Made by a program: the position numbers and the translations under genes. This document shows, one piece after another, positions 1-64,000 of a stretch of 64,000 nt of DNA. Numbering within the stretch: the stretch's first letter is position 1; every line of letters starts with the position of its first letter. The DNA is taken from positions 62,001 through 126,000 of the forward strand of contig NZ_CP049616.1 of assembly GCF_011068285.1 (NCBI RefSeq). The letters run 5' to 3'. Origin of the DNA: Flagellimonas oceani. GTDB taxonomy: Bacteria; Bacteroidota; Bacteroidia; Flavobacteriales; Flavobacteriaceae. The notes beneath the pieces are model-generated. The model saw nothing but the letters and a program-made list of their open reading frames with translations, was not told where the DNA came from and searched no databases.

Positions 1-270
1 TATAATCACTTTGGCATCCTCTGCTTTTGCAGCTTGCTCCAATACATCGGCATAGGCCTTGGCATTAAAGGTTTTTAAGGAGTCATCCGATACCTTCAGG
101 ACTTTGGAAACCCCGTAGGTTCCCAATGAGGCATCGTCCTCGGCATTAAAAGAGACCGCGGTTACGGTTGTGCCTAAATCTTGGGCCACTTTATGTGCGT
201 AAGAGGCTGCTTCGAAGGCATTTTTTTTGAATTTTCCCTTTAGGGATTCTGTATATACTAATACTGACAT
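1..270 (-). CDS. etfA: Electron transfer flavoprotein alpha subunit (N-terminal part)
   Basis: The first 90 codons of EtfA read leftward from ATG at 270 and run off the window edge, so the FAD-binding C-terminal domain is not seen. The N-terminus MSVLVYTESLKGKFKKNAFE and the following alternating beta/alpha pattern fit the alpha-subunit N-domain. EtfA with EtfB forms the soluble heterodimer that takes electrons from acyl-CoA dehydrogenases to ETF-quinone oxidoreductase. It starts 15 nt after the etfB stop codon, so the two are surely co-transcribed from the promoter right of etfB. Identification rests on the partial sequence plus the etfB neighbour. Confidence 0.9.
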   Translation of the reverse strand, partial: MSVLVYTESLKGKFKKNAFEAASYAHKVAQDLGTTVTAVSFNAEDDASLGTYGVSKVLKVSDDSLKTFNAKAYADVLEQAAKAEDAKVII

Positions 271-285
271 AATCTTTTCTCTTGT

Positions 286-1032
286 TTAGATAACTTTTGC
301 TTCGTTGTGCAGTAGTTCCACTAATTCTCCGACGTTGCCGGCATCGACCAATTTAACGGGTCCTTTGGCGGCGGGCTTTTCAAATTTTTGATCCTGTGTG
401 GGTTGTGAGGCATCAACGGGCTCTACCACGTTCAATGCTTTTTTACGGGCCATCATAATACCTCTCATGTTCGGGATACGAAGGTCGCTTTCCTCTACCA
501 ACCCTTTTTGTCCACCGATCACCAGTGGAAGCGAAGTGCTGATTTTTTCTTTACCACCATCGATTTCACGAACTGCTGTTGCGGTATCGCCATCGATTTC
601 GAGACTGATACAGGTGTTCACAAAGTTCATGTCCAACAACGTGGCGAGTATTCCGGGAACCATACCACCATTGTAGTCGATGGATTCCCTACCTGCGATG
701 ATCAGGTCGTATTTCCCATTTTTGACCACTTCGGCCAACTGTTGGGCGACAAAAAAACCATCTTTTGGCTCTGCATCCACTCGAATGGCCTCATCGGCAC
801 CAATGGCCAGGGCTTTTCTAATGGTGGGCTCGGTTTGGGCACCGCCCACGTTCACTACATGGACCGTGGCACCTTGCTTTTCCTTGAACCACATGGCACG
901 TGTGAGTCCGAACTCATCATTGGGATTAATAACAAATTGGACCCCGTTTGTGTCAAACTTGGTATCGCCTTCCGTAAAATTGATTTTGGAAGTAGTATCC
1001 GGTACGTTGCTAATGCAAACTAAAATCTTCAT
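286..1032 (-). CDS. etfB: Electron transfer flavoprotein beta subunit
   Basis: This 248-residue protein has the usual EtfB length. It begins MKILVCISNVPDTTSKINF, contains the NPNDEFGLTRA segment, and carries the AGRESIDYNGGMVPGILA stretch typical of the nucleotide (AMP) binding subunit. It pairs with EtfA in the cytoplasm to carry electrons from fatty-acid and amino-acid dehydrogenases. The gene is first in an etfB-etfA operon. A TAnnTTTG-type -7 box (TATATTTG) lies about 23 nt upstream of the start, and a 28-bp perfect palindrome sits over its -33 region, which suggests repressor control. Confidence 0.95.
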   Translation of the reverse strand: MKILVCISNVPDTTSKINFTEGDTKFDTNGVQFVINPNDEFGLTRAMWFKEKQGATVHVVNVGGAQTEPTIRKALAIGADEAIRVDAEPKDGFFVAQQLAEVVKNGKYDLIIAGRESIDYNGGMVPGILATLLDMNFVNTCISLEIDGDTATAVREIDGGKEKISTSLPLVIGGQKGLVEESDLRIPNMRGIMMARKKALNVVEPVDASQPTQDQKFEKPAAKGPVKLVDAGNVGELVELLHNEAKVI

Positions 1033-1054
1033 ATATACTTTAGGTTTATCTGCT

Positions 1055-1062
1055 CAAATATA
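1055..1062 (-). promoter_or_regulatory. -7 promoter box for etfBA
   Basis: On the minus strand this reads TATATTTG, an exact match to the Bacteroidetes -7 consensus TAnnTTTG, 23-30 nt before the etfB start. No clear TTG -33 element is visible. The place where it should be falls inside the palindrome at 1077-1104. Confidence 0.6.
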
Positions 1063-1076
1063 ATTATAAAAATCCG

Positions 1077-1104
1077 AAATTTATTATGCATGCATAATAA
1101 ATTT
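1077..1104. promoter_or_regulatory. 28-bp perfect palindrome, candidate operator between etfB and PDH E1-beta
   Basis: The 14-nt half AAATTTATTATGCA is followed directly by its exact reverse complement, without spacer or mismatch, and symmetry breaks at the next base pair. It lies in the 168-bp divergent intergenic region, 45 nt upstream of etfB and 96 nt upstream of the PDH gene. There is no T-tract arrangement that would make it a terminator of either gene, and both genes point away from it. It most likely binds a dimeric repressor; the regulator is unknown. Confidence 0.65.
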
Positions 1105-1151
1105 TGTTCTTTTTTTGGATTTTGGTCAGGCGAGTTTCGGGTAGTTTTTGC

Positions 1152-1159
1152 TATTTTTG
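1152..1159 (+). promoter_or_regulatory. -7 promoter box for PDH E1-beta
   Basis: TATTTTTG matches TAnnTTTG exactly and ends 41 nt before the start codon at 1201. The nearest upstream TTG (1122-1124) is 27 bp away, more than the usual 17-23 bp, so only the -7 element is supported. Confidence 0.45.
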
Positions 1160-1200
1160 CTTGCGTTTTTAAGCAGACTATAAATATTTAGTACGATTCA

Positions 1201-2181
1201 ATGAAAACATTACAGTTTAGGGAGGCAATAGCCGAGGCTATGTCCGAAGAAATGCGAAGAGATGATACCATTTATTTGATGGGCGAGGAGGTGGCCGAGT
1301 ACAACGGTGCTTACAAGGCCTCCAAAGGCATGTTGGATGAGTTCGGACCGGAGCGTGTATTGGATACCCCAATTTCAGAACTTGGTTTTGCCGGTATCGG
1401 TGTTGGTTCTGCCATGAACGGCAACAGGCCCATTATAGAATTTATGACGTTCAACTTCTCCTTGGTGGGAATTGACCAAATTATAAACAACGCCGCCAAG
1501 ATCCGTCAGATGTCCGGCGGGCAGTTCAATTGTCCGATCGTATTTAGAGGTCCTACGGCTTCTGCGGGACAGTTGGGGGCAACCCACTCCCAAGCTTTTG
1601 AAAGCTGGTACGCCAATACCCCAGGGCTTAAGGTCGTGGTTCCATCGAACCCAGCTGATGCGAAGGGATTGTTGAAAGCCTCCATTCGCGATGACGACCC
1701 CGTTATTTTTATGGAGTCCGAGCAAATGTACGGTGACAAGGGCGAGGTGCCGGAAGGCGAGTACACTATTCCATTAGGTGTTGCCGATGTTAAAAGAGAA
1801 GGTAAGGACGTGACCATTGTTTCCTTTGGAAAAATCATCAAAGAAGCCTACAAAGCTGCGGATGAATTGGAAAAAGACGGGATTAGCTGCGAAATCATTG
1901 ATTTAAGAACCATTCGTCCCATGGACCATGAAACCATTATCAATTCTGTCAAAAAAACCAATAGATTGGTTATTCTTGAAGAAGCATGGCCTTTTGGAAA
2001 CGTAGCGACCGAAATTATCTATCACGTACAGGACAAAGCGTTCGATTATTTGGATGCACCTATCGTAAAATTGAACACTGCGGATACCCCCGCACCATAC
2101 TCTCCAGTACTTTTGGCCGAGTGGTTGCCCAATCACGAAGATGTCATTAAGGCTGTTAAGAAAGTGTTATATAAGTTATAG
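1201..2181 (+). CDS. pdhB: Pyruvate dehydrogenase E1 component, beta subunit
   Basis: This 326-residue protein starts MKTLQFREAIAEAMSEEM and carries the E1-beta hallmarks GEEVAEYNGAYKASKGM, DTPISELGFAGIGVGSAM and the C-terminal transketolase domain ending in the AEWLPNHEDVIKAVKK helix. With E1-alpha it forms the thiamine diphosphate heterotetramer that decarboxylates pyruvate and acylates the E2 lipoyl group. It stands alone here, as is common in Flavobacteriaceae where the alpha and E2 genes are elsewhere. A strong hairpin terminator follows 22 nt after the stop. Branched-chain 2-oxoacid E1-beta is a less likely alternative. Confidence 0.9.
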   Translation: MKTLQFREAIAEAMSEEMRRDDTIYLMGEEVAEYNGAYKASKGMLDEFGPERVLDTPISELGFAGIGVGSAMNGNRPIIEFMTFNFSLVGIDQIINNAAKIRQMSGGQFNCPIVFRGPTASAGQLGATHSQAFESWYANTPGLKVVVPSNPADAKGLLKASIRDDDPVIFMESEQMYGDKGEVPEGEYTIPLGVADVKREGKDVTIVSFGKIIKEAYKAADELEKDGISCEIIDLRTIRPMDHETIINSVKKTNRLVILEEAWPFGNVATEIIYHVQDKAFDYLDAPIVKLNTADTPAPYSPVLLAEWLPNHEDVIKAVKKVLYKL

Positions 2182-2202
2182 AAGCATATTTTAAGGTATA
2201 TT

Positions 2203-2233
2203 AGCCCCGTTAATTTTGTTGACGGGGCTTTAT
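2203..2233 (+). terminator. Rho-independent terminator after PDH E1-beta
   Basis: The stem AGCCCCGT / ACGGGGCT (2203-2210 and 2222-2229) has an 11-nt loop and is followed by a T-rich stretch. It lies 22 nt after the stop codon. Confidence 0.85.
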
Positions 2234-2340
2234 TATTTAGGGAACATTTTTTTGATTAGAAATTACTTTGAACCAAATTTGACCTGAGTTAAATGGGAAC
2301 TAGCAGTTGTGCTGTTCCACAATGTCCCTTACATCTGCCT

Positions 2341-4836
2341 ATGAGAAGATTACTTTCCGTACTTTTTCTTTTACTTATCAACAGTGTTTTTGCACAGACC
2401 AAAATCGAGGGTATAGTGACCGACGATACCGGGATGCCCATCGCCTTTGCCAATATTATTTTTACCAATTCATCCGAAGGAACCATAACCAACGACAATG
2501 GCCGTTTTTATATGGAATCCGATGCGACCTATGATGCTGTAAAGGTTTCTTTTATAGGGTATGAGACGAAGGAAATTGCCTTGGAGCAAAAGGTGAATTA
2601 TAATATGGAAATTGTGCTGACCGAATCTACCGAGCAGCTCCAGGAGGTGGTGGTGTACACGGGCAAACAATCCAAGAAGAACAACCCGGCCATAGACATT
2701 CTGCGTAAAATTTGGGAGAAAAAGCGGGAGAACGGGGTGCGCAAGTTCAAGCAGTACCAATATGACAAATACGAAAAAATAGAGTTTGACCTGAATACCA
2801 TCGACAGTGCTTTGATCAAAAGCAAACTTTTCAAAGGGCTCGAGTTTATGTTCGAGGACTTGGATACTTCACGAATTACGGGAAAAACTTATCTGCCCAT
2901 GTTCTTGAGCGAATCTTTTTCCAAAGTATACGGCGACAACGTGCTCGGTAAGGAAAAGGAGGATGTACTCGGCAACAAAAACTCAGGTTTTAGCGGTAAC
3001 CAAGCCATAACAGCGTTTGTGGAAGATCTCTATTCCGATTACGATATTTACAATAATTACCTTAAGTTTTTTGATAAGAGCTTTACCAGTCCCTTGTCCA
3101 AAACGGGGATAGATGTCTATAATTATGTATTGTCCGACAGTACCTATATCGATGATAAGTGGTGCTATAACATTATTTATTACCCACGCCGTAAGAACGA
3201 GCTTACCTTTAAAGGTGATTTTTGGGTGAACGATACCACCTTTGCCATTAAAAAAATCAACTTACAGGTCACCAAAAGTGCCAACATCAACTGGGTGAAG
3301 GAGATTTACATTGAGCAGGATTTTGAAGTGGTGAGCGATTCTGTTTTTCTCTTGAAGCGGGATTATATGCTGAGCGATTTTAGTTTTTCAAAAAAAGAGG
3401 AATCGCGGGGCGTATATGGAAAACGTACCACCGTTTTTGATAATTATAATTTTAACAACCCTAGGTCAGAGGACTTTTATAAGGCCGTTTCCGACCCATA
3501 CGATCCTCGCGTGTTCTCGCAGGACAGTATTTTCTGGGAAAATGCCCGGTTGGAACGTTTGAACGAAGACGAATCTGGAATCTTCAAATTGCTGGATACC
3601 TTAAAAACTGTGCCCAAGTTCCGGACGTACTACGATATTGTCAGCATTTTGGGGTCGGGATACGTCGAAATCGACAAGTGGAACATCGATATCGGGGACA
3701 TTTACAGCACCTTTGGTTATAACGATGCCGAAGGTATTCGGTTAAGGGCCGGGGCCCGAACGTATTTTGGCCAAAACGATTTATGGCGATTGGAAGGTTA
3801 TACGGCCTATGGCTTTACCGATAAAAAGTTCAAATATGGTGTGTCCGGAAAGTTTTTGCTCGACCGCAAGAATCGTTTAATTGTTTCCGGGGGAAATCGA
3901 CGGGATATTGAACAATTGGGGCTGAGTCTTACCAGTACCAATGATGTAATGGGAAGGAGCATTGCCTCTTCATCCTTGGTGACCGTAGGTTCCAATGACC
4001 GTTTGACCAGCATCAACCTTTCAACGCTAAACTTTGAAATGGAGCCGGTAAAAAACTTCAGAATAGATATAGGTGGCTCTTTCCGTACCTTGAGTTCCGC
4101 ACTGCCCGAGGCCTTTAGTCTGGATTATGTGGACCCGGCATCGCCTTCTGGCATATCATCGGAAATAAAACAGTTTGACCTGAACACCACGTTGATCTAT
4201 ACCCCGGGCAAACGGACCATTGGTTATGGAGTGGAACGTTCCAATATCAACGATGATTACAGTACGTTGGTGTTAAAGTATACCAAGGGTGTGGATGGTT
4301 TTCTGGAAAGTGATTTCGATTACGAGAAAATACAGTTTTCCTATCAACAGCCATGGCAAATTGGAGGCTTTGGTAGGTTAACGAGTACTGTGGAACTGGG
4401 AAAAACCTTTGGAACAGTACCTTTGGGACTGCTCAGCGTGATTCCTGGTAACCAAACCTTGTTCTCGTTATACAATGTGTTTCCGAACTTGGATTTCTAC
4501 GAGTTTGTCACGGATACCTATGCCACGGTCCATTTGGAACACAACTTTAACGGAAGATTATTTTCGCGCATTCCATTGTTGCGAAAGCTCAATCTACGGG
4601 AAATTGTTGGTGTAAGAGGAGCATGGGGGCAACTGTCCGAAGAAAATATTGCTTTGAGTGCTCCCACGAACATTCCATTAATGGCCCCCGAAGATCAAGT
4701 GTATTGGGAATATTCTTTTGGCGTCGGAAATATTTTTAAAATACTTCGGATAGATTTCAACTTTCGCGGCAATTACCTCGAAAATCCGGATGCCCGTGCT
4801 TTTGGGATTACAGGGACCTTCGGCTTTAATTTTTAA
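2341..4836 (+). CDS. Outer-membrane protein with carboxypeptidase-regulatory-like domain and DUF5686
   Basis: The open frame extends to 2293, but the start at 2341 gives a clean signal peptide, MRRLLSVLFLLLINSVFAQ, and is preferred; the mature protein has about 812 residues. After the signal comes a carboxypeptidase-D-regulatory-like beta domain (about residues 20-100: KIEGIVTDDTGMPIAFANI, GRFYMES, VSFIGYETKEI). The rest is the long DUF5686 region with many aromatic beta strands, ending in F-N-F as expected for an outer-membrane barrel. The family is common in Bacteroidetes and often regarded as TonB-receptor-like. No plug domain or TonB box is seen, so the role is unknown. It stands alone between a terminator and ppa. 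Confidence 0.8.
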   Translation: MRRLLSVLFLLLINSVFAQTKIEGIVTDDTGMPIAFANIIFTNSSEGTITNDNGRFYMESDATYDAVKVSFIGYETKEIALEQKVNYNMEIVLTESTEQLQEVVVYTGKQSKKNNPAIDILRKIWEKKRENGVRKFKQYQYDKYEKIEFDLNTIDSALIKSKLFKGLEFMFEDLDTSRITGKTYLPMFLSESFSKVYGDNVLGKEKEDVLGNKNSGFSGNQAITAFVEDLYSDYDIYNNYLKFFDKSFTSPLSKTGIDVYNYVLSDSTYIDDKWCYNIIYYPRRKNELTFKGDFWVNDTTFAIKKINLQVTKSANINWVKEIYIEQDFEVVSDSVFLLKRDYMLSDFSFSKKEESRGVYGKRTTVFDNYNFNNPRSEDFYKAVSDPYDPRVFSQDSIFWENARLERLNEDESGIFKLLDTLKTVPKFRTYYDIVSILGSGYVEIDKWNIDIGDIYSTFGYNDAEGIRLRAGARTYFGQNDLWRLEGYTAYGFTDKKFKYGVSGKFLLDRKNRLIVSGGNRRDIEQLGLSLTSTNDVMGRSIASSSLVTVGSNDRLTSINLSTLNFEMEPVKNFRIDIGGSFRTLSSALPEAFSLDYVDPASPSGISSEIKQFDLNTTLIYTPGKRTIGYGVERSNINDDYSTLVLKYTKGVDGFLESDFDYEKIQFSYQQPWQIGGFGRLTSTVELGKTFGTVPLGLLSVIPGNQTLFSLYNVFPNLDFYEFVTDTYATVHLEHNFNGRLFSRIPLLRKLNLREIVGVRGAWGQLSEENIALSAPTNIPLMAPEDQVYWEYSFGVGNIFKILRIDFNFRGNYLENPDARAFGITGTFGFNF

Positions 4837-4883
4837 TTCAAAGGAAACCTGCAATTTATGTGGTCTATTCCAGTAATACTGGT

Positions 4884-4891
4884 TATTTTTG
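4884..4891 (+). promoter_or_regulatory. -7 promoter box for ppa
   Basis: TATTTTTG is an exact TAnnTTTG match ending 22 nt before the ppa start codon at 4914. No convincing -33 TTG is present at standard spacing. Confidence 0.5.
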
Positions 4892-4913
4892 CAGCATAAA
4901 TTATATCACTAAC

Positions 4914-5441
4914 ATGTCTAAAAAACCACGTATTACTTTCGATGTACTTGTAGAAATTCCAAAAGGTAGCAGGAACAAGTACGAATACGACTTCACCCTC
5001 AACAAAATTAGATTCGACAGAACCCTTTTTTCTTCAATGATGTACCCTGGAGACTACGGTTTCATTCCAGAGACCTTAGCTTTGGACGGTGACCCATTGG
5101 ATGTTTTGGTACTTTGCACCGAGCCAACATACCCTATGGTGGTCGTGGAAGTAAAGCCAGTAGGGGTTTTCCATATGACCGATGAAAAAGGACCGGATGA
5201 GAAAATAATCTGTGTGCCCGTTTCCGACCCTATTTGGAGCAAAAGGGACGATATCAGTGAATTGAATCCCCATCGATTAAAAGAGATTGAACATTTCTTT
5301 CAAGTGTATAAGGATTTGGAAGAGAAGAAAGTAGACACAGGCGGTTGGGGCGATGTGAACGAGGCCATACAAATCTATCACGAATGCGTTCAACGCTACG
5401 AAGATAGTGAGCACAAAAAGAGACGTGCTTACACCATATAA
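4914..5441 (+). CDS. ppa: Inorganic pyrophosphatase (soluble, family I)
   Basis: The open frame begins upstream, but the ATG at 4914 sits 22 nt after a good -7 box and gives the normal family start MSKKPRITFDVLVEIPKGSR and length (175 residues). Family I residues are all present: the EIPKGSRNKYEYD segment, YPGDYGFIPETLALDGDPLDVLVL with the DxDPxD Mg-binding signature, and K-x-x-D-x-x-D-like downstream acidic residues. It hydrolyses cytoplasmic pyrophosphate to drive biosynthesis. The next gene encodes a membrane pyrophosphatase, so the cell can either waste or harvest the same bond. A terminator separates the two genes. Confidence 0.95.
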   Translation: MSKKPRITFDVLVEIPKGSRNKYEYDFTLNKIRFDRTLFSSMMYPGDYGFIPETLALDGDPLDVLVLCTEPTYPMVVVEVKPVGVFHMTDEKGPDEKIICVPVSDPIWSKRDDISELNPHRLKEIEHFFQVYKDLEEKKVDTGGWGDVNEAIQIYHECVQRYEDSEHKKRRAYTI

Positions 5442-5466
5442 ATTACATAACAATAACTTTAAAAAA

Positions 5467-5500
5467 ATGCGCTTTTAATAATTAAAGGCGCATTTTTTTT
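5467..5500 (+). terminator. Rho-independent terminator after ppa
   Basis: ATGCGC (5467-5472) pairs with GCGCAT (5487-5492), extended inward by further A-T and one G-U pair, and is followed by a run of eight T. It separates ppa from hppA. Confidence 0.85.
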
Positions 5501-5557
5501 ATTACTTCGTATTTTACTACATTAGCTGGCATTAAATATTTCTAAATAATCTAACCT

Positions 5558-7960
5558 ATGGATTTAATCGTAAAATTTTTGCCTGTATTTGGTGTCTTGG
5601 CCCTCCTGTATGTGTTCGTGAAGAACGCTTGGATCTCAAAACAAGAAGTCGGTGACGCCAAGATGGCAAGGATTGCCAAGAACATTGCCGATGGAGCAAT
5701 GTCATTCTTAAAAGCTGAATATAAAATACTTAGCATTTTTGTGATTGCTGTGGCCGTTTTGCTCTTCTTTAAAGGAAATAGTGAAACAGGCTCTAACGGT
5801 ATGGTGGCCGTTTCCTTTATTGTTGGGGCCATTTGTTCCGCCCTTGCAGGTTTTATTGGTATGCGGGTTGCTACCAAAGCGAACGTAAGGACGACCAACG
5901 CCGCAAGAACATCTTTGGGCAAGGCGCTCGAAGTCGCTTTTGCAGGGGGAGCCGTTATGGGTCTCGGTGTTGTTGGTCTCGGTGTTCTTGGTTTGAGCGG
6001 TCTTTTTATGATATACAGTGGACAAGGCTGGGAACTAGGTGAAGTATTGAACGTACTTTCCGGTTTCTCCCTTGGCGCATCTTCCATAGCTCTTTTTGCC
6101 CGTGTGGGCGGGGGTATCTACACCAAAGCTGCCGATGTGGGAGCCGATTTGGTAGGTAAAGTGGAAGCAGGAATTCCCGAAGATCATCCTTTGAACCCTG
6201 CAACCATTGCGGATAACGTTGGTGACAACGTAGGTGATGTGGCAGGTATGGGCGCCGACCTTTTTGAATCTTACGTCGGTTCTATTATTGGTACCATGGT
6301 ACTTGGGGCTGTTTTTGCAGGATTACCCGAATTCCAAGCTGCTTTTGATGGTCTTGGAGCGGTGTATTTGCCTTTGGCACTGGCCGCCGTGGGTATCATA
6401 ATGTCAATCATCGGTACATTCTTCGTACGGGTGAAAGATGGTGGAAACCCACAAACGGCTTTGAATATTGGTGAATTTGGCTCCGCAGGCCTTATGCTGA
6501 TAGCTTCTTACTTTATCATAAATGCAATGCTTCCCGAATCTTGGATGGAAGGCGGAAGAGAATTTACCGCTATGGGTGTTTTTTTGGCGACCATTGCAGG
6601 TTTGGTAGCTGGATTGTTAGTTGGAAAAGTAACCGAATATTACACAGGAACGGGAACAAAACCCGTGAATTCCATCGTTCGTCAATCCGAAACAGGTTCC
6701 GCAACCAATATTATTGCAGGTCTTGGAGTTGGAATGATGTCCACTGCAATTCCAATAATTTTGATTGCAGCAGCGATTCTCGTTTCCCACCATTTTGCAG
6801 GTCTTTACGGTATAGCTATCGCCGCAGTGGGAATGTTGGCCAATACGGGTATTCAGCTAGCGGTTGACGCCTACGGACCTATTTCCGATAATGCCGGGGG
6901 TATAGCCGAAATGGCAGAACTTCCTGGAGAAGTGCGCGAAAGAACAGATAAATTGGATGCGGTAGGTAATACTACTGCGGCCATTGGTAAAGGATTTGCC
7001 ATTGCATCCGCAGCATTGACGGCGTTGGCACTTTTTGCTGCCTTTATGAAAACTGCTGGCGTTAAATCCATTGATGTTTCCCAACCTGATATAATGGCGG
7101 GACTCCTCGTGGGTGGGATGCTTCCCTTTGTATTCTCCGCACTTTCCATGAATGCGGTGGGTAGAGCGGCCATGTCCATGATTGAGGAAGTACGTCGCCA
7201 GTTCAAGGATATACCGGAATTGAAAGCTGCATTGGCCGTTATGCGCAAGTATGATTCGGACCTTTCCAAAGCGAGCAAAGAAGATATGGCCATTTTTGAA
7301 GCTGCCGATGGTAAAGCGGAATATCAAAAATGTGTGGAGATTTCTACCCAAGCATCCATAAAAGAAATGGTGTTGCCCGGATTGTTGGCCATTGCCGTTC
7401 CGGTTGCCGTAGGTTTTATCGGTGGGGCCGAGATGTTAGGTGGACTTTTGGCCGGTGTAACCACTGCCGGAGTACTTATGGCCATCTTTCAATCCAATGC
7501 TGGTGGAGCATGGGACAACGCCAAAAAAACCATTGAAAGCGAAGGCCGAAAGGGTAGCGATGCCCATAAAGCTGCAGTGGTAGGAGATACCGTTGGTGAT
7601 CCTTTTAAGGATACATCGGGCCCTTCTTTAAATATTTTGCTTAAATTGATGTCCGTAGTTGCTTTGGTAATTGCTCCTAGTTTGGTAAGCCTTTCTCCTG
7701 CAGATGGAGTTGGCATCACCAAAGAAGATGGCACCATGATTACCATTACCGAAGAGGGGATGAAAGAAACCAGAGCGATTGAAAAGGAAATCCGTGTAGA
7801 GATCAGCAATACTTCGGATGGTGGATATAAGGCCGTTGTTACATCAAGCACGAACGAAAACGGAGAAGTTGTTGAAGAAACGAAAGAACTGATGGCCGAT
7901 TCCAAAGAGGAATTGGAGAAAAAAATACAAGAATATAAGAGTGCCGAGGCAAAGGATTAG
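5558..7960 (+). CDS. hppA: Membrane-bound ion-translocating pyrophosphatase
   Basis: This 800-residue polytopic protein couples pyrophosphate hydrolysis to cation export. Catalytic motifs are intact: [20 protein letters not shown], the DNVGDNVGD box, [17 protein letters not shown], and [14 protein letters not shown] near the last helices. The segment [10 protein letters not shown] has Ala rather than Lys at the position that separates K+-dependent from K+-independent enzymes, so K+ dependence is predicted. Whether H+ or Na+ is moved cannot be read here; Flavobacteria are known to have Na+-regulated H+ pumps. After the final helix (about residue 710) there is an acidic, non-membrane tail of some 90 residues that is absent from the usual family core. 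Confidence 0.95.
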
Positions 7961-7982
7961 CTCGCGCTTTATAGAAAGCTGG

Positions 7983-8010
7983 AAAAACCACGCCATTTGG
8001 CGTGGTTTTT
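7983..8010. terminator. Bidirectional terminator between hppA and the TonB-like gene
   Basis: AAAAACCACGCC and GGCGTGGTTTTT form a perfect 12-bp stem with an ATTT loop. T-runs occur on both strands and the two flanking genes converge here; the TonB-like stop codon begins 4 nt away. Confidence 0.9.
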
Positions 8011-8013
8011 TTA

Positions 8014-8727
8014 TTAATTCAACTTAAACGTGATCGGAATGGAGTAGGGCACTTTAACCGCTGTACCGCGCTGTTTTCCGGGCGTCAATCTTGGTAATTT
8101 GGAAATGATTCTGGCCGCTTCGCTCTCTAGGCTTTCATGCGGCCCACGAAGTCTGATATTCCCAATACTACCGTCCGTTTGCACGGTGAAAATGACACTT
8201 ACCCGACCTTCAAGCCCCATTTCTTGGGCCATCTCGGGATACTGAAAATTTTTACGGATGTGTTTCAGCATTTGGGACTGAAAACATGCTCGTTTGTCCT
8301 TTTCTGTTTTTTCATTCTCGCAACCGGGAAAAACAGGGGCGTTTTCAATAAGAACAAAAGGGATTTCTTCGGGAATGTCGTCCTCGGCCACAACAACATC
8401 TTCAACCTTGGCAATTTCCGTTTCCTGATTGACTTCGTCCGATTTGATAACGGTTTCCTCAACCTTTTCATCATCTTCCGCAATTTCAATTTTTGGAGGG
8501 GTCTGGATTTCGGGTTTGGGAGGGTCTGGCAGCTTTATTTTTACAATGGTGGCGTTCTCGGTCAGATCTTCATCAACATTTTGGCTAACATCCCAGGAAT
8601 CAGCTTTGTAATAGGTTTTCCATTCCAACGCCAAATAGGCCATGAGCAGTACCAAGGTCATGCCTACAAAAAAATAGAGCAGGCTGTTTCGTTTCAAATC
8701 AAGTTGTGGATTCTTTTTTGGTTCCAT
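8014..8727 (-). CDS. TonB-family energy transducer
   Basis: This 237-residue protein has the TonB layout. A short cytoplasmic N-terminus is followed by one membrane helix (about residues 15-33, LYFFVGMTLVLLMAYLAL) and a periplasmic Pro/Glu/Val-rich linker (PDPPKPEIQTPPK and acidic repeats). The C-terminal TonB_C domain spans about residues 150-237 (YPEMAQEMGLEGRVSVIFTV, GSIGNIRLRGP, KVPYSIPITFKLN). It would carry proton-motive energy to outer-membrane transporters. The linker is short, so it may serve a specialised partner. No exbBD is adjacent. It converges with hppA at a shared terminator. Confidence 0.88.
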   Translation of the reverse strand: MEPKKNPQLDLKRNSLLYFFVGMTLVLLMAYLALEWKTYYKADSWDVSQNVDEDLTENATIVKIKLPDPPKPEIQTPPKIEIAEDDEKVEETVIKSDEVNQETEIAKVEDVVVAEDDIPEEIPFVLIENAPVFPGCENEKTEKDKRACFQSQMLKHIRKNFQYPEMAQEMGLEGRVSVIFTVQTDGSIGNIRLRGPHESLESEAARIISKLPRLTPGKQRGTAVKVPYSIPITFKLN

Positions 8728-8865
8728 AATTTCAAAGTTTAGGCCTAAAAAGGCGTAGTTAATAGCAGTGGGCTCATCCCAACCCTAAACTACTCTGAAA
8801 AAGAACCGAAGTAAACCGCCAATGAGTGAACGGGTTGTTTCGTTGAGGGAAATTGAATGTTTGGA

Positions 8866-10143
8866 TTAATCAACGATAGCTTGGTAGATCAAGGCACGTA
8901 ACTTTCCATGATCATCAATATCGTTGGCGGGAATCAATTGGGTAAAATACACCACGACCAATTCCTCTTTGGGGTCGACCCAATACGAGGAGTGGTAGGC
9001 ACCGCCCCAACCATATTCACCGACCGAACCGGGAGTACCTCGTTCCCCTAGATCCTCCACCACAGAAAACCCTAGGCCAAAACCGGTGCCACCGACCCAT
9101 GGAAAGTTTGCTTTGCCCAAATGGTTCACCGTCATAAGCTCGACTGTTTTTGGGGAAAGAATGCGTTTTCCGTTCAAAATGCCCTTGTTCAGCATCATTT
9201 GCAAAAATTTGGCGTAGTCCATTGAGGTGCTCAGCAGTCCGGCACCACCGGAAAAACTTTTTCTTGGCCCTTCCACATAAGCACCTTGGCCGACCATGCC
9301 GCCAGGGTTTGGTGCTGGTTTTAACCCGTTCTCAGAAGGGGAATACACTGTGGCCAAACGCTCTTTTTTGTCCTTGGGCAGATAAAAATGGGTATCATTC
9401 ATGTTCAGGGGTTCAAAAATGTTTTCTGTTAGAAAAACATCCAATGTTTGTCCAGAAACAACTTCAATCAACGCTCCTAAAATATCGGTGTTGTACCCAT
9501 ATACAAATCGTTCTCCTGGTTGTGATTCGAAGGGAAGGTCAGCCATTCGGGTCACCGTCGCCAATATGGGCTCTTCGCGGTCAGCAAAATACCAGCCCTG
9601 TATTTTGGCTTTTTCCCAAAGGTCTGAAGCTATTCCCTCTCCATAGGATACTCCGGAGGTATGTGTCAACAAATCACGTATGGTGATTGGTCTATTTGCT
9701 TTTACGATTTCGTACGAACCATCATCCTTGCTTACGGCAACTTTGGTTTCCATAAAGGCGGGCATGTATTTTCCAACAGGGTCGGTGATCAACAATTTGC
9801 CCCGCTCTTGGAGCATCATAACACCAACACTTACAATGGCCTTGGTCTGGGAGGCAATCCTAAAGATGGAACTGTTTTTCATCGGAACATTGTTCTCCAG
9901 ATCATTTTTACCGAAAGATTCAAAATAGGCGATCTTGCCTTTTCGGGCTACAAGAACGGTGGCTCCCGGCAGCTCATTTCCATCAATATACCCCTCAAAG
10001 GTTTGTGATAACCTTTCCAATCGCTCGGAAGACATGCCAACTTCTTCAGGAGAGACTTTGACCAGCTGCTGGGCGCTTACTGTAAATTGTATAAAGAAGT
10101 ATAAAAGGAAAGTGGAAAATCTCAAAGGAAATGCAGTTTTCAT
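8866..10143 (-). CDS. Secreted serine hydrolase, class C beta-lactamase fold
   Basis: The 425-residue protein starts with a signal peptide (MKTAFPLRFSTFLLYFFIQF, cleaved after T-V-S-A). The catalytic S-x-x-K is seen in FRIASQTKAIVSVG, the second motif in RFVYGYNTDILG, and the third region in GGAYHSSYWVDPKEE. This is the broad penicillin-binding-protein/beta-lactamase/esterase family, acting in the periplasm or outside the cell. True beta-lactam resistance is not implied, since an esterase or peptidase is as likely. It stands apart on the minus strand, 26 nt downstream of a small unknown gene. Confidence 0.88.
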   Translation of the reverse strand: MKTAFPLRFSTFLLYFFIQFTVSAQQLVKVSPEEVGMSSERLERLSQTFEGYIDGNELPGATVLVARKGKIAYFESFGKNDLENNVPMKNSSIFRIASQTKAIVSVGVMMLQERGKLLITDPVGKYMPAFMETKVAVSKDDGSYEIVKANRPITIRDLLTHTSGVSYGEGIASDLWEKAKIQGWYFADREEPILATVTRMADLPFESQPGERFVYGYNTDILGALIEVVSGQTLDVFLTENIFEPLNMNDTHFYLPKDKKERLATVYSPSENGLKPAPNPGGMVGQGAYVEGPRKSFSGGAGLLSTSMDYAKFLQMMLNKGILNGKRILSPKTVELMTVNHLGKANFPWVGGTGFGLGFSVVEDLGERGTPGSVGEYGWGGAYHSSYWVDPKEELVVVYFTQLIPANDIDDHGKLRALIYQAIVD

Positions 10144-10169
10144 GATGGGTTGGGTAATATGTTTCTTTA

Positions 10170-10382
10170 TTATTTCTGAAGTTCCAGAAGTTCCAATGCC
10201 TTTTTTAACTCCTCTTGTAATTCATCATAACCGATGATGCGGCCAATACTTACATATTCCAAAAAGTGGGTCCGTAGATTTTGGTACAGGGTTTCCTTGA
10301 TTTGATTTTGCAATTGGATAACCTCCTTGGTCTGTTCCATACTTTCCAATTGCTTGTAAAGTTTTAAAATATCTGAGTTCAT
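10170..10382 (-). CDS. Small unknown protein, charged helical
   Basis: This 70-residue frame starts MNSDILKLYKQLESMEQTKE and ends in a Leu/Glu/Lys-rich segment (YDELQEELKKALELLELQK), so two amphipathic helices, possibly coiled coil, are likely. There is no signal peptide or membrane helix. I do not recognise a family. It lies 26 nt before the serine hydrolase on the same strand and may be co-transcribed with it. Codon use and composition look like a real gene, but its small size keeps confidence moderate. Confidence 0.5.
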   Translation of the reverse strand: MNSDILKLYKQLESMEQTKEVIQLQNQIKETLYQNLRTHFLEYVSIGRIIGYDELQEELKKALELLELQK

Positions 10383-10577
10383 GGTATCAGGTTTTCTTTA
10401 TTGTTTATTGTCTTTTTGGAATGGATATGGGTCCAATCCATGTAAAAAGAGTATAAATCAAGCAAAATACACCAAATCTTTTGGGAAAATACTTGATGAA
10501 CTTAAAAAAACGGAAACAATTCAATTTTGAGTTTCAATCTTCTAAACTCTTGATCAAAACAAATATAACGTTCTGTT

Positions 10578-11195
10578 TTATTCAAACAGCCCATGAATCT
10601 CTCCGTCGATACGGTTGATCACCTCTCCCAAATCCTCCGGGTTGTCCACAAAATCGAGGTTGTCCACATCAAAGATGAGCAGTTTGCCTTTTGCGTAGGT
10701 GTTCACCCAGGCCTCATAGCGTTCGTTCAAACGGCTGAGGTAATCAATGGAAATGGAATTTTCATAATCCCGCCCGCGCTTATGGATTTGATTCACCAAA
10801 TTGGGAATGGAGCTGCGCAGATATATCATTAGATCTGGTGGTTGCACCAAGGATTCCATCAACTCAAAAAGGCCCTTGTAATTTTCATAATCCCGGTTCG
10901 TCATGAGTCCCATGGCGTGCAGGTTAGGAGCAAATATGTGAGCATCTTCATAAATGGTCCTATCCTGGATAACACTTTTTCCACTTTCCCTGATCTTTAA
11001 AATTTGACGGTACCTGCTGTTCAAAAAGTAGATTTGGAGGTTGAAGCTCCATCGCTCCATTTGGGTGTAAAAATCGTCGAGATAAGGATTGTCCACCACA
11101 TCTTCAAAATGGGCCTCCCACTTGTAATGTTTTGCAAGTAAATTGGTCAACGTAGTTTTGCCGGCCCCAATGTTGCCTGCCACAGCAATATGCAT
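10578..11195 (-). CDS. Deoxynucleoside kinase (deoxyadenosine/deoxyguanosine kinase type)
   Basis: The 205-residue protein begins MHIAVAGNIGAGKTTLTNLL, a P-loop. DRTIYEDAHIFA matches the family's DRS/catalytic region, and RGRDYENSISIDYLSRLNERY is the Arg-rich lid. These are the motifs of the bacterial dAK/dGK family, which phosphorylates salvaged deoxynucleosides with ATP in the cytoplasm. Exact base preference cannot be told from the sequence. It is divergent from metK, with 328 bp between the starts. Confidence 0.88.
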   Translation of the reverse strand: MHIAVAGNIGAGKTTLTNLLAKHYKWEAHFEDVVDNPYLDDFYTQMERWSFNLQIYFLNSRYRQILKIRESGKSVIQDRTIYEDAHIFAPNLHAMGLMTNRDYENYKGLFELMESLVQPPDLMIYLRSSIPNLVNQIHKRGRDYENSISIDYLSRLNERYEAWVNTYAKGKLLIFDVDNLDFVDNPEDLGEVINRIDGEIHGLFE

Positions 11196-11319
11196 AAGAT
11201 GTCAGTGTTTTTAGTGTTTGTACCAAGGAAATCAAATCATCGCAATATACAAAGTATATCCACTTATCGAAAAAAAACTGGTTCAAATGGACGATGTTGC
11301 ATTGCCTTAAAACAAAGTT

Positions 11320-11348
11320 TTGAAATATCAACCAATTACGTACTTTTG
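11320..11348 (+). promoter_or_regulatory. Promoter of metK
   Basis: TTG at 11320-11322 is followed after 18 bp by TACTTTTG at 11341-11348. Both elements and spacing match the Bacteroidetes consensus TTG-N17-23-TAnnTTTG. Transcription would begin near 11355, leaving a leader of about 169 nt before metK. The remaining bases between 11196 and 11319 show nothing I can name. Confidence 0.7.
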
Positions 11349-11354
11349 CCCTTC

Positions 11355-11523
11355 AAAATGAGGAAAGATTTGACTGATTGCAACCTCTTTTCCTGAATTG
11401 TTCAGGATTAAAAATGCTAAAGCAGTTCGTGTCTGGCTAAATAAGGTCGGGGCATCTCCTCTCAAAGGATTAAAGAACTACTTCTTGCAGTTTTTGTCAA
11501 ATCTCTTGATATAAATTTTAGTA
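11355..11523 (+). promoter_or_regulatory. Long structured 5' leader of metK, candidate cis-regulatory RNA
   Basis: This is the untranslated region between the predicted start of transcription and metK. It holds a perfect 7-bp hairpin TCCTGAA-TTG-TTCAGGA (11391-11407), a TGCT/AGCA hairpin just after it, and a longer-range pairing AGTTC (11424-11428) with GAACT (11475-11479) enclosing TCCT/AGGA. A 12-codon ATG frame (11358-11396) ends inside the first hairpin. It lacks the conserved S-box core seen at 14927 and 30009, so if it senses SAM it is by another architecture. Function is inferred only from position and length. Confidence 0.35.
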
Positions 11524-12777
11524 ATGGCGTATTTGTTTACATCGGAATCCGTGAGTGAGGGTCATCCGGATAAAATTGCAGATCAGATCAGTGATGCATT
11601 GTTGGATAATTTTTTGGCCTTTGACCCAGAGAGCAAAGTGGCCTGCGAAACTATGGTGACCACGGGTCAGGTAGTGTTGGCTGGCGAGGTAAAGAGCCAT
11701 ACCTATGTGGATTTGCAGAGCATAGCTAGGGACGTTATCAATAAAATTGGCTACACCAAAGGTGAATATAAGTTTAGTGGTGATTCCTGTGGCGTGATTT
11801 CTTTGATTCACGAACAATCACAGGATATTAACCAAGGGGTGGATCGCGGCACCAAAGAAGAGCAGGGCGCTGGCGACCAGGGTATGATGTTCGGCTATGC
11901 CACCACCGAGACCGCCAACTACATGCCTTTGGCCCTGGATATTTCCCATAAAATTTTGGAAGTATTGGCCGATTTGAGGAGAGAAGGGACCCGAATTCCG
12001 TATTTGCGACCCGATGCCAAAGCGCAGGTAACGATTGAATACTCCGACGACAATGTTCCACAGCGTATCGATACCATAGTAGTTTCAACGCAACATGATG
12101 AGTTTGATGCGGACGAGGTGATGCTGGCCAAGATCAAGGACGATATCATCCATATTTTGATTCCGGAGGTGAAAAAGTTGTTGCCCGAGAGTATTCAGAA
12201 ATTATTTACGGACAACATTAAATACCACATCAACCCAACAGGGAAATTTGTGATCGGTGGCCCGCATGGCGATGCCGGCCTTACCGGAAGAAAAATAATT
12301 GTGGATACCTATGGAGGAAAAGGAGCCCACGGAGGAGGTGCCTTTAGCGGAAAGGATCCTAGCAAAGTGGACCGGAGCGCTGCCTATGCCGCCCGCCATA
12401 TGGCAAAAAATTTGGTGGCTGCCGGGGTTGCCGGTGAAATTTTGGTGCAGGTAAGCTACGCCATCGGGGTGGTGGAGCCCACATCCATTTTTGTGGACAC
12501 CTATAAATCTTCCAACGTGGATATGTCGGACGGCGAGATCGCCAAAAAGGCATCCGAACTTTTTGATATGAGACCGTTTGCCATCGAGGAACGCTTAAAA
12601 CTTCGCAACCCTATTTATTTGGAAACCGCCGCCTACGGACATTTGGGCAAACAACCCCGAACCAAGACCAAGGTATTCGAATCTCCTTACAATGGTAGGA
12701 TAGAAAAAGAAGTGGAACTCTTCACTTGGGAAAAACTGGATATGGTGGACAAGGTGAAGGAAACCTTTGGGCTATAA
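11524..12777 (+). CDS. metK: S-adenosylmethionine synthetase
   Basis: The 417-residue protein starts [20 protein letters not shown], whose GHPDK carries the catalytic His, and contains the [12 protein letters not shown] signature and the P-loop-like [16 protein letters not shown]. It makes SAM from methionine and ATP in the cytoplasm. It is a single-gene unit with its own promoter, a long leader and a terminator. It opens the methionine/sulfur block of this window, whose other members are under SAM riboswitches. Confidence 0.97.
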
Positions 12778-12799
12778 TCCATCAGAAAATAGAAATACT

Positions 12800-12827
12800 A
12801 AGGAGCTTCAACGAGGCTCCTTTTTTT
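12800..12827 (+). terminator. Rho-independent terminator after metK
   Basis: AAGGAGC (12800-12806) pairs with GCTCCTT (12816-12822), with a 9-nt loop and a run of T ending at 12827. Confidence 0.85.
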
Positions 12828-12879
12828 ATTGGCATACTATTACGGACTTTAGTAGCTTTAGCAAATCAAAAACGAAATA

Positions 12880-14814
12880 ATGAAAAGTTCTTTCAAGATT
12901 TTACTGCTTAGTATTTTACTGTTGACGGTGACCGTCAGTTGTAAGAAAACAACCAAGACGGAGGTGCAAGAGGTCGATACCTACGTGGCCGACAATTACA
13001 CCAAAAAAGAAGTGGACATTGAAATGCGCGATGGTATTACGTTGCATACCACCATATACTCTCCAAAGGATACATCAAAAAAGTACCCTATAATTATGCA
13101 GCGTACCCCCTACAGCTCCAGACCATACGGAGAAGGAAATTTTAAGACCAAAATTGGTCCGAACGAGCATTTGATGAAAGAAGGAAATGTCATTGTTTAC
13201 CAAGATGTTAGGGGTAGATGGCTCAGTGAAGGCCACTATGTGAATATGCGCGCCTATATTCCCAATAAAACCTCGGATGACCAAGTGGATGAAAGTTCGG
13301 ATACCTACGATACCATCGAGTGGTTGGTGAACAATGTGGAAAATAACAACGGTAATGTGGGTATTTGGGGGATTTCGTATCCCGGGCATTATGCCACCTA
13401 CGCTACTGTGGATGCACACCCGGCATTAAAAGCGGCTTCGCCGCAGGCCTGTATCGGGGATTTCTTTTTTGATGATTTTCACCATAACGGCGCCTATTTG
13501 TTGAGTTATTTTAGGGCTACTTCGCTTTTTGGAACTCAACGTCCCAATGGAGATGCACCAATTGATACGGCATGGTATACGTTGCCGAATTTGCCAACAG
13601 AGGACCAGTATCAGTTCTTTTTGGATGCAGGTCCGCTCAAAAATCTGGATTACTTTTTCGAATACGAAACTGCCGATACGCCCACCATGCGTCCAGAAGG
13701 TGTGACTGACGATTACTTTTGGAACGAACTGAAGGAGCATCCGAATTATGATGAAATGTGGCAGAGCCGCGGCCTGATCCAACACCTTAAAAATGTAAAG
13801 AGCAGTGTGGCGACCATGATTGTTGGCGGGTGGTTCGATGCTGAAGATTTGTACGGGCCGTTGGAGACCTACAAGAACATTGAAAAATATAACGAGGACA
13901 ACTACAATACAATGGTCTTTGGCCCTTGGGACCATGGGGGTTGGGCTCGTGACAAGGAACGTAACGTGGTGGGCAACTACTATTTTGGGGACTCCATTTC
14001 GTTGTTTTATCAGAAAGATATCGAAACCAAGTTCTTCAACCATTTTTTGAAAGGTGAGGGCGATAAAAACTCTGGATTGCCAGAGGCCTACGTTTTTGAT
14101 ACCGGTAAAAAGGAATGGAAAAAGTACGATACTTGGCCTCCGGAAAATGCTGCCAAACAAACCATGTACTTGTCCGATGACCAAGAGCTCACCTCAGAGC
14201 AAAAAGGAACTACTGGAATTCAGTTTATCAGCGATATAAAGAAACCTGTTCCCTATTCCGAAGATGTAAAGACCGTTTTTACCCCAAGAAAATACATGAC
14301 GGATGATCAGCGCTTTGCCGCCCGACGTTCCGATGTTCTGGTTTTTGAAACCGATGTGATGGAAGAAGACCTGACCTTGGCCGGCGATATTATGGCCCAT
14401 TTGAAAGTGGCTACCACGGGAACTGCAGCCGATTGGATCGTTAAGGTCATCGATGTGCACCCAGCGGATGCCGAGACCAACGAAGAAATGCAGGACCACC
14501 TTAAAATGAGCAATTACCATTTAATGGTGCGAAGTGAAGTGCTTCGTGGCCGATTCAGAAATAGTTTTTCCGATCCGGAACCTTTCACACCAAATGAGAA
14601 GACGGATGTGAACATAAAGCTTCAGGATGTGTTCCACACCATCAAAAAAGGGCACAAATTGCAAATTCAGGTGCAAAGCACTTGGTTCCCACTTATCGAT
14701 TTAAACCCACAGACCTATGTGGACAACATCTTTAAAGCGAACGAATCCGATTTCAAGACACAGACACATACCGTTTTCACCGATTCCAATATTGAGTTTA
14801 CGGTATTGAAATAA
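12880..14814 (+). CDS. CocE/NonD-family alpha/beta hydrolase lipoprotein
   Basis: The 644-residue protein has a lipoprotein signal peptide with lipobox ending T-V-S-C at about residue 21, so it is membrane-anchored outside the cytoplasm. The S15 peptidase/CocE core is intact: nucleophile Ser in GIWGISYPGHYATYA, Asp in VGGWFDAEDLYGP, His in FGPWDHGGWA, then the C-terminal jelly-roll domain (about residues 470-644, DVFHTIKKGHKLQIQVQS). Members act as X-Pro dipeptidyl peptidases, cocaine esterase-like or glutaryl-7-ACA acylases, so the substrate is open. A second, shorter relative is at 57788-59617. Confidence 0.88.
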   Translation: MKSSFKILLLSILLLTVTVSCKKTTKTEVQEVDTYVADNYTKKEVDIEMRDGITLHTTIYSPKDTSKKYPIIMQRTPYSSRPYGEGNFKTKIGPNEHLMKEGNVIVYQDVRGRWLSEGHYVNMRAYIPNKTSDDQVDESSDTYDTIEWLVNNVENNNGNVGIWGISYPGHYATYATVDAHPALKAASPQACIGDFFFDDFHHNGAYLLSYFRATSLFGTQRPNGDAPIDTAWYTLPNLPTEDQYQFFLDAGPLKNLDYFFEYETADTPTMRPEGVTDDYFWNELKEHPNYDEMWQSRGLIQHLKNVKSSVATMIVGGWFDAEDLYGPLETYKNIEKYNEDNYNTMVFGPWDHGGWARDKERNVVGNYYFGDSISLFYQKDIETKFFNHFLKGEGDKNSGLPEAYVFDTGKKEWKKYDTWPPENAAKQTMYLSDDQELTSEQKGTTGIQFISDIKKPVPYSEDVKTVFTPRKYMTDDQRFAARRSDVLVFETDVMEEDLTLAGDIMAHLKVATTGTAADWIVKVIDVHPADAETNEEMQDHLKMSNYHLMVRSEVLRGRFRNSFSDPEPFTPNEKTDVNIKLQDVFHTIKKGHKLQIQVQSTWFPLIDLNPQTYVDNIFKANESDFKTQTHTVFTDSNIEFTVLK

Positions 14815-14890
14815 TAATATTGAAGTTCGTGGGGCAAAGTCTTTTGAGGAAATTTTTCCAAAAGATTAGGAAAATCAATCTTTCCATCTG

Positions 14891-14898
14891 TATATTTG
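14891..14898 (+). promoter_or_regulatory. -7 promoter box of the metX-thrA-metZ transcript
   Basis: TATATTTG matches TAnnTTTG exactly and lies about 29 nt before the riboswitch P1 stem, so transcription would start just upstream of the aptamer. No -33 TTG at normal spacing is visible. Confidence 0.55.
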
Positions 14899-14926
14899 TC
14901 CCTCGAAGTTCAAACACGTATTGTTG

Positions 14927-15027
14927 GTTATCAAGAAAGGTGGAGGGAATAGACCCTTTGAAGCCTTAGCAACCCTTGACGCTCGTCATGAAGGTGCTAC
15001 GTTCTATCCCATTTGGGAATAGATAAC
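14927..15027 (+). promoter_or_regulatory. SAM-I (S-box) riboswitch upstream of the MetX-AK-HSD fusion
   Basis: P1 is formed by GTTATC (14927-14932) and GATAAC (15022-15027). The conserved core follows: CAAGAAAGGTGGAGGGA, the AGACCCTTTGAAGCC and TTAGCAACCC segments, a variable P3, AAGGTGCTAC, and a P4 hairpin made by TCTATCCC and GGGAATAGA. These are the S-box consensus elements. SAM binding stabilises P1 and lowers expression of downstream genes. Downstream, GGTGG-TTT-CCGCC (15034-15046) followed by a T-rich tract could be a terminator-type expression platform, and GACCC/GGGTC (15082-15095) is a further small hairpin before the start codon. Confidence 0.93.
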
Positions 15028-15108
15028 ATCACAGGTGGTTTCCGCCCCTCTTTCTTTTAGCCTTACTATTTATTAATTGTTGACCCTTTTGGGTCTATTA
15101 CTGTATTT

Positions 15109-18100
15109 ATGGATTTAAGGCATTTGGCCATATCAGATTTTAAAACATTGAGCGGGTCCGTTCAAGACATAAAGTTGTCATATCAAGTTTTTGGAAAACC
15201 CTTGCATACGGCACCCATCATTTTGGTGAACCATGCACTCACGGGCAATTCCAATGTTGCCGGGAAAGATGGGTGGTGGTCCGATCTTATCGGGGATGGA
15301 AAATGTATCGATACCGAGAAGTACACCATATTGTCTTTTAATATTCCTGGAAACGGTTTTGATGGTTTCATCATCGAAAACTATAAGGATTTTGTAGCTG
15401 GAGATATCGCCAGAATATTTCTTTGGGGACTGGAGCAATTGGAGATCGATAAACTGTTCGCCATCATTGGCGGCTCTTTGGGAGGTGGAATTGCTTGGGA
15501 AATGACGGCCATCAACCCAAATATCACGGAGCATTTGATTCCCGTGGCATCCGATTGGAAATCCACGGATTGGTTGATTGCCAACTGTCAGATTCAAGAG
15601 CAGTTTTTGGTCAATTCCAAACAACCCGTGCACGATGCCCGTATGCATGCGATGTTGTGCTACCGAACACCGGAATCTTTTAAAGAGCGATTCAAAAGAA
15701 GCACCAACGAGGAACTACAGGTTTTTAATGTGGAATCTTGGTTGATGCACCACGGTAAAAAATTGCAGGAGCGTTTTCAGCTATCAGCCTATAAATTGAT
15801 GAACCAACTGTTGAAATCCATCGATATCACCAGAAATGGTGAAGAAGCATTCAAGGCATTGCAGGATAGCGACACCAAAATCCACATTATTGGGGTCAAT
15901 TCCGATTTGTTCTTCACGGCGGAGGAGAACAAGGAGACATTTAAAAGATTGGCCCAGGCCAATACCAATGTGACTTATGGCGAGGTACAATCCGTACACG
16001 GTCACGATGCCTTTTTGATGGAGTTTGAACAATTGGAAAAATTGTTGGAGACCGTTTTCCAAAAGAATACCGAACGCATCAAAATATTGAAGTTCGGTGG
16101 GAAATCCCTGGCCAACGGAGAGGGCATTCAGCGTGTATTGAAAATTATCACCCAAAGGTTTGAAGCGGAAGAACACTTTGCAGTCGTGGTTTCCGCTCGT
16201 GGCAAGGCAACGGACCAACTGGAAAACTTGCTCGAAAAAGCGGCCAAGGGAGCTGATTTTCAAACCGATTTAAAGAAGTTTGCCGACTATCAAAAAAACA
16301 ATTTTGATGGAGTCGATATTGATGAAGAGCTGGCGACCATCGAAAAAATATTGAACGGGGTTTCCTTAACGGGCGATTACAGTCTCAAAACCAAAGATGA
16401 GGTATTGTCTTTTGGAGAATTGTTGTCCGCCAAATATGTAACGGCCGCGCTGAATACATCTGGGGTAAAAGCAAAGCTTTTGGATTCTCGAAAGTTGATC
16501 AGCACGGATGACAATTATAGCAATGCCGAAGTGGACTATGGCACCTCCAAAGAAAATGTACTTCGATATTTCCATGCACTGGAAAAGGATACCATCCCGA
16601 TAGTTACTGGATTTATTGGTTCCAACCGTGATGGTTCAACGACCACTTTGGGCAGGAACGGCAGCAATTATTCCGCAGCGCTGCTGGCCAATTTTTTGGA
16701 TGCGGGCGAGTTGATCAATTACACCCACGTGGATGGTATTTTCACGGCCAATCCGGATTTGGTGGCGGATGCGCGATTAATAGATGTGATTTCCTATGGC
16801 GAGGCCAATGAGCTCGCCAATTTCGGAGCAAATATTTTGCACGCGAAGACCATAATTCCACTGATCGAGAAAAACATTCCCTTGCGCATATGCAACACCT
16901 TCAATGATAATAACGAAGGCACGTTGATCGGTCCAAAAACCGATAATGGGGGCATCAAATCCCTTTCAGTGCTCGACAATATGGCCCTCATCAATTTGGA
17001 AGGTAGAGGACTGCTTGGTAAAGTGGGTGTGGACATGCGCATTTTTCGGGCATTGGGCCAAAATGGCATTAGCGTAGGTATTGTTTCTCAAGGGTCTTCG
17101 GAACGGGGCATTGGTCTCGTGGTGGATGCATCCAAAGCGGACAAAGCCAAGAAAGTGCTCGACCAAGAGTTTGAGACGGATTACTCTTCAAAAGACATCA
17201 ACCAGATTTCAGTGGTCAAAGATGTTTCGGTCATTTCCATTGTGGGAATGGATTTGAGCAGTTTTCACAAACCCTTCAATGCCTTGGCGAAGAACCAAAT
17301 CACGCCCTTGCTGTTCAACAATACGGTAACCGGGAAGAACGTGAGTATGGTGGTGAAGAAATCCGACTTGAACAAGGCCATCAATGTGATTCACGGACAG
17401 ATTTTCGGAATCGCTAGAAAAATCAATTTGGCGTTGTTTGGACACGGCAATGTCGGCGGAACGCTGATCAGTCAAATTCTGGATTCAAAAACCAGTATCG
17501 AAGACCGAAAAAGTATCGATTTAAAAGTGTTCGCTGTGGCAAATTCCAAAAAAGTGCTTTTGGATGCTTCGGGAGTGGGTTCGGATTGGAAGGAACGTTT
17601 GGAAAAAGAGGGGCAACCCTATCAAATCGAAGATATTACCGCTTTTGCGAAACAACATCATTTGGAAAACCTGATTGCGGTGGACAACACGGCGAGCAAA
17701 ACCTTTGTGCAGCAATATGAATCATTGATCGAGCACGGTTTTGACTTGGTTTCATCAAACAAGATTGCAAACACGCTGAGTTTTGAGAAATATAAATCAA
17801 TAAGAAAGTGTTTGGATAAAAATCAAAAACAATACCTGTACGAAACCAACGTAGGAGCAGGACTACCGTTGATAGATACCATCAAACTGTTGCATTTGTC
17901 CGGTGAGAACATCACTAGAATCAAAGGCGTGTTTTCGGGATCGCTAAGTTATATTTTCAATACCTTTTCCGAGAAAGATGTTTCTTTTTCAGAAATCGTA
18001 AAGGAGGCTATGGAAAGTGGCTTTACCGAACCCGACCCAAGAGAAGATTTGTCCGGTAACGACGTGGGAAGAAAACTATTGATTTTGGCCAGGGAATTGG

Positions 18101-18492
18101 ACCTTCAGAACGAGTTTTCGGATATTGATGTACAAAACTTGATTCCAGAAGAACTACGAACTTTGGATTTTGAAAAGTTTATGGAACACATCGTAGAGAT
18201 GGATGATGTTTATAAGAAAATCAAAGAAGACCAAAAACAAGGACACGTGCTTCGCTACATAGGTGATTTGCACGGGGATTTGCAACAGGACAAAGGGATC
18301 TTGGACGTACAATTGGTGTCTGTGCCCAAAGAAAGCGCTTTGGGGCAGGTGAAAGGTTCCGATTCGATTATTGAGATTTATACAGAATCCTACGGAGAGC
18401 ATCCCTTGGTGATTCAAGGAGCAGGGGCAGGGGCCGCTGTAACGGCAAGGGGTGTTTTTGGAGACATATTAAGAATAGCGGAGAAAATATAG
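15109..18492 (+). CDS. thrA: Trifunctional fusion: MetX-like homoserine acyltransferase, aspartokinase, homoserine dehydrogenase
   Basis: A 1127-residue protein with three units. Residues 1-320 are a MetX-type alpha/beta hydrolase: ILVNHALTGNSNVAG, nucleophile Ser123 in GGSLGGG, Asp266, His299 in GHDAFL, and YRTPESFKERF. Residues 325 to about 770 are aspartokinase with the KFGGKS start and two ACT domains (EGRGLLGKVGVDMRIFRALG and VGMDLSSFHKPFNALAKNQI). Residues 772-1127 are homoserine dehydrogenase (ALFGHGNVGGT and FSGSLSYIFNTF). It would phosphorylate aspartate, reduce aspartate semialdehyde and acylate the homoserine made, committing it to methionine. The gene is under an S-box riboswitch and upstream of metZ. 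Fusions of this size occur in Flavobacteriia. Confidence 0.93.
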   Translation: MDLRHLAISDFKTLSGSVQDIKLSYQVFGKPLHTAPIILVNHALTGNSNVAGKDGWWSDLIGDGKCIDTEKYTILSFNIPGNGFDGFIIENYKDFVAGDIARIFLWGLEQLEIDKLFAIIGGSLGGGIAWEMTAINPNITEHLIPVASDWKSTDWLIANCQIQEQFLVNSKQPVHDARMHAMLCYRTPESFKERFKRSTNEELQVFNVESWLMHHGKKLQERFQLSAYKLMNQLLKSIDITRNGEEAFKALQDSDTKIHIIGVNSDLFFTAEENKETFKRLAQANTNVTYGEVQSVHGHDAFLMEFEQLEKLLETVFQKNTERIKILKFGGKSLANGEGIQRVLKIITQRFEAEEHFAVVVSARGKATDQLENLLEKAAKGADFQTDLKKFADYQKNNFDGVDIDEELATIEKILNGVSLTGDYSLKTKDEVLSFGELLSAKYVTAALNTSGVKAKLLDSRKLISTDDNYSNAEVDYGTSKENVLRYFHALEKDTIPIVTGFIGSNRDGSTTTLGRNGSNYSAALLANFLDAGELINYTHVDGIFTANPDLVADARLIDVISYGEANELANFGANILHAKTIIPLIEKNIPLRICNTFNDNNEGTLIGPKTDNGGIKSLSVLDNMALINLEGRGLLGKVGVDMRIFRALGQNGISVGIVSQGSSERGIGLVVDASKADKAKKVLDQEFETDYSSKDINQISVVKDVSVISIVGMDLSSFHKPFNALAKNQITPLLFNNTVTGKNVSMVVKKSDLNKAINVIHGQIFGIARKINLALFGHGNVGGTLISQILDSKTSIEDRKSIDLKVFAVANSKKVLLDASGVGSDWKERLEKEGQPYQIEDITAFAKQHHLENLIAVDNTASKTFVQQYESLIEHGFDLVSSNKIANTLSFEKYKSIRKCLDKNQKQYLYETNVGAGLPLIDTIKLLHLSGENITRIKGVFSGSLSYIFNTFSEKDVSFSEIVKEAMESGFTEPDPREDLSGNDVGRKLLILARELDLQNEFSDIDVQNLIPEELRTLDFEKFMEHIVEMDDVYKKIKEDQKQGHVLRYIGDLHGDLQQDKGILDVQLVSVPKESALGQVKGSDSIIEIYTESYGEHPLVIQGAGAGAAVTARGVFGDILRIAEKI

Positions 18493-18509
18493 CTTCGACT
18501 TCAGCTACC
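18492..18509 (-). repeat. Degenerate inverted copy of the REP-like palindrome
   Basis: GCTTCGACTTCAGCTACC resembles the reverse complement of the element at 18528-18551 (GCTTCGACTACGCTCAGCCACC) with a 4-nt internal loss. It directly abuts the thrA stop codon and can fold back on the intact copy 18 nt downstream. Confidence 0.55.
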
Positions 18510-18527
18510 AATGATTTTGAAGTTTCG

Positions 18528-18551
18528 GTGGCTGAGCGTAGTCGAAGCCAC
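18528..18551 (+). repeat. REP-like palindrome, left flank of the GIY-YIG gene
   Basis: Stem GTGGC / GCCAC encloses the 14-nt centre TGAGCGTAGTCGAA. It ends 7 nt before the GIY-YIG start codon. An inverted copy flanks the other side of the gene at 18874, and a copy with a different stem but similar centre lies at 26899-26922. Confidence 0.8.
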
Positions 18552-18558
18552 AATTATA

Positions 18559-18873
18559 ATGAAAGGATACGTCTACATATTGGAATGCTCAGATGGAAGT
18601 TATTATACCGGAAGTACCATTGACTTGGAGAACCGGTTAAAGGAGCATCAAGATGGTCGGGGTGCCAACCATACAAAGAAAAGACTGCCGGTTAAGTTGG
18701 TATATGTTGAAGAGTATTTAAGTATTGCAACAGCCTTTGAACGCGAAAAGCAGATTCAAGGGTGGTCTAGGGAAAAAAAGAAGGCATTGATAGTTGGAGA
18801 ATTTGATGCACTCACAAATTTAGCCGAGTGTAAAAATGAGACAAGTTTTAAATATTATAAGGAGAAAAAATAA
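18559..18873 (+). CDS. GIY-YIG family nuclease (UPF0213-like), REP-bracketed
   Basis: This is a 104-residue single-domain protein. The frame is open upstream, but ATG at 18559 gives the family start MKGYVYILECSDGSYYTGST, where VYI and YTG are the GIY-YIG strands. The Arg helix follows (LENRLKEH), then His in GANHTKKR, and the metal-binding Glu in AFEREKQIQGWSREKKKAL. Such stand-alone domains cut DNA in homing and repair enzymes, but the role of this subfamily is unknown. Inverted copies of a 24-bp palindrome lie 7 nt before the start and directly after the stop. The whole unit fills the gap between thrA and metZ, which suggests insertion of a small mobile or REP-associated element into the operon. 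Confidence 0.88.
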   Translation: MKGYVYILECSDGSYYTGSTIDLENRLKEHQDGRGANHTKKRLPVKLVYVEEYLSIATAFEREKQIQGWSREKKKALIVGEFDALTNLAECKNETSFKYYKEKK

Positions 18874-18897
18874 GTGGCTTCGACTCCGCTCAGCCAC
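18874..18897 (-). repeat. REP-like palindrome, right flank of the GIY-YIG gene
   Basis: GTGGC / GCCAC stem around TTCGACTCCGCTCA, the inverted form of the left copy with one difference in the variable triplet. It begins at the base after the GIY-YIG stop codon and ends 15 nt before the metZ start. Confidence 0.8.
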
Positions 18898-18912
18898 CAA
18901 AAATGGAACAAA

Positions 18913-20079
18913 ATGAAAGGCAAAAAATTCGAGACGCAAGCAATAAGAACGCAAATGGAGCGCAGTCAAAACTTGGAGCATTCCAGCCCCATTTATATGA
19001 CCTCCAGCTTTGTTTTTGAAGATGCGGAGGACATGCGTGCCTCTTTTGCAGAGGAAAAGCAGCGCAATATCTATTCCAGATATTCCAACCCCAATTCGAA
19101 CGAACTCATTGAAAGGGTTTGCCAGATGGAAGGGGCTGAGAGCGGTTTTGCTTACGCCTCCGGTATGGCCGCCGTTTTTTCAACTTTGGCTGCTTTATTG
19201 GATACGGGTGATCGCGTGATTTCGTCCAAAAGTATTTTTGGGTCCACGCACACCCTTTTCACGCAGTTTTTTCCAAAGTGGAACATCGAAACCAGTTATT
19301 TTGATGCCAACGATTTGTCTCAAATAGAAGGTTTGATCAAACCAAATACCAAGATACTTTATGCCGAAACTCCGACCAACCCAGGCGTGGATGTCTTGGA
19401 TTTGGAAGTGTTGGCCAAAATTGCCAAAAAGCACGGCCTTATTTTTATTATCGATAACTGTTTTGCGACACCGTATTTGCAACAGCCGATTAAATTTGGT
19501 GCCGATTTGGTCATTCACTCGGGAACCAAGTTGATGGATGGACAAGGAAGGGTATTGGCCGGAATTACGGTGGGTAGCGGAGAATTGATGGACAAAGTGT
19601 ACCGTTTTTCCCGAATTACGGGACCTGCATTGTCCCCGTTCAATGCGTGGGTGTTGTCACGAAGCTTGGAAACCTTGGCGATTCGGGTGGATAGACACTG
19701 TGAGAACGCTTTGAAATTGGCAACCTATCTGGAGAGTCACGATAAGATTGAATGGGTGAAGTATCCATTTTTGAAATCGCACCCCAAGCACGAAATTGCC
19801 AAAAAGCAAATGAAAGCAGGCGGTTGCGTTGTGGCCTTTGAAGTTAAGGGCGGTCTGGAAGCCGGGCGGGAATTTTTTGACAGTATCAAATTATTATCCT
19901 TGTCCGCGAACTTGGGAGATGCACGAAGCATTGTGACGCATCCCGCATCCACTACCCACAGCAAGCTGACCACAGAGGAGCGCAATGCCGTTGGAATTTC
20001 CGATGGAATGGTACGCGTGTCCGTCGGATTGGAACATATCGATGATATTATCGCTGATATTGAGCAGGCTCTAGGTTAA
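18913..20079 (+). CDS. metZ: O-acyl-homoserine sulfhydrylase / cystathionine gamma-synthase family enzyme
   Basis: The frame opens earlier with GTG inside the REP element. ATG at 18913 gives the natural start MKGKKFETQAIRTQMERSQN and 388 residues. PLP-family motifs are present: SRYSNPNSNELIERVCQMEG, YASGMAAVFSTLAALL, YAETPTNPGVDVLDL, and the PLP Lys in IHSGTKLMDGQGRVLAG. The DGQGRVLAG segment is typical of MetZ sulfhydrylases, which add sulfide to acylated homoserine to give homocysteine. Sulfide comes from the cys operon just downstream and the acyl-homoserine from the fusion protein upstream, so context agrees. Cystathionine gamma-synthase activity is the alternative. Confidence 0.9.
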   Translation: MKGKKFETQAIRTQMERSQNLEHSSPIYMTSSFVFEDAEDMRASFAEEKQRNIYSRYSNPNSNELIERVCQMEGAESGFAYASGMAAVFSTLAALLDTGDRVISSKSIFGSTHTLFTQFFPKWNIETSYFDANDLSQIEGLIKPNTKILYAETPTNPGVDVLDLEVLAKIAKKHGLIFIIDNCFATPYLQQPIKFGADLVIHSGTKLMDGQGRVLAGITVGSGELMDKVYRFSRITGPALSPFNAWVLSRSLETLAIRVDRHCENALKLATYLESHDKIEWVKYPFLKSHPKHEIAKKQMKAGGCVVAFEVKGGLEAGREFFDSIKLLSLSANLGDARSIVTHPASTTHSKLTTEERNAVGISDGMVRVSVGLEHIDDIIADIEQALG

Positions 20080-20133
20080 TCTTTCTGTAATTGGCCATTA
20101 AGGCAGGTTGTCAAATTTCCCTATCTTCGTGCG

Positions 20134-20541
20134 ATGCTCTCCAAGAAGACAAAATACGGACTTAAGGCACTTACCTACCTTGCCAAGGTGGAGGGTAGAC
20201 AGCCAGTACAGATTGCTGAAATTGCCAAGTGCGAGAATATTTCCCAAAAGTTTTTGGAAAGTATTTTGCTTACCCTTCGCAGGAATGGCCTTTTGGGTTC
20301 CAAAAAAGGGAAGGGAGGGGGTTATTATCTAATTAAAGAGCCTCAAGATGTTCAAATGACCACGGTTATGCGGGTATTGGAAGGCCCTATCGCCATGGTG
20401 CCCTGCGTTAGTCTCAACTTCTACGAAAAATGTGACGACTGTCCGGATGAGGAGGAATGCTCCGTTCATAAATTAATGCTTCTAGTTAGGGACAGTGCCT
20501 TGGATGTTTATCGTAACAACACGCTGGCAGATTTGCTTTAA
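20134..20541 (+). CDS. Rrf2-family transcriptional regulator
   Basis: This is a 135-residue protein. Residues 1-60 form the Rrf2 winged helix (MLSKKTKYGLKALTYLAKVE, IAEIAKCENISQKFLESIL, the recognition helix region, and a GKGGGYYL wing). Cys91, Cys100, Cys103 and Cys109 lie in PCVSLNFYEKCDDCPDEEEC, enough to hold an Fe-S cluster or act as a thiol sensor. Regulators of this type control cysteine synthesis (CymR) and Fe-S assembly (IscR). Lying between metZ and the cys operon, with an inverted repeat at the next promoter, it is the likely repressor of sulfate assimilation. Confidence 0.9.
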   Translation: MLSKKTKYGLKALTYLAKVEGRQPVQIAEIAKCENISQKFLESILLTLRRNGLLGSKKGKGGGYYLIKEPQDVQMTTVMRVLEGPIAMVPCVSLNFYEKCDDCPDEEECSVHKLMLLVRDSALDVYRNNTLADLL

Positions 20542-20592
20542 ATCAGCGCGCCACATCAAATTTTAGCTTAAAAATCCTCAAAATTCACTATT

Positions 20593-20606
20593 GATTATCG
20601 ATAATC
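20593..20606. promoter_or_regulatory. 14-bp perfect palindrome upstream of the cys operon
   Basis: GATTATCGATAATC is its own reverse complement. It sits 66 bp upstream of the predicted -7 box. It could be an activator or Rrf2 site, or chance in AT-rich DNA. Confidence 0.3.
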
Positions 20607-20644
20607 TACTAAAACTATAGGGTAAAAGTAAATTTATGATTCAA

Positions 20645-20679
20645 TTTGCTTTTTCTTCAGAAAAATAATTTTACTTTTG
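20645..20679 (+). promoter_or_regulatory. Promoter of the sulfate assimilation operon
   Basis: TTTG (20645-20648) and TACTTTTG (20672-20679), with 23 bp between, match the Bacteroidetes consensus at the long end of the usual spacing. The transcript would start near 20686, 33 nt before the DUF2061 start codon. Confidence 0.6.
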
Positions 20680-20684
20680 AAATT

Positions 20685-20701
20685 CCTACCAGTTCAGTAG
20701 G
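20685..20701. promoter_or_regulatory. Inverted repeat overlapping the cys operon start site, candidate Rrf2 operator
   Basis: CCTAC-CAGTTCA-GTAGG forms two 5-bp arms around a 7-nt spacer, placed exactly over the predicted +1. A direct repeat of its right edge, TAGGGTAA, occurs at 20618-20625 and 20698-20705. Position over the start site suits a repressor, and the Rrf2 gene lies directly upstream. Confidence 0.5.
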
Positions 20702-20718
20702 GTAATAAAAGTTTAAAA

Positions 20719-20982
20719 ATGATTACCGATCAGTTGATAATAAAAAACGAAAAACAGCAAAGCACGTACACTAAGGATAGTGCTTCGGAAAGTCCAAAGC
20801 GGAGTATTGCAAAATCCATAAGTTGGAGAATTGTTGGTACTATGGACACGATATTGATCTCTTGGATAGTGACAGGTACGTTAAGTTTGGCATTTTCAAT
20901 CGGATTGGTGGAACTCGTCACCAAAATGGTGCTTTATTTTTTTCACGAAAGAATTTGGAACTCCATCAAATGGGGCAAATAA
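20719..20982 (+). CDS. DUF2061 small membrane protein
   Basis: This 87-residue protein has a hydrophilic N-terminus of about 30 residues, then the DUF2061 signature SIAKSISWRIVGTMDTILIS with two membrane helices (about residues 36-58 and 60-75) and the ending FFHERIWNSIKWGK. The family often sits beside cysteine biosynthesis genes and its role is unknown. It is the first gene of the cys operon here, 11 nt before cysH, so it may have a part in sulfur uptake or sensing at the membrane. Confidence 0.85.
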   Translation: MITDQLIIKNEKQQSTYTKDSASESPKRSIAKSISWRIVGTMDTILISWIVTGTLSLAFSIGLVELVTKMVLYFFHERIWNSIKWGK

Positions 20983-20993
20983 AAGGATAGGCA

Positions 20994-21617
20994 ATGGCAT
21001 TGACACAAGAAGAAATAAAGAAACTGAACCTTCAGTTTAAGGGAATTTCTCCCGAAGAAATTATATCCTGGGCCATCAACCATGGAAAAAAACCGGTAGT
21101 AACGACCAATTTTAGACCTTATGAAGTGGCTATTCTTCATGCGGTGACCGAAGTGGATAAAAGTATTCCCGTAATTTGGTGCGATACAGGTTACAATACC
21201 CCTCAAACCTATAAACATGCGGAAGCGTTGATTTCCATATTGGAGCTCAACGTAAAATTATATGTTCCCAAACAAACGAGTTCCCATCGTGATGCCATTA
21301 TGGGCATTCCACAAATTGATGACCCTCGGCACAAAGAGTTTACCGAGCAGGTAAAGTTGGAGCCGTTCCGTCGCGCTATGGAAGAGCATAAGCCCGATGT
21401 TTGGTTCACCAACTTGCGCAAAGGTCAAACAGCGCACAGGGATTCTTTGGACGTGTTGAGCATGAGCAACGATGGTGTTTTAAAGGTGAGTCCGTTCTAT
21501 CATTGGAGCGACACCCAATTGGATGCTTACTTAAAAGCGCGCCAATTGCCGAACGAACACAAATACTTTGACCCGACAAAAGTATTGGCCAACCGTGAAT
21601 GCGGTTTGCACACATAA
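20994..21617 (+). CDS. cysH: Phosphoadenylyl-sulfate (PAPS/APS) reductase
   Basis: The 207-residue PP-loop-fold protein carries the substrate segment VIWCDTGYNTPQTYKHAE, the KLEPFRRAM and WFTNLRKGQTAHR motifs, and the catalytic Cys in the C-terminal ECGLHT. It reduces activated sulfate to sulfite using thioredoxin or a similar donor. The paired cysteines (CC...CxxC) that hold a 4Fe-4S cluster in APS reductases are absent, so it belongs to the cluster-free type usually specific for PAPS. No APS kinase is present in this operon. It is second in the operon. Confidence 0.9.
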   Translation: MALTQEEIKKLNLQFKGISPEEIISWAINHGKKPVVTTNFRPYEVAILHAVTEVDKSIPVIWCDTGYNTPQTYKHAEALISILELNVKLYVPKQTSSHRDAIMGIPQIDDPRHKEFTEQVKLEPFRRAMEEHKPDVWFTNLRKGQTAHRDSLDVLSMSNDGVLKVSPFYHWSDTQLDAYLKARQLPNEHKYFDPTKVLANRECGLHT

Positions 21618-21668
21618 AACGAATGAATTGTCACCAATCGTGGTGATTTACAATAAAAAGATAAAGCC

Positions 21669-22616
21669 TTGAGCACACTTGCAAAAGAAATTAAAAAACC
21701 AGAGACATTGAACGGGGTCGAAAGACCGACGGCAAATGCCTTGGAACACGAAGCTATTTACATAATGCGCGAAGTAGCGGCGCAGTTTGAAAAACCTGTA
21801 CTGCTATTTTCCGGAGGAAAGGATTCCATCACTTTGGTACGTTTGGCCCAAAAAGCCTTTTGGCCTGCCAAAATACCGTTCCCGTTGATGCATATAGACA
21901 CAGGTCACAACTTTCCCGAAACCATCGAGTTCCGTGATAAGTTGGTGGAGGAACTTGGTGTTGAATTGATAGTTCGAAATGTACAGGATTCCATTGATGA
22001 AGGAAAAGTAGTAGAGGAAACCGGCAAGTATGCTAGTAGAAACATGCTTCAAACCACAACTTTGCTGGACGCCATTGAAGAATTCAAATTTGATGCCTGT
22101 ATCGGTGGAGCAAGACGTGATGAAGAAAAGGCACGGGCCAAGGAACGTATATTTTCCGTACGTGATGATTTTGGGCAATGGGACGAGAAGAACCAAAGAC
22201 CAGAGTTGTTCGATATGTTGAACGGTGAAATTGAAATTGGTCAGAATGTACGTGTCTTCCCGATAAGTAACTGGACAGAATTGGATGTTTGGAGTTATAT
22301 CCAAAAGGAAAACATTGAGATTCCATCCATCTATTTTGCACATAAAAGAAATACATTCCTTCGTGATGGATTGATTTGGTCCGCAGAAGACGATGTAGTT
22401 TTTAGGGCCGATGATGAACAGGTAGAAGAGCGAATGGTGCGTTTTAGAACCGTTGGTGATATGAGCTGTACCGCAGCTGTGGAGTCGCATGCCGATACCA
22501 TTGATAAAGTGGTTGCAGAAATCAGGAATTCCAGAATCTCGGAAAGGGGAGCCCGAATCGATGATAAGCGCTCCGAAGCAGCAATGGAAAAACGTAAACA
22601 ACAAGGATACTTTTAA
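21669..22616 (+). CDS. cysD: Sulfate adenylyltransferase subunit 2
   Basis: This 315-residue ATP pyrophosphatase-fold subunit has the PP-loop LLFSGGKDSITLVRLAQKAF, then HIDTGHNFPETIEFRD, the IGGARRDEEKARAKERIFSV segment and the FRTVGDMSCTAAVES signature. With the CysN GTPase it makes APS from ATP and sulfate. No ATG gives a full-length N-terminus; TTG at 21669 starts the protein STLAKEIKKPETLNGVERP and is chosen. It is followed by a 79-bp gap holding an inverted array of heptamers before cysN. Confidence 0.95.
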   Translation: MSTLAKEIKKPETLNGVERPTANALEHEAIYIMREVAAQFEKPVLLFSGGKDSITLVRLAQKAFWPAKIPFPLMHIDTGHNFPETIEFRDKLVEELGVELIVRNVQDSIDEGKVVEETGKYASRNMLQTTTLLDAIEEFKFDACIGGARRDEEKARAKERIFSVRDDFGQWDEKNQRPELFDMLNGEIEIGQNVRVFPISNWTELDVWSYIQKENIEIPSIYFAHKRNTFLRDGLIWSAEDDVVFRADDEQVEERMVRFRTVGDMSCTAAVESHADTIDKVVAEIRNSRISERGARIDDKRSEAAMEKRKQQGYF

Positions 22617-22692
22617 AATGGTTGATAGTTTATAGTTATTGGTTTTTAGAGGTATTGAAAACCAACAACGATCAACCATTAACGAAAAACGA
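22617..22692. repeat. Inverted array of heptamers / hairpin between cysD and cysN
   Basis: Reading in 7-nt steps from 22619, four units of the form TrGTTnn occur (TGGTTGA, TAGTTTA, TAGTTAT, TGGTTTT). After a short centre come five units of the complementary form (AAAACCA, ACAACGA, TCAACCA, TTAACGA, AAAACGA, 22658-22692). The arms pair: AATGGTTGAT (22617-22626) with ATCAACCATT (22671-22680), and TTGGTTTT (22639-22646) with AAAACCAA (22658-22665). It lies within the operon, 3 nt before the cysN start codon. Confidence 0.65.
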
Positions 22693-22695
22693 AAT

Positions 22696-23943
22696 ATGGA
22701 AGTTTTAAAAATAGCAACAGCGGGTAGTGTAGACGACGGTAAAAGTACCTTGATCGGAAGATTGCTCTACGATACAAAATCAATGACCGACGATAAACTG
22801 GAGGCCATTGAGCGCACAAGCAAACAGAAAGGATACGATTACCTCGATTTTTCATTGGCGACCGATGGTTTGGTAGCGGAAAGAGAGCAGGGCATCACCA
22901 TAGATGTGGCCCACATTTACTTTTCTACGCCATCCAAGAGTTACATTATTGCCGATACCCCTGGTCATGTGGAGTATACCCGAAATATGGTTACGGGAGC
23001 TTCGACTTCTCAGGCATCCATTATTTTGATCGATGCCCGAAAAGGAGTGATTGAGCAGACACACCGTCACTTTTTCATCAACAACCTTTTGCGGGTAAAG
23101 GATGTTATTGTGGCCATCAATAAAATGGATTTGGTGGATTTCTCCGAAGAAACCTATAACAACATCAAGGCCGATTTTGAGGAGTTGATGAAGAAACGTG
23201 ATTACCAAGATCAAAATATCACCTTCATTCCCGTTAGTGCCTTAAAAGGTGACAACGTGGTAAATCGTTCCAAAGAAATGCCTTGGTACAAAGGTCAGAC
23301 ACTTTTGGAGCATTTGGAAGAATTGGACCAGAAGGATATCTACAACACCGGTACCCCACGCTTCCCGGTTCAGTATGTAATCCGTCCCAAAACGGATGAT
23401 TTTCATGATTTCCGTGGATTCGCAGGAAAGGTGTATGGAGGTGAACTCAATGTTGGGGACGAAGTGGTGGTTTTGCCATCCATGACACGTTCCAAAATCA
23501 AGGACATTTATTTTTACAATAAACATTACAAAACGGCACCTCGAAGATCTTCGGTCACTATAACATTGGAAGATGAGGTGAATGTAAGCAGAGGCGATAT
23601 GTTGGTAAAAGCGGACGACCTTCCAACAATCGATAAGCAGCTTACGGCCACCATTTCTTGGATGGATAGCGCCAGTTTTACCCCTGGTGGCAAGTACACC
23701 TTGCAGCACGGTGTAAATAAGGTATTGGCTAAGGTCGATGCCATTGAGCATAAAATCCATCCGGATTATTCAGGGATTGAGGAGAATGTTACTTCTCTTC
23801 AAATGAACGATATAGCCAAAGTGCGCTTAAGGCTGAACAAACCTATTTTTTATGATAGGTTCAAAGACCATCGTACCAACGGGTCTTTTATAATAATCGA
23901 CAGCCGAACAAATACAACAGCAGGCGTAGGATTTATTGAATGA
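22696..23943 (+). CDS. cysN: Sulfate adenylyltransferase subunit 1 (GTPase)
   Basis: The frame opens at 22639, but ATG at 22696 gives the family start MEVLKIATAGSVDDGKSTLI and 415 residues. GTPase motifs are complete: G1 GSVDDGKS (residues 10-17), switch I around EREQGITIDVAHIY, G3 DTPGHVEYTRNM, G4 NKMD, then two beta-barrel domains as in EF-Tu. It drives APS formation by CysD. It has no C-terminal APS kinase domain, unlike CysNC fusions. The upstream extension would run through the heptamer array and is not believed. Confidence 0.95.
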   Translation: MEVLKIATAGSVDDGKSTLIGRLLYDTKSMTDDKLEAIERTSKQKGYDYLDFSLATDGLVAEREQGITIDVAHIYFSTPSKSYIIADTPGHVEYTRNMVTGASTSQASIILIDARKGVIEQTHRHFFINNLLRVKDVIVAINKMDLVDFSEETYNNIKADFEELMKKRDYQDQNITFIPVSALKGDNVVNRSKEMPWYKGQTLLEHLEELDQKDIYNTGTPRFPVQYVIRPKTDDFHDFRGFAGKVYGGELNVGDEVVVLPSMTRSKIKDIYFYNKHYKTAPRRSSVTITLEDEVNVSRGDMLVKADDLPTIDKQLTATISWMDSASFTPGGKYTLQHGVNKVLAKVDAIEHKIHPDYSGIEENVTSLQMNDIAKVRLRLNKPIFYDRFKDHRTNGSFIIIDSRTNTTAGVGFIE

Positions 23944-24018
23944 TATTCTTCCGCTTTTGTGAGGAGGAAAGGGAGTTTTTTTAAAATAACTCTATAAAAT
24001 AGATAGGAAAACTAGATT

Positions 24019-26109
24019 ATGCAAAGTTTTAGAACAGAGATAGAAAACCCAGTCGTAGAAAAGGACATCATTGAATTGGAGAAAAAAATTCGCCAGTTCA
24101 AAGGTGGGGAAGTGGATGAGGAAAAATTCCGTAGCCTACGTTTGGCACGTGGAGTTTATGGACAAAGGCAGCCCGGTGTACAGATGATTCGTATCAAGTT
24201 GCCCTATGGTAAGGTGACCTCCAATCAATTGCTCCGAATTGCCGATGTGTCGGATGAATATTCCCGTGGACGATTACATATCACCACCCGTCAGGATATC
24301 CAGATCCACTACGTGGATTTGGAACGTACCCCCGAACTTTGGGCACAACTGGAAAGGGATGATGTTACCATTCGCGAAGCTTGTGGAAATACCGTTCGTA
24401 ATGTAACTGCAAGTGAAACCGCTGGTATCGATGTGGACGAACCTTTCGATGTCTCACCATACGCACAAGCTGTGTTCGAATATTTCCTTAGAAACCCCAT
24501 CGGTCAGGAAATGGGAAGAAAATTCAAGGTCTCTTTCTCTGCGAGTGATGCCGATACCGGGCTTTCTTACATGCACGATCTTGGTTTTATCGCCAAAGAA
24601 AAAGATGGCGAACGAGGATTTAAAGTGATGTTGGCCGGAGGCCTAGGTTCACAACCACGCCACGCCGATGAACTGTACAGTTTTTTGCCCACCGATAAAA
24701 TAATTCCCTTAATGGAAGGTGTCATCCGTGTGTTTGACAGATATGGGGAGCGCAAGAGTAGGGCAAAGGCCCGTATGAAGTTTTTATTGAAGGATTTGGG
24801 ACTTGATGGTTTCAAAGAATTGTTGGAAGAAGAACAAACAGCGATCCCACATAAAACCTATCCCATCCATATTGAAGATTATCCCCAAGTAAAGGTTGCC
24901 CAAGTTGAAACTCCAGAAGTTTCCATAGAAGACCAAAACGCTTTCGAGGAATGGAAATCCACCAATTTGGTCCCTCAAAAGCAAGAAGGCTACGTGGCCA
25001 TCGGTATCAAAGTGCTATTGGGTGATTTCTATACCGATAAGGCCCGTGAATTGGCCAAATTGGTTCAGAACTATGCAGCTGGGGAGATTCGTTTGTCGTT
25101 GAGACAAAATATCTTGGTTCCGTATGTAAAAGAAGAATTGGTGCCATTCTTTTACCAAGAACTGAAGAAATTAGGCTTTGCAGAAGCAGGATATAATAAA
25201 GCTTTGGATATCACCGCATGTCCAGGAACGGATACCTGTAACTTGGGAATTGCCAGTAGTACGGGAATCGCCGATGAGTTGGAACGGGTCATCAAAGCAG
25301 AATACCCACAGTACATCAAAAACCCTGATGTGGTCATTAAGATCAGTGGTTGTATGAATGCGTGCGGACAGCACAATATGGCACATATCGGTTTTCAGGG
25401 AATGTCCGTCAGAACAAAGGATAAATTAGTGGCACCAGCGCTTCAGGTGTTGTTGGGAGGTGGAAACTTTGGAGATGGTAAAGCGAGGTTTGCAGACAAA
25501 GTGGCCAAAATTCCAAGTAAAAGAGGGCCGCAAGCCTTGCGCCTAATCTTGGATGATTTTGAGGCCAATGGAAACGGAGCATCCTTTACCGATTATTATG
25601 AGGAAAAAGGACAGATTTATTTCTATGATTTCTTGAAGCCTTTGACCGATGTGGACAACCTGACCCAAGAAGATTTTATCGACTGGGGGAATGATGAAAA
25701 ATATAAAAAAGAGATTGGAATCGGTGAGTGCGCCGGGGTCATCGTTGACCTTGTGGCCACCCTCTTCCTTGAAAGCCAAGAGAAGATAGAAAATGCAGAG
25801 GAGGCCATCAAAGAAGGTAAATGGGCAGCTAGTATTTACTATTCCTATCAATCCATAGTGAACTCTGCCAAGGCATTGTTGACAGCGGAGAAAGTGAAGA
25901 CCAATACCCACGCAAGCATCATCAAGGATTTTGATGAACTGTACGTGGAGACTGGAAAAATAGCCTTTGAGGGCGGGTTTGACAAAGTAGCCCTTCAGTT
26001 GAACAAGAACGAACCATCCGAAGCTTTTGCGAAAAGCTATGTGGAAGATGCCAAAACGGTTTTGACCAAATTGGAAACGTTCAGAAAAATGGAGTTGGAA
26101 CATGCGTAG
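24019..26109 (+). CDS. Siroheme nitrite/sulfite reductase with C-terminal HEPN-like domain
   Basis: The 696-residue protein has the duplicated NiR/SiR fold. RLARGVYGQRQPGVQMIRIK and GRLHITTRQDIQIHYV are the first half-domain. The 4Fe-4S/siroheme cysteines are in TACPGTDTCNLG and KISGCMNACGQHNM. In the cys operon it should reduce sulfite to sulfide with ferredoxin. About residues 567-696 are extra: an all-helical stretch with AAIYYSY-like and AKALLTAEKVKTNTHASI features that resembles HEPN domains, though without the RxxxxH nuclease motif. Its last 8 nt overlap the SUMT gene, which supplies the siroheme precursor. Confidence 0.9.
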   Translation: MQSFRTEIENPVVEKDIIELEKKIRQFKGGEVDEEKFRSLRLARGVYGQRQPGVQMIRIKLPYGKVTSNQLLRIADVSDEYSRGRLHITTRQDIQIHYVDLERTPELWAQLERDDVTIREACGNTVRNVTASETAGIDVDEPFDVSPYAQAVFEYFLRNPIGQEMGRKFKVSFSASDADTGLSYMHDLGFIAKEKDGERGFKVMLAGGLGSQPRHADELYSFLPTDKIIPLMEGVIRVFDRYGERKSRAKARMKFLLKDLGLDGFKELLEEEQTAIPHKTYPIHIEDYPQVKVAQVETPEVSIEDQNAFEEWKSTNLVPQKQEGYVAIGIKVLLGDFYTDKARELAKLVQNYAAGEIRLSLRQNILVPYVKEELVPFFYQELKKLGFAEAGYNKALDITACPGTDTCNLGIASSTGIADELERVIKAEYPQYIKNPDVVIKISGCMNACGQHNMAHIGFQGMSVRTKDKLVAPALQVLLGGGNFGDGKARFADKVAKIPSKRGPQALRLILDDFEANGNGASFTDYYEEKGQIYFYDFLKPLTDVDNLTQEDFIDWGNDEKYKKEIGIGECAGVIVDLVATLFLESQEKIENAEEAIKEGKWAASIYYSYQSIVNSAKALLTAEKVKTNTHASIIKDFDELYVETGKIAFEGGFDKVALQLNKNEPSEAFAKSYVEDAKTVLTKLETFRKMELEHA

Positions 26110-26878
26110 GGGAAAATTAACCGTAGTGGGCGCAGGCCCAGGCGATGTGGATTTAATCACACTGAAAGGCGTCAAGGCCTTGCAAAGTGCAGATGTAGTG
26201 CTGTACGATGCATTGGTGTCATCCGAGTTATTGGAGTATGCAACCAATGCTGAAAACATATTTGTGGGCAAGCGAAAAGGATGTTATTCCTACCAACAAA
26301 ATCAAATCAACGATTTGATAGTGGAACGCGCACGTCAAGGATTACACGTAGTGCGGTTAAAAGGAGGTGACCCATTTGTGTTTGGTAGAGGTGCCGAAGA
26401 AATGGAACATGCAGCCAGATTTGGAGTAGAAGTAGAGGTGGTTCCCGGAATATCATCATCGGTATCCGTACCAGCATCTCAAAACATCCCTGTGACCAAA
26501 AGAGGCGCTGCCGAAAGTTTCTGGGTAATAACGGGGACTACCAAAGAACATAAATTGTCCAATGATGTTGCCTTGGCCGCAAAATCCAATGCAACCGTCA
26601 TCATCCTTATGGGAATGTCCAAATTGGGTGAGATAATGGACCTCTTTAAAAAGGAAGAAAAAGAAAATACACCAGTGGCCATCATTCAAAACGGTACCAC
26701 TGAAAACGAGAAGATTGGAATTGGCACTGTTGCTTCGATTGAGCACAAGGCAAAGGAGCAGCAGCTGTCAAATCCAGCTATAATCGTAATTGGCGAGGTG
26801 GTAAATCATCGTCAGCAAATATTGGATATTCAAAACCAATATCAACTGCAGGGAAAAGAATTGTTTGAAAAAGTGTAA
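26102..26878 (+). CDS. cobA: Uroporphyrinogen-III C-methyltransferase (SUMT)
   Basis: The 258-residue protein has KLTVVGAGPGDVDLITLKG (SAM-binding start), YDALVS, the VRLKGGDPFVFGRGAEE signature, PGISSSVSVPASQNIPVTKR, and ending motifs of the family. It transfers two methyl groups from SAM to uroporphyrinogen III, giving precorrin-2 for siroheme. It overlaps the sulfite reductase gene by 8 nt, so cofactor and apoenzyme are made together. The dehydrogenase/ferrochelatase step is not in this window. Confidence 0.95.
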   Translation: MRRGKLTVVGAGPGDVDLITLKGVKALQSADVVLYDALVSSELLEYATNAENIFVGKRKGCYSYQQNQINDLIVERARQGLHVVRLKGGDPFVFGRGAEEMEHAARFGVEVEVVPGISSSVSVPASQNIPVTKRGAAESFWVITGTTKEHKLSNDVALAAKSNATVIILMGMSKLGEIMDLFKKEEKENTPVAIIQNGTTENEKIGIGTVASIEHKAKEQQLSNPAIIVIGEVVNHRQQILDIQNQYQLQGKELFEKV

Positions 26879-26892
26879 ATAAAATGTCAGCT

Positions 26893-26931
26893 CTTTAGGT
26901 CCCTGAGCCATGTCGAAGGGACTTTAAAGAC
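26893..26931. repeat. REP-like palindrome between the SUMT and ferredoxin-NADP reductase genes
   Basis: Stem GTCCC (26899-26903) pairs with GGGAC (26918-26922) around TGAGCCATGTCGAA; outer arms CTTTAG and CTTTAAAG extend it. The centre TGAGCnnnGTCGAA matches the elements flanking the GIY-YIG gene, while the stem bases differ yet still pair. Confidence 0.7.
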
Positions 26932-26948
26932 CAATTAAAAGCAAAATT

Positions 26949-28010
26949 ATGATCAAAACAGATATCATTATAATCGGGGCAGGACCAACAGGTTTGTTCA
27001 CCGTTTTTGAAGCGGGATTGCTTAAATTAAAATGTCATTTAATAGACGCCTTGGCGCAGCCAGGCGGGCAATGCTCTGAAATTTATCCAAAGAAGCCCAT
27101 TTACGATATTCCGGCCTATCCAGAAATTTTAGCGGGAACGTTGGTGGATAACCTAATGGAACAGATCAAGCCCTTCGAGCCTGGTTTTACCTTGGGAGAA
27201 CGTGCGGAAACCTTGGACAAGCAAGAAGATGGCTCCTATATCGTTACCACCAATAAAGGAACCCGGCACCACGCACCTGTGGTTGTGATTGCTGGCGGAC
27301 TCGGTTCTTTTGAGCCAAGAAAACCCATGATTCCAAATATTGAGTTGTTCGAGAGCAAGGGAGTGGAGTACATGGTAAAAGATCCCGAGCAGTTCCGTGA
27401 TAAGAAAGTTGTAATTTCCGGTGGCGGTGACTCCGCATTGGACTGGGCCATATTCTTGGCCGATGTAGCTTCCGAAGTTTCCTTGGTACACCGTAGAAAT
27501 GAATTCCGAGGAGCATTGGATTCCGTGGAAAAAGCAAGAGAATTGGCCAAATTGGGCAAAATACGATTGTTTACAAAGGCTGAGGTAAAAGAAATCCACG
27601 GCAAGGAAGATTTGCACGCCGTGGTCATCAAGTACAACGATGAGGAAAAGGAATCAACTTATGTAGAGACCGATTTCTTTATTCCATTGTTCGGATTGTC
27701 CCCAAAATTGGGCCCGATAGGCGATTGGGGATTGGAAATCGAAAAAAACGCCATCAAAGTGAACAACGCCAAGGATTACCAGACCAATCTTCCGGGAGTT
27801 TTTGCCATAGGCGATGTAAATACGTATCCAGGAAAGCTCAAGTTGATTCTGTCCGGATTCCATGAGGCTGCCGTAATGTGTCAATTTGCCTATCAAATCA
27901 TCAACCCAGATAAGCGATTTGTGATGAAATATACCACCGTTGGAGGTGTACAAGGATTTGATGGTTCCAAAAAAGAAGCCAAAAAAGAAGTCGTGCAGAG
28001 CATCGATTAA
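26949..28010 (+). CDS. Ferredoxin-NADP(+) reductase, thioredoxin-reductase-like
   Basis: The 353-residue flavoprotein has an N-terminal FAD site (IIIIGAGPTGLFTVFEAGLL), GQCSEIYPKKPIYDIPAYPE, an NADP site VVISGGGDSALDWAIFLADV, and FAIGDVNTYPGKLKLILSGFHEA. The CxxC redox pair of thioredoxin reductase is missing, which together with length marks the YumC/Chlorobium FNR type. It would pass NADPH electrons through ferredoxin to the sulfite reductase encoded upstream. It is last in the cys operon, and a terminator follows. Confidence 0.9.
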   Translation: MIKTDIIIIGAGPTGLFTVFEAGLLKLKCHLIDALAQPGGQCSEIYPKKPIYDIPAYPEILAGTLVDNLMEQIKPFEPGFTLGERAETLDKQEDGSYIVTTNKGTRHHAPVVVIAGGLGSFEPRKPMIPNIELFESKGVEYMVKDPEQFRDKKVVISGGGDSALDWAIFLADVASEVSLVHRRNEFRGALDSVEKARELAKLGKIRLFTKAEVKEIHGKEDLHAVVIKYNDEEKESTYVETDFFIPLFGLSPKLGPIGDWGLEIEKNAIKVNNAKDYQTNLPGVFAIGDVNTYPGKLKLILSGFHEAAVMCQFAYQIINPDKRFVMKYTTVGGVQGFDGSKKEAKKEVVQSID

Positions 28011-28034
28011 CGATAATAGTTTTTAGAAGCGAAC

Positions 28035-28069
28035 ACACCTTTCAAGAGCGATTTTGAAGGGTGTTTTTG
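28035..28069 (+). terminator. Rho-independent terminator ending the cys operon
   Basis: ACACCTTTCAA (28035-28045) pairs with TTGAAGGGTGT (28054-28064), with one T-G wobble, and is followed by a T-rich tract. Confidence 0.85.
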
Positions 28070-28100
28070 TTTTTGAAGTATATTTGAATTTTACAAAAAT

Positions 28101-29018
28101 ATGGAGGCGACTTTCACATTGCGTGATTTTTATGGAAAGCTTGGTCTGCCCATTCCTGAAAACATCGGAAAGGATATCGGACATTTCAATGTTTTCAATA
28201 TTGCCGAATATCGTACGCGATTGAGCAAAGGTGAGATGCGCTACGATAGACGGGCATATTTTAAAATCAGCTTGATTAATGGAAAAAATAGAGCGGAATA
28301 TGCGGACAAGGTTATCGATATAGATAATAAGGCACTATTGTTCGCTTCACCAAGGATTCCATACAACTATGTCCCCCAAAACGATGAACAGTCTGGTTAT
28401 TTTTGTGTGTTCACGGATAACTTTTTATCCAAGGACAAGAGTGGTGTCATCCTTGAAACGTTGCCAATTTTTCATCCCGGAGGCTACCCTATCCTCAATA
28501 TTTCAGATGAAGATTATATAGCGTTGGAACAAGTTTTCCAAAAAATGGATAAGGAATTGTCCTCTGATTACCCCTTCAAATTTGACCTGATACGTGCCTA
28601 CGTAATCGAACTGTTGCATATGGGGCAGAAATTGCATCCGGTTAAAGCTCAGGAAAACACGAGAAATGCGGCGATTCGCATTACTGATATGTTTGTGGAG
28701 CTGTTGGAACGTCAATTTCCCGTCAACACACCTGCACGACCATTGATGCTCAAAACGGCAAACGATTTTGCGGAACGATTGGCGATACATCCCAACCATC
28801 TCAATAAAGTCCTTAAAGAAACTACGGGAAGCACGACCACTGAGGTGATTCATGCCAGAATTTTCGAAGAGGCTAAAATACTGTTGAACAGCACCGATTG
28901 GAACATTTCCGAAATAGCGTATAGCCTTGGCTTCGAAGAAGTGGCCCATTTCTCCAACTTCTTCAAAAAGCATGTGCAGCTATCTCCTTTAAAGTTTAGG
29001 TCCGCCGTCAAAATTTGA
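28101..29018 (+). CDS. AraC-family transcriptional regulator
   Basis: The 305-residue protein has an N-terminal cupin-like sensing half, then two helix-turn-helix motifs of the AraC domain (about residues 205-305: ANDFAERLAIHPNHLNKVLK, then WNISEIAYSLGFEEVAHFSN). The ending FFKKHVQLSPLKFR is the family signature. Its ligand is unknown. The SDR gene 84 bp downstream has its own -7 box, and AraC/SDR pairs like this are common, so the SDR gene is the likely target. Confidence 0.9.
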   Translation: MEATFTLRDFYGKLGLPIPENIGKDIGHFNVFNIAEYRTRLSKGEMRYDRRAYFKISLINGKNRAEYADKVIDIDNKALLFASPRIPYNYVPQNDEQSGYFCVFTDNFLSKDKSGVILETLPIFHPGGYPILNISDEDYIALEQVFQKMDKELSSDYPFKFDLIRAYVIELLHMGQKLHPVKAQENTRNAAIRITDMFVELLERQFPVNTPARPLMLKTANDFAERLAIHPNHLNKVLKETTGSTTTEVIHARIFEEAKILLNSTDWNISEIAYSLGFEEVAHFSNFFKKHVQLSPLKFRSAVKI

Positions 29019-29070
29019 TTTTTGCAAAAAATAGATTGATTCATACAACCCTACCGAGGGCATACGGGAC

Positions 29071-29078
29071 TAATTTTG
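29071..29078 (+). promoter_or_regulatory. -7 promoter box of the SDR gene
   Basis: TAATTTTG matches TAnnTTTG and ends 24 nt before the start codon. The missing -33 TTG would fit an activator-dependent promoter under the AraC protein encoded upstream. Confidence 0.45.
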
Positions 29079-29102
29079 TTTTGAATTCAAAAATCAATTG
29101 AC

Positions 29103-29864
29103 ATGAACAAAGCAAAAATAGCATTGGTTACCGGTGGAAGCCGCGGACTTGGGGAGAACATGGCCATCAACTTGGCCAAAAAAGGTCTTAACGTATTGTT
29201 GACATACCACAGCAACAAAGAAGAAGCGGACAAAACAGTAAGAGAAGTTGAAGAGCTAGGTCAAAAAGCCTACGCATTGCAATTGGATGTTGCCGAAAGC
29301 AAAAGTTTCGATGCCTTTGTAGGTGAAGTCAAAAATGCGCTTACAACCCAATTTGATGCTTCAAAACTGGATTATTTGGTCAATAATGCAGGTATCGGAA
29401 TCAATGCGCCCATAACCGAGACTACCGAGCAAGACTTGGACACTTTGGTGAACATTCATTTTAAAGGGGCATTTTTCTTGACCCAGAAATTACTCCCGAT
29501 CATGGCGGACGGAGGCGGTATCGTTAACATCTCAAGCGGTTTGGCACGTTTTTCGTTCCCGGGTTATTCGGTTTACGGTTCTATGAAAGCTGCTATCGAG
29601 GCATTGACCCGATACCAAGCAAAAGAATTGGGGTCACGTAAAATTAGGTCGAATGTAGTGGCGCCCGGTGCCATCGAAACGGATTTTGGTGGCGGCACCA
29701 ACAAAAATGATGAAGATAAAAGAGCAGCTATCGCGAATTTTACAGCTTTGGGCCGAGTTGGCATTCCAAGCGATATTGGCGGGGTAGTGGCATTTCTTTG
29801 TACCGATGATGCCAAATGGGTAAATGCCCAACGAATTGAAGTGTCTGGCGGAATGCTGGTTTAA
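29103..29864 (+). CDS. Short-chain dehydrogenase/reductase
   Basis: The 253-residue protein has the Rossmann start VTGGSRGLGENMAINLAKKG, NNAGIGINAP, catalytic Ser in NISSGLARFSFPGYS, and Tyr/Lys in YGSMKAAIEAL. The PGAIETDFGG segment and a C-terminal VSGGM are also typical. It is an NAD(P)-dependent oxidoreductase of unknown substrate; FabG-like 3-oxoacyl reductases are the closest general type. It stands alone between an AraC regulator and a GNRA-loop terminator. Confidence 0.88.
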   Translation: MNKAKIALVTGGSRGLGENMAINLAKKGLNVLLTYHSNKEEADKTVREVEELGQKAYALQLDVAESKSFDAFVGEVKNALTTQFDASKLDYLVNNAGIGINAPITETTEQDLDTLVNIHFKGAFFLTQKLLPIMADGGGIVNISSGLARFSFPGYSVYGSMKAAIEALTRYQAKELGSRKIRSNVVAPGAIETDFGGGTNKNDEDKRAAIANFTALGRVGIPSDIGGVVAFLCTDDAKWVNAQRIEVSGGMLV

Positions 29865-29885
29865 AATCATCACAAAATGCAAGTT

Positions 29886-29917
29886 AAAACGGGTCGAGCA
29901 ATCGACCCGTTTTTTTA
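29886..29917 (+). terminator. Rho-independent terminator after the SDR gene
   Basis: A perfect 12-bp stem AAAACGGGTCGA / TCGACCCGTTTT closes a GCAA tetraloop (GNRA type) and is followed by more T. Confidence 0.92.
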
Positions 29918-29949
29918 TTGTTGCATTTGTAAAAATTCAGGGGCTTTTT

Positions 29950-29980
29950 TTGCTTTTCACTCGGGAGTACCGTTTCTTTG
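29950..29980 (+). promoter_or_regulatory. Probable promoter of the metH riboswitch transcript
   Basis: TTG (29950-29952), 20 bp, then TTTCTTTG (29973-29980), one mismatch from TAnnTTTG. Transcription would start around 29987, about 22 nt before riboswitch P1. Confidence 0.4.
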
Positions 29981-30008
29981 CAGTTCAGTTCATTTATAAA
30001 TTGAAAGT

Positions 30009-30146
30009 GTTATCAAGAAAGGTGGAGGGATTGGACCCTTTGAAGCCTTAGCAACCCTCGACTTCGAGAAGGTGCTACATTCTACCCTTGTCTTGAATTT
30101 TTTTCAAGACCTTTTAGGAAGTTTAACCTGTAAGGGGAAGGATAAC
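30009..30146 (+). promoter_or_regulatory. SAM-I (S-box) riboswitch with enlarged P4, upstream of metH
   Basis: The core repeats that of the first riboswitch almost exactly (CAAGAAAGGTGGAGGGA, GGACCCTTTGAAGCC, TTAGCAACCC, GAAGGTGCTAC). P1 is GTTATC (30009-30014) with GATAAC (30141-30146). Between the end of the core and the 3' P1 strand there are about 60 nt instead of about 26. CCCTT (30085-30089) can pair with AAGGG (30132-30136) as P4, enclosing an extra perfect 8-bp hairpin GTCTTGAA / TTCAAGAC (30090-30110). SAM should reduce expression of metH and metF. Confidence 0.9.
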
Positions 30147-30218
30147 GTAAAGTGTTCATCACGGTACCTGCGCACATTTCTTGATTTCGTTACATCCTTT
30201 TTTAAAGGAAATTATGCT

Positions 30219-31232
30219 ATGGAAAAAATTGAAGACATACTGAAGAAACGGATTTTAGTGCTGGACGGGGCAATGGGCACCATGCTACAGCAATATAAGT
30301 TCAAAGAAGAAGATTTTAGGGGCGAACGTTTCAAGGATTGGCCCACTGATTTGCAGGGAAACAACGATTTGTTGTCCTTGACCCAGCCAGAGGCCGTAAA
30401 GGAAGTCCATCGAAAATTTTTGGAAGCTGGTGCGGACATTTTGGAAACCAATACCTTCTCGGGTACAACCATTGCCATGGCAGACTACGGCATGGAAGAA
30501 TTAGTATACGAACTCAATTATGAATCGGCCAAACTTGCAAAGCAAGTAGCCGAAGAATTCACCCAAAAAGACCCGAACAAGCCAAGGTTTGTTGCCGGTA
30601 GTATTGGCCCCACCAATAAAACGGCCAGTATGTCTCCCGATGTAAACGACCCCGGGTTTCGTGCCATTTCTTTTGATGAACTCCGTGTTGCCTATAAACA
30701 GCAGGTAGAGGCCCTGCTCGATGGTGGCTCGGACATTTTATTGGTAGAGACCATTTTTGATACATTGAATGCCAAAGCCGCTCTTTTTGCTATTGAGGAA
30801 GTAAAGGATGAACGCAATATCGAAGTCCCCGTAATGGTCAGTGGCACCATTACCGATGCTTCGGGAAGAACGTTGTCCGGACAGACCGCCGAAGCATTTT
30901 TGATTTCCATTTCCCATATTCCCATTTTATCCGTTGGATTCAATTGCGCCTTGGGAGCCAAGCAATTGGTGCCTCATTTGGAGGTTGTTTCGGCGAAATC
31001 AGCATATGCTATTTCGGCGCATCCAAATGCGGGACTGCCCAATGCCTTTGGCGAATACGACGAAACACCCGAGCAGATGGCCGCCCAGATCAAGGAATAT
31101 GTAGAGAAAGGATTGGTGAACATTGTGGGTGGCTGCTGCGGGACTACCCCGGATCATATCAAAGCCATTGCAGATGTGGTAAAAGAATACAGTCCCAGAA
31201 AAACTGAGCAAGCATATGGAACGTCTATTTAA
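30219..31232 (+). CDS. metH: Methionine synthase part 1: homocysteine methyltransferase domain
   Basis: ATG at 30219 is chosen over an open frame that reaches back into the riboswitch. It gives [20 protein letters not shown] and 337 residues, the size of the stand-alone homocysteine-binding module. Zn-binding cysteines are present in GFNCALGA and [10 protein letters not shown]. This module gives its methyl-accepting homocysteine to the cobalamin module encoded at 31699. The split of MetH into two genes is known in Bacteroidetes. The 3' end overlaps a lipoprotein gene by 17 nt. Confidence 0.95.
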
Positions 31233-31689
31233 CAAATCAATTTTAATGTTGGCCCTTATGGCTTTGGTATCTTGTGGAGATAAAGAAAAAGCCGAAAAAA
31301 ATGAAACCGTAATCGTTGCGGCCCAAAATGAAATAAAGGGAAGTTGGCTCTTGGTTTATGGGGAAACAAGGACAGCGGATACCGTAGAAGTGAAAGACCT
31401 GTCCGATACTGAATTTATAAAGATATTGAACGAGGACCATTTTGCCTTTTTCAACCAAAATAAAGATACCGCCGAGGGGTTTTACGGAGGAGGTGGGACA
31501 TACTCCCTAAAAGGAAATGTGTACACCGAGCGGTTGGATTATATTGGAGCGAAAGAATTACGGGGCCATGAATTTACCTTTGAAATAGCAATCAAAGGGG
31601 ACACACTTATCCAATCTGGGGTAGAGGATGTGCCCGATGCAGGTATAAATAGGCATATTGTAGAAAAGTATATACGAATCAAGGATTAA
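31216..31689 (+). CDS. Unknown lipoprotein, lipocalin-like beta protein, inserted between the two metH genes
   Basis: This 157-residue protein has a lipoprotein signal ([20 protein letters not shown]), so the mature protein starts at Cys20. The body has [12 protein letters not shown], a central FAFFNQNKD and [15 protein letters not shown], a pattern of short beta strands seen in lipocalin-like/DUF4488-type proteins, but I cannot assign a family firmly. It overlaps metH part 1 by 17 nt and ends 9 nt before part 2, so it is translated within the methionine synthase operon. Confidence 0.8.
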
Positions 31690-31698
31690 CCAATAGTA

Positions 31699-34365
31699 GT
31701 GGGAACAAGAGTACTAAAACTTTCAGGCCTGGAGCCCTTGGTCATTACCCCTGAAAGCAATTTCATAAATGTGGGGGAGCGTACCAATGTGGCCGGTTCC
31801 AAACGGTTTTTAAGGCTCATCAAAGAAGAAAAGTTCGATGAAGCCCTTGATGTGGCACGCGACCAAGTCGAAGGAGGAGCCCAGATTATCGACATTAATA
31901 TGGACGATGGTCTTATTGATGGAAAGGAGGCCATGGTCAAGTTTTTGAACCTGATAGTTTCCGAACCGGATATTGCCAGAGTGCCCATTATGATAGATAG
32001 TTCCAAATGGGAGATCATCGAAGCTGGACTTCAGGTGGTGCAAGGCAAATGCGTGGTGAACTCCATCAGCCTTAAGGAAGGGGAAGAAGAATTTATCCGC
32101 CATGCCAAGTTGATCAAGCGCTATGGAGCTGCCGTAATCGTTATGGCCTTTGACGAGGTAGGTCAAGCGGATAACTTTGAGCGCCGAATCGAGATAGCCA
32201 AACGGTCTTACGATGTGCTGGTCAATAAAGTGAATTTTCCTCCAGAAGATATCATTTTTGACCTTAACATTTTTCCGGTGGCCACGGGAATGGAAGAGCA
32301 CAGGCGCAATGCTGTCGATTTTATAGAAGCCACTCGATGGGTAAAGGAGAACCTGCCCTATTGCAGCGTTAGTGGAGGGGTGAGCAATGTTTCCTTTTCG
32401 TTCAGGGGCAACAATCCAGTTCGAGAGGCCATTAATTCCGCATTTTTGTTCCACGCGATAAAGGCGGGCATGAACATAGGTATCGTAAATCCGACCATGT
32501 TGGAAGTGTACGACGATATTCCCAAGGATCTCTTGGAATATGTGGAAGATGTGCTGTTGGACCGACGGGATGATGCTACTGAACGATTGTTGGACTTTGC
32601 GGAAACCGTCGTAGGCACCAAAAAAGAATCCAAAGTAGACCTTTCATGGAGGGAAGAGCCCCTTCAGGATAGGATTACACGTGCCTTGGTCAAAGGAATA
32701 GATCAATATATTATCGAAGATGTAGAGGAAGCCCGTCAACAGGCCGCCAAGCCCTTGCACGTGATCGAGGGCAACTTGATGACAGGTATGAATGTGGTCG
32801 GGGACTTGTTCGGAAGCGGAAAAATGTTCCTGCCGCAAGTAGTGAAATCCGCCCGTGTGATGAAAAAGGCCGTAGCCTATCTAACCCCATATATTGAAGC
32901 ATCCAAGGACAAGGATGCCAAGGCGGCTGGAAAAATACTGATGGCGACCGTAAAGGGCGATGTGCACGACATTGGAAAGAACATTGTGAGCGTGGTGTTG
33001 GCCTGTAACAACTATGCCATTGTGGATATGGGGGTTATGGTGCCACCGGAAAAAATCATCAACAAGGCCAAAGAGGAAAAAGTAGATATTATTGGCTTGA
33101 GCGGATTGATTACGCCATCTTTGGATGAAATGGTATTCTTGGCCAAGGAAATGGAGCGTCAAAACTTTGAGGTGCCCCTTTTGATTGGGGGTGCCACAAC
33201 CAGTAAAGCGCATACCGCCGTAAAAATCGACCCGCAGTACAGTCATTCCGTAGTGCATGTAAACGATGCTTCAAGAGCGGTAACGGTGGTGGGCGATTTG
33301 CTTCAGGATGAAACTGCTGTCAAGTATAAAAAAGCCATCAAGCTGGATTATGAGAGTTTTAGGGAGAAGTTTTTAAAGCGAGGAAAGCAGAAGGAATATT
33401 TGACCTTGGAACAGGCCCGTAAAAACAAACTTCAAATCGATTGGAATCCATCCGAAATCAAAAAACCCAACCAGTTGGGCATTGAGGTCTGGGAAGATTT
33501 TGACCTGACCAAATTGGAGGACTACATTGATTGGTCGCCCTTTTTCCGAAGTTGGGATTTGCACGGAAAATACCCCGATATTCTTACGGATGAGGTTGTC
33601 GGACAACAGGCCAAAGAACTTTTCAAGGATGCCAAGGAGCTTTTGAATCGTATTTTAGATGAAAAGCTATTGAAGGCCAAGGCCATTTTTGGATTGTTTC
33701 CGGCCAATCAGATCAATGATGATGACATTGAAGTTGATAAGGATGGAGAAACCTTCATTTTTAGAACACTTCGTCAACAATTAAAAAAGCGCGAAGGGGT
33801 TCCCAATATTGCTTTGGCGGATTTTATCGCCCCTAAAGATTCAGGAATTCAGGATTATATTGGCTGTTTTTGTGTGAGCACGGGATTCGGAACACAGGAA
33901 TTGGCCGCTGAATTCGAAAGGAACCATGATGATTACAATTCCATCATGATCAAAGCCTTGGCGGATAGATTTGCAGAAGCTTTTGCGGAATATCTGCATA
34001 AAGAAGTGCGAACCAACTATTGGGGCTATGCCTTGGACGAGCAATTGGACAACACGGACTTGATCAAAGAAAAATACCGTGGGATCCGTCCGGCTCCCGG
34101 TTATCCAGCTTGTCCCGATCACTTGGAAAAACTCACTATTTGGGAAATGATGAAGGTAGAGGAAAAGATTGGTGTAAAACTGACCGATAGTCTGGCCATG
34201 TGGCCCGCAGCAAGTGTGAGCGGCTATTATTTTGGACATCCAGAGGCCAAGTATTTTGGCTTGGGGAAAATTGAGCAGGACCAAGTTCAGGATTTTGCCG
34301 ACCGAAAAAATATAAAACTGGAAAAGGCCCAAAAATGGCTGGCTCCCAATATTGTTGATGAATAA
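31699..34365 (+). CDS. metH: Methionine synthase part 2: folate, cobalamin and reactivation domains
   Basis: The 888-residue protein starts with GTG at 31699 ([19 protein letters not shown]); no ATG is in reach. Domains in order: pterin-binding barrel (about 10-280, [19 protein letters not shown]), helical cap (about 330-420), cobalamin-binding with [15 protein letters not shown] (the DxHxxG box whose His ligates cobalt), and the C-terminal reactivation domain with the SAM-binding [15 protein letters not shown]. It moves methyl from methyltetrahydrofolate to B12 and on to homocysteine bound by part 1. metF follows after 3 nt. Confidence 0.95.
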
Positions 34366-34368
34366 CCG

Positions 34369-35322
34369 ATGAAAATTACCGACCACATAAAAAAAGCAAA
34401 CGGGGAAACGCTTTTTAGTTTTGAGATTGTGCCTCCCGTTAAAGGCAAAAGTATTCAAGAACTTTACAAGAATATTGATCCATTAATGGAATTCAAACCT
34501 CCTTTTATTGATGTGACAACTTCCCGTGAGGAATACATCTACAAGGAAAAGGATGGGCTGTTGGACAAAAAACTGACCCGTACCCGTCCAGGTACTTTGG
34601 GTATCTGTGCCTCGTTAAAGCATAAGTATAATGTGGACACTGTTCCGCACGTGCTTTGCGGTGGTTTTACCAAAGAAGAGACCGAATACCTTTTGGTGGA
34701 TTGCCAATATTTGGAGATTGAAAATGTGATGGCGCTTCGCGGTGATGCCCGCAAAGAGGAAAAATATTTCACCCCCACCAAAGGAGGACATCAATTTGCC
34801 ACCGATCTGGTAAAACAGATTCAAGACATAAACGAAGGGAATTACCTTCATGATACGATCAAATCCAGTGATTTGACCAGTTTTTGCATTGGAGTGGCAG
34901 GTTATCCTGAAAAGCATATGGAAGCCCCCTCTTTGCAATCCGATTTAAAGCGTTTGAAGCAAAAAGTGGAGTTGGGGGCAGATTATGTGGTAACACAGAT
35001 GTTTTTCGACAATCAAAAGTTCTTTGCATTTGTGAAAGCTGCCCGTGAAATAGGCATTGATGTACCCATTATTCCGGGAATCAAACCGATTGCAGTAAAA
35101 CGTCACTTGCAATTGCTGCCCCATGTGTTCAGCATAGATCTTCCACAAGATCTGATTGATGCCGTTGAAGCCTGTAAAGACAACAAAGAAGTGCGGCAAG
35201 TCGGCGTGGAATGGGCCATTCAGCAGTCCAAGGAACTAAGGGATGCAGGTGTGCCGGTGTTACATTATTATTCCATGGGAAAATCAGATAATGTTAAGGC
35301 CATAGCCAAGGAACTTTTTTAA
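34369..35322 (+). CDS. metF: 5,10-methylenetetrahydrofolate reductase
   Basis: The 317-residue TIM-barrel flavoprotein shows FSFEIVPPVKGKSIQEL, then FIDVTTSREE, RTRPGTLGICASLKHKY, the folate/FAD segment VMALRGDARKEE, FCIGVAGYPEKHMEAPS, and GADYVVTQMFFDNQKFF. It makes methyltetrahydrofolate for the MetH pair directly upstream; the 3-nt spacing implies coupled translation. The operon is under the metH S-box riboswitch. Confidence 0.96.
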   Translation: MKITDHIKKANGETLFSFEIVPPVKGKSIQELYKNIDPLMEFKPPFIDVTTSREEYIYKEKDGLLDKKLTRTRPGTLGICASLKHKYNVDTVPHVLCGGFTKEETEYLLVDCQYLEIENVMALRGDARKEEKYFTPTKGGHQFATDLVKQIQDINEGNYLHDTIKSSDLTSFCIGVAGYPEKHMEAPSLQSDLKRLKQKVELGADYVVTQMFFDNQKFFAFVKAAREIGIDVPIIPGIKPIAVKRHLQLLPHVFSIDLPQDLIDAVEACKDNKEVRQVGVEWAIQQSKELRDAGVPVLHYYSMGKSDNVKAIAKELF

Positions 35323-35341
35323 TTTCCTACTTTAGCGCCCC

Positions 35342-36442
35342 ATGAGGCACCTACTTTATCTGGTATTGTTGTTGTGTTTTTGCTTTGGATTCTCACAAGA
35401 CGGGGATGCTCCAAAAAACTATACGTTGGATGTAAGCCAATTTAATGGTTCCATACTATTGCACAATCCAGACATTTCCCACTTGATCACCAATCATCCG
35501 GGGGGTATTATCGTGGGATTTAACAGAAAACGGTTCGGGCACGAGGATTGGGAAGCGGATTTGGGCTATCCCGATACAGGTTTTTCATTTGTCTATCAAG
35601 ATATGAACAATGAGACCCTTGGAAAACACTTTGGCCTCTATGCGCACTATAATTTTTATTTTTTCAAACGGAATCTACAGTTTAGGGTAGCTCAAGGGGT
35701 GTCCTACAACACAAATCCTTACGATAGGACTGAAAATTTTAGGAACAATGCCTACGGGAGCCATTTGTTGAGCTCCACCATGGTGATGTTCAACTACCAT
35801 AAAGAAAATATAGTGGCAGGATTGGGTTTTAAGGCCGGTATCTCCCTTTTGCATTACTCCAATGCCAACTTTAAGGCTCCAAATACCTCTACCAACACCA
35901 TGGCCTTTAATTTTGGATTGACGTATGATTTAAACAAGGATGAATCCATTGAATATCTGGTTCCCGAAACCAAGGAAAAAATAAAAGAACCCATTCGATA
36001 CAATTTGGTGCTCCGGGGAGGTGCCAACGAGAGCGACGTCATCAATATGGGGCGTTACGGTTTTGCCATAGTTTCCGCTTATGCCGATAAACGTTTGGGC
36101 AACCGTAGTGCCATTCAGTTGGGAACAGATGTGTTCTTTTCCAATTTTTTAAAGGAATTGATACGCTATCAATCCATATCATTTCCTGAGTTGGAAGTTG
36201 CCCCGGATACCGATTATAAAAGAGTGGGATTATTTGTGGGGCACGAACTTTTCGTCAATAAATTGAGCGTAGTGGCCCAATTGGGGTATTACGTGTACTA
36301 TCCTTTTGATTTTGAGGGAAGAATGTACAATCGCATCGGTTTAAAACGATATTTTGGCGACAAGGTGTTTGGGGCCATCACTTTAAAATCACACGGAGCC
36401 AAAGCGGAGGCCATTGAATTTGGAATAGGCGTAAGATTATGA
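35342..36442 (+). CDS. Acyloxyacyl hydrolase / lipid A deacylase (PagL-like) outer-membrane protein
   Basis: This 366-residue protein has a signal peptide (MRHLLYLVLLLCFCFGFSQ). The body is a run of amphipathic beta strands. LLHYSNANFKAPNTSTN carries the His-x-Ser of PagL-type lipid A 3-O-deacylases, preceded by the usual GLGFKAGIS strand. The last residues GIGVRL suit an outer-membrane barrel. It would trim acyl chains from lipid A in the outer membrane. It starts 20 nt after metF and overlaps the next gene by 4 nt, so it probably shares the metH-metF transcript. Confidence 0.78.
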   Translation: MRHLLYLVLLLCFCFGFSQDGDAPKNYTLDVSQFNGSILLHNPDISHLITNHPGGIIVGFNRKRFGHEDWEADLGYPDTGFSFVYQDMNNETLGKHFGLYAHYNFYFFKRNLQFRVAQGVSYNTNPYDRTENFRNNAYGSHLLSSTMVMFNYHKENIVAGLGFKAGISLLHYSNANFKAPNTSTNTMAFNFGLTYDLNKDESIEYLVPETKEKIKEPIRYNLVLRGGANESDVINMGRYGFAIVSAYADKRLGNRSAIQLGTDVFFSNFLKELIRYQSISFPELEVAPDTDYKRVGLFVGHELFVNKLSVVAQLGYYVYYPFDFEGRMYNRIGLKRYFGDKVFGAITLKSHGAKAEAIEFGIGVRL

Positions 36443-37242
36443 AAAGGAGTAAGTGCGAAATACGAAATACAAAGCGTTCCCTTGGGGGAGCGTTAGGGGC
36501 GTTTTTAATGCTGTTTACCTTTTTGATGATCTCCTGCAATGGTGATAATGTGCCCGATTGTTTTCAGAATGCGGGCAATATGGTAAGGGAACCTTTAGAT
36601 GTTTCCGAATTCAGTGCCATTACGGTTTTTGAAAATCTTAATGTAGTCCTCAAACAGGGAGATGAACAATTGGTGGAAGTGGAAACGGGCGAATTTCTAT
36701 TGAACGATGTTTCTGCGGTGGTAGAGGGTAACCGCCTTATCCTTCGTAATGAGAACAGTTGCAACTATGTTCGGGATTACGGCCTGACAACGATTTATAT
36801 TACCTCGCCCAATATCACAGAAATTCGAAGCAGTACAGGGCTGTTGATTTCCAGTGATGGGGTGCTGAATTATCCCAACCTAAATCTGTTGGCGGAGAGT
36901 TTTGTAAATCCAGAAACCGAAACCACGGATGGTTCTTTTGATTTAAACCTGAATTCCAATACCGTCAGAATAGTGGTAAATGGTATAGCTTTCTTTAAGC
37001 TTCAGGGAAATACTGTAAATTTTAACGTAAATGTTGCAGCAGGAGATTCTAGGATCGAAGCTGAGAATCTGATTTCGGAAAATGTAACTGTAAACCACAG
37101 GGGTTCCAATGATGTTTTTGTAAATCCGCAGCAAAGATTAGAAGGTGTGGTAAGGGGCACGGGAAATTTGATCAGCGTTAACACACCTCCAGTGGTGGAT
37201 GTGGAAGAACTTTTTAATGGTAGATTGATTTTTCAGGATTAA
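36439..37242 (+). CDS. DUF2807 (GIN domain) lipoprotein
   Basis: This 267-residue protein has a lipobox L-M-I-S-C at about residue 33 after a basic N-region. The mature part is a repeated right-handed beta-helix-like head GIN domain: EPLDVSEFSAITVFENLNVV, VVEGNRLILRNE, ITEIRSSTGLLISSDG, FKLQGNTVNFNVNVAAGDSR. The family is abundant in Bacteroidetes envelopes and its function is unknown. It overlaps the PagL-like gene by ATGA, indicating translational coupling. A second DUF2807 protein is at 45274. Confidence 0.85.
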   Translation: MKRSKCEIRNTKRSLGGALGAFLMLFTFLMISCNGDNVPDCFQNAGNMVREPLDVSEFSAITVFENLNVVLKQGDEQLVEVETGEFLLNDVSAVVEGNRLILRNENSCNYVRDYGLTTIYITSPNITEIRSSTGLLISSDGVLNYPNLNLLAESFVNPETETTDGSFDLNLNSNTVRIVVNGIAFFKLQGNTVNFNVNVAAGDSRIEAENLISENVTVNHRGSNDVFVNPQQRLEGVVRGTGNLISVNTPPVVDVEELFNGRLIFQD

Positions 37243-37316
37243 GGAACCGTAATCAGTTGTATAAAACTTCACTAGCTTTATTATTTCTCTTTAGTTTTGA
37301 TGTTTAAATCGAGTTT

Positions 37317-38396
37317 TTGGGAAATCTTATTTCACATATTAAAAATCTGTTTTCCCCATTTCCAAAAGTCAAACCACTCAATGGATTAACGGGAATGGAA
37401 AAAGCGGATGCACTTTTCCATAATCTAGTTGCGGAGAAAAAAATACCGGGATTGTCCGTTGCCATTTTGGATAGGGGTGAATTGTTGCTCCAAAAAGGAT
37501 ATGGTTATGCTGATTTGGAAAATAGAAAAAAGGTAAATCCCCAGCGTACCGTTTTCCGTATAGCAAGCATTTCCAAATGCATTACGGGATTGGCCTTGGG
37601 CAAAATGATGGAAGGTGGCATCCTGGATCTGGACGCGTCTTTTTACACTTATGTGCCTTACTTTCCCAAAAAGAAATACGAATTCACACTTCGCCAATTG
37701 GCAAGTCATACCGCTGGGATTCGTGGCTATCGGGGCAAGGAATACGCTTTGAATCAGGATTACTCCATCAAAGATGGGATAGAAGTCTTTAAAAATGACC
37801 CCTTGTTTTTCGAGCCGGGAACCAGTTACCTCTATAATAGTTTTGATTTTGTGTTGTTGTCCTTGGCCATGCAGGAAGCTAGTGGTGTTCCATTTCAAGA
37901 CTACGTCAAAGAAAATATTTTGATTCCGTTGGGATTAAACAATACTTTTTCCCCAGTGGATTTTGCTGTCAGTTCGATGGCAACCGAGAACAAAACAAGA
38001 TTTTACACCAAGCGGTCACTTTGCTTTACCCAAGCTGTTGCCGTAAACAACAATTACAAATTGGCTGGAGGTGGGTATTTATCGACCTGCGAAGATATTG
38101 CCAAATTGGGGCAGGCGATTTTGGAGGAAAGATTGCTCAAGTCAGCAACCTACAGGCAATTGCTGACTTCCCAGATCATTGAAGACAAACCCACATACTA
38201 CGGCCTTGGGTTTCAGGTCAGCAAAGATGCAAACGGCAGGGCGTTTGTTGGGCATGTCGGCAACAGCGTGGGAGCTTGCACCAATCTTTTTGTTTATCCA
38301 GAGCAGGAGAAAGTCATTGCTATCCTGATCAATTGCACGGACCCAAAAGTGCAATCTGTTTTGGATGAGGCGATTGATGCTGTTTTAAAGAGTTGA
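37317..38396 (+). CDS. Serine hydrolase, LACTB-like class C beta-lactamase fold
   Basis: The 359-residue frame has S-x-x-K in VFRIASISKCITGLAL, the second motif in SYLYNSFDFVLLS, and GHVGNSVGACTNLFVYPE as the third. The spacing and sequence are close to LACTB-type serine hydrolases, so a peptidase or esterase role is more likely than resistance. No signal peptide is seen. The start is doubtful: TTG at 37317 opens this frame, while ATG at 37300 is in another frame. One extra T in the T5 run at 37314-37318 would join them into a normal N-terminus. Confidence 0.85.
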   Translation: MGNLISHIKNLFSPFPKVKPLNGLTGMEKADALFHNLVAEKKIPGLSVAILDRGELLLQKGYGYADLENRKKVNPQRTVFRIASISKCITGLALGKMMEGGILDLDASFYTYVPYFPKKKYEFTLRQLASHTAGIRGYRGKEYALNQDYSIKDGIEVFKNDPLFFEPGTSYLYNSFDFVLLSLAMQEASGVPFQDYVKENILIPLGLNNTFSPVDFAVSSMATENKTRFYTKRSLCFTQAVAVNNNYKLAGGGYLSTCEDIAKLGQAILEERLLKSATYRQLLTSQIIEDKPTYYGLGFQVSKDANGRAFVGHVGNSVGACTNLFVYPEQEKVIAILINCTDPKVQSVLDEAIDAVLKS

Positions 38397-38398
38397 TT

Positions 38399-39850
38399 TT
38401 AGACTTTTTTGGCCAACTCCTCCTCAATTTCCAACGCATATTTTTTGCAAAGATCAAAGGTTTCGGTCACATCTTCCATCGTGGTTCTTGGGTTGATGAG
38501 GCACATCCGAAGCACAATCTGCCCATTTAAAATGGTGGTAACAAGCAAGGCTTTGCGCGAATCCACAACTTTTGCGGAAATGTACTGGTTGATTTTATCC
38601 AACTCTTTCTCCGAATACTTTTTGTTGATGGGGTTGTACCTAAAGTTGATGACCGCCAAGGTTGCCGGGAAAACAACTTCCCAACTTTTGCTGCCTCGGA
38701 GCATGGTTTCTACTTCTTCGGCCAAATCAATATTGTAGGTAATGGCGTCCCGGAATTCCTTTAAACCAAAGGTTTTTAAGGACATATAAAACTTGAGCGC
38801 CCTAAACCTGCGGGTCAACTGGATACCGTGGTCGTAAAAATTGATTTCCGAAGTATTGCCCTCGATATCTCTTAAATATTCTGGTTTTTCTGTAAAAGTA
38901 CTGCTCAGATTTTTGTGGTTTCGCACCAAAAGGCAGCCCATTTCGTAGGGCTGAAAGAACCATTTGTGGGGGTCCACCGTCAGGGAATCGGCTTTTTCAA
39001 TGCCTTTCATTGCCTGTTTTCCTTTTTGGGATAAGATGGCCGCTCCGCCGTAGGCGCCATCAATATGGAACCAGATATCCTCTTTCTTGCATATTTTTCC
39101 CAATTCCACCAATGGATCAACTGTTCCCGTATTGGTCGTTCCAGCAGTGGCAATCAAACAGAAAGGATAAAGGCCTTCCAATCGGTCCTTGGCAATACAG
39201 TTTTTTAATTTGTTTACGGAAAACTTGAGTTCGCTGTCCGTGGGAATGATCCTAATCTGCTCTTTTTTAAAGCCCAGCACCCGAATCGCCTTAATGTTGG
39301 AAGAATGCGCTTGATCGGATAGATAAATCACGGCTTTGGAAAAATCATCGCCACATTTTATTCGTCGGGCGGTTACCACAGCGGTTAGATTCGCCATGGA
39401 GCCTCCACTGGTGAAGATGCCGCCTCCTTTTTTCTTGGGGAAACCAAAAATCTTCAACAACCATTGAATGGTCACGATTTCCAATTCGGCAGCGGCAGGA
39501 CTGGCAGCCCATCCCCCGGAGAAGATGTTGTAACCCGTTGCCAAGGCATCCGCCATAACACTAACATAGTTGCTAGGCCCGGGAACAAACGAAAACGACC
39601 TTGGGTGGGCCATATTGGCGCTGTTGGTCATTACCTTGTCCAAAACAAAATTCAGAACTTCAGAAGAATCCATACCTTGTTCAGGGGCTTCCTCCAAGAA
39701 CAAGGAGTCCATTTCCTCTCTTGAACCGAGCGCTACGGGCAATTTTTCATGTTGGGTGGCATGGTGTTCTACAATAGCATCAATAATTTGATAGCCATAA
39801 TTCTTCATTTCTTCTTTGGAGAGTTCCAATCTGGCGTTGTTCTGCTTCAT
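38399..39850 (-). CDS. PLP-dependent group II decarboxylase (aromatic amino acid / diaminobutyrate type)
   Basis: The 483-residue protein has HPRSFSFVPGPSNYVSVMAD, the GGIFTSGGSMANLTAVVTAR segment, IATAGTTNTGTVDP, WFHIDGAYGGAA, and the PLP Lys in LTVDPHKWFFQPYEMGCL. These place it in the glutamate/aromatic amino acid/2,4-diaminobutyrate decarboxylase family. Substrate cannot be chosen from the sequence. It is a single gene on the minus strand, convergent with the serine hydrolase (2 nt apart), and has a -7 box 23 nt before its start. Confidence 0.88.
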   Translation of the reverse strand: MKQNNARLELSKEEMKNYGYQIIDAIVEHHATQHEKLPVALGSREEMDSLFLEEAPEQGMDSSEVLNFVLDKVMTNSANMAHPRSFSFVPGPSNYVSVMADALATGYNIFSGGWAASPAAAELEIVTIQWLLKIFGFPKKKGGGIFTSGGSMANLTAVVTARRIKCGDDFSKAVIYLSDQAHSSNIKAIRVLGFKKEQIRIIPTDSELKFSVNKLKNCIAKDRLEGLYPFCLIATAGTTNTGTVDPLVELGKICKKEDIWFHIDGAYGGAAILSQKGKQAMKGIEKADSLTVDPHKWFFQPYEMGCLLVRNHKNLSSTFTEKPEYLRDIEGNTSEINFYDHGIQLTRRFRALKFYMSLKTFGLKEFRDAITYNIDLAEEVETMLRGSKSWEVVFPATLAVINFRYNPINKKYSEKELDKINQYISAKVVDSRKALLVTTILNGQIVLRMCLINPRTTMEDVTETFDLCKKYALEIEEELAKKV

Positions 39851-39872
39851 AGGTCCGTTTTCTTCTGAACCG

Positions 39873-39880
39873 CAAAAATA
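39873..39880 (-). promoter_or_regulatory. -7 promoter box of the PLP decarboxylase gene
   Basis: The minus strand reads TATTTTTG, an exact TAnnTTTG match 23-30 nt upstream of the start at 39850. No -33 TTG is visible. Confidence 0.5.
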
Positions 39881-39943
39881 CCATATTTGGAACGGTTTTC
39901 CACGTCATTTTGGAGTTGTTCCTCTGTTAGGGCAAATGAAACC

Positions 39944-40837
39944 TTAGGAGGTGAGTTCGGTAAAGAGGCTTTCCAAGTTTTTGTTCTTTCTGCTGAGCTG
40001 CAATGTTTTTAGTTTGTTGTCGTGCGCAAAATCAAAAACGATCGGCCGCATATCCTTTGAAGTGCCAAAAGTGATTTCGTAGACAAATCCGCCTGTATTT
40101 TTTACATGGGAAACATTGGGCATTTGCTGAAGCAATTGCTCCTCTACGCGATAATCAAATTCCACCTCAATGATTTGCTCCTCGGCTTCACGGAGTTCTT
40201 CCAGCTTCTTATCGGCCACCAATTCTCCTTTGTTGATGATGATCACACGGTCACAAACGGCTTCAACTTCTTTCATAATGTGGGTGGAGAGCAAAATGGT
40301 CTTCTCCTTGCCGATTTCGCGGATCAGTTTTCTAATTTCTATCAATTGGTTGGGGTCAAGTCCTGTAGTCGGCTCATCGAGAATCAAAACTTCGGGGTCG
40401 TGCAACAGAGCAGCGGCTAGGCCGACACGCTGGCGGTATCCTTTGGATAACTGCCCGATTTTTTTGTGGGCTTCTGGAGATAGACCGGTTTGCTCGATCA
40501 CATCATTGATCTTGGATTTGTCCACGTTGTAGACATCGGCATTAAAGGCCAAATACTCCTTTACATACATTTCCAAATACAACGGATTGTGCTCTGGCAA
40601 ATACCCGATACTTTTCTGAACGTCTTTTTCGTCTTCCAAAACATTGAACCCGTTTACAGAGGCCTCACCGTTGTCCGCTTTGTAATAGGTGGTCAAAATC
40701 CGCATCATGGTGGACTTTCCAGCACCATTGGGACCTAAAAAACCGACGACTTCTCCTTTGTTGATGGTAAATGAAACATTGTTCAACGCTTTTTGCGAAC
40801 CAAAGGTCTTTGTGATGTTCTGTACGGTGATGGACAT
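39944..40837 (-). CDS. gldA: Gliding-motility ABC transporter ATP-binding protein GldA
   Basis: This is a 297-residue ABC ATPase: Walker A FLGPNGAGKST, Q-loop region SIGYLPEHNPLY, signature QLSKGYRQRVGLAAAL, Walker B VLILDEPTTGLDPNQ, and switch His in LLSTHIMKEVEAVCD. The length and the C-terminal tail (RKNKNLESLFTELTS) match GldA, which with GldF and GldG is needed for gliding in Flavobacteria. The partner genes are not adjacent here. It has its own -7 box. Confidence 0.9.
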   Translation of the reverse strand: MSITVQNITKTFGSQKALNNVSFTINKGEVVGFLGPNGAGKSTMMRILTTYYKADNGEASVNGFNVLEDEKDVQKSIGYLPEHNPLYLEMYVKEYLAFNADVYNVDKSKINDVIEQTGLSPEAHKKIGQLSKGYRQRVGLAAALLHDPEVLILDEPTTGLDPNQLIEIRKLIREIGKEKTILLSTHIMKEVEAVCDRVIIINKGELVADKKLEELREAEEQIIEVEFDYRVEEQLLQQMPNVSHVKNTGGFVYEITFGTSKDMRPIVFDFAHDNKLKTLQLSRKNKNLESLFTELTS

Positions 40838-40859
40838 TCAAAATGAATTTAAGGTATCC

Positions 40860-40867
40860 CAAAAATA
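40860..40867 (-). promoter_or_regulatory. -7 promoter box of gldA
   Basis: TATTTTTG on the minus strand, 23-30 nt upstream of the gldA start. Between here and the leader peptide at 41084 I see only AT-rich DNA and a weak -7-like TAAATTAG at 41058-41065 for the aromatic operon. Confidence 0.5.
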
Positions 40868-41083
40868 CACTTTTACTTGTTTTAATCCTTGGGTTTCCAA
40901 AGCAAGGATTTCGTTCATTAAATCTTTTTAAAATTATTGGTAAGAAGGGAATTCTTAAAAAAGCATCGTTTCTGTAAAATAATGTGCAGCGAAAATGTCT
41001 TTTTTGAAAAAAATCAAAAAAAATTTGGGAATGTCTGTGTGTTTCCGATTGAATACCTAAATTAGCCGACAATTAACAACGAG

Positions 41084-41155
41084 ATGACAAACACGTATTT
41101 CTGGAACCGTTTTTATTTTTACTTCTTTTTTAAGGGAGAAGCGGGACTATTATAG
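41084..41155 (+). CDS. Phe/Tyr-rich leader peptide of the aromatic operon attenuator
   Basis: A 23-codon frame from ATG to TAG whose middle is almost all aromatic: residues 5-7 are Tyr-Phe-Trp and residues 10-16 are Phe-Tyr-Phe-Tyr-Phe-Phe-Phe. In total it has six Phe, three Tyr and one Trp. It has no other reason to exist, lies 61 nt before pheA, and is followed by a terminator. Stalling at Phe or Tyr codons would leave the bases at 41142-41148 (CGGGACT, inside the last codons) free to pair with AGTCCCG at 41184-41190. Confidence 0.88.
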   Translation: MTNTYFWNRFYFYFFFKGEAGLL

Positions 41156-41181
41156 ATACGTTTAAAGTATAACCAATATAT

Positions 41182-41213
41182 AAAGTCCCGATACACATCG
41201 GGGCTTTTTTTTT
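41182..41213 (+). terminator. Attenuator terminator before pheA
   Basis: AAAGTCCCGAT (41182-41192) pairs with ATCGGGGCTTT (41197-41207), with one wobble, around an ACAC loop, and runs into nine T ending 3 nt before the pheA start codon. Its left arm is the same segment that the 7-bp antiterminator CGGGACT (41142-41148) can capture. The two pairings exclude each other, as needed for attenuation by the leader peptide upstream. Confidence 0.9.
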
Positions 41214-41216
41214 GCA

Positions 41217-42044
41217 ATGGAATTAAAAGTTGCCATACAAGGAATAAAAGGGTCGAACCATCATCAGGTGGCCACCGATTTTTTCGGGGAAAGAATTGAG
41301 TTGCTCGAGTGCAACTCTTTTGATGCAGTTATCGATAGCTTATTGATCGGTGCAGCCGACAAGGGAATCATGGCCATCGAGAATTCCATAGCCGGTTCCA
41401 TAATACCAAACTACAATTTGGTGTACCACAACAATATCCATGTAATCGGGGAGCACTACTTAAATATTCACCATAACCTTATGGTTCTAAAGGGCAGAAC
41501 CTTTGATGATATCCAAGAGGTGCATTCGCACCCCATGGCTTTGTTGCAGTGTAAGGAGTTCTTTAAGGCGCATCCCCAGATCAAATTGGTGGAAAGTGTG
41601 GATACAGCGGAAACAGCAAAACGAATCAATGAGGATAAGCTGGAACACATTGCCGCAATAGCCCCAAAAATGGCGGCCGAATTGTACGATTTGGAAATTA
41701 TTGCGGACAACATCCAGACCATTGTCAACAATTCCACGCGGTTCATCATTCTAAAAAAACAAAATAAGGTGCTGCCCGAAGAGGAAATCAACAAGGCATC
41801 ATTAAGGTTTATAACCGATCACAAAAGAGGAAGCTTGGCGACGGTATTAAATGTAATGAGCGATTGCAATATGAACCTGACCAAGATTCAGTCCCTGCCT
41901 GTAATCGAGACCCCTTGGAAGTATGCTTTTTTTGTGGATGTAACTTTTGATAAATACAAGCACTTTGCCAAGACCAAATCTTTGATGCAGATCATGGCCG
42001 AGGATTTCAAGGTGTTGGGCGAATATAAAAATGCATTGTTGTAA
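41217..42044 (+). CDS. pheA: Prephenate dehydratase
   Basis: The 275-residue protein has a catalytic domain (about residues 1-185) with AIENSIAGSIIPNYNLV and the NNSTRFIIL (TRF) motif. A C-terminal ACT domain follows (about 195-275: GSLATVLNVMSDCNMNLTKI). The effector motif usually written ESRP reads QSLP here (LTKIQSLPVIETPWKYAFF), so feedback by Phe may be weaker. It makes phenylpyruvate from prephenate and is first in the aromatic operon behind the attenuator. Its stop codon overlaps the start of the aminotransferase. Confidence 0.94.
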   Translation: MELKVAIQGIKGSNHHQVATDFFGERIELLECNSFDAVIDSLLIGAADKGIMAIENSIAGSIIPNYNLVYHNNIHVIGEHYLNIHHNLMVLKGRTFDDIQEVHSHPMALLQCKEFFKAHPQIKLVESVDTAETAKRINEDKLEHIAAIAPKMAAELYDLEIIADNIQTIVNNSTRFIILKKQNKVLPEEEINKASLRFITDHKRGSLATVLNVMSDCNMNLTKIQSLPVIETPWKYAFFVDVTFDKYKHFAKTKSLMQIMAEDFKVLGEYKNALL

Positions 42045-43186
42045 TGATAACAGCAGATCGATTAAATACCGTACAGGAATATTACTTCTCCAAAAAATTA
42101 AGGGAGGTCAGGGGATTGATGGCCCAAGGAAAACCAATCATCAATATGGGTATCGGCAGCCCGGATTTGGCACCGTCACCGCAAGTATTGGAAACCCTTC
42201 GGGATTCCATTATCGAAGCGGGGGCGCATCAATACCAGAGTTATCAAGGATTGCCACAACTACGCGAAGCCATTGCGGATTTCTATCAGCAAAAGTTCGA
42301 GGTGTCCGTGGACGCCAATACCGAAATTTTGCCCTTGATGGGTTCGAAGGAAGGAATCATGCACATCAGTATGGCCTTTTTAAATGAAGGTGATGAGGTG
42401 TTGCTCCCTAATCCTGGGTATCCTACTTATGCATCCGTTACCAATTTAGTGGGTGGAAAAGCCATTACCTACGATTTGAAAGCTGAAAATGGTTGGTTTC
42501 CTGATTTGGAGCAATTGGCCAAGAAAGACTTGTCCAAAGTAAAGTTAATGTGGATCAGTTATCCGCACATGCCCACAGGTGCAACGGCGACCAAGGAGCA
42601 GTTGGAATCATTGGTGGATTTTGCCAAAGAGAACGAGATTCTTTTGGTGAACGATAATCCATACAGTTTTGTCCTGTCGAATAACCCAACAAGTATTCTG
42701 TCCATCGAAGGGGCCAAAGATTGCACTTTGGAACTGAACAGTTTGAGCAAGACCTTCAATATGGCAGGTTGGCGTGTTGGAATGTTGCTTGGCAGCGAGG
42801 AGCACATCAACGCTGTCTTAAAGGTGAAGAGCAACATGGATTCTGGGATGTTTTATGGCATTCAAAAAGGGGCCATTGCGGCACTGCAAAGCGGGCCCGA
42901 ATGGTTCGATGAACTAGATAAGGTGTACACTAAAAGACGGGAATTGATGTTCCGATTGGCGGATAAATTGGGCTGCACCTATGATAAAAATGCCGTGGGC
43001 ATGTTTGTTTGGTGCAAATTACCGGAGGGTGCGAAGTCTTCGGAAGAATTTATAGATGGAGTGTTGCACGATAAAGATATTTTTATTGCTCCGGGAACCA
43101 TATTCGGAAGCAATGGCGAAGGCTATATCCGTTTTTCACTTTGCGTGAGCGAAGAAAAAATCAAAGAAGCCATAGAAAGATTTTAG
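42044..43186 (+). CDS. Class I/II aminotransferase (aromatic amino acid)
   Basis: This is a 380-residue fold-type I PLP enzyme. GIGSPDLAPSPQVLETLRDS is near the start, then HQYQSYQGLPQLREAIADFY, LPNPGYPTYASVTNLV, NDNPYSFVLS, and the PLP Lys in NSLSKTFNMAGWRVGMLLG. Its place between pheA and tyrA, with a 1-nt overlap on pheA, makes the final transamination to Phe and Tyr (or of prephenate) the likely job. Its sequence alone would also allow aspartate or diaminopimelate aminotransferase. Confidence 0.88.
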   Translation: MITADRLNTVQEYYFSKKLREVRGLMAQGKPIINMGIGSPDLAPSPQVLETLRDSIIEAGAHQYQSYQGLPQLREAIADFYQQKFEVSVDANTEILPLMGSKEGIMHISMAFLNEGDEVLLPNPGYPTYASVTNLVGGKAITYDLKAENGWFPDLEQLAKKDLSKVKLMWISYPHMPTGATATKEQLESLVDFAKENEILLVNDNPYSFVLSNNPTSILSIEGAKDCTLELNSLSKTFNMAGWRVGMLLGSEEHINAVLKVKSNMDSGMFYGIQKGAIAALQSGPEWFDELDKVYTKRRELMFRLADKLGCTYDKNAVGMFVWCKLPEGAKSSEEFIDGVLHDKDIFIAPGTIFGSNGEGYIRFSLCVSEEKIKEAIERF

Positions 43187-43189
43187 AGT

Positions 43190-44050
43190 ATGAAAGTAGT
43201 CATTGTAGGAGTTGGTTTGATAGGCGGTTCTTTCGCGAAGGATGTAAAAAAACTGCATCCCGAAGCGGAAATTACTGGGGTGGACAAAAGTGATGCCCAT
43301 TTGGACGAGGCCTTACAACTTCAAATCATAGATAAAAAAGGAGATTACGATGCATTGGCAACTGCAGATATGGTATATGTGAGCATTCCGGTAAACGTTT
43401 TGGTCTCCGAGTTGCCCAAAATATTGGATGCCGCTGGAGATGAAACCGTGGTAATGGATGCAGGCTCCACCAAACGATTGATATGTGAGCAAGTTGCCGA
43501 TCATCCCAAAAGAAGGAATTTTATAGCATGTCACCCGATTGCCGGTACCGAGTTCTCGGGACCAACAGCAGCCTTGCAAGGGTTGTACGATGGTAAGACC
43601 ATGATCATATGCGAAGTGGAAAAAACAACTTTTAAGCTTCAGGAAAGGGCATTGGCCATTTTTCAAGAGATAGGCATGCGGATTCGGTACATGAACCCCG
43701 AAGCACACGATAAACACATCGCCTACGTCTCTCATTTATCACACATTAGCTCTTTTATGTTGGGAAAGACGGTTATCGAGAAAGAAAAAAATGAGCGTGA
43801 TATTTTTGACATGGCGGGGAGTGGATTTGAGAGTACCGTTCGTTTGGCAAAAAGTTCACCGGATATGTGGACGCCGATTTTTGAACAGAACAAGGACAAT
43901 GTTGTGGAAACGTTGGAAGAGTATATCGAGAATCTTACACGGTTCAAACAACTGATTTTGGACAACGATTTTGAGAATGTCCACCAAGAAATGAGCAATA
44001 CCAATAAAATAAAACAAATACTAAAAGGAATACCACTTACAAAAAAATAG
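43190..44050 (+). CDS. tyrA: Prephenate dehydrogenase
   Basis: The 286-residue protein has an NAD-binding start (VVIVGVGLIGGSFAKDVKKL), SIPVNVLVSELPKI, DAGSTKRLICEQV, the FIACHPIAGTEFSGP catalytic loop with its conserved His, and HDKHIAYVSHLSHISSFML. It oxidises prephenate to 4-hydroxyphenylpyruvate for tyrosine. No chorismate mutase or ACT domain is attached; the mutase is fused to the next gene's product. It begins 3 nt after the aminotransferase. Confidence 0.94.
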   Translation: MKVVIVGVGLIGGSFAKDVKKLHPEAEITGVDKSDAHLDEALQLQIIDKKGDYDALATADMVYVSIPVNVLVSELPKILDAAGDETVVMDAGSTKRLICEQVADHPKRRNFIACHPIAGTEFSGPTAALQGLYDGKTMIICEVEKTTFKLQERALAIFQEIGMRIRYMNPEAHDKHIAYVSHLSHISSFMLGKTVIEKEKNERDIFDMAGSGFESTVRLAKSSPDMWTPIFEQNKDNVVETLEEYIENLTRFKQLILDNDFENVHQEMSNTNKIKQILKGIPLTKK

Positions 44051-44058
44051 AGAGTATT

Positions 44059-45141
44059 ATGGAAAACAAAAAGGAAATGAGGAAATGGTTGGATGACATG
44101 AATTTGGCTCATCCCTTGGTAGTAGCTGGTCCGTGCAGTGCGGAGACCGAAGACCAAGTATTAAAAATAGCCCACGAGCTAAAAGATACCGACGTGAGCT
44201 ATTACCGTGCCGGAATCTGGAAACCAAGAACTCGTCCTGGAAACTTTGAGGGAGTTGGCGCCATTGGATTGAAGTGGTTGCAAAAGGTAAAAGAAGAAAC
44301 TGGTCTAAAAACGGCCACGGAGGTAGCCAACCGAGCACACGTAGACCTTGCTTTGGAGCACGATATCGATCTATTGTGGATCGGTGCACGTTCTACCGTG
44401 AGCCCATTTATCGTTCAAGATATTGCAGATGCTTTGGAAGGAACTGACAAAATCGTTTTGGTAAAAAACCCGGTAAACCCAGATCTATCTTTGTGGTTGG
44501 GAGCTGTGGAACGTTTATATTCTGCCAATATCGAAAAATTGGGTGTGATCCATAGAGGTTTTTCCACTTACGAAAAAACCAAATACCGTAATATTCCGGA
44601 GTGGCAGCTGGCCATTGAGTTGCAGACAAAATTCCCTGATCTGCCCATCATTAACGACCCAAGCCACATAACTGGAAAGCGCGATATGGTTTTTGATGTT
44701 TCCCAGACCGCCTTGGATTTGAACTTTGATGGTTTAATGATCGAAACACATTACGATCCGGACAATGCTTGGAGCGATGCCGCCCAGCAGGTTACCCCCA
44801 AAACGTTGATTCAGATGATGAAAGATTTGCGTATTAGGAAAGAGACCGATGAGGAAGCAGAGTACAATAGCAATTTGAGCAATCTAAGGGCGCAAATCGA
44901 TATTCTGGACAATCAATTGATTGACCTAATGGGTAAACGAATGAAGATTTCCGATGGAATCGGTGAACTTAAAAAACAGAAGAACGTTGCCGTATTGCAA
45001 AGCAATCGTTGGAACGCTATTCTGGGCAATATGATCTTGGAAGGGGAGCAAAGAGGATTGAGCGAGGAATTTGTTTTGAAAATGTTCAAGGCAATCCATC
45101 AGGAATCCATCAACCACCAAGAAAAAATCATCAACTCGTAG
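44059..45141 (+). CDS. Bifunctional DAHP synthase / chorismate mutase (type II AroQ)
   Basis: The 360-residue protein has two parts. Residues 1 to about 260 are the KDO8P-like DAHP synthase: PLVVAGPCSAETEDQVLKIA, YRAGIWKPRTRPGNFEG, LLWIGARSTVSPF, LVKNPVNPDLSLW, IHRGFSTYEKTKYRN, NDPSHITGKRD. Residues 270-360 are an AroQ chorismate mutase helix bundle (LRAQIDILDNQLIDLMGKRM, then DGIGELKKQKNVAVLQSNRW). It supplies both the first step of the shikimate route and the branch step to prephenate used by its neighbours. The operon ends with a long terminator 23 nt later. Confidence 0.94.
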   Translation: MENKKEMRKWLDDMNLAHPLVVAGPCSAETEDQVLKIAHELKDTDVSYYRAGIWKPRTRPGNFEGVGAIGLKWLQKVKEETGLKTATEVANRAHVDLALEHDIDLLWIGARSTVSPFIVQDIADALEGTDKIVLVKNPVNPDLSLWLGAVERLYSANIEKLGVIHRGFSTYEKTKYRNIPEWQLAIELQTKFPDLPIINDPSHITGKRDMVFDVSQTALDLNFDGLMIETHYDPDNAWSDAAQQVTPKTLIQMMKDLRIRKETDEEAEYNSNLSNLRAQIDILDNQLIDLMGKRMKISDGIGELKKQKNVAVLQSNRWNAILGNMILEGEQRGLSEEFVLKMFKAIHQESINHQEKIINS

Positions 45142-45164
45142 CAGGATTTTTTAATCGGGTTGTA

Positions 45165-45214
45165 AAAAAACTATTTGTAGTTTCAGGATTTTGGAACTGC
45201 AAGTAGTTTTTTTT
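45165..45214 (+). terminator. Terminator of the aromatic amino acid operon
   Basis: An 18-bp stem is made by 45165-45182 and 45195-45212 with two G-U pairs, loop 45183-45194, ending in a run of eight T (45207-45214). Confidence 0.88.
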
Positions 45215-45273
45215 GGTTCAAACTGTAACAAAACAATTTTGGGGTCATCTTTGAAGAGTAAAAACACGCTATC

Positions 45274-45948
45274 ATGAAAAAATTATACACACTTAGCCTT
45301 CTTTTGTTGCCCTTGGTCATGTTTTCACAACGAATCATTGATACCGAGGTCGGGGAATTCAACAAAATCAAGGTTTTTGATTTGATCGAGGTCAATTTGA
45401 TCCAATCGGACGAGAACAAGATTATGATCAAGGGCTGGAACGTGGACGACATTATTTGGACCAACAAAAACGGAACATTAAAACTCCGTATGCAGTTGGA
45501 CAAAAAGTTTCAGGGCGAGGATACCATGATCGAGGTGTACTACACCAATTTGGATGTTATAGATGGTAATGAAGGAGCCCAAATTACCTGTAACGAAATG
45601 GTACAAAAAAGCAAGATCGAGCTAAGGGCCCAAGAGGGTGCCATGATCCGTATAGGTATGGATGTTGATTATGCCGAGGTAAGGGCGGTGACCGGCGGAA
45701 TCGTAAAAGCTTCGGGACTGGCCAAAAACCAAAGTGTTGTTTTGAACACCGGTGGAATTTTTGAGGGTCGTGAACTAAGAACTGCCACAACCGATGTGAA
45801 GATTTCTGCAGGCGGGGAAGCGGATGTGTTCGCTTCAGAAATGGTGGATATCAATGTGAGAGCCGGTGGTGATGTCTATGTATACGGAAATCCGGAAACG
45901 GTACATAAAAAAACCTTTGTAGGCGGACGGGTCTATATTAAGGATTAA
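45274..45948 (+). CDS. DUF2807 (GIN domain) secreted protein
   Basis: The 224-residue protein has a short signal peptide (MKKLYTLSLLLLPLVMFSQ). Then come repeated beta strands of the head GIN type: DTEVGEFNKIKVFDLIEVNL, MIKGWNVDD, SKIELRAQEGAMIRIGMDVD, SVVLNTGGIFEGRELR, DVKISAGGEADVFAS. Function unknown; these proteins are periplasmic or surface proteins in Bacteroidetes. It is a single gene between two terminators. Confidence 0.85.
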   Translation: MKKLYTLSLLLLPLVMFSQRIIDTEVGEFNKIKVFDLIEVNLIQSDENKIMIKGWNVDDIIWTNKNGTLKLRMQLDKKFQGEDTMIEVYYTNLDVIDGNEGAQITCNEMVQKSKIELRAQEGAMIRIGMDVDYAEVRAVTGGIVKASGLAKNQSVVLNTGGIFEGRELRTATTDVKISAGGEADVFASEMVDINVRAGGDVYVYGNPETVHKKTFVGGRVYIKD

Positions 45949-45965
45949 TGAAACTTGTTGCCAAC

Positions 45966-45996
45966 AAAAAGCCCTCCATTTTGGAGGGCTTTTTTA
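45966..45996. terminator. Bidirectional terminator
   Basis: AAAAAGCCCTCCA and TGGAGGGCTTTTT form a perfect 13-bp stem with a TTT loop between two convergent genes; T-runs are present on both strands. Confidence 0.92.
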
Positions 45997-46013
45997 TCGA
46001 TAAATATTGAAGC

Positions 46014-46454
46014 CTATTTTTTAAAGATGTAGCGGGTAATAAAAATACCCTGTCCATCACCTTTACCGCCCTCACTTTCCACACCACTTACCACAAAGGC
46101 CAATTCCCAACCGTTGGAAACCATATCGTTGATCATGGAAGTGATCATGGCATCGTTGGCCGCTATGTTCTGGAAACGAATACCGCCAATATTGTAAAAG
46201 TTCAAAAGTTTGGTTTCTTCGAAATTCTTTACCCGAATCTCGCTCCTGTCGGATTTGTTTCTTGAGTTGTCGTCCTCCGTTTGTACGGTAGTGAACTCCT
46301 TGTAATCCTTCTCTTCCAGTGCATTGATGATCCGTGATCTTCCCAATCCATTGGGTACAATGGATTCCACACTGGTAATTACATGGTACTGCTGCGCACT
46401 CATGGTAAAACTTGCTGCGAACATTGTTACAGCGGCCAAAATGATTTTTTTCAT
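46014..46454 (-). CDS. Unknown secreted protein
   Basis: This 146-residue protein has a clear signal peptide (MKKIILAAVTMFAASFTMSA, then QQ). The mature part is about 125 residues with VITSVESIVPNGLGRSRII, LLNFYNIGGIRFQNI and NGWELAFVVSGVES, a mix of helices and strands, and ends GIFITRYIFKK. I do not recognise the family. The NGWELAFVVSG segment recalls small DUF4177-like proteins, but this is weak. Confidence 0.75.
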   Translation of the reverse strand: MKKIILAAVTMFAASFTMSAQQYHVITSVESIVPNGLGRSRIINALEEKDYKEFTTVQTEDDNSRNKSDRSEIRVKNFEETKLLNFYNIGGIRFQNIAANDAMITSMINDMVSNGWELAFVVSGVESEGGKGDGQGIFITRYIFKK

Positions 46455-46549
46455 ACTAGATTAAGTTAATGATTGTTAAAACTGTTAACAAAGATATACG
46501 ACGAATAAGGAGTAATATTGTTTCTTTGTAATCAAAATATGAACAAAAA

Positions 46550-47488
46550 GTGAACGGAACTGTTTATAAATCAACGGGAAGCTGGTATACCGTAAAGTCC
46601 TCGGAGGGAGAATTTTATGAATGCCGGATCAAAGGCAAGTTCCGTACCCATGGAATCAAAAGTACCAATCCGGTCGCTGTGGGCGATTATGTGGAATTTC
46701 AACTGGAAAGTATTGGAGATGAAACCATTGGTGTGATTTCCAGTATCGGAGAGCGTAAAAATTATATCGTTCGCAGGTCGGTCAAGCTTTCCAAGCAGAC
46801 CCATATCATTGCTGCAAACTTGGATCAGGTATTTTTGTTGGTGACCTTGAACAATCCCCCGACCTTTACCAGCTTTATAGATCGTTTTTTGGTTACGGCA
46901 GAAGCCTATGACATTCCTGTGGTATTGCTTTTCAATAAAATGGATTCCTATTCGGAGGAAGAAAAGTTGGAGGTGAATTGGTTGATGAGCCTGTATTCAA
47001 AAATTGGCTACGGATGTATTCCAATAGAGGCCAAGCAGGGCAAAAATGTTGATCAGGTCAAAGAATTGATGCTGGGCAACACAAGTATGTTTGCCGGCCA
47101 CTCCGGAGTGGGCAAATCAACCTTGGTCAATGCATTGGAAACAGGTCTTGAATTAAAAACGGCAGAGATTTCCGAGCAGCATATGCAGGGCCAGCACACC
47201 ACAACGTTTGCAGAAATGTACGATTTATCGTTCGATGCACGGATCATAGATACCCCCGGGATCAAGGGATTCGGTATTGTGGATATGGAAAAAGACGAGA
47301 TTGGCGATTATTTTCCAGAATTTTTTGCATTAAAATCGGAATGTAAATTCAATAACTGTCTCCACTTGGATGAACCAAAATGTGCGGTAATAGAAGCCTT
47401 GGAGAATGATGAAGTTGCCGCCAGTAGATATAGGAGCTACGTGCAAATGGTAACAGGGGATGAAGACAATCCATACAGGGAGAGATAA
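46550..47488 (+). CDS. rsgA: Ribosome small-subunit-dependent GTPase A
   Basis: The 312-residue protein has an N-terminal OB fold (GTVYKSTGSWYTVKSSEGEF). A circularly permuted GTPase follows, with NKMD before the P-loop (GHSGVGKSTLVNAL) and then DTPGIKGFG. A Zn-binding C-terminus contains CKFNNCLHLDEPKCAV. It assists 30S ribosome maturation. The start is GTG at 46550; a nearby ATG at 46539 opens only a 4-codon frame that stops across this GTG. dtd begins at the next base after its stop. Confidence 0.93.
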   Translation: MNGTVYKSTGSWYTVKSSEGEFYECRIKGKFRTHGIKSTNPVAVGDYVEFQLESIGDETIGVISSIGERKNYIVRRSVKLSKQTHIIAANLDQVFLLVTLNNPPTFTSFIDRFLVTAEAYDIPVVLLFNKMDSYSEEEKLEVNWLMSLYSKIGYGCIPIEAKQGKNVDQVKELMLGNTSMFAGHSGVGKSTLVNALETGLELKTAEISEQHMQGQHTTTFAEMYDLSFDARIIDTPGIKGFGIVDMEKDEIGDYFPEFFALKSECKFNNCLHLDEPKCAVIEALENDEVAASRYRSYVQMVTGDEDNPYRER

Positions 47489-47941
47489 ATGAGGACAGTA
47501 TTACAAAGAGTTTCAAAAGCCAGTGTAACCGTTGAGGGGGAACTGATTTCATCAATTGATCATGGTCTTTTGATATTGTTGGGAATCGAAGATGCCGATA
47601 CCAAAGAGGATATTGATTGGTTGACCAATAAAATTTTAAATCTTCGCATTTTTAATGATGAAAATGAGGTAATGAACCGTTCCGTGATGGACGTCGAAGG
47701 TGATATTATTGTAGTAAGTCAGTTTACGTTGCACGCCCAGACCAAAAAAGGCAATCGTCCATCCTATATTAAAGCGGCGAAACCGGATACAGCAGTTCCC
47801 ATGTATGAAGCCTTTGTGCAAGTTTTGGAAAAAAAACTTGGTAAAAAAGTAGGAACTGGAGTTTTCGGGGCCGACATGAAAGTGGAGTTGCTGAATGATG
47901 GCCCGGTTACCATTACAATGGATACAAAAAACAAAGAATAA
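47489..47941 (+). CDS. dtd: D-aminoacyl-tRNA deacylase
   Basis: The 150-residue protein starts MRTVLQRVSKASVTVEGELI. It carries the SQFTLHAQTKKGNRPSYIKA motif (the SQFTL catalytic segment) and the GPVTI segment near the C-terminus. It removes D-amino acids, and glycine mischarged on tRNA-Ala, from tRNAs. Its ATG directly follows the rsgA stop codon, and its own stop overlaps the next ATG (TAATG), so the three genes form one tight operon. Confidence 0.95.
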   Translation: MRTVLQRVSKASVTVEGELISSIDHGLLILLGIEDADTKEDIDWLTNKILNLRIFNDENEVMNRSVMDVEGDIIVVSQFTLHAQTKKGNRPSYIKAAKPDTAVPMYEAFVQVLEKKLGKKVGTGVFGADMKVELLNDGPVTITMDTKNKE

Positions 47942-48267
47942 TGAATATTGCAAACGCACAAAAAGCCGTTGACGAATGGATCAAAAACCACGGGGTCCGC
48001 TATTTTAACGAACTCACCAATATGGCCCAGCTTACCGAAGAGGTAGGGGAGGTGGCCCGCATTATTGCACGACGCTACGGGGAACAGAGCGAGAAGGAAT
48101 CCGACAAAGCCAAGGATTTGGGCGAAGAACTCGCCGATGTGGTTTTTGTGGTACTCTGCTTGGCCAACCAAACAGGCATAGATTTGCAGGAAGCTTTTGA
48201 TAAAAAGTTGGACCTTAAGACCAAACGCGACCACGACCGTCATCAAAATAACAAAAAGCTCAAATAA
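47941..48267 (+). CDS. MazG-like nucleotide pyrophosphohydrolase
   Basis: The 108-residue all-helical protein has LTEEVGEVARIIARRYGE (EExxE) and DLGEELADVVFVVLCLAN (ExxD), the metal-binding motifs of the MazG/dUTPase-like family. It should split noncanonical or excess nucleoside triphosphates to monophosphate and pyrophosphate. It overlaps dtd by one base. Substrate unknown. Confidence 0.9.
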   Translation: MNIANAQKAVDEWIKNHGVRYFNELTNMAQLTEEVGEVARIIARRYGEQSEKESDKAKDLGEELADVVFVVLCLANQTGIDLQEAFDKKLDLKTKRDHDRHQNNKKLK

Positions 48268-48281
48268 AGTTATCCGCTTAA

Positions 48282-48297
48282 AGGGACTTTAGGACCG
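48282..48297 (+). repeat. Possible remnant half of a REP-like element
   Basis: AAGGGACTTTAGGACC closely matches the right arm of the palindrome at 26893-26931 (AAGGGACTTTAAAGACC). The left arm and centre are not present, so this may be chance or a decayed copy. Confidence 0.2.
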
Positions 48298-48309
48298 TTT
48301 TTTCTAGTT

Positions 48310-49566
48310 TTGACAATTCATTCAAACAGCACCGCATTGAGACTCCAGCTTTCTTCACCCAACAATAAAAAAATTCAAAAAAGCATAGCAATAACAGGTT
48401 CCAAGAGCGAGACCAATCGCTCACTTTTGTTGCAGGCGCTTTTCCCGAACATCAAAATAGAGAATCTTTCCAATTCCGATGATGGCGAGGTTATGCAAAA
48501 AGGATTGACAAAATCTCAAGGAGAAGTGGACATTCACCACGCGGGGACGGCGATGCGCTTTTTAACCGGTTATTTTGCTTCTCAAGAGGGCAAGGAAGTT
48601 GTGCTTACCGGGTCTCAACGTATGCAGGAACGTCCCATCAAAGTTTTAGTGGAGGCATTACGGTCGTTAGGTGCAGATATTCAATATGTGAAGGAAGAAG
48701 GTTACCCACCTTTGAAGATTACCGGGAAAAAATTGATCAAAAGCAGCGTTTCCCTACCGGCCAATATCAGTAGTCAATATATCTCATCATTATTGTTGAT
48801 AGCGCCAAGTCTTCAGAACGGAATGGAACTGGAACTTATCGGTAAGATTACATCGGTTCCCTACATTAAAATGACCTTGGCCCTTCTGGAGCAAATAGGA
48901 GTTCAAACTTCTTTTGAAGGAAATAGCATCAAGGTTGCCCCCAAAGAAGCTGTCGAAGGCACAACTTTGGTCGTGGAATCCGATTGGAGCTCGGCGAGTT
49001 ACTTCTACAGCATAGCCGCCATGTGCGAAGTGGGTACGGAAATTCAATTGTCCTCGTACAAACAAAGTTCGTTGCAAGGCGATAGTGTTTTGGCCAAGAT
49101 TTATCGTGATTTTGGAGTAGATACCGTTTTTTCTAACAATTCCATTCTCCTTAAAAAAGCAAGAGAGGTAAAATCAAATCATTTGGAGTACGATCTTTCC
49201 AATGCTCCCGATATTGCACAGACCATTGCAGTTACTTGTCTCGGTTTGGGCATTGGGTGTCATTTAACGGGACTGCACACCTTGCCGATCAAGGAAACAG
49301 ACCGCTTGGCTGCCTTGCAGACCGAGTTGGGCAAGTTTGGGGCCACAGTCGATATAGATTCCGAAAGCTTGACCTTAAAAGCGCAATCACAGTTGAATAC
49401 TGGTGTTGCGGTAGATACCTACAACGATCACCGAATGGCAATGGCCTTTGGCCCACTAGCTTTAAAAGCTGATTTCGTGGTAAACGATGCTGAGGTGGTT
49501 TCCAAGTCGTATCCCGATTTTTGGAACGATTTAAAAGCGCTCGGTTTCCATATAGGGGAACTGTAA
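48310..49566 (+). CDS. aroA: 3-phosphoshikimate 1-carboxyvinyltransferase (EPSP synthase)
   Basis: The 418-residue protein has ITGSKSETNRSLLLQALFPN, the HHAGTAMRFLTGYFA loop, TGSQRMQERP, LPIKETDRLAALQTE and YNDHRMAMAFGPLAL, all expected active-site segments. It joins PEP to shikimate-3-phosphate on the way to chorismate, feeding the aromatic operon 4 kb upstream. There is no ATG near the expected start; TTG at 48310 is used, with TTG at 48337 as the alternative. The protein is slightly shorter at the N-terminus than enterobacterial AroA. Confidence 0.94.
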   Translation: MTIHSNSTALRLQLSSPNNKKIQKSIAITGSKSETNRSLLLQALFPNIKIENLSNSDDGEVMQKGLTKSQGEVDIHHAGTAMRFLTGYFASQEGKEVVLTGSQRMQERPIKVLVEALRSLGADIQYVKEEGYPPLKITGKKLIKSSVSLPANISSQYISSLLLIAPSLQNGMELELIGKITSVPYIKMTLALLEQIGVQTSFEGNSIKVAPKEAVEGTTLVVESDWSSASYFYSIAAMCEVGTEIQLSSYKQSSLQGDSVLAKIYRDFGVDTVFSNNSILLKKAREVKSNHLEYDLSNAPDIAQTIAVTCLGLGIGCHLTGLHTLPIKETDRLAALQTELGKFGATVDIDSESLTLKAQSQLNTGVAVDTYNDHRMAMAFGPLALKADFVVNDAEVVSKSYPDFWNDLKALGFHIGEL

Positions 49567-49589
49567 TCCACATTTAATCATCAAATTAC

Positions 49590-49621
49590 TTGACATCCGC
49601 TACCATGAGGTTGTATATTTG
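49590..49621 (+). promoter_or_regulatory. Promoter of queA
   Basis: TTG (49590-49592), 21 bp, then TATATTTG (49614-49621), a full match to the Bacteroidetes consensus. The queA start codon is 31 nt downstream. Confidence 0.65.
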
Positions 49622-49652
49622 CCATCTTTAAAAAAATCGAAAAAAAGTCCAC

Positions 49653-50702
49653 ATGAAATTATCAAACTTCAATTTTGAATTGCCCAAGGAATTATTGGCA
49701 GAATATCCCGCAGAGCACAGGGACGAATCCAAACTAATGGTGATTCACCGGGATTCCGGAAAAATTGAGCATAAAATGTTCAAAGACTTAGTTGACTATT
49801 TTGATGAAGACGACGTAATGGTCTTGAACAACACCAAGGTATTTCCTGCACGACTTTTTGGTAACAAAGAAAAAACCGGAGCTAGAATCGAGGTTTTCTT
49901 GTTGCGCGAGCTTAACCAGGAACAACGGCTTTGGGACGTTTTGGTGGATCCTGCAAGAAAAATCCGTATCGGTAACAAATTATATTTTGGCGAAGACGAG
50001 AGCTTGGTGGCCGAAGTTATCGACAACACCACATCAAGAGGTAGAACACTGCGTTTCCTTTATGATGGCTCCTATACCGATTTTAGAAGAAAATTGAGGG
50101 AATTGGGAGAAACACCACTTCCAAAATACATAAAAAGAGAAGTTACCGCTGATGATGAGGAGCGTTACCAGACCATTTATGCCAAGCATGAAGGTGCAGT
50201 AGCCGCCCCAACTGCTGGTCTTCACTTTTCAAAACACTTGTTGAAGCGTTTGGAGATTAAGGGCATTGATTTTGCCGAAGTGACCTTGCACGTAGGTTTG
50301 GGAACATTCAATCCGGTCGAGGTAGAAGATTTGTCCAAACACAAAATGGACAGCGAGGAGTTGGTGATCGATGAAAAAGCGACCGAAATCGTAAACAACG
50401 CCAAATCTAATAAAAGAAAGGTATGTGCCGTGGGTACTACCGTGATGAGAGGTTTGGAGAGTGCGGTATCATCCGAGCATACGTTGAATACCTTCGAGGG
50501 CTGGACCAATAAGTTCATCTTTCCTCCCTACGAGTTCAGTATCGCCAACTGTATGATTACTAACTTCCACTTGCCGAAATCAACCTTATTGATGATGGTC
50601 TCTGCATTTGCAGGTCACGACTTGATCAAGAAAGCATACAAGCAGGCCATTTTGGAAGGCTACCGCTTCTATTCCTACGGGGATGCCATGTTGATTCTGT
50701 AA
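49653..50702 (+). CDS. queA: S-adenosylmethionine:tRNA ribosyltransferase-isomerase
   Basis: This 349-residue protein starts [20 protein letters not shown] and contains [14 protein letters not shown], the [12 protein letters not shown] segment, [37 protein letters not shown] and [18 protein letters not shown]. It moves the ribosyl part of SAM to 7-aminomethyl-7-deazaguanine in tRNA to form epoxyqueuosine. It has a good promoter upstream and a terminator after it, so it is a single-gene unit. Confidence 0.96.
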
Positions 50703-50723
50703 GTACAAAAAATCATAGAATAG

Positions 50724-50757
50724 AAATCCCGTTTGCTATGTGGCCAACGGGATTTTT
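50724..50757 (+). terminator. Rho-independent terminator after queA
   Basis: AAATCCCGTT (50724-50733) pairs with AACGGGATTT (50746-50755) and is followed by further T. Confidence 0.88.
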
Positions 50758-50776
50758 TCTTGCTTATCTTTAAGGG

Positions 50777-51817
50777 ATGGAAACCAAAAAAAAGGACATA
50801 CGTGCATTGACCAAGGAACAACTTCGCAATTTTTTTGTGGAGCAGGGCGATAAAGCATTCCGAGGAAATCAGGTCTACGAATGGTTATGGCAAAAATCTG
50901 CCCACGATTTTGATGCCATGACCAATATTTCCAAAGAGACCAGACAAATGTTGGAAGATAATTTTGTCATCAATCACATTCGGGTGGACCAAATGCAGCG
51001 TAGTTCCGATGGTACCATCAAAAATGCGGTACGTTTGCACGATGGGCTAGTGGTGGAGTCTGTATTGATTCCCACCGATACCCGAACCACCGCTTGTGTA
51101 TCCAGTCAAGTGGGATGTAGTTTGGATTGCCGGTTTTGTGCCACTGCCCGCCTAAAGCGGATGCGAAATTTGAATCCCGATGAGATTTATGATCAAGTTG
51201 TGGCCATTGACAATGAAAGCCGTTTGTATTTTGATCGCCCACTGAGCAATATCGTTTTTATGGGCATGGGCGAACCTTTGATGAATTACAACAATGTATT
51301 GAAGGCCATCGAAAAAATCACATCCCCCGAGGGACTGGGCATGTCCCCCAAGCGAATCGTGGTGTCCACATCCGGAGTGCCCAAAATCATTAAAAAAATG
51401 GCCGATGAAGAGGTGAAGTTCGGTTTGGCGGTTTCCTTGCATTCGGCAATTGATGAGGTGCGCACCTCCATTATGCCGTTCAATTCCACATTTCCACTGA
51501 AAGACCTTCGTGAAGCGCTGGAATATTGGTACAGCAAGACCAAGAACAGAATTACCTACGAATATGTGGTCTGGAAAGGCATCAACGACACTCAGGAAGC
51601 AGCCGATGCCTTGGTGAAGTTTTGCAAGTTTGCTCCATCAAAAGTAAATATCATCGAGTATAATCCCATTGATGACGGTGAGTTTCAGCAAGCACCAAAT
51701 AGTGCCGTTGAAATGTACCAGAAAACCTTGGAACGAAACGGGATTACGGTCACCATACGCAGATCTCGTGGCAAGGACATTGATGCCGCTTGCGGACAGC
51801 TTGCCAATAAAAGCTGA
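50777..51817 (+). CDS. rlmN: Dual-specificity 23S rRNA A2503 / tRNA A37 C2-methyltransferase
   Basis: The 346-residue radical SAM protein has an N-terminal accessory domain (EQLRNFFVEQGDKAFRGNQV), the cluster motif CSLDCRFCATA, IVFMGMGEPLMNYNNVL, VVSTSGVPKIIKKM, LAVSLHSA, and the methyl-carrying Cys in DIDAACGQL near the C-terminus. The two catalytic cysteines needed for the ping-pong mechanism are therefore present. It modifies 23S rRNA at the peptidyl transferase centre and some tRNAs. A heptamer repeat array starts 5 nt after its stop codon. Confidence 0.95.
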   Translation: METKKKDIRALTKEQLRNFFVEQGDKAFRGNQVYEWLWQKSAHDFDAMTNISKETRQMLEDNFVINHIRVDQMQRSSDGTIKNAVRLHDGLVVESVLIPTDTRTTACVSSQVGCSLDCRFCATARLKRMRNLNPDEIYDQVVAIDNESRLYFDRPLSNIVFMGMGEPLMNYNNVLKAIEKITSPEGLGMSPKRIVVSTSGVPKIIKKMADEEVKFGLAVSLHSAIDEVRTSIMPFNSTFPLKDLREALEYWYSKTKNRITYEYVVWKGINDTQEAADALVKFCKFAPSKVNIIEYNPIDDGEFQQAPNSAVEMYQKTLERNGITVTIRRSRGKDIDAACGQLANKS

Positions 51818-51822
51818 TTTTT

Positions 51823-51881
51823 AGGAGACAGGAGACAGGAGACAGGGGACAGGGGACAGGGGACAGGGGACAGGGGACAGG
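51823..51881 (+). repeat. Tandem array of the heptamer AGGRGAC, eight copies
   Basis: Three units AGGAGAC then five units AGGGGAC follow without interruption from 51823 to 51878, plus a partial unit. The strict 7-bp period and clean change of one base between blocks are plain in the sequence. It lies in the intergenic space after rlmN and cannot be a CRISPR because there are no spacers. Confidence 0.95.
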
Positions 51882-51899
51882 TTATATTTAGTTTTTCAC

Positions 51900-51927
51900 T
51901 GAACTCTGAACTCAGAACTCAGGAACT
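51900..51927 (+). repeat. Second heptamer array, TGAACTC type
   Basis: TGAACTC, TGAACTC, AGAACTC and a degenerate AGGAACT follow in 7-bp steps, 19 bp after the first array but with a different unit. Confidence 0.8.
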
Positions 51928-52046
51928 ATTCCCCTTGCAAATCATCGACACTTTGAGGTCTGTATCTTAAAACTTGCAATTCATTCCTACAACTCTGGCA
52001 TTTTCCCTACTTTTAGGGTTTCAAAACCAAACACCACACCGTTACG

Positions 52047-53021
52047 TTGAAAATCGTTTCGCAGATAAGGGAGCCCATAGAAAATGAGATGCAGCTTTTT
52101 GAGGAAAAATTCCTCAAATCCATGTCCTCCAAGGTCGCATTGTTCAACAGGATCACCTACTACATAGTGAATAGAAAGGGCAAGCAAATGCGCCCGATGT
52201 TCGTTTTTTTGACCGCCAAGTTGTTGAACGGGGAAGTCAACGAGCGGACCTACACGGGGGCATCCATTATCGAGTTGATCCATACCGCAAGTTTGGTGCA
52301 CGACGATGTTGTGGACGATAGTAACAAACGAAGAGGTTTTTTCTCCATCAATGCCCTTTGGAAGAACAAAATTGCCGTTTTGGTTGGGGATTTTTTATTC
52401 TCGAAAGGACTTTTGGTCTCGTTGGAAAACAAAAATTACGACTTGCTCCATATTATTTCCAATGCGGTACGGGATATGAGCGAAGGGGAATTGCTCCAAA
52501 TTGAAAAAGCGCGATTGTTGGATATTACGGAAGATGTGTACTACGACATCATCCGACAAAAAACCGCAACCCTAATCGCGGCTTGCTGCAGTATGGGAGC
52601 CTGTTCCGTACGACCGGATTCCGATGAAGTAGAAATCTTTAGAAAGTTCGGTGAGCTCTGTGGAATGGCCTTTCAAATCAAGGACGACCTTTTTGATTAC
52701 GGTGCAGAGAAAATCGGAAAACCTACCGGAATCGATATCAAAGAACAAAAAATGACACTTCCCCTTATCTACGCCTTGAACAATAGCGACAAGGAAAAGA
52801 AAAAGTGGTTGATCAACTCCATCAAAAAGCATAACAAAAACAAGAAACGGGTAAAAGAAGTAATCGAGTACGTCAAGGAAAAAGGCGGACTGGATTATGC
52901 CGTGGTAAAAATGCTTGAGTTCAAGGACGAAGCCTTGGCCATTTTGGACAATTATCCCGATTCCGAGTATAAAAGTGCCCTCACACTTATGGTCAACTAC
53001 GTGGTGGATCGTAAAAAATAA
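52047..53021 (+). CDS. Trans-polyprenyl diphosphate synthase
   Basis: The 324-residue all-helical protein has the two aspartate-rich motifs LVHDDVVDDSNKRRG and FQIKDDLFDYG, GKQMRPMFVFL before the first, and KPTGIDIKEQKMTLPLIYAL after the second. It condenses isopentenyl diphosphate onto allylic diphosphates, probably making the C30-C40 side chain of menaquinone; chain length is not certain. The start is TTG at 52047, as no ATG gives the N-terminal helix. The second residues before the first motif are small, in keeping with long products. Confidence 0.9.
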   Translation: MKIVSQIREPIENEMQLFEEKFLKSMSSKVALFNRITYYIVNRKGKQMRPMFVFLTAKLLNGEVNERTYTGASIIELIHTASLVHDDVVDDSNKRRGFFSINALWKNKIAVLVGDFLFSKGLLVSLENKNYDLLHIISNAVRDMSEGELLQIEKARLLDITEDVYYDIIRQKTATLIAACCSMGACSVRPDSDEVEIFRKFGELCGMAFQIKDDLFDYGAEKIGKPTGIDIKEQKMTLPLIYALNNSDKEKKKWLINSIKKHNKNKKRVKEVIEYVKEKGGLDYAVVKMLEFKDEALAILDNYPDSEYKSALTLMVNYVVDRKK

Positions 53022-53036
53022 ATTTTTAAATTATTG

Positions 53037-53070
53037 ATTATCAAATAAATACTGATAATTTTTATTTTCA
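53037..53070 (+). terminator. Weak possible terminator after the polyprenyl synthase
   Basis: ATTATC (53037-53042) can pair with GATAAT (53054-53059), followed by a T-rich tract. The stem is short and AT-only apart from one pair. Confidence 0.3.
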
Positions 53071-53130
53071 GGCAACTATTTGTGTCTATATCCCGTCTAT
53101 TAAAATAGAAGCACTTTTATAACCAAACTT

Positions 53131-53706
53131 TTGAAGATCATCTCGCTACATAGCAACGAAAAACAACTGATCAAGAAATCGATCAAAGGGGACCAACAGG
53201 CCCAAAAGTTGCTGTACGATAAGTTTTCGCCCAAGATGTTGGGAGTTTGTAGGCAGTACATCAAAGACCTGCATTTTGCAGAGGATGTGATGATCCATGG
53301 TTTTGTCAAAGTCTTTAACCACTTAAGTTCCTATCAATTTAAAGGGAGTTTTGAAGGTTGGATCAGAACCATAATGGTGCGAGAGAGCATTTCGTATCTG
53401 CGCAAAAGGCAGTTTGTAGTATATGATGACGAAGCTGTTGGGGTAAATGGAGAAGTTTCCACTTCTCACGATGGTATTTTGGATCTAGAGTATGTTCAGC
53501 AGCTTATCGACGGATTGCCGGAAGGTTATAAGGCAGTTTTCTTGCTCTACGCCATTGAGGGTTATGGTCATAAAGAGATAGCGGAACTATTGGAAATATC
53601 GGAAGGAACCTCGAAATCACAATTGTTCAAGGCCAGAAAGATGCTTCAAGATAATTTAAGTTTAAAGGGAATGTCGCCCAAATCACATTCGGCGAACAAA
53701 AAATAG
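53131..53706 (+). CDS. ECF-type RNA polymerase sigma factor
   Basis: The 191-residue protein has sigma region 2 (about residues 20-90: LLYDKFSPKMLGVCRQYIKD, AEDVMIHGFVKVFNHL, FEGWIRTIMVRESISYLRKR). Region 4 follows (about 125-180: GLPEGYKAVFLLYAIEGYGH, KEIAELLEISEGTSKSQLFK). It starts with TTG at 53131. The next gene, 4 nt downstream, encodes a single-span membrane protein that is the probable anti-sigma factor, and an outer-membrane protein follows, so an envelope-stress or surface-signal role is likely. Confidence 0.92.
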   Translation: MKIISLHSNEKQLIKKSIKGDQQAQKLLYDKFSPKMLGVCRQYIKDLHFAEDVMIHGFVKVFNHLSSYQFKGSFEGWIRTIMVRESISYLRKRQFVVYDDEAVGVNGEVSTSHDGILDLEYVQQLIDGLPEGYKAVFLLYAIEGYGHKEIAELLEISEGTSKSQLFKARKMLQDNLSLKGMSPKSHSANKK

Positions 53707-53710
53707 AGGT

Positions 53711-54427
53711 ATGGATAAACTGGAAAAACATATCAAAGAGAAGCTGGAGAAGCGAACCATTGTGCCATCAGAAGGAGCATGGGACAAAATTGCTTCGCAG
53801 GTGGCACAAAAGCCACAAAATAGGAACAAATGGCTTTCTTATGCCATAGCGGCAAGCGTTGTGGGCATTGTGCTGGTTTCGGTCTTCTTTTATACAAATA
53901 ATGATGCAGCGATTGAAGCACCACAAGTTGTTGAAACGGAAACACAGGAAGAAGCCGACATAAAATCTATCGAAAAAGTCGACAAAGAACCAGTTCCAGA
54001 GGAGAAAGCTGAAGTGGCCGAAGCAGAGGTAGAGCTTACAATTCCAAAGGAAACCAAAGAGTTTCAAGGACCGACTTCCAATGCTGCGGTTGCCGAGCAA
54101 GAAGCAAAAGAGCCTTTGCGTGATGAAATCAGGATCAACTCGGATAAGCTGATTGCACAAAAGGTGGAAGAAGTGGTCGCTCAGGTGCAAATTATGGAAA
54201 ATGCAAAGCAAGATGTTACCGATGCCGAAGTGGATTCGCTTTTGCGGGCGGCACAACGACAGATTTTGACCGATAAGTTATTCGCCGATGGCGGTTCCGT
54301 GGATGCCATGTCACTATTGGCAGAAGTGGAGGACGAACTCGACGAATCGTTCCGCGACCAAATCTTTGACGCCCTAAAATCGGGATACCTTAAACTGCGT
54401 ACCGCCGTGGCAGACCGAAATCAATAA
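53711..54427 (+). CDS. Single-span membrane protein, candidate anti-sigma factor
   Basis: The 238-residue protein has a cytoplasmic N-terminus of about 43 residues (MDKLEKHIKEKLEKRTIVPS, GAWDKIASQV), one membrane helix (about 44-62, AIAASVVGIVLVSVFF), and a long acidic, Glu/Val/Lys-rich outer part. The ending has LRAAQRQILTDKLF and a helical tail. The size of the N-terminal part and position right after the ECF sigma gene suggest it binds the sigma factor. No conserved anti-sigma zinc motif is seen. Confidence 0.75.
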   Translation: MDKLEKHIKEKLEKRTIVPSEGAWDKIASQVAQKPQNRNKWLSYAIAASVVGIVLVSVFFYTNNDAAIEAPQVVETETQEEADIKSIEKVDKEPVPEEKAEVAEAEVELTIPKETKEFQGPTSNAAVAEQEAKEPLRDEIRINSDKLIAQKVEEVVAQVQIMENAKQDVTDAEVDSLLRAAQRQILTDKLFADGGSVDAMSLLAEVEDELDESFRDQIFDALKSGYLKLRTAVADRNQ

Positions 54428-54512
54428 AATTATTCATCAATCAAGCTGAACCTTCTACGACTTCCTGCTCTGAACGGGCAGGGAGGAGGGAGGTTTATAA
54501 ATCAAAACAATC

Positions 54513-55583
54513 ATGAAAACAATTACATTTTATTCAACAGTTTTATTCCTTTTCCTTGTTTCCCAAGTAGCATTTGGACAAGAGGACTATCAAAAGAAAA
54601 TAGAGGCGTTGAAAGTTGAAAAACAGCGCATCATTGAACAAGAAAAGGATGCTTTAAAGTTTGAGGTAAAGGATATCAACCAGCGTTTGGAAGATGGTGA
54701 TATTTCGGAAAATGAGGCAAGGATTTTAAAAGAGGAAGTGGCCAAGCAAAGGGCACTCAATATTGAAAATCGCGTAGCCATTATCGAAAACAGGATTGCT
54801 TTGTTGGAGCGGAACAAGGGAGAGGTGCTTACATTGAGTGAGATAGATACCATTTATGGTGATAGAATGCGAATTGGGTTACTTATTGATGGTAAACCGG
54901 CCATTACATTTAATTCCAACAGGTGGAAAAAGGAGATAAAATATGACAGGCGTACCTATTCCGATTTTGTGATGGCCATTGGTTTGAACAACGCTATCAT
55001 CGAGGGGCAATCTTTATCCGATTCTCCTTATAAGATTGGCGGAAGCCGTTTTTTTGAAATGGGATGGCAATGGCGCACCCGGGTGTTCAAAAACTCCAAT
55101 TGGCTACGATTTAATTACGGGTTTTCGTTCCAGTTCAATGGGTTGAAACCTGATGGGAACCGAATATTTGTGCAGGAGGAAGGTCAAACCGTGTTGCAGG
55201 AATTTGAATATGATTTGGATAAGTCCAAGTTTCGAATGGACAATCTGGTGTTCCCCGTTCATTTTGAGGTAGGTCCTTCAAGGTTAAGAAAAACCGAGCG
55301 TACCATGCGTTACTCCATTAGAGACCAATTTAGGGTCGGATTTGGAGGGTACGGAGGCTTTAGTCTGGGTACCCGTCAAAAATTAAAGTACAACCGCGAT
55401 GGAGAGAATGTCAAGGATAAGCTCAAGCGGGATTACAACAGCAGCGATTTGATCTATGGGGTAAGCGGTTACATGGGGTTTGATGGTGTGCTGCTGTATC
55501 TAAAATATGACTTGAACCCTATCTTTAAAGATGCAGAAGTAAAGCAAAACAATATTTCACTGGGCCTTCGGTTCGATATTTGA
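54513..55583 (+). CDS. Outer-membrane beta-barrel protein with N-terminal coiled coil
   Basis: The 356-residue protein has a signal peptide (MKTITFYSTVLFLFLVSQVA, cleaved near F-G-Q). A charged coiled coil spans about residues 25-105 (KKIEALKVEKQRIIEQEKDA, NIENRVAIIENRIALLERNK). The rest is strands of an outer-membrane barrel (GSRFFEMGWQWRTRVF, WLRFNYGFSFQFNGL) ending L-R-F-D-I. It follows the sigma/anti-sigma pair with an 85-bp gap and may be its regulated output or sensor. I do not recognise a named family. Confidence 0.78.
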   Translation: MKTITFYSTVLFLFLVSQVAFGQEDYQKKIEALKVEKQRIIEQEKDALKFEVKDINQRLEDGDISENEARILKEEVAKQRALNIENRVAIIENRIALLERNKGEVLTLSEIDTIYGDRMRIGLLIDGKPAITFNSNRWKKEIKYDRRTYSDFVMAIGLNNAIIEGQSLSDSPYKIGGSRFFEMGWQWRTRVFKNSNWLRFNYGFSFQFNGLKPDGNRIFVQEEGQTVLQEFEYDLDKSKFRMDNLVFPVHFEVGPSRLRKTERTMRYSIRDQFRVGFGGYGGFSLGTRQKLKYNRDGENVKDKLKRDYNSSDLIYGVSGYMGFDGVLLYLKYDLNPIFKDAEVKQNNISLGLRFDI

Positions 55584-55607
55584 CCAATTTTGAACCTTGA
55601 AGAAATG

Positions 55608-55635
55608 CGGTCAGGATTTTCCTGACCGTTTTTTT
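55608..55635. terminator. Terminator between the barrel protein and the zinc-ribbon gene
   Basis: CGGTCAGG (55608-55615) pairs with CCTGACCG (55621-55628), with an ATTTT loop and a run of seven T. The convergent zinc-ribbon gene ends inside the T-run. Confidence 0.88.
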
Positions 55636-55897
55636 ATGTGGATAGTGCCCGCTCCATTTCTGGGGTAAAATCTTCTTTGTAATACACTTTTTTACAGTGC
55701 GAACATTCCGCATAACGGATATTGTTGATCGTAAACAACGGAATCCAGAACAAATGGGCGTAGTTGGGCTGGGCAACTGCGGTGATGGTTCCCGTTTGCC
55801 CGCAATGCGAACAGGAAACATGGGGCAACCTTTTGGTTTCTTTTTTGCCGGGTCTTGTTCCGAAGAAAAGTATCATTCCACATATATATTTATCCAT
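55634..55897 (-). CDS. Zinc-ribbon domain protein
   Basis: The 87-residue protein has CSHCGQTGTITAV at about residue 29 and ECSHCKKVYYKEDF at about 64, two CxxC knuckles that together bind one zinc. Between them are hydrophobic residues (AHLFWIPLFTINN), so it may touch the membrane. Proteins of this kind are common and unassigned. It ends at a shared terminator with the barrel gene. Confidence 0.8.
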   Translation of the reverse strand: MDKYICGMILFFGTRPGKKETKRLPHVSCSHCGQTGTITAVAQPNYAHLFWIPLFTINNIRYAECSHCKKVYYKEDFTPEMERALST

Positions 55898-55982
55898 CTC
55901 AAAGTTAGCCCTTTCACGGGCGAATGAAAAAAATGATTTTCGTTTTTAAAAAATTTCTACATTCGCCCACATTTTTGAAACA

Positions 55983-56612
55983 TTGAACGCCTACCACGAT
56001 TTGGAGGATTGGCTGTCCTGGATGGACGACATCTCCAGTAAGGATTATGTGATTATCGATAATTTTCTTCGTGACGATCTGTATACGGAGATCAAATCTT
56101 TTTTTCTGGGCAAACTCCCCAATTTCAAGGAAGCAGGTATCGGTGCCCATGCCGATAACCAAATCGACAGTAAGGTGCGTGGCGATTTTACGTATTGGTT
56201 GGATAGACAGCGGGATGCCCAATTGGAAACCTATTGGAATCTATTGGATGAAACCATGCACATCTTCAACCGGTACTGTTATTTGAGTTTGTCGGGTTAC
56301 GAGTTTCACTTGGCACATTATCCTTCGGGAGGGCATTACGATAAACATTTGGACCAGTTTGAAAACAGGAACAACCGCATGATATCGATGATCATTTATT
56401 TGAACGATGATTGGAAACTGGGCGATGGTGGGGAACTGGAAATTTTTGAAAAGGATGGTTCAAGTTTTCTGGTGGAACCATTGGCGGCAAGGTGCGTAAT
56501 GTTCAAAAGTGCCGAGGTGCCCCATGCGGTTTTGGAGGCCCACAAAAGTAGATTTAGCCTTACTGGTTGGTTGCTCTACCAACCCTCATCGGTGGGTAAG
56601 TTGTTTGTGTGA
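55983..56612 (+). CDS. 2-oxoglutarate/Fe(II) oxygenase, prolyl-hydroxylase-like
   Basis: The 209-residue protein has a double-stranded beta helix. FHLAHYPSGGHYDKHLDQFE holds the H-x-D iron ligands (HLD), MISMIIYLNDDWKLGDGGEL is the usual next strand, EVPHAVLEAH gives the distal His, and SRFSLTGWL gives the 2-oxoglutarate-binding Arg. This is the prolyl 4-hydroxylase-like superfamily; the target is unknown. The start is TTG at 55983. It converges with the next gene, whose stop is directly adjacent. Confidence 0.88.
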   Translation: MNAYHDLEDWLSWMDDISSKDYVIIDNFLRDDLYTEIKSFFLGKLPNFKEAGIGAHADNQIDSKVRGDFTYWLDRQRDAQLETYWNLLDETMHIFNRYCYLSLSGYEFHLAHYPSGGHYDKHLDQFENRNNRMISMIIYLNDDWKLGDGGELEIFEKDGSSFLVEPLAARCVMFKSAEVPHAVLEAHKSRFSLTGWLLYQPSSVGKLFV

Positions 56613-56924
56613 TCAATCTTTTTTGTAAGGAATTTGCCGAATAAGTTCCTCGTTTTGTGATGTTGATGCACCGTAGGACATCACCAAAGTACCCTTGGTC
56701 CCATCTTTGGCCTCGATGGCAAAAACAGTGGATTGGTCGCTCGGATTTGTCATCCCCTCAAAACGATAGGACTCGATGATGACCAAATCGCTGGGTTGAT
56801 ACTCTTTTTTGGAGTAGAGTGCCTTAATACAGGATTCATCCGCCTCAAAATCTTCCTTGAAGCCTTCATTTTGGGTCAACGTGTTCACCGCTTGCGAAAG
56901 AGTTGTAAAGTCATGATGTGCCAT
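56613..56924 (-). CDS. Conserved small protein of unknown function
   Basis: The 103-residue cytoplasmic protein starts MAHHDFTTLSQAVNTLTQNE, with a central FEADESCIKALYSKKEYQPS and VIIESYRFEGMTNPSDQSTV, and ends GTLVMSYGASTSQNEELIRQ. It looks like a small alpha/beta protein. Similar Bacteroidetes proteins carry the misleading label phosphoribosylpyrophosphate synthetase, but no PRPP synthetase motif is present. Role unknown. Confidence 0.78.
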   Translation of the reverse strand: MAHHDFTTLSQAVNTLTQNEGFKEDFEADESCIKALYSKKEYQPSDLVIIESYRFEGMTNPSDQSTVFAIEAKDGTKGTLVMSYGASTSQNEELIRQIPYKKD

Positions 56925-56958
56925 TTTTTTAAGTTTTGAATTCTAGGGTCAAAAATTT

Positions 56959-57807
56959 CTACACGGTCATAAAAATATCCGATTTTTTCACCTTGATTTT
57001 ATTGTTGAACCTCGATACTAAATTTTCCAGATTGGTTCTTTTCCACTCTTGCATTAATGGGTGGCAAACGATTTCAATTTGAAAATCAATGTCTTCCAAT
57101 GGAAATTTAATGAACTTGAACTTATGTTCATCTTGCCATTTTGAATGTATATAAAGTAGCAGTCTGTATTCCTGCTCATGTTTGTACGATGAATCTTTTT
57201 TGAACGCAGAATATTTGAAATTCTGTTTAGATAAGTCCGGGTCGAATGGGTTCAAGGGCAAATATCTTACCTCATCAGCAATAAAGTGAAGCCTATGTCC
57301 ACTATCTACTACAAATTTCTCGGCAGCTTCAGTAATATACGAAATAAAATCCTTGGCAATTACCTTAATGGCCACCGAGTCTTTATTGGAGTATAAATTC
57401 CACATGGCCATGGATTCCCGCTCATCATGAAACCAGCAATTGGCAAATTGTAGTTGTTGCCTATATTTTCCAAAACCATTCATGGATTCCTTGCCCTTCA
57501 AAAGATTGGGGAACCGTTGTTGTATCTGCAAAACTTTTTCCTTGTTCTCGCTTTCGTTTATAAGGTCCTCAAGGTTGGCAGCTCTCAATTGTGATGTGGA
57601 CAATCCTTCCACCGGGTCCTCCAAAAGGTCTAAACGGGTAAATACAAGTTCACTTTTAATAACAAAGTTTAACAATTTGTGAAGGCTTAGGTATTTCCAA
57701 AGAAACTCTCCTTGCTTAAAATTCGGATGTTTTATCTTTACTTCGCCTCTTTTGTCAAACCCCATTATTGAGAAAAAATCATTTTTTTTAGAATTTAATT
57801 TTTCCAC
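56959..57807 (-). CDS. DUF2971 domain protein
   Basis: The 282-residue protein has LWKYLSLHKLLNFVIKSELV, the FTRLDLLEDPVEG segment, and NCWFHDERESMAMWNLYSNK followed by SVAIKV, which is the core of DUF2971. Then YKHEQEYRLLL is the usual downstream motif. The domain is of unknown function and often found in accessory regions. Its first 20 nt overlap the end of the CocE gene on the same strand; an internal ATG at 57765 would avoid the overlap but loses 14 residues. The DNA is more AT-rich than its neighbours, so recent gain is possible. Confidence 0.8.
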   Translation of the reverse strand: MEKLNSKKNDFFSIMGFDKRGEVKIKHPNFKQGEFLWKYLSLHKLLNFVIKSELVFTRLDLLEDPVEGLSTSQLRAANLEDLINESENKEKVLQIQQRFPNLLKGKESMNGFGKYRQQLQFANCWFHDERESMAMWNLYSNKDSVAIKVIAKDFISYITEAAEKFVVDSGHRLHFIADEVRYLPLNPFDPDLSKQNFKYSAFKKDSSYKHEQEYRLLLYIHSKWQDEHKFKFIKFPLEDIDFQIEIVCHPLMQEWKRTNLENLVSRFNNKIKVKKSDIFMTV

Positions 57808-59617
57808 CCACTACGGGAAGTGTCAGTTCCGTCCCGTCCAAATCAATGGTTAATTTTGTTCCCGGTTCCGGCCATAGGGTAAACTCCTTGTCACTGGAAA
57901 AAATCATAAGTCCGATTTGCTGGCCTTTTGGAATGATCTGGTCATCTGGCATCAACTCAAATTCCACTTTATAAAACTTTTTGGGAACCAAAGGTTTACT
58001 TTCGGTCAGCGAGCTATGGTTTTGAGGATCGGCCCATCCACGGGTGATGATATTGTCGGTTATCTTGGTGTTCAAGGCTTCAGACCATGGTAGGGATACC
58101 AACCAAACCGATAAATTGGCAGCAGGTTTGCTGCTCGCCAGTTTTATTTTGATTTTGGGTACCCCGGAAATGTGCGCATCCTCGGCCAAGGGAGCTGTAA
58201 CGTACAACAATCTGTGTTCCGATGCTTTGGCCATGGCCAAATCGGCCCCTGAAAAGTTATAATCGTCCGTAAGGGTTTCAGTGCCTTGTTTCTTGGTTTT
58301 TAGAGGCGTCAACTTTCCAGATTTTAACCCGCCTTTGGTCGGATATAAGCTTACATCTATTGCATCCGGATTCGGGTAATCGGCATAGGCGGTAGGGTTG
58401 TCTTTTTTGTCGTTTTCCCTAACGATCCATGCCTTTGGGCCGTTTTCTACCCCGTTTTCCACCCCAAAAAGGTATCGGGTGAACCATCGGTTCATCATGG
58501 AAATAGGAGGCGGTCCCCCATGACCGTTTTGATGGTAGTAGATTTGCGTGGGCAGCCCCATTTCCTTGGCTTTTTTATAGATGCGGTAGCTGTGTTCGGG
58601 CATCACGTTCCAGTCGTTAAAACCGTGCGACATCAAAAGTGCGGCCTTCATGGGTTTCATATCGTTCAGATAGTCCCTTCCGGCCCAAAAATCATTGTAG
58701 TCACCTGTTATGCGGTCTTGTCCGTTCTTCATTTCGGTGTCACGTACCACCTTATTGTTTCTAGCTCGTTTGGATTCATCGCCGCTATGGATAAAATCGT
58801 ATAGCACATCAATATCTTCGCCCAAATATCCGCCGGGCGAACGTACTAGTCCGTTGGAACGGTAATAATGATAGTACGAAGTATTCGGTGCAATTGGAAT
58901 TATGGCCTCAAGTCCTTCAACGCCCGTTGTAGCTGCTGCGAGCGGAATGGTTCCGTTGTACGAAGTGCCTGTCATGCCCACTTTTCCTGTGGACCAGTAG
59001 GCTTTCACTTCGGTATCGCCATCTCGTTCCGAATAGCCCTTTGCCCTTCCATTGAGCCAATCTATCACCGCTTTGGGTGCCAAAGATTCATTGTCGCCAC
59101 CAACCGTAGGGGCACCGTCGGAAAGCCCGGTTCCCGGCGAAGAGGAGTGTACAACTATATAGCCCCGTGGAACCCATGTCATTATTTGCGAATTGGATAT
59201 GATGGGGCGCTCACCAAGGCGCATTACCTCAGGATGTTTTCTAGGTTTTCCCGGTTCGCCCAGCTCGTGTTTAACATCCCAAAAAATTCCCTTGTCCAGT
59301 CCTGCGGTCCCGGCGTAATAGGGGCTTGATTCATAAATTACAGGTAATTTCAACCCTTCGGACTCTGTTTGCTCTGGCCGGGTTACATCCACGTGCATGC
59401 GATCTAATTTTCCGTCGCCGTCAGAATCAAAAGTGGTCTCGACCCAAAGATCATGGCGTATCCATTTACTTGGGTCGGAGAAGGCCTTTACTACTTGTGC
59501 TTCGCCATTTTCAAAAAAAGGGGATGCCTTTTCAGCCATTTGACCCTGTACAGAAAAGGTAAAGGCCAATAGAAATGTTGCAAGTCCCCAATAATTTTTT
59601 GATGATCGGTTTATCAT
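57788..59617 (-). CDS. Secreted Xaa-Pro dipeptidyl-peptidase / CocE-family hydrolase
   Basis: The 609-residue protein has a signal peptide (ending V-Q-G-Q at about residue 26). The S15 catalytic triad is visible: Ser in KVGMTGTSYNGTIPLAAA, Asp in LMSHGFNDWNVMPEHS, His in YHQNGHGGPP. DSDGDGKLDRMHVDVTRPE near the N-terminus is typical of PepX-like X-prolyl aminopeptidases, and a C-terminal jelly roll follows. It should act on Pro-containing peptides outside the cytoplasm. It is upstream of and overlaps the DUF2971 gene. Confidence 0.88.
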   Translation of the reverse strand: MINRSSKNYWGLATFLLAFTFSVQGQMAEKASPFFENGEAQVVKAFSDPSKWIRHDLWVETTFDSDGDGKLDRMHVDVTRPEQTESEGLKLPVIYESSPYYAGTAGLDKGIFWDVKHELGEPGKPRKHPEVMRLGERPIISNSQIMTWVPRGYIVVHSSSPGTGLSDGAPTVGGDNESLAPKAVIDWLNGRAKGYSERDGDTEVKAYWSTGKVGMTGTSYNGTIPLAAATTGVEGLEAIIPIAPNTSYYHYYRSNGLVRSPGGYLGEDIDVLYDFIHSGDESKRARNNKVVRDTEMKNGQDRITGDYNDFWAGRDYLNDMKPMKAALLMSHGFNDWNVMPEHSYRIYKKAKEMGLPTQIYYHQNGHGGPPPISMMNRWFTRYLFGVENGVENGPKAWIVRENDKKDNPTAYADYPNPDAIDVSLYPTKGGLKSGKLTPLKTKKQGTETLTDDYNFSGADLAMAKASEHRLLYVTAPLAEDAHISGVPKIKIKLASSKPAANLSVWLVSLPWSEALNTKITDNIITRGWADPQNHSSLTESKPLVPKKFYKVEFELMPDDQIIPKGQQIGLMIFSSDKEFTLWPEPGTKLTIDLDGTELTLPVVGGKIKF

Positions 59618-59752
59618 AAAATCAATTTTTTATAATTCCTTGCTTTTAAGGAATGTGCTCCTAATATACTAAATCTTGAATAGGGATTTGGTCTTTGAAT
59701 TCACCAAAACATTGTTTTTATTTACCTTTAACAGCTATTTTAACGGAACGCC

Positions 59753-61726
59753 TTGATTTCAAAAACCACCATAGACCAAGTATATGAAACCGCCCGATTG
59801 GAGGAGGTGATCGGTGATTTTGTGCAATTGAAGAAATCGGGTTCCAATTTTAAGGGACTGAGCCCCTTTACGGATGAGCGTACGCCCAGTTTTATGGTAT
59901 CCCCGGTTAAGCAGATTTGGAAGGATTTCAGTAGCGGCAAAGGGGGCAATGTTGTCGCTTTTTTGATGGAGCACGAACATTTTACCTATCCCGAGGCCAT
60001 AAAATACTTGGCGAAAAAGTACAATATTGAAATAGAGGAAACGGAACAGACGGATGAGCAAAAGGAGCAGGCCAACGAGCGGGAAAGTATGTATTTGGTT
60101 TCCGAGTACGCCCAAAAGTATTTTGCCGAAACCCTTTGGGAATCCGAACCGGGCAAAGCCATAGGCCTTACCTATTTTAAGGAGCGTGGCTTTACCGATG
60201 CTACCATAAAAAAGTTTGGTCTAGGCTATAGTTTGGACGAATGGGAGGCTTTTACCAAAGCGGCTTTGGACAAAGGTTACCAATTGGAGTTCTTGGAAAA
60301 AACAGGTCTTACCATTGTGAAGGAGCAGGGTGGTGGTGAAAATCGAAGGTTTGATAGGTTCAAGGGCAGGGTAATGTTTCCCATCCATTCCATGAGTGGC
60401 AGGGTGCTTGGATTTGGAGGCCGTATTTTGACCAATGATAAAAAAGCGGCCAAATACCTTAACTCCCCTGAGAGCGATATTTATCATAAAAGCAAGGTGC
60501 TTTATGGGATTTACTACGCAAAGCAGGCCATCGCCAAGGAGGATAATTGTTTTTTGGTTGAAGGGTATACGGATGTGATCCAGATGTATCAGCGTGGTGT
60601 GGAGAATGTGGTGTCCTCGAGCGGAACGGCACTCACTCCTGAGCAGATACGGCTCATCAATAGGCTCACCAAAAACATTACCGTTTTGTTTGATGGGGAT
60701 GCCGCGGGATTACGCGCTTCTTTGCGAGGTATCGACCTAATTTTGGAACAGGGGATGAACGTGAAGGTCTGCACTTTTCCCGAAGGTGAAGACCCCGATA
60801 GCTTTGCGAAAAACAATACTTACGAGGATTTGGTGCAGTACTTGGATGAAAATGCCAAAGATTTTATCCAGTTCAAGACTTCGTTGTTGGCCAAAGAGGC
60901 GGCCAATGATCCCATAAAGCGGGCTGATACGGTTAGGGATATTGTAAACAGCATCAGTAAGATTCCGGACAGAATACGGCAAGAGATTTATATTCAGGAA
61001 TGTGCAAGAATGATGCAGATTTCCGAAGATGTGCTGTACAATACCTTGGCCCAGATTGATAAAAAGCATCAGACCGATGCCTCCAAAAAGGTAAAACAGG
61101 AGCAAAAAGCCTTCGAAGTCGTAAAGAATGATGCCGTAGTCGAGAAGGTGGATGTGCAATACGAGCTGGAACGAAAGATCATAGAGGTGCTTCTATTGTA
61201 CGGCAATCAAAGGCAGGAGTTTGAAGATTTGGTGCTCAAGGAAAATGAAGAGGGCGAATTGGTGCTGGAGCCTGAAGTCTCCGAGGCGAAGGTGTATGAA
61301 AAAGTGTATTTAGATCTTCAAGAGGATGAGATTGAACTGACCAATGAGCAGTTCAAGAACATTTATTACAAGTTGATCGAGAAGTTGAACGAGGATTCGG
61401 AGTTTTCGATCAATACTTTTTTGTCGGATCTGGACCAAGAAACGGTTTCCCAGGTTTCGTCAATTTTAATGGAAGAGGAACAGTATGTCCTGCACGATTG
61501 GGAACGACGTGATATCTATCCAAAAGAAAAACAAACAGGTGTGGCACAATTGGTAGGGGAGACCATTCTTACCTTGCGCTGTAATTTGATCAAAAACCGA
61601 ATCGAAAAGCTCAAGGAGAGAACCGTGGATAGCCAGGGCGACCATACGGAGGTCTTGGAGGAAATCATGAACTATCTGCAGCTCAATAAATTATTGAACG
61701 CGAAGTTGAACCGAGTACTTTCTTAA
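59753..61726 (+). CDS. dnaG: DNA primase with zinc-free N-terminal domain
   Basis: The 657-residue protein makes RNA primers at the fork. The TOPRIM core is intact: FLVEGYTDVIQMYQ and VLFDGDAAGLRASLRG, and a C-terminal helicase-binding region follows. The N-terminal CHC2 zinc domain keeps its fold residues (LKKSGSNFKGLSPF, DERTPSFMVSPVKQIW). However, the four ligand positions are Ser37, Thr40, Asp58 and Ser61 instead of Cys, His, Cys, Cys, so zinc cannot be bound in the usual way. The start is TTG at 59753; no ATG is near. It is a single gene after a divergent CocE hydrolase. Confidence 0.94.
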   Translation: MISKTTIDQVYETARLEEVIGDFVQLKKSGSNFKGLSPFTDERTPSFMVSPVKQIWKDFSSGKGGNVVAFLMEHEHFTYPEAIKYLAKKYNIEIEETEQTDEQKEQANERESMYLVSEYAQKYFAETLWESEPGKAIGLTYFKERGFTDATIKKFGLGYSLDEWEAFTKAALDKGYQLEFLEKTGLTIVKEQGGGENRRFDRFKGRVMFPIHSMSGRVLGFGGRILTNDKKAAKYLNSPESDIYHKSKVLYGIYYAKQAIAKEDNCFLVEGYTDVIQMYQRGVENVVSSSGTALTPEQIRLINRLTKNITVLFDGDAAGLRASLRGIDLILEQGMNVKVCTFPEGEDPDSFAKNNTYEDLVQYLDENAKDFIQFKTSLLAKEAANDPIKRADTVRDIVNSISKIPDRIRQEIYIQECARMMQISEDVLYNTLAQIDKKHQTDASKKVKQEQKAFEVVKNDAVVEKVDVQYELERKIIEVLLLYGNQRQEFEDLVLKENEEGELVLEPEVSEAKVYEKVYLDLQEDEIELTNEQFKNIYYKLIEKLNEDSEFSINTFLSDLDQETVSQVSSILMEEEQYVLHDWERRDIYPKEKQTGVAQLVGETILTLRCNLIKNRIEKLKERTVDSQGDHTEVLEEIMNYLQLNKLLNAKLNRVLS

Positions 61727-61733
61727 AGTATAA

Positions 61734-61764
61734 AACCCCTTCCAATGTTGTTTTGAAAGGGGTT
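61734..61764 (-). terminator. Terminator of the NarL-type regulator gene
   Basis: AACCCCTT and AAGGGGTT (61734-61741 and 61757-61764) form the stem. Read on the minus strand it is followed by TTTT directly after the stem, as expected for the gene ending at 61794. Confidence 0.7.
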
Positions 61765-61793
61765 CCCACAATAGTTGGTTTGGTTGGGTATTC

Positions 61794-62423
61794 CTAATAG
61801 AGTTCCAGTGCTTTGGCCTGTTGAAGCAAGTCCACCAAATTATCCACGTTCAATTTTTTCATCAAACGGGCTTTGTAGGTGCTCACGGTTTTTTCGTTTA
61901 GGTTCAACCCCTCGGCAACTTCTTTGTTTCGTTTGCCGCTCGCCAATAGTTTAAGTACTTCGACCTCTCTGGAAGAAAGTTTTCTAAAAAATCTGCGCGG
62001 TTTTTGGGTTCCCTCGTCAAAAGCAAGGCGTTGGGCCAGTTCGTTGGTGATGAACATGTTGCCTTCGCTTACTTTTTTAACCGCTGTGATAATGTATTCC
62101 AAATCAGCGGTTTTGGATAAGTAGCCAAATGCTCCGGCGCGAATTGTACTAAGGGCGTAAACATCTTCGGACTGCCCGCTGTACATTAGCGTTTTAATGT
62201 CCGGAAATTCCAATTTCATTTTTCTTAGTGTGGCGATTCCGTTGATTTCCGGAATATCCATTTCTAAAATAACAACGTCTGGATTTACGTCTTTTAGCGT
62301 TTTAAAAAGCTCTTCTGTAGTAGATACATCCGCAATGACTTCAATATCCGAGCTCGTTTCAAGTACCTGTCTTATACCAAGCCTAACAATAGGATGGTTG
62401 TCAGCAATCAATACTTTAATCAT
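61794..62423 (-). CDS. NarL/FixJ-type response regulator with atypical receiver
   Basis: The 209-residue protein has a receiver domain (1-120: MIKVLIADNHPIVRLGIRQV; the Lys in GYLSKTADLE). A C-terminal LuxR helix-turn-helix follows (about 145-205: LSSREVEVLKLLASGKRNKE, LNEKTVSTYKARLMKKLNV). The strand that should end in the phosphoacceptor Asp reads DVVILEMDIPEING. Aligned to the usual D-V-V-L-L-D-x-x-M-P, the acceptor is Glu54, with an Asp two residues on, and the acidic pair near the start is Asp-Asn. No sensor kinase is adjacent. It may work without phosphorylation. Confidence 0.92.
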   Translation of the reverse strand: MIKVLIADNHPIVRLGIRQVLETSSDIEVIADVSTTEELFKTLKDVNPDVVILEMDIPEINGIATLRKMKLEFPDIKTLMYSGQSEDVYALSTIRAGAFGYLSKTADLEYIITAVKKVSEGNMFITNELAQRLAFDEGTQKPRRFFRKLSSREVEVLKLLASGKRNKEVAEGLNLNEKTVSTYKARLMKKLNVDNLVDLLQQAKALELY

Positions 62424-62522
62424 TATGAAACGGTTTATTTAGTGAATGGTTAGCTGCTAATACTTAAAGTATATAGCGACCAAGATAACAATTTAATGAT
62501 GTAAAATTGTAACTTTTTTCTT

Positions 62523-62547
62523 AAAACCATAGTTTTTCTATGGTTTT
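62523..62547 (-). terminator. Hairpin terminator between nadE and the regulator gene
   Basis: AAAACCATAG and CTATGGTTTT form a perfect 10-bp stem around five T. T-runs occur on both strands; for nadE on the minus strand the tail is only TTTT within the stem. Confidence 0.6.
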
Positions 62548-62581
62548 TTTCGTTTTGGATTAAGGTTTTTCTGTTGAAATG

Positions 62582-63370
62582 TTATCTTAACCCTTGTGGG
62601 ATCTCGCAAATAGGTATCGGAACCATCTTATGTTTGTTTGCAGTATTATATCTTTTGTATATAATGAAAATTTCTTTCTCCCTGTCAGAAAAATCATCGG
62701 AAGTCTTGCCTTGCTCATCCATTTTCATGGCCCACTCCAATTCTGGGTACGATGCGCCTATTTGGTCTTCATCGGTTCTACTGTCTCCCCAAAGACCATC
62801 CGTGGGTGCCGCTTCCATAATATCTTGGTTCACTCCAAGCACGCGTCCAAGTTCGTATACCTCTGTTTTTAACAAGTCGGCAATGGGGCTAAGGTCAACG
62901 CCCCCATCACCGTATTTTGTGTAGAACCCGATTCCGAAATCTTCCACTTTGTTTCCGGTTCCGGCAACCAAATATCCTTTTAGGGCGGCGAAATAGTAAA
63001 GCGTGGTCATACGAAGTCGTGCCCTTGTATTGGCAAGTGACATAAAACGGTCTTCCTCCTTGTCCACTTTTGGGAAGGCGTCCACCAGAGTGTCGAACAC
63101 AGGTGTCAGGTCAACCGGTTGACGGGATACGTTTGGAAAGTTTTCAATTAACCAATCAATATGTCTGTCGGCACGGGTAACTTGGTTTTCGCCTTGGTGA
63201 ATGGGCATCTCCAAACATAAAAGGTCCAATCCGGTCTTGGCACAGAGCGTTGAGGTTACTGCAGAATCAATCCCACCTGAGACACCAATTACAAAACCTT
63301 TGCATTTTGCATTTTCGGCGTACGTTTTTAACCAATCAACAATATGGGCGATTACCTTTTCTGTTTGCAT
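62582..63370 (-). CDS. nadE: NAD(+) synthase (ammonia-dependent)
   Basis: The 262-residue protein has the PP-loop GFVIGVSGGIDSAVTSTLCA, NTRARLRMTTLYYFAAL, LVAGTGNKVEDFGIGFYTKY, GDGGVDLSPIADLLKTEVY, and ends in PICEIPQGLR. It amidates deamido-NAD with ammonia. No glutaminase domain is attached. It is divergent from gldB, a neighbourhood often seen in Flavobacteria. Confidence 0.95.
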   Translation of the reverse strand: MQTEKVIAHIVDWLKTYAENAKCKGFVIGVSGGIDSAVTSTLCAKTGLDLLCLEMPIHQGENQVTRADRHIDWLIENFPNVSRQPVDLTPVFDTLVDAFPKVDKEEDRFMSLANTRARLRMTTLYYFAALKGYLVAGTGNKVEDFGIGFYTKYGDGGVDLSPIADLLKTEVYELGRVLGVNQDIMEAAPTDGLWGDSRTDEDQIGASYPELEWAMKMDEQGKTSDDFSDREKEIFIIYKRYNTANKHKMVPIPICEIPQGLR

Positions 63371-63436
63371 ATCTTACTATTTAGATTCTATAAATTACCT
63401 TTGTGCCCTGTAAATTTAATCCCTGTGTCCTTAAAA

Positions 63437-64000
63437 ATGAAGCGGTTGTTCAAATACTTTACCATTACCGTGTTGAGATGTTTTGTTTTGACGTTGATTT
63501 TATCCATTTCTTCATGTGGTGAAACCGATAAGACCGAAGAGGAAATCGCTAAGATTCCCGTGGATTTGAAAATATCAAGGTTTGATCGGGAATTTGCAAC
63601 TGCCTCTACCAGTGACATTCACAAATTAAAAGCGAAGTATCCCTATTTGTTCCCGGAACAGTTTCCCGATAGTGTTTGGTCGGCCAAATTGACCGATACG
63701 CTTCAAATTGAACTTTCCGACGAGGTAGCTAAGGAATTTGGTGATTTTGAGCAGGAAGCTGCAGATTTGGAATCGCTCTTTAAACATATCAAATATTATT
63801 TCCCTGGCACCGAAACACCGCATGTCGTTACACTGACCTCCGATGTTCGTTACGAAAGCCGGATTATCTTGGTAGACTCTTTGTTGTTGATAGGACTTGA
63901 CAATTATTTGGGAGAGGACCATCATTTTTATGAAGGTATGCAGCGGTATATTGCATCATCACTGGATAAAAAATTCTTGACCTCGGACGTGGCCAGCGCA
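63437..64000 (+). CDS. gldB: Gliding motility lipoprotein GldB (N-terminal part)
   Basis: The frame from ATG at 63437 runs off the window after 188 codons without a stop. It starts MKRLFKYFTITVLRCFVLTL and has a lipobox L-S-I-S-S-C-G at about residue 26, so it is a lipoprotein. Then come VDLKISRFDREFATA, LKAKYPYLFPEQFPDSVWSA and the LVDSLLLIGLDNYLG stretch, which match GldB, a protein needed for gliding. The starts of nadE and gldB are 66 bp apart on opposite strands. Confidence 0.88.
   Translation, partial: MKRLFKYFTITVLRCFVLTLILSISSCGETDKTEEEIAKIPVDLKISRFDREFATASTSDIHKLKAKYPYLFPEQFPDSVWSAKLTDTLQIELSDEVAKEFGDFEQEAADLESLFKHIKYYFPGTETPHVVTLTSDVRYESRIILVDSLLLIGLDNYLGEDHHFYEGMQRYIASSLDKKFLTSDVASA

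Follow-up and report, generated by a model that had tools for sequence, protein, structure and literature searches.

The thrA-metZ locus

The window, by which we mean the whole stretch of 64,000 nucleotides analysed here (G000:C1:62001-126000), carries a small gene for a stand-alone GIY-YIG nuclease lodged between two host genes, thrA and metZ (Table 1). This gene is flanked by two REPs of 25 nt each, mutually inverted, whose arms form a 29-nt inverted repeat that is 93% complementary. A first-pass annotation of the same DNA had described a GIY-YIG gene of this length between inverted palindromes, one shortly before its start and the other after its stop, and both the coordinates and the Pfam match agree with it. 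It had also stated that the unit occupies the whole space between the two host genes, which is indeed the case, since the position of the metZ start codon leaves the thrA-metZ gap filled by the REP-GIY-REP unit. Other parts of that description need to be adjusted. The degenerate third copy exists, but the thrA stop codon is part of its left arm and does not merely abut it, and the word palindrome is right as to the inverted symmetry of the repeats, although this symmetry is imperfect, with a stem of 6-7 bp around an internal TGAG/CGAA mismatch. Among relatives the thrA stop is TAG, TAA or TGA and, as judged by eye, the opposite REP arm often changes with it, giving the pairs TAG...CTA in G000 (the window's genome) and G020, and TAA...TTA in G005.

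Table 1. Features of the REP-GIY-REP unit and of its host genes (positions in the window).
Feature	Position	Strand	Remarks
thrA, upstream host gene	15109..18492	+	fused MetX-like hydrolase / aspartokinase / homoserine dehydrogenase; stop codon inside the first REP
Degenerate REP copy	18490..18509	-	left arm includes the thrA stop TAG (18490-18492); arms TAGCT/AGCTA pair
REP copy 1	18527..18551	+	GGTGGC stem around core TGAGCGTAGTCGAA; 7 nt before the GIY-YIG start
Stand-alone GIY-YIG nuclease gene	18559..18873	+	104 codons; ATG 18559, TAA 18871-18873; PF01541
REP copy 2	18874..18898	-	inverted; directly after the GIY-YIG stop codon
metZ, downstream host gene	18913..20079	+	Cys/Met metabolism PLP enzyme; ATG 18913

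The GIY-YIG protein

The encoded protein matches the GIY-YIG family PF01541 (E 5.7e-19, 68.6 bits), and Pfam assigns it no extra domain. Its structural model shows a GIY-YIG domain on its own, plus a short tail (pLDDT 76.7). Eight residues, Y6, Y16, G18, T20, R26, H30, E63 and K64, are invariant in all 28 aligned sequences, and we take Y6, Y16, R26, H30 and E63 to be the catalytic ones; the Tyr, Tyr, Arg and Glu of the domain are thus intact in 28/28. The nearest solved folds are those of UPF0213 proteins (PDB 1ZG2 and 1YWL), followed by structure-selective Slx1 nucleases with weak E-values from 0.03. Homologues are numerous, with 5226 protein clusters in one search, and are widely annotated as "GIY-YIG nuclease family protein" or "putative endonuclease". 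The nearest proteins with a name come from Flagellimonas/Allomuricauda, of the Flavobacteriaceae.

The window-type repeat

The core of the repeat, TGAGCNNNGTCGAAG, occurs 40 times without mismatch in the genome of the window (4.61 Mb), against none for the reversed control pattern. Only two of these 40 flank the GIY gene at thrA-metZ, and the full GGTGGC/GCCAC stem is confined to these two. When 27 distinct arm combinations were compared over seven stem positions, 120 of the 189 positions paired, against a mean of 84.6 and a maximum of 104 after shuffling. Next to the core, three stem positions form pairs in 26, 24 and 26 of the 27 combinations; the outer two vary among several kinds of pair, and the innermost is always C-G (26/26). 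This covariation implies that the hairpin shape is kept while the sequence of the stem changes. The inner TGAG/CGAA positions could, judging by their sequence, form a tandem G.A mismatch. Folded as single-stranded DNA, the palindromes are weak when taken singly (-5.1 and -4.3 kcal/mol, each with z near -2). Folding is strong for the upstream doublet, in which the two copies pair with each other (-15.1 kcal/mol, z -4.9).

The published description of CGTC REPs (C/TGTC tag, stem of 8-9 bp, loop of 4-5 nt; PMC3733652) was coded as a strict rule, which has a single match over the window, in an A/T-rich stretch at 40996, and none at the unit. The window repeats lack the CGTC tag, and their reading as plain CGTC REPs was rejected. 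They were also missed by a hairpin finder that expects a near-perfect stem, because the TGAG/CGAA mismatch interrupts theirs; this finder was replaced by the comparison of the two flanks of a gene with each other, which yields the flank scores given below.

Elsewhere in the genome, the segment G000:C1:3971144-3985755 packs 16 of the 40 exact cores into 15 kb (19 when near matches are included); most have GGTCGC/GCGAC stems and a downstream sequence in common. At G000:C1:4526910, a window-type core is nested in the loop of a longer palindrome that ends in a TGTCATTCC tag, an arrangement that looks like the insertion of one REP type into another.

Occupied and unoccupied thrA-metZ gaps

Out of 24 same-genus genomes, the window's own counted, eight have the unit at thrA-metZ, one has a REP doublet only and 15 have neither. 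The whole unit is seen in seven of them (G000, G001, G002, G012, G016, G017 and G020), and in G006 thrA, REPs and the GIY gene follow one another until the contig ends. The doublet without a GIY gene, also inverted, is that of G005. The first-pass annotation had asked whether close relatives lack the unit, and 15 of 24 do; 14 of these 15 also have neither a window-type core nor a strict CGTC REP in the gap. The metZ start overlaps or closely trails the thrA stop in most unit-free relatives (overlap or a distance of a few bases in 13 of the 15, and a short gap in G003), and four of the 15 have a MetZ 95-97% identical to that of the window. G007 (L098) has a different, 39-nt palindromic spacer at thrA-metZ, which conforms to the strict CGTC rule and comes without a GIY gene.

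The unit is also found at thrA-metZ in other genera (L193, L194 and L195, and interrupted in L207), and the occupied loci are scattered on a tree of the thrA plus metZ proteins. This scatter may reflect repeated gain, loss or exchange of the region. As several other genera carry the unit at the same place, long vertical inheritance with losses is possible, and the unit is probably an old occupant of this site and not a fresh insertion; for the same reason a recent single insertion is not favoured. By eye, the two leftmost REPs enclose a spacer whose orientation differs between G001 (L092) and G002 (L095), which suggests a rearrangement at the REPs.

Same-genus genomes with the window-type gene have a median of 22 core copies, against 8.5 for those without it (one-sided p 0.005), and genomes with the gene of a second GIY/REP type likewise have more of its cores (one-sided p 0.010); both values are rough, because the genomes are related and kinship is uncorrected. 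Same-genus genomes without the window-type gene still hold 1 to 39 core copies. Copy number is therefore a trend and not a clean marker of gene presence, several genomes having REPs without the gene.

Other GIY-YIG loci in the family

A homologue at E 1e-30 or better is present in 25 of 249 family genomes, including that of the window. At some of these loci the GIY domain shares one open frame with another protein, which, from reading the sequences, we take to be GHMP-kinase-like in L196, L197, L202, L203 and L205, and RecQ-like in L200. The linkers of L196 and L197 contain the REP-encoded peptides LRLRSAT and AERSRS. L198, at another place again, has GGTGGCTGAGCGTAGTCGAAGCCAC, a palindrome of the window's type, upstream of its GIY gene.

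Other stand-alone GIY-YIG genes are bracketed too, each subfamily by its own palindrome: CGTCACTTCGAGTG...TGTATCGAGAA in L045-L049 and L062, TGTCAGGTCGAGCGCAGTCGAGACC in L050-L052 and L063, TGTCAGGCTGAGCGCAGTCGAAGC in L064, TGTCACCCTGAGCTTGTCGAAG in L065 and TGTCATTCCTGCGAAAGCAGGAATCCA in L055. In L064, and with a two-base centre in L065, a window-type core is joined to a TGTC tag, and these loci thereby link the two REP classes. Of 56 loci from relatives and the family, 54 had sufficient flank; the shared flank segment scores at least 16 in 37 of these and below 12 in 7. Sharing of flank repeats between loci rises with protein identity, from 0.3-0.4% of the pairs below 45% identity to 48% of the 99 pairs above 70%, among the non-syntenic pairs of 114 loci (83 syntenic pairs were removed), a rise to which shared ancestry and base composition contribute.

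The genome of the window has five GIY-domain genes, and both stand-alone ones sit between palindromes. For the second of them (at 3916175) these were recognised on both sides by eye, with a flank score of only 14. The UvrC-like gene, whose downstream flank is only 42 nt, and the two exonuclease-like genes gave no flank repeat.

A different arrangement is seen in L060 and L061, over a stretch reaching from some 90 nt ahead of the GIY-YIG gene to 110 nt behind it. The gene, of another type, directly follows a putative tRNA gene, and a second copy of the tRNA 3' end and terminator lies directly downstream; the shared flank segments are therefore direct repeats of about 70 nt (score 65) and not REPs. 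These loci may represent a tRNA-targeted variant of the same idea. The GIY gene of L053 also lies after a putative tRNA end.

REP bracketing across phyla

In one survey, REPs were recorded as high-copy elements in more than 80 species of 8 phyla and divided into two superfamilies, one of them being the CGTC REPs (PMC3733652), which include dRS3 of Neisseria and RPE-4/6 of Rickettsia. We scanned a genome collection with an alignment of ten GIY proteins and read the best 80 of 570 confirmed loci, 74 of which had enough flank. Strict CGTC REPs stand on both sides of 45 of these 74 GIY genes, against 6 of 512 other ORFs at the same loci, an odds ratio of about 130. This answers in the affirmative, for the best 80 of 570 loci, the question raised by the first-pass annotation of whether GIY-YIG genes are bracketed above chance. 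In this same set of the best 80, the REPs are found upstream in 47/74 and downstream in 55/74, and on both sides in 15 of 20 loci of Bacteroidota and in 30 of 54 others. The remaining 29 of the 74 fail the two-sided strict rule, and several of them still share a long flank repeat.

The comparison of upstream and downstream flanks, which is independent of any tag, gives the same picture for the best 80 of 570 loci, with a shared repeat scoring at least 20 in 50/74 GIY genes against 7/411 other ORFs (Fisher 7e-42), and at least 16 in 58/74 against 9/411 (Fisher 3e-50). Within these loci CGTC REPs reach a density of 4.05 per kb next to GIY genes, compared with 0.108 per kb in the remainder, and in a comparison of tags beside the genes CGTC counts 166, against 8, 1, 1 and 20, and 1 for GTAG. 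The tags are oriented outward, the nearest upstream copy being forward in 35 of 47 and the nearest downstream copy reversed in 48 of 55 (best 80 of 570). A common CGTC REP pattern, searched with at most one mismatch, occurs in 19/19 genomes at 1 to 291 copies (control 0), these genomes having come from 20 loci picked for that REP type, with L138 left out.

Two expectations of the first-pass annotation are thereby widened. It had placed the system in Bacteroidetes, where it is present but to which it is not confined, being found in many phyla; and it had named the palindromes of the window as the partner repeat, which holds for the window, but the wider partner is the already described CGTC REP superfamily, even though the window repeats are tag-less.

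Plasmid loci and unoccupied sites

Eight of 35 matches in a plasmid collection were read, with A also allowed as the first base of the tag, and six of the eight have CGTC-type REPs on both sides within 300 nt: those of A. lipoferum, N. aromaticivorans, S. meliloti, a Rhizobium, N. gonorrhoeae and a Shinella. The Planktothrix and Spirosoma loci have no REPs by this tag-relaxed rule.

In A. lipoferum 4B, the sufB-sufC gap holds a REP pair, the GIY gene and a second REP pair. Eleven other Azospirillum records align across this locus in two pieces (81-82% coverage), and the gap has neither a GIY gene nor a strict CGTC REP in 5/5 Azospirillum relatives read; that of Azospirillum B510 shows, by eye, another palindrome. 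Shinella sp. PSBB067 (L232) has in the same sufB-sufC gap as A. lipoferum (L219) a different REP-GIY-REP unit, with a different REP. This double occupancy suggests that such units have preferred insertion sites in operons, immediately after stop codons. The unit of Rhizobium sp. CIAT894 has an IS4-family element on one side and a peptidase gene on the other. Of 124 records matching this stretch, one, CIAT894 itself, covers at least 80% of it, and the other 39 among the matches listed cover the IS or the peptidase part only.

Proposed mechanism and alternative explanations

We infer cleavage and transposition by the GIY-YIG protein from the association of the gene with REPs and from their presence and absence among genomes. 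The REP-GIY-REP arrangement would probably represent a small autonomous mobile unit, whose predicted REP-cognate nuclease moves or copies the unit and its REPs. In such a mechanism, the nuclease would recognise the folded REP, either single-stranded or as a cruciform, through its stem, its internal mismatch and/or its tag, and would nick or cut next to it. Cutting would let the whole unit, REP doublets or single REPs be copied or moved. GIY-YIG enzymes hydrolyse DNA with no covalent intermediate, and therefore rejoining would be left to host repair or recombination. The scattered REPs would then be non-autonomous derivatives mobilised in trans. In favour of this reading we count the two-sided bracketing and the outward tags in the survey, the subfamily-specific palindromes, the occupied and unoccupied alleles, the many REP copies, the higher core counts in genomes with the gene, the lack of a Y1 match in the window's genome, and the invariant catalytic residues together with the weak fold likeness to Slx1. 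Weighing against it are the 38 core copies away from the unit, none with its full stem, the cores in genomes that have no window-type gene, the 29 of 74 loci that fail the two-sided rule, the two of eight plasmid loci without REPs, the missing tag of the window repeats, and the thrA-metZ units of other genera.

GIY-YIG domains are also typical of homing endonucleases, and an alternative would be that the gene is a homing-type parasite: the REPs would spread by other means, the nuclease would cut REP doublets, and repair would copy the gene in. This we hold to be unlikely. A weak match to group I intron endonucleases, short of the cut-off, points in that direction, as do the doublet without a gene in G005 and the 39-nt spacer of G007 with its strict CGTC pattern, but G005 clusters with genomes that have the unit and may have arisen from them by deletion. 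A homing endonuclease gene would be expected inside its own recognition site in an allele that is otherwise identical; unoccupied alleles do exist, and they are mostly without any REP (none in 14/15 unit-free thrA-metZ gaps and in 5/5 sufB-sufC gaps read); thus, REPs and gene mostly appear together. It also counts against a separate spread of the REPs that a Y1 transposase was not found in the genome of the window, and that CGTC REPs are described as having no transposase association (PMC3733652).

Less credible still is a caretaker role, in which the nuclease trims or resolves REP hairpins and cruciforms, protecting the host or regulating the operon, and moves nothing. The structural likeness to the branched-DNA nuclease Slx1, with its weak E-values, would suit such a role, and so would the gene order kept around the unit at thrA-metZ in several genera; but it leaves unexplained the bracketing of the gene by its own REPs, its patchiness within a genus and its occurrence at sites that have nothing in common (thrA-metZ, sufB-sufC, ahead of GHMP-kinase-like and RecQ-like genes). 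That the association is coincidental or indirect seems barely tenable. REPs do prefer the gaps between genes (PMC3733652), so that REPs and small GIY-YIG genes might share permissive gaps, or the repeats might be terminators or mRNA hairpins, and some control ORFs are bracketed as well (6/512 by the strict rule and 7/411 by flank score, best 80 of 570 loci). However, the odds ratio against same-locus controls in those loci speaks against this, the tag comparison, the orientation and the subfamily specificity are not expected from shared gaps, and in the window's genome both stand-alone GIY genes sit between palindromes, no flank repeat having been found for the UvrC- and exonuclease-like ones.

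Beyond the autonomous mobile unit itself, we lean, with somewhat less assurance, towards a broader reading: stand-alone GIY-YIG nucleases would be the missing mobilising enzymes of CGTC REPs and of related tag-less REPs, forming a second, independent class of REPtron, hydrolytic and hairpin-acting, spread over many phyla and behind some of the commonest short repeats of bacteria. A large GIY-YIG family without an assigned role would thereby gain a likely function, and REP mobilisation would seem to have arisen two or more times, from nucleases that are not related to each other. The enzyme of the CGTC superfamily, which in 2013 was left without a transposase (PMC3733652), becomes testable with a protein of 100 residues and an oligonucleotide of 30 nt.

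Relation to known REP and GIY-YIG systems

In 2013, CGTC REPs were apparently without a dedicated transposase and were not associated with transposase genes, and an early loss of their enzyme was suggested (Di Nocera et al. 2013, PMC3733652). The term GIY is absent from the main text of that paper. Among the titles and abstract starts listed in searches of open-access full text, we found no report of a GIY-YIG/REP association, and the single open-access paper with both "GIY-YIG" and "extragenic palindrom" mentions them separately.

Regarding the protein, the closest relatives are the UPF0213 proteins 1ZG2 and 1YWL, presumably the YhbQ-like family, which belong to the same single-domain family by sequence and fold. 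With homing endonucleases of the I-TevI type the unit shares the catalytic domain and a distribution like that of a selfish gene, in which some alleles are unoccupied; it differs from them in being bracketed by REPs, in occupying several unrelated sites and in having no extra Pfam domain.

The closest parallel in organisation is found in the REPtrons of RAYT (TnpA-REP) transposases, which also consist of a stand-alone enzyme gene bracketed by hairpin repeats with many copies elsewhere. As in these, the enzyme gene is flanked by inverted REPs in the window unit and its orthologues, and REPs are scattered over the genome, with the 40 core copies of the window's genome against a control of 0. RAYT REPs resemble the repeats described here as well in their end tag and in their stem mismatches, which in E. 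coli are conserved and important for activity (PMC8266576, PMC3733652). The enzymes, however, are different, GIY-YIG (PF01541) in the window and Y1/HuH in RAYT systems, and the GTAG tag of RAYT REPs is not seen at the ends of the window REPs and is found once against 166 CGTC tags in the best 80 of 570 loci. Since neither enzyme nor tag is of the RAYT kind, the unit is not a member of that family. The chemistry of GIY-YIG enzymes cannot be the covalent strand transfer of Y1 transposases. A RAYT or Y1 transposase as the real mover was also considered and rejected, none being found in the genome of the window (no PF01797 match). Our reading is that the unit parallels the RAYT transposases and is evolutionarily unrelated to them.

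As for the repeats, those of the window itself differ from CGTC REPs in lacking the tag. In the best 80 of 570 loci, on the other hand, the repeats found on both sides of 45/74 GIY genes have the C/TGTC tag, the stem of 8-9 bp and the loop of 4-5 nt of CGTC REPs, and many of the repeats beside GIY genes also carry the CCA tail. Such REPs stand beside GIY genes in species and genera that PMC3733652 had named for them: A. lipoferum, S. meliloti, N. aromaticivorans and Neisseria.
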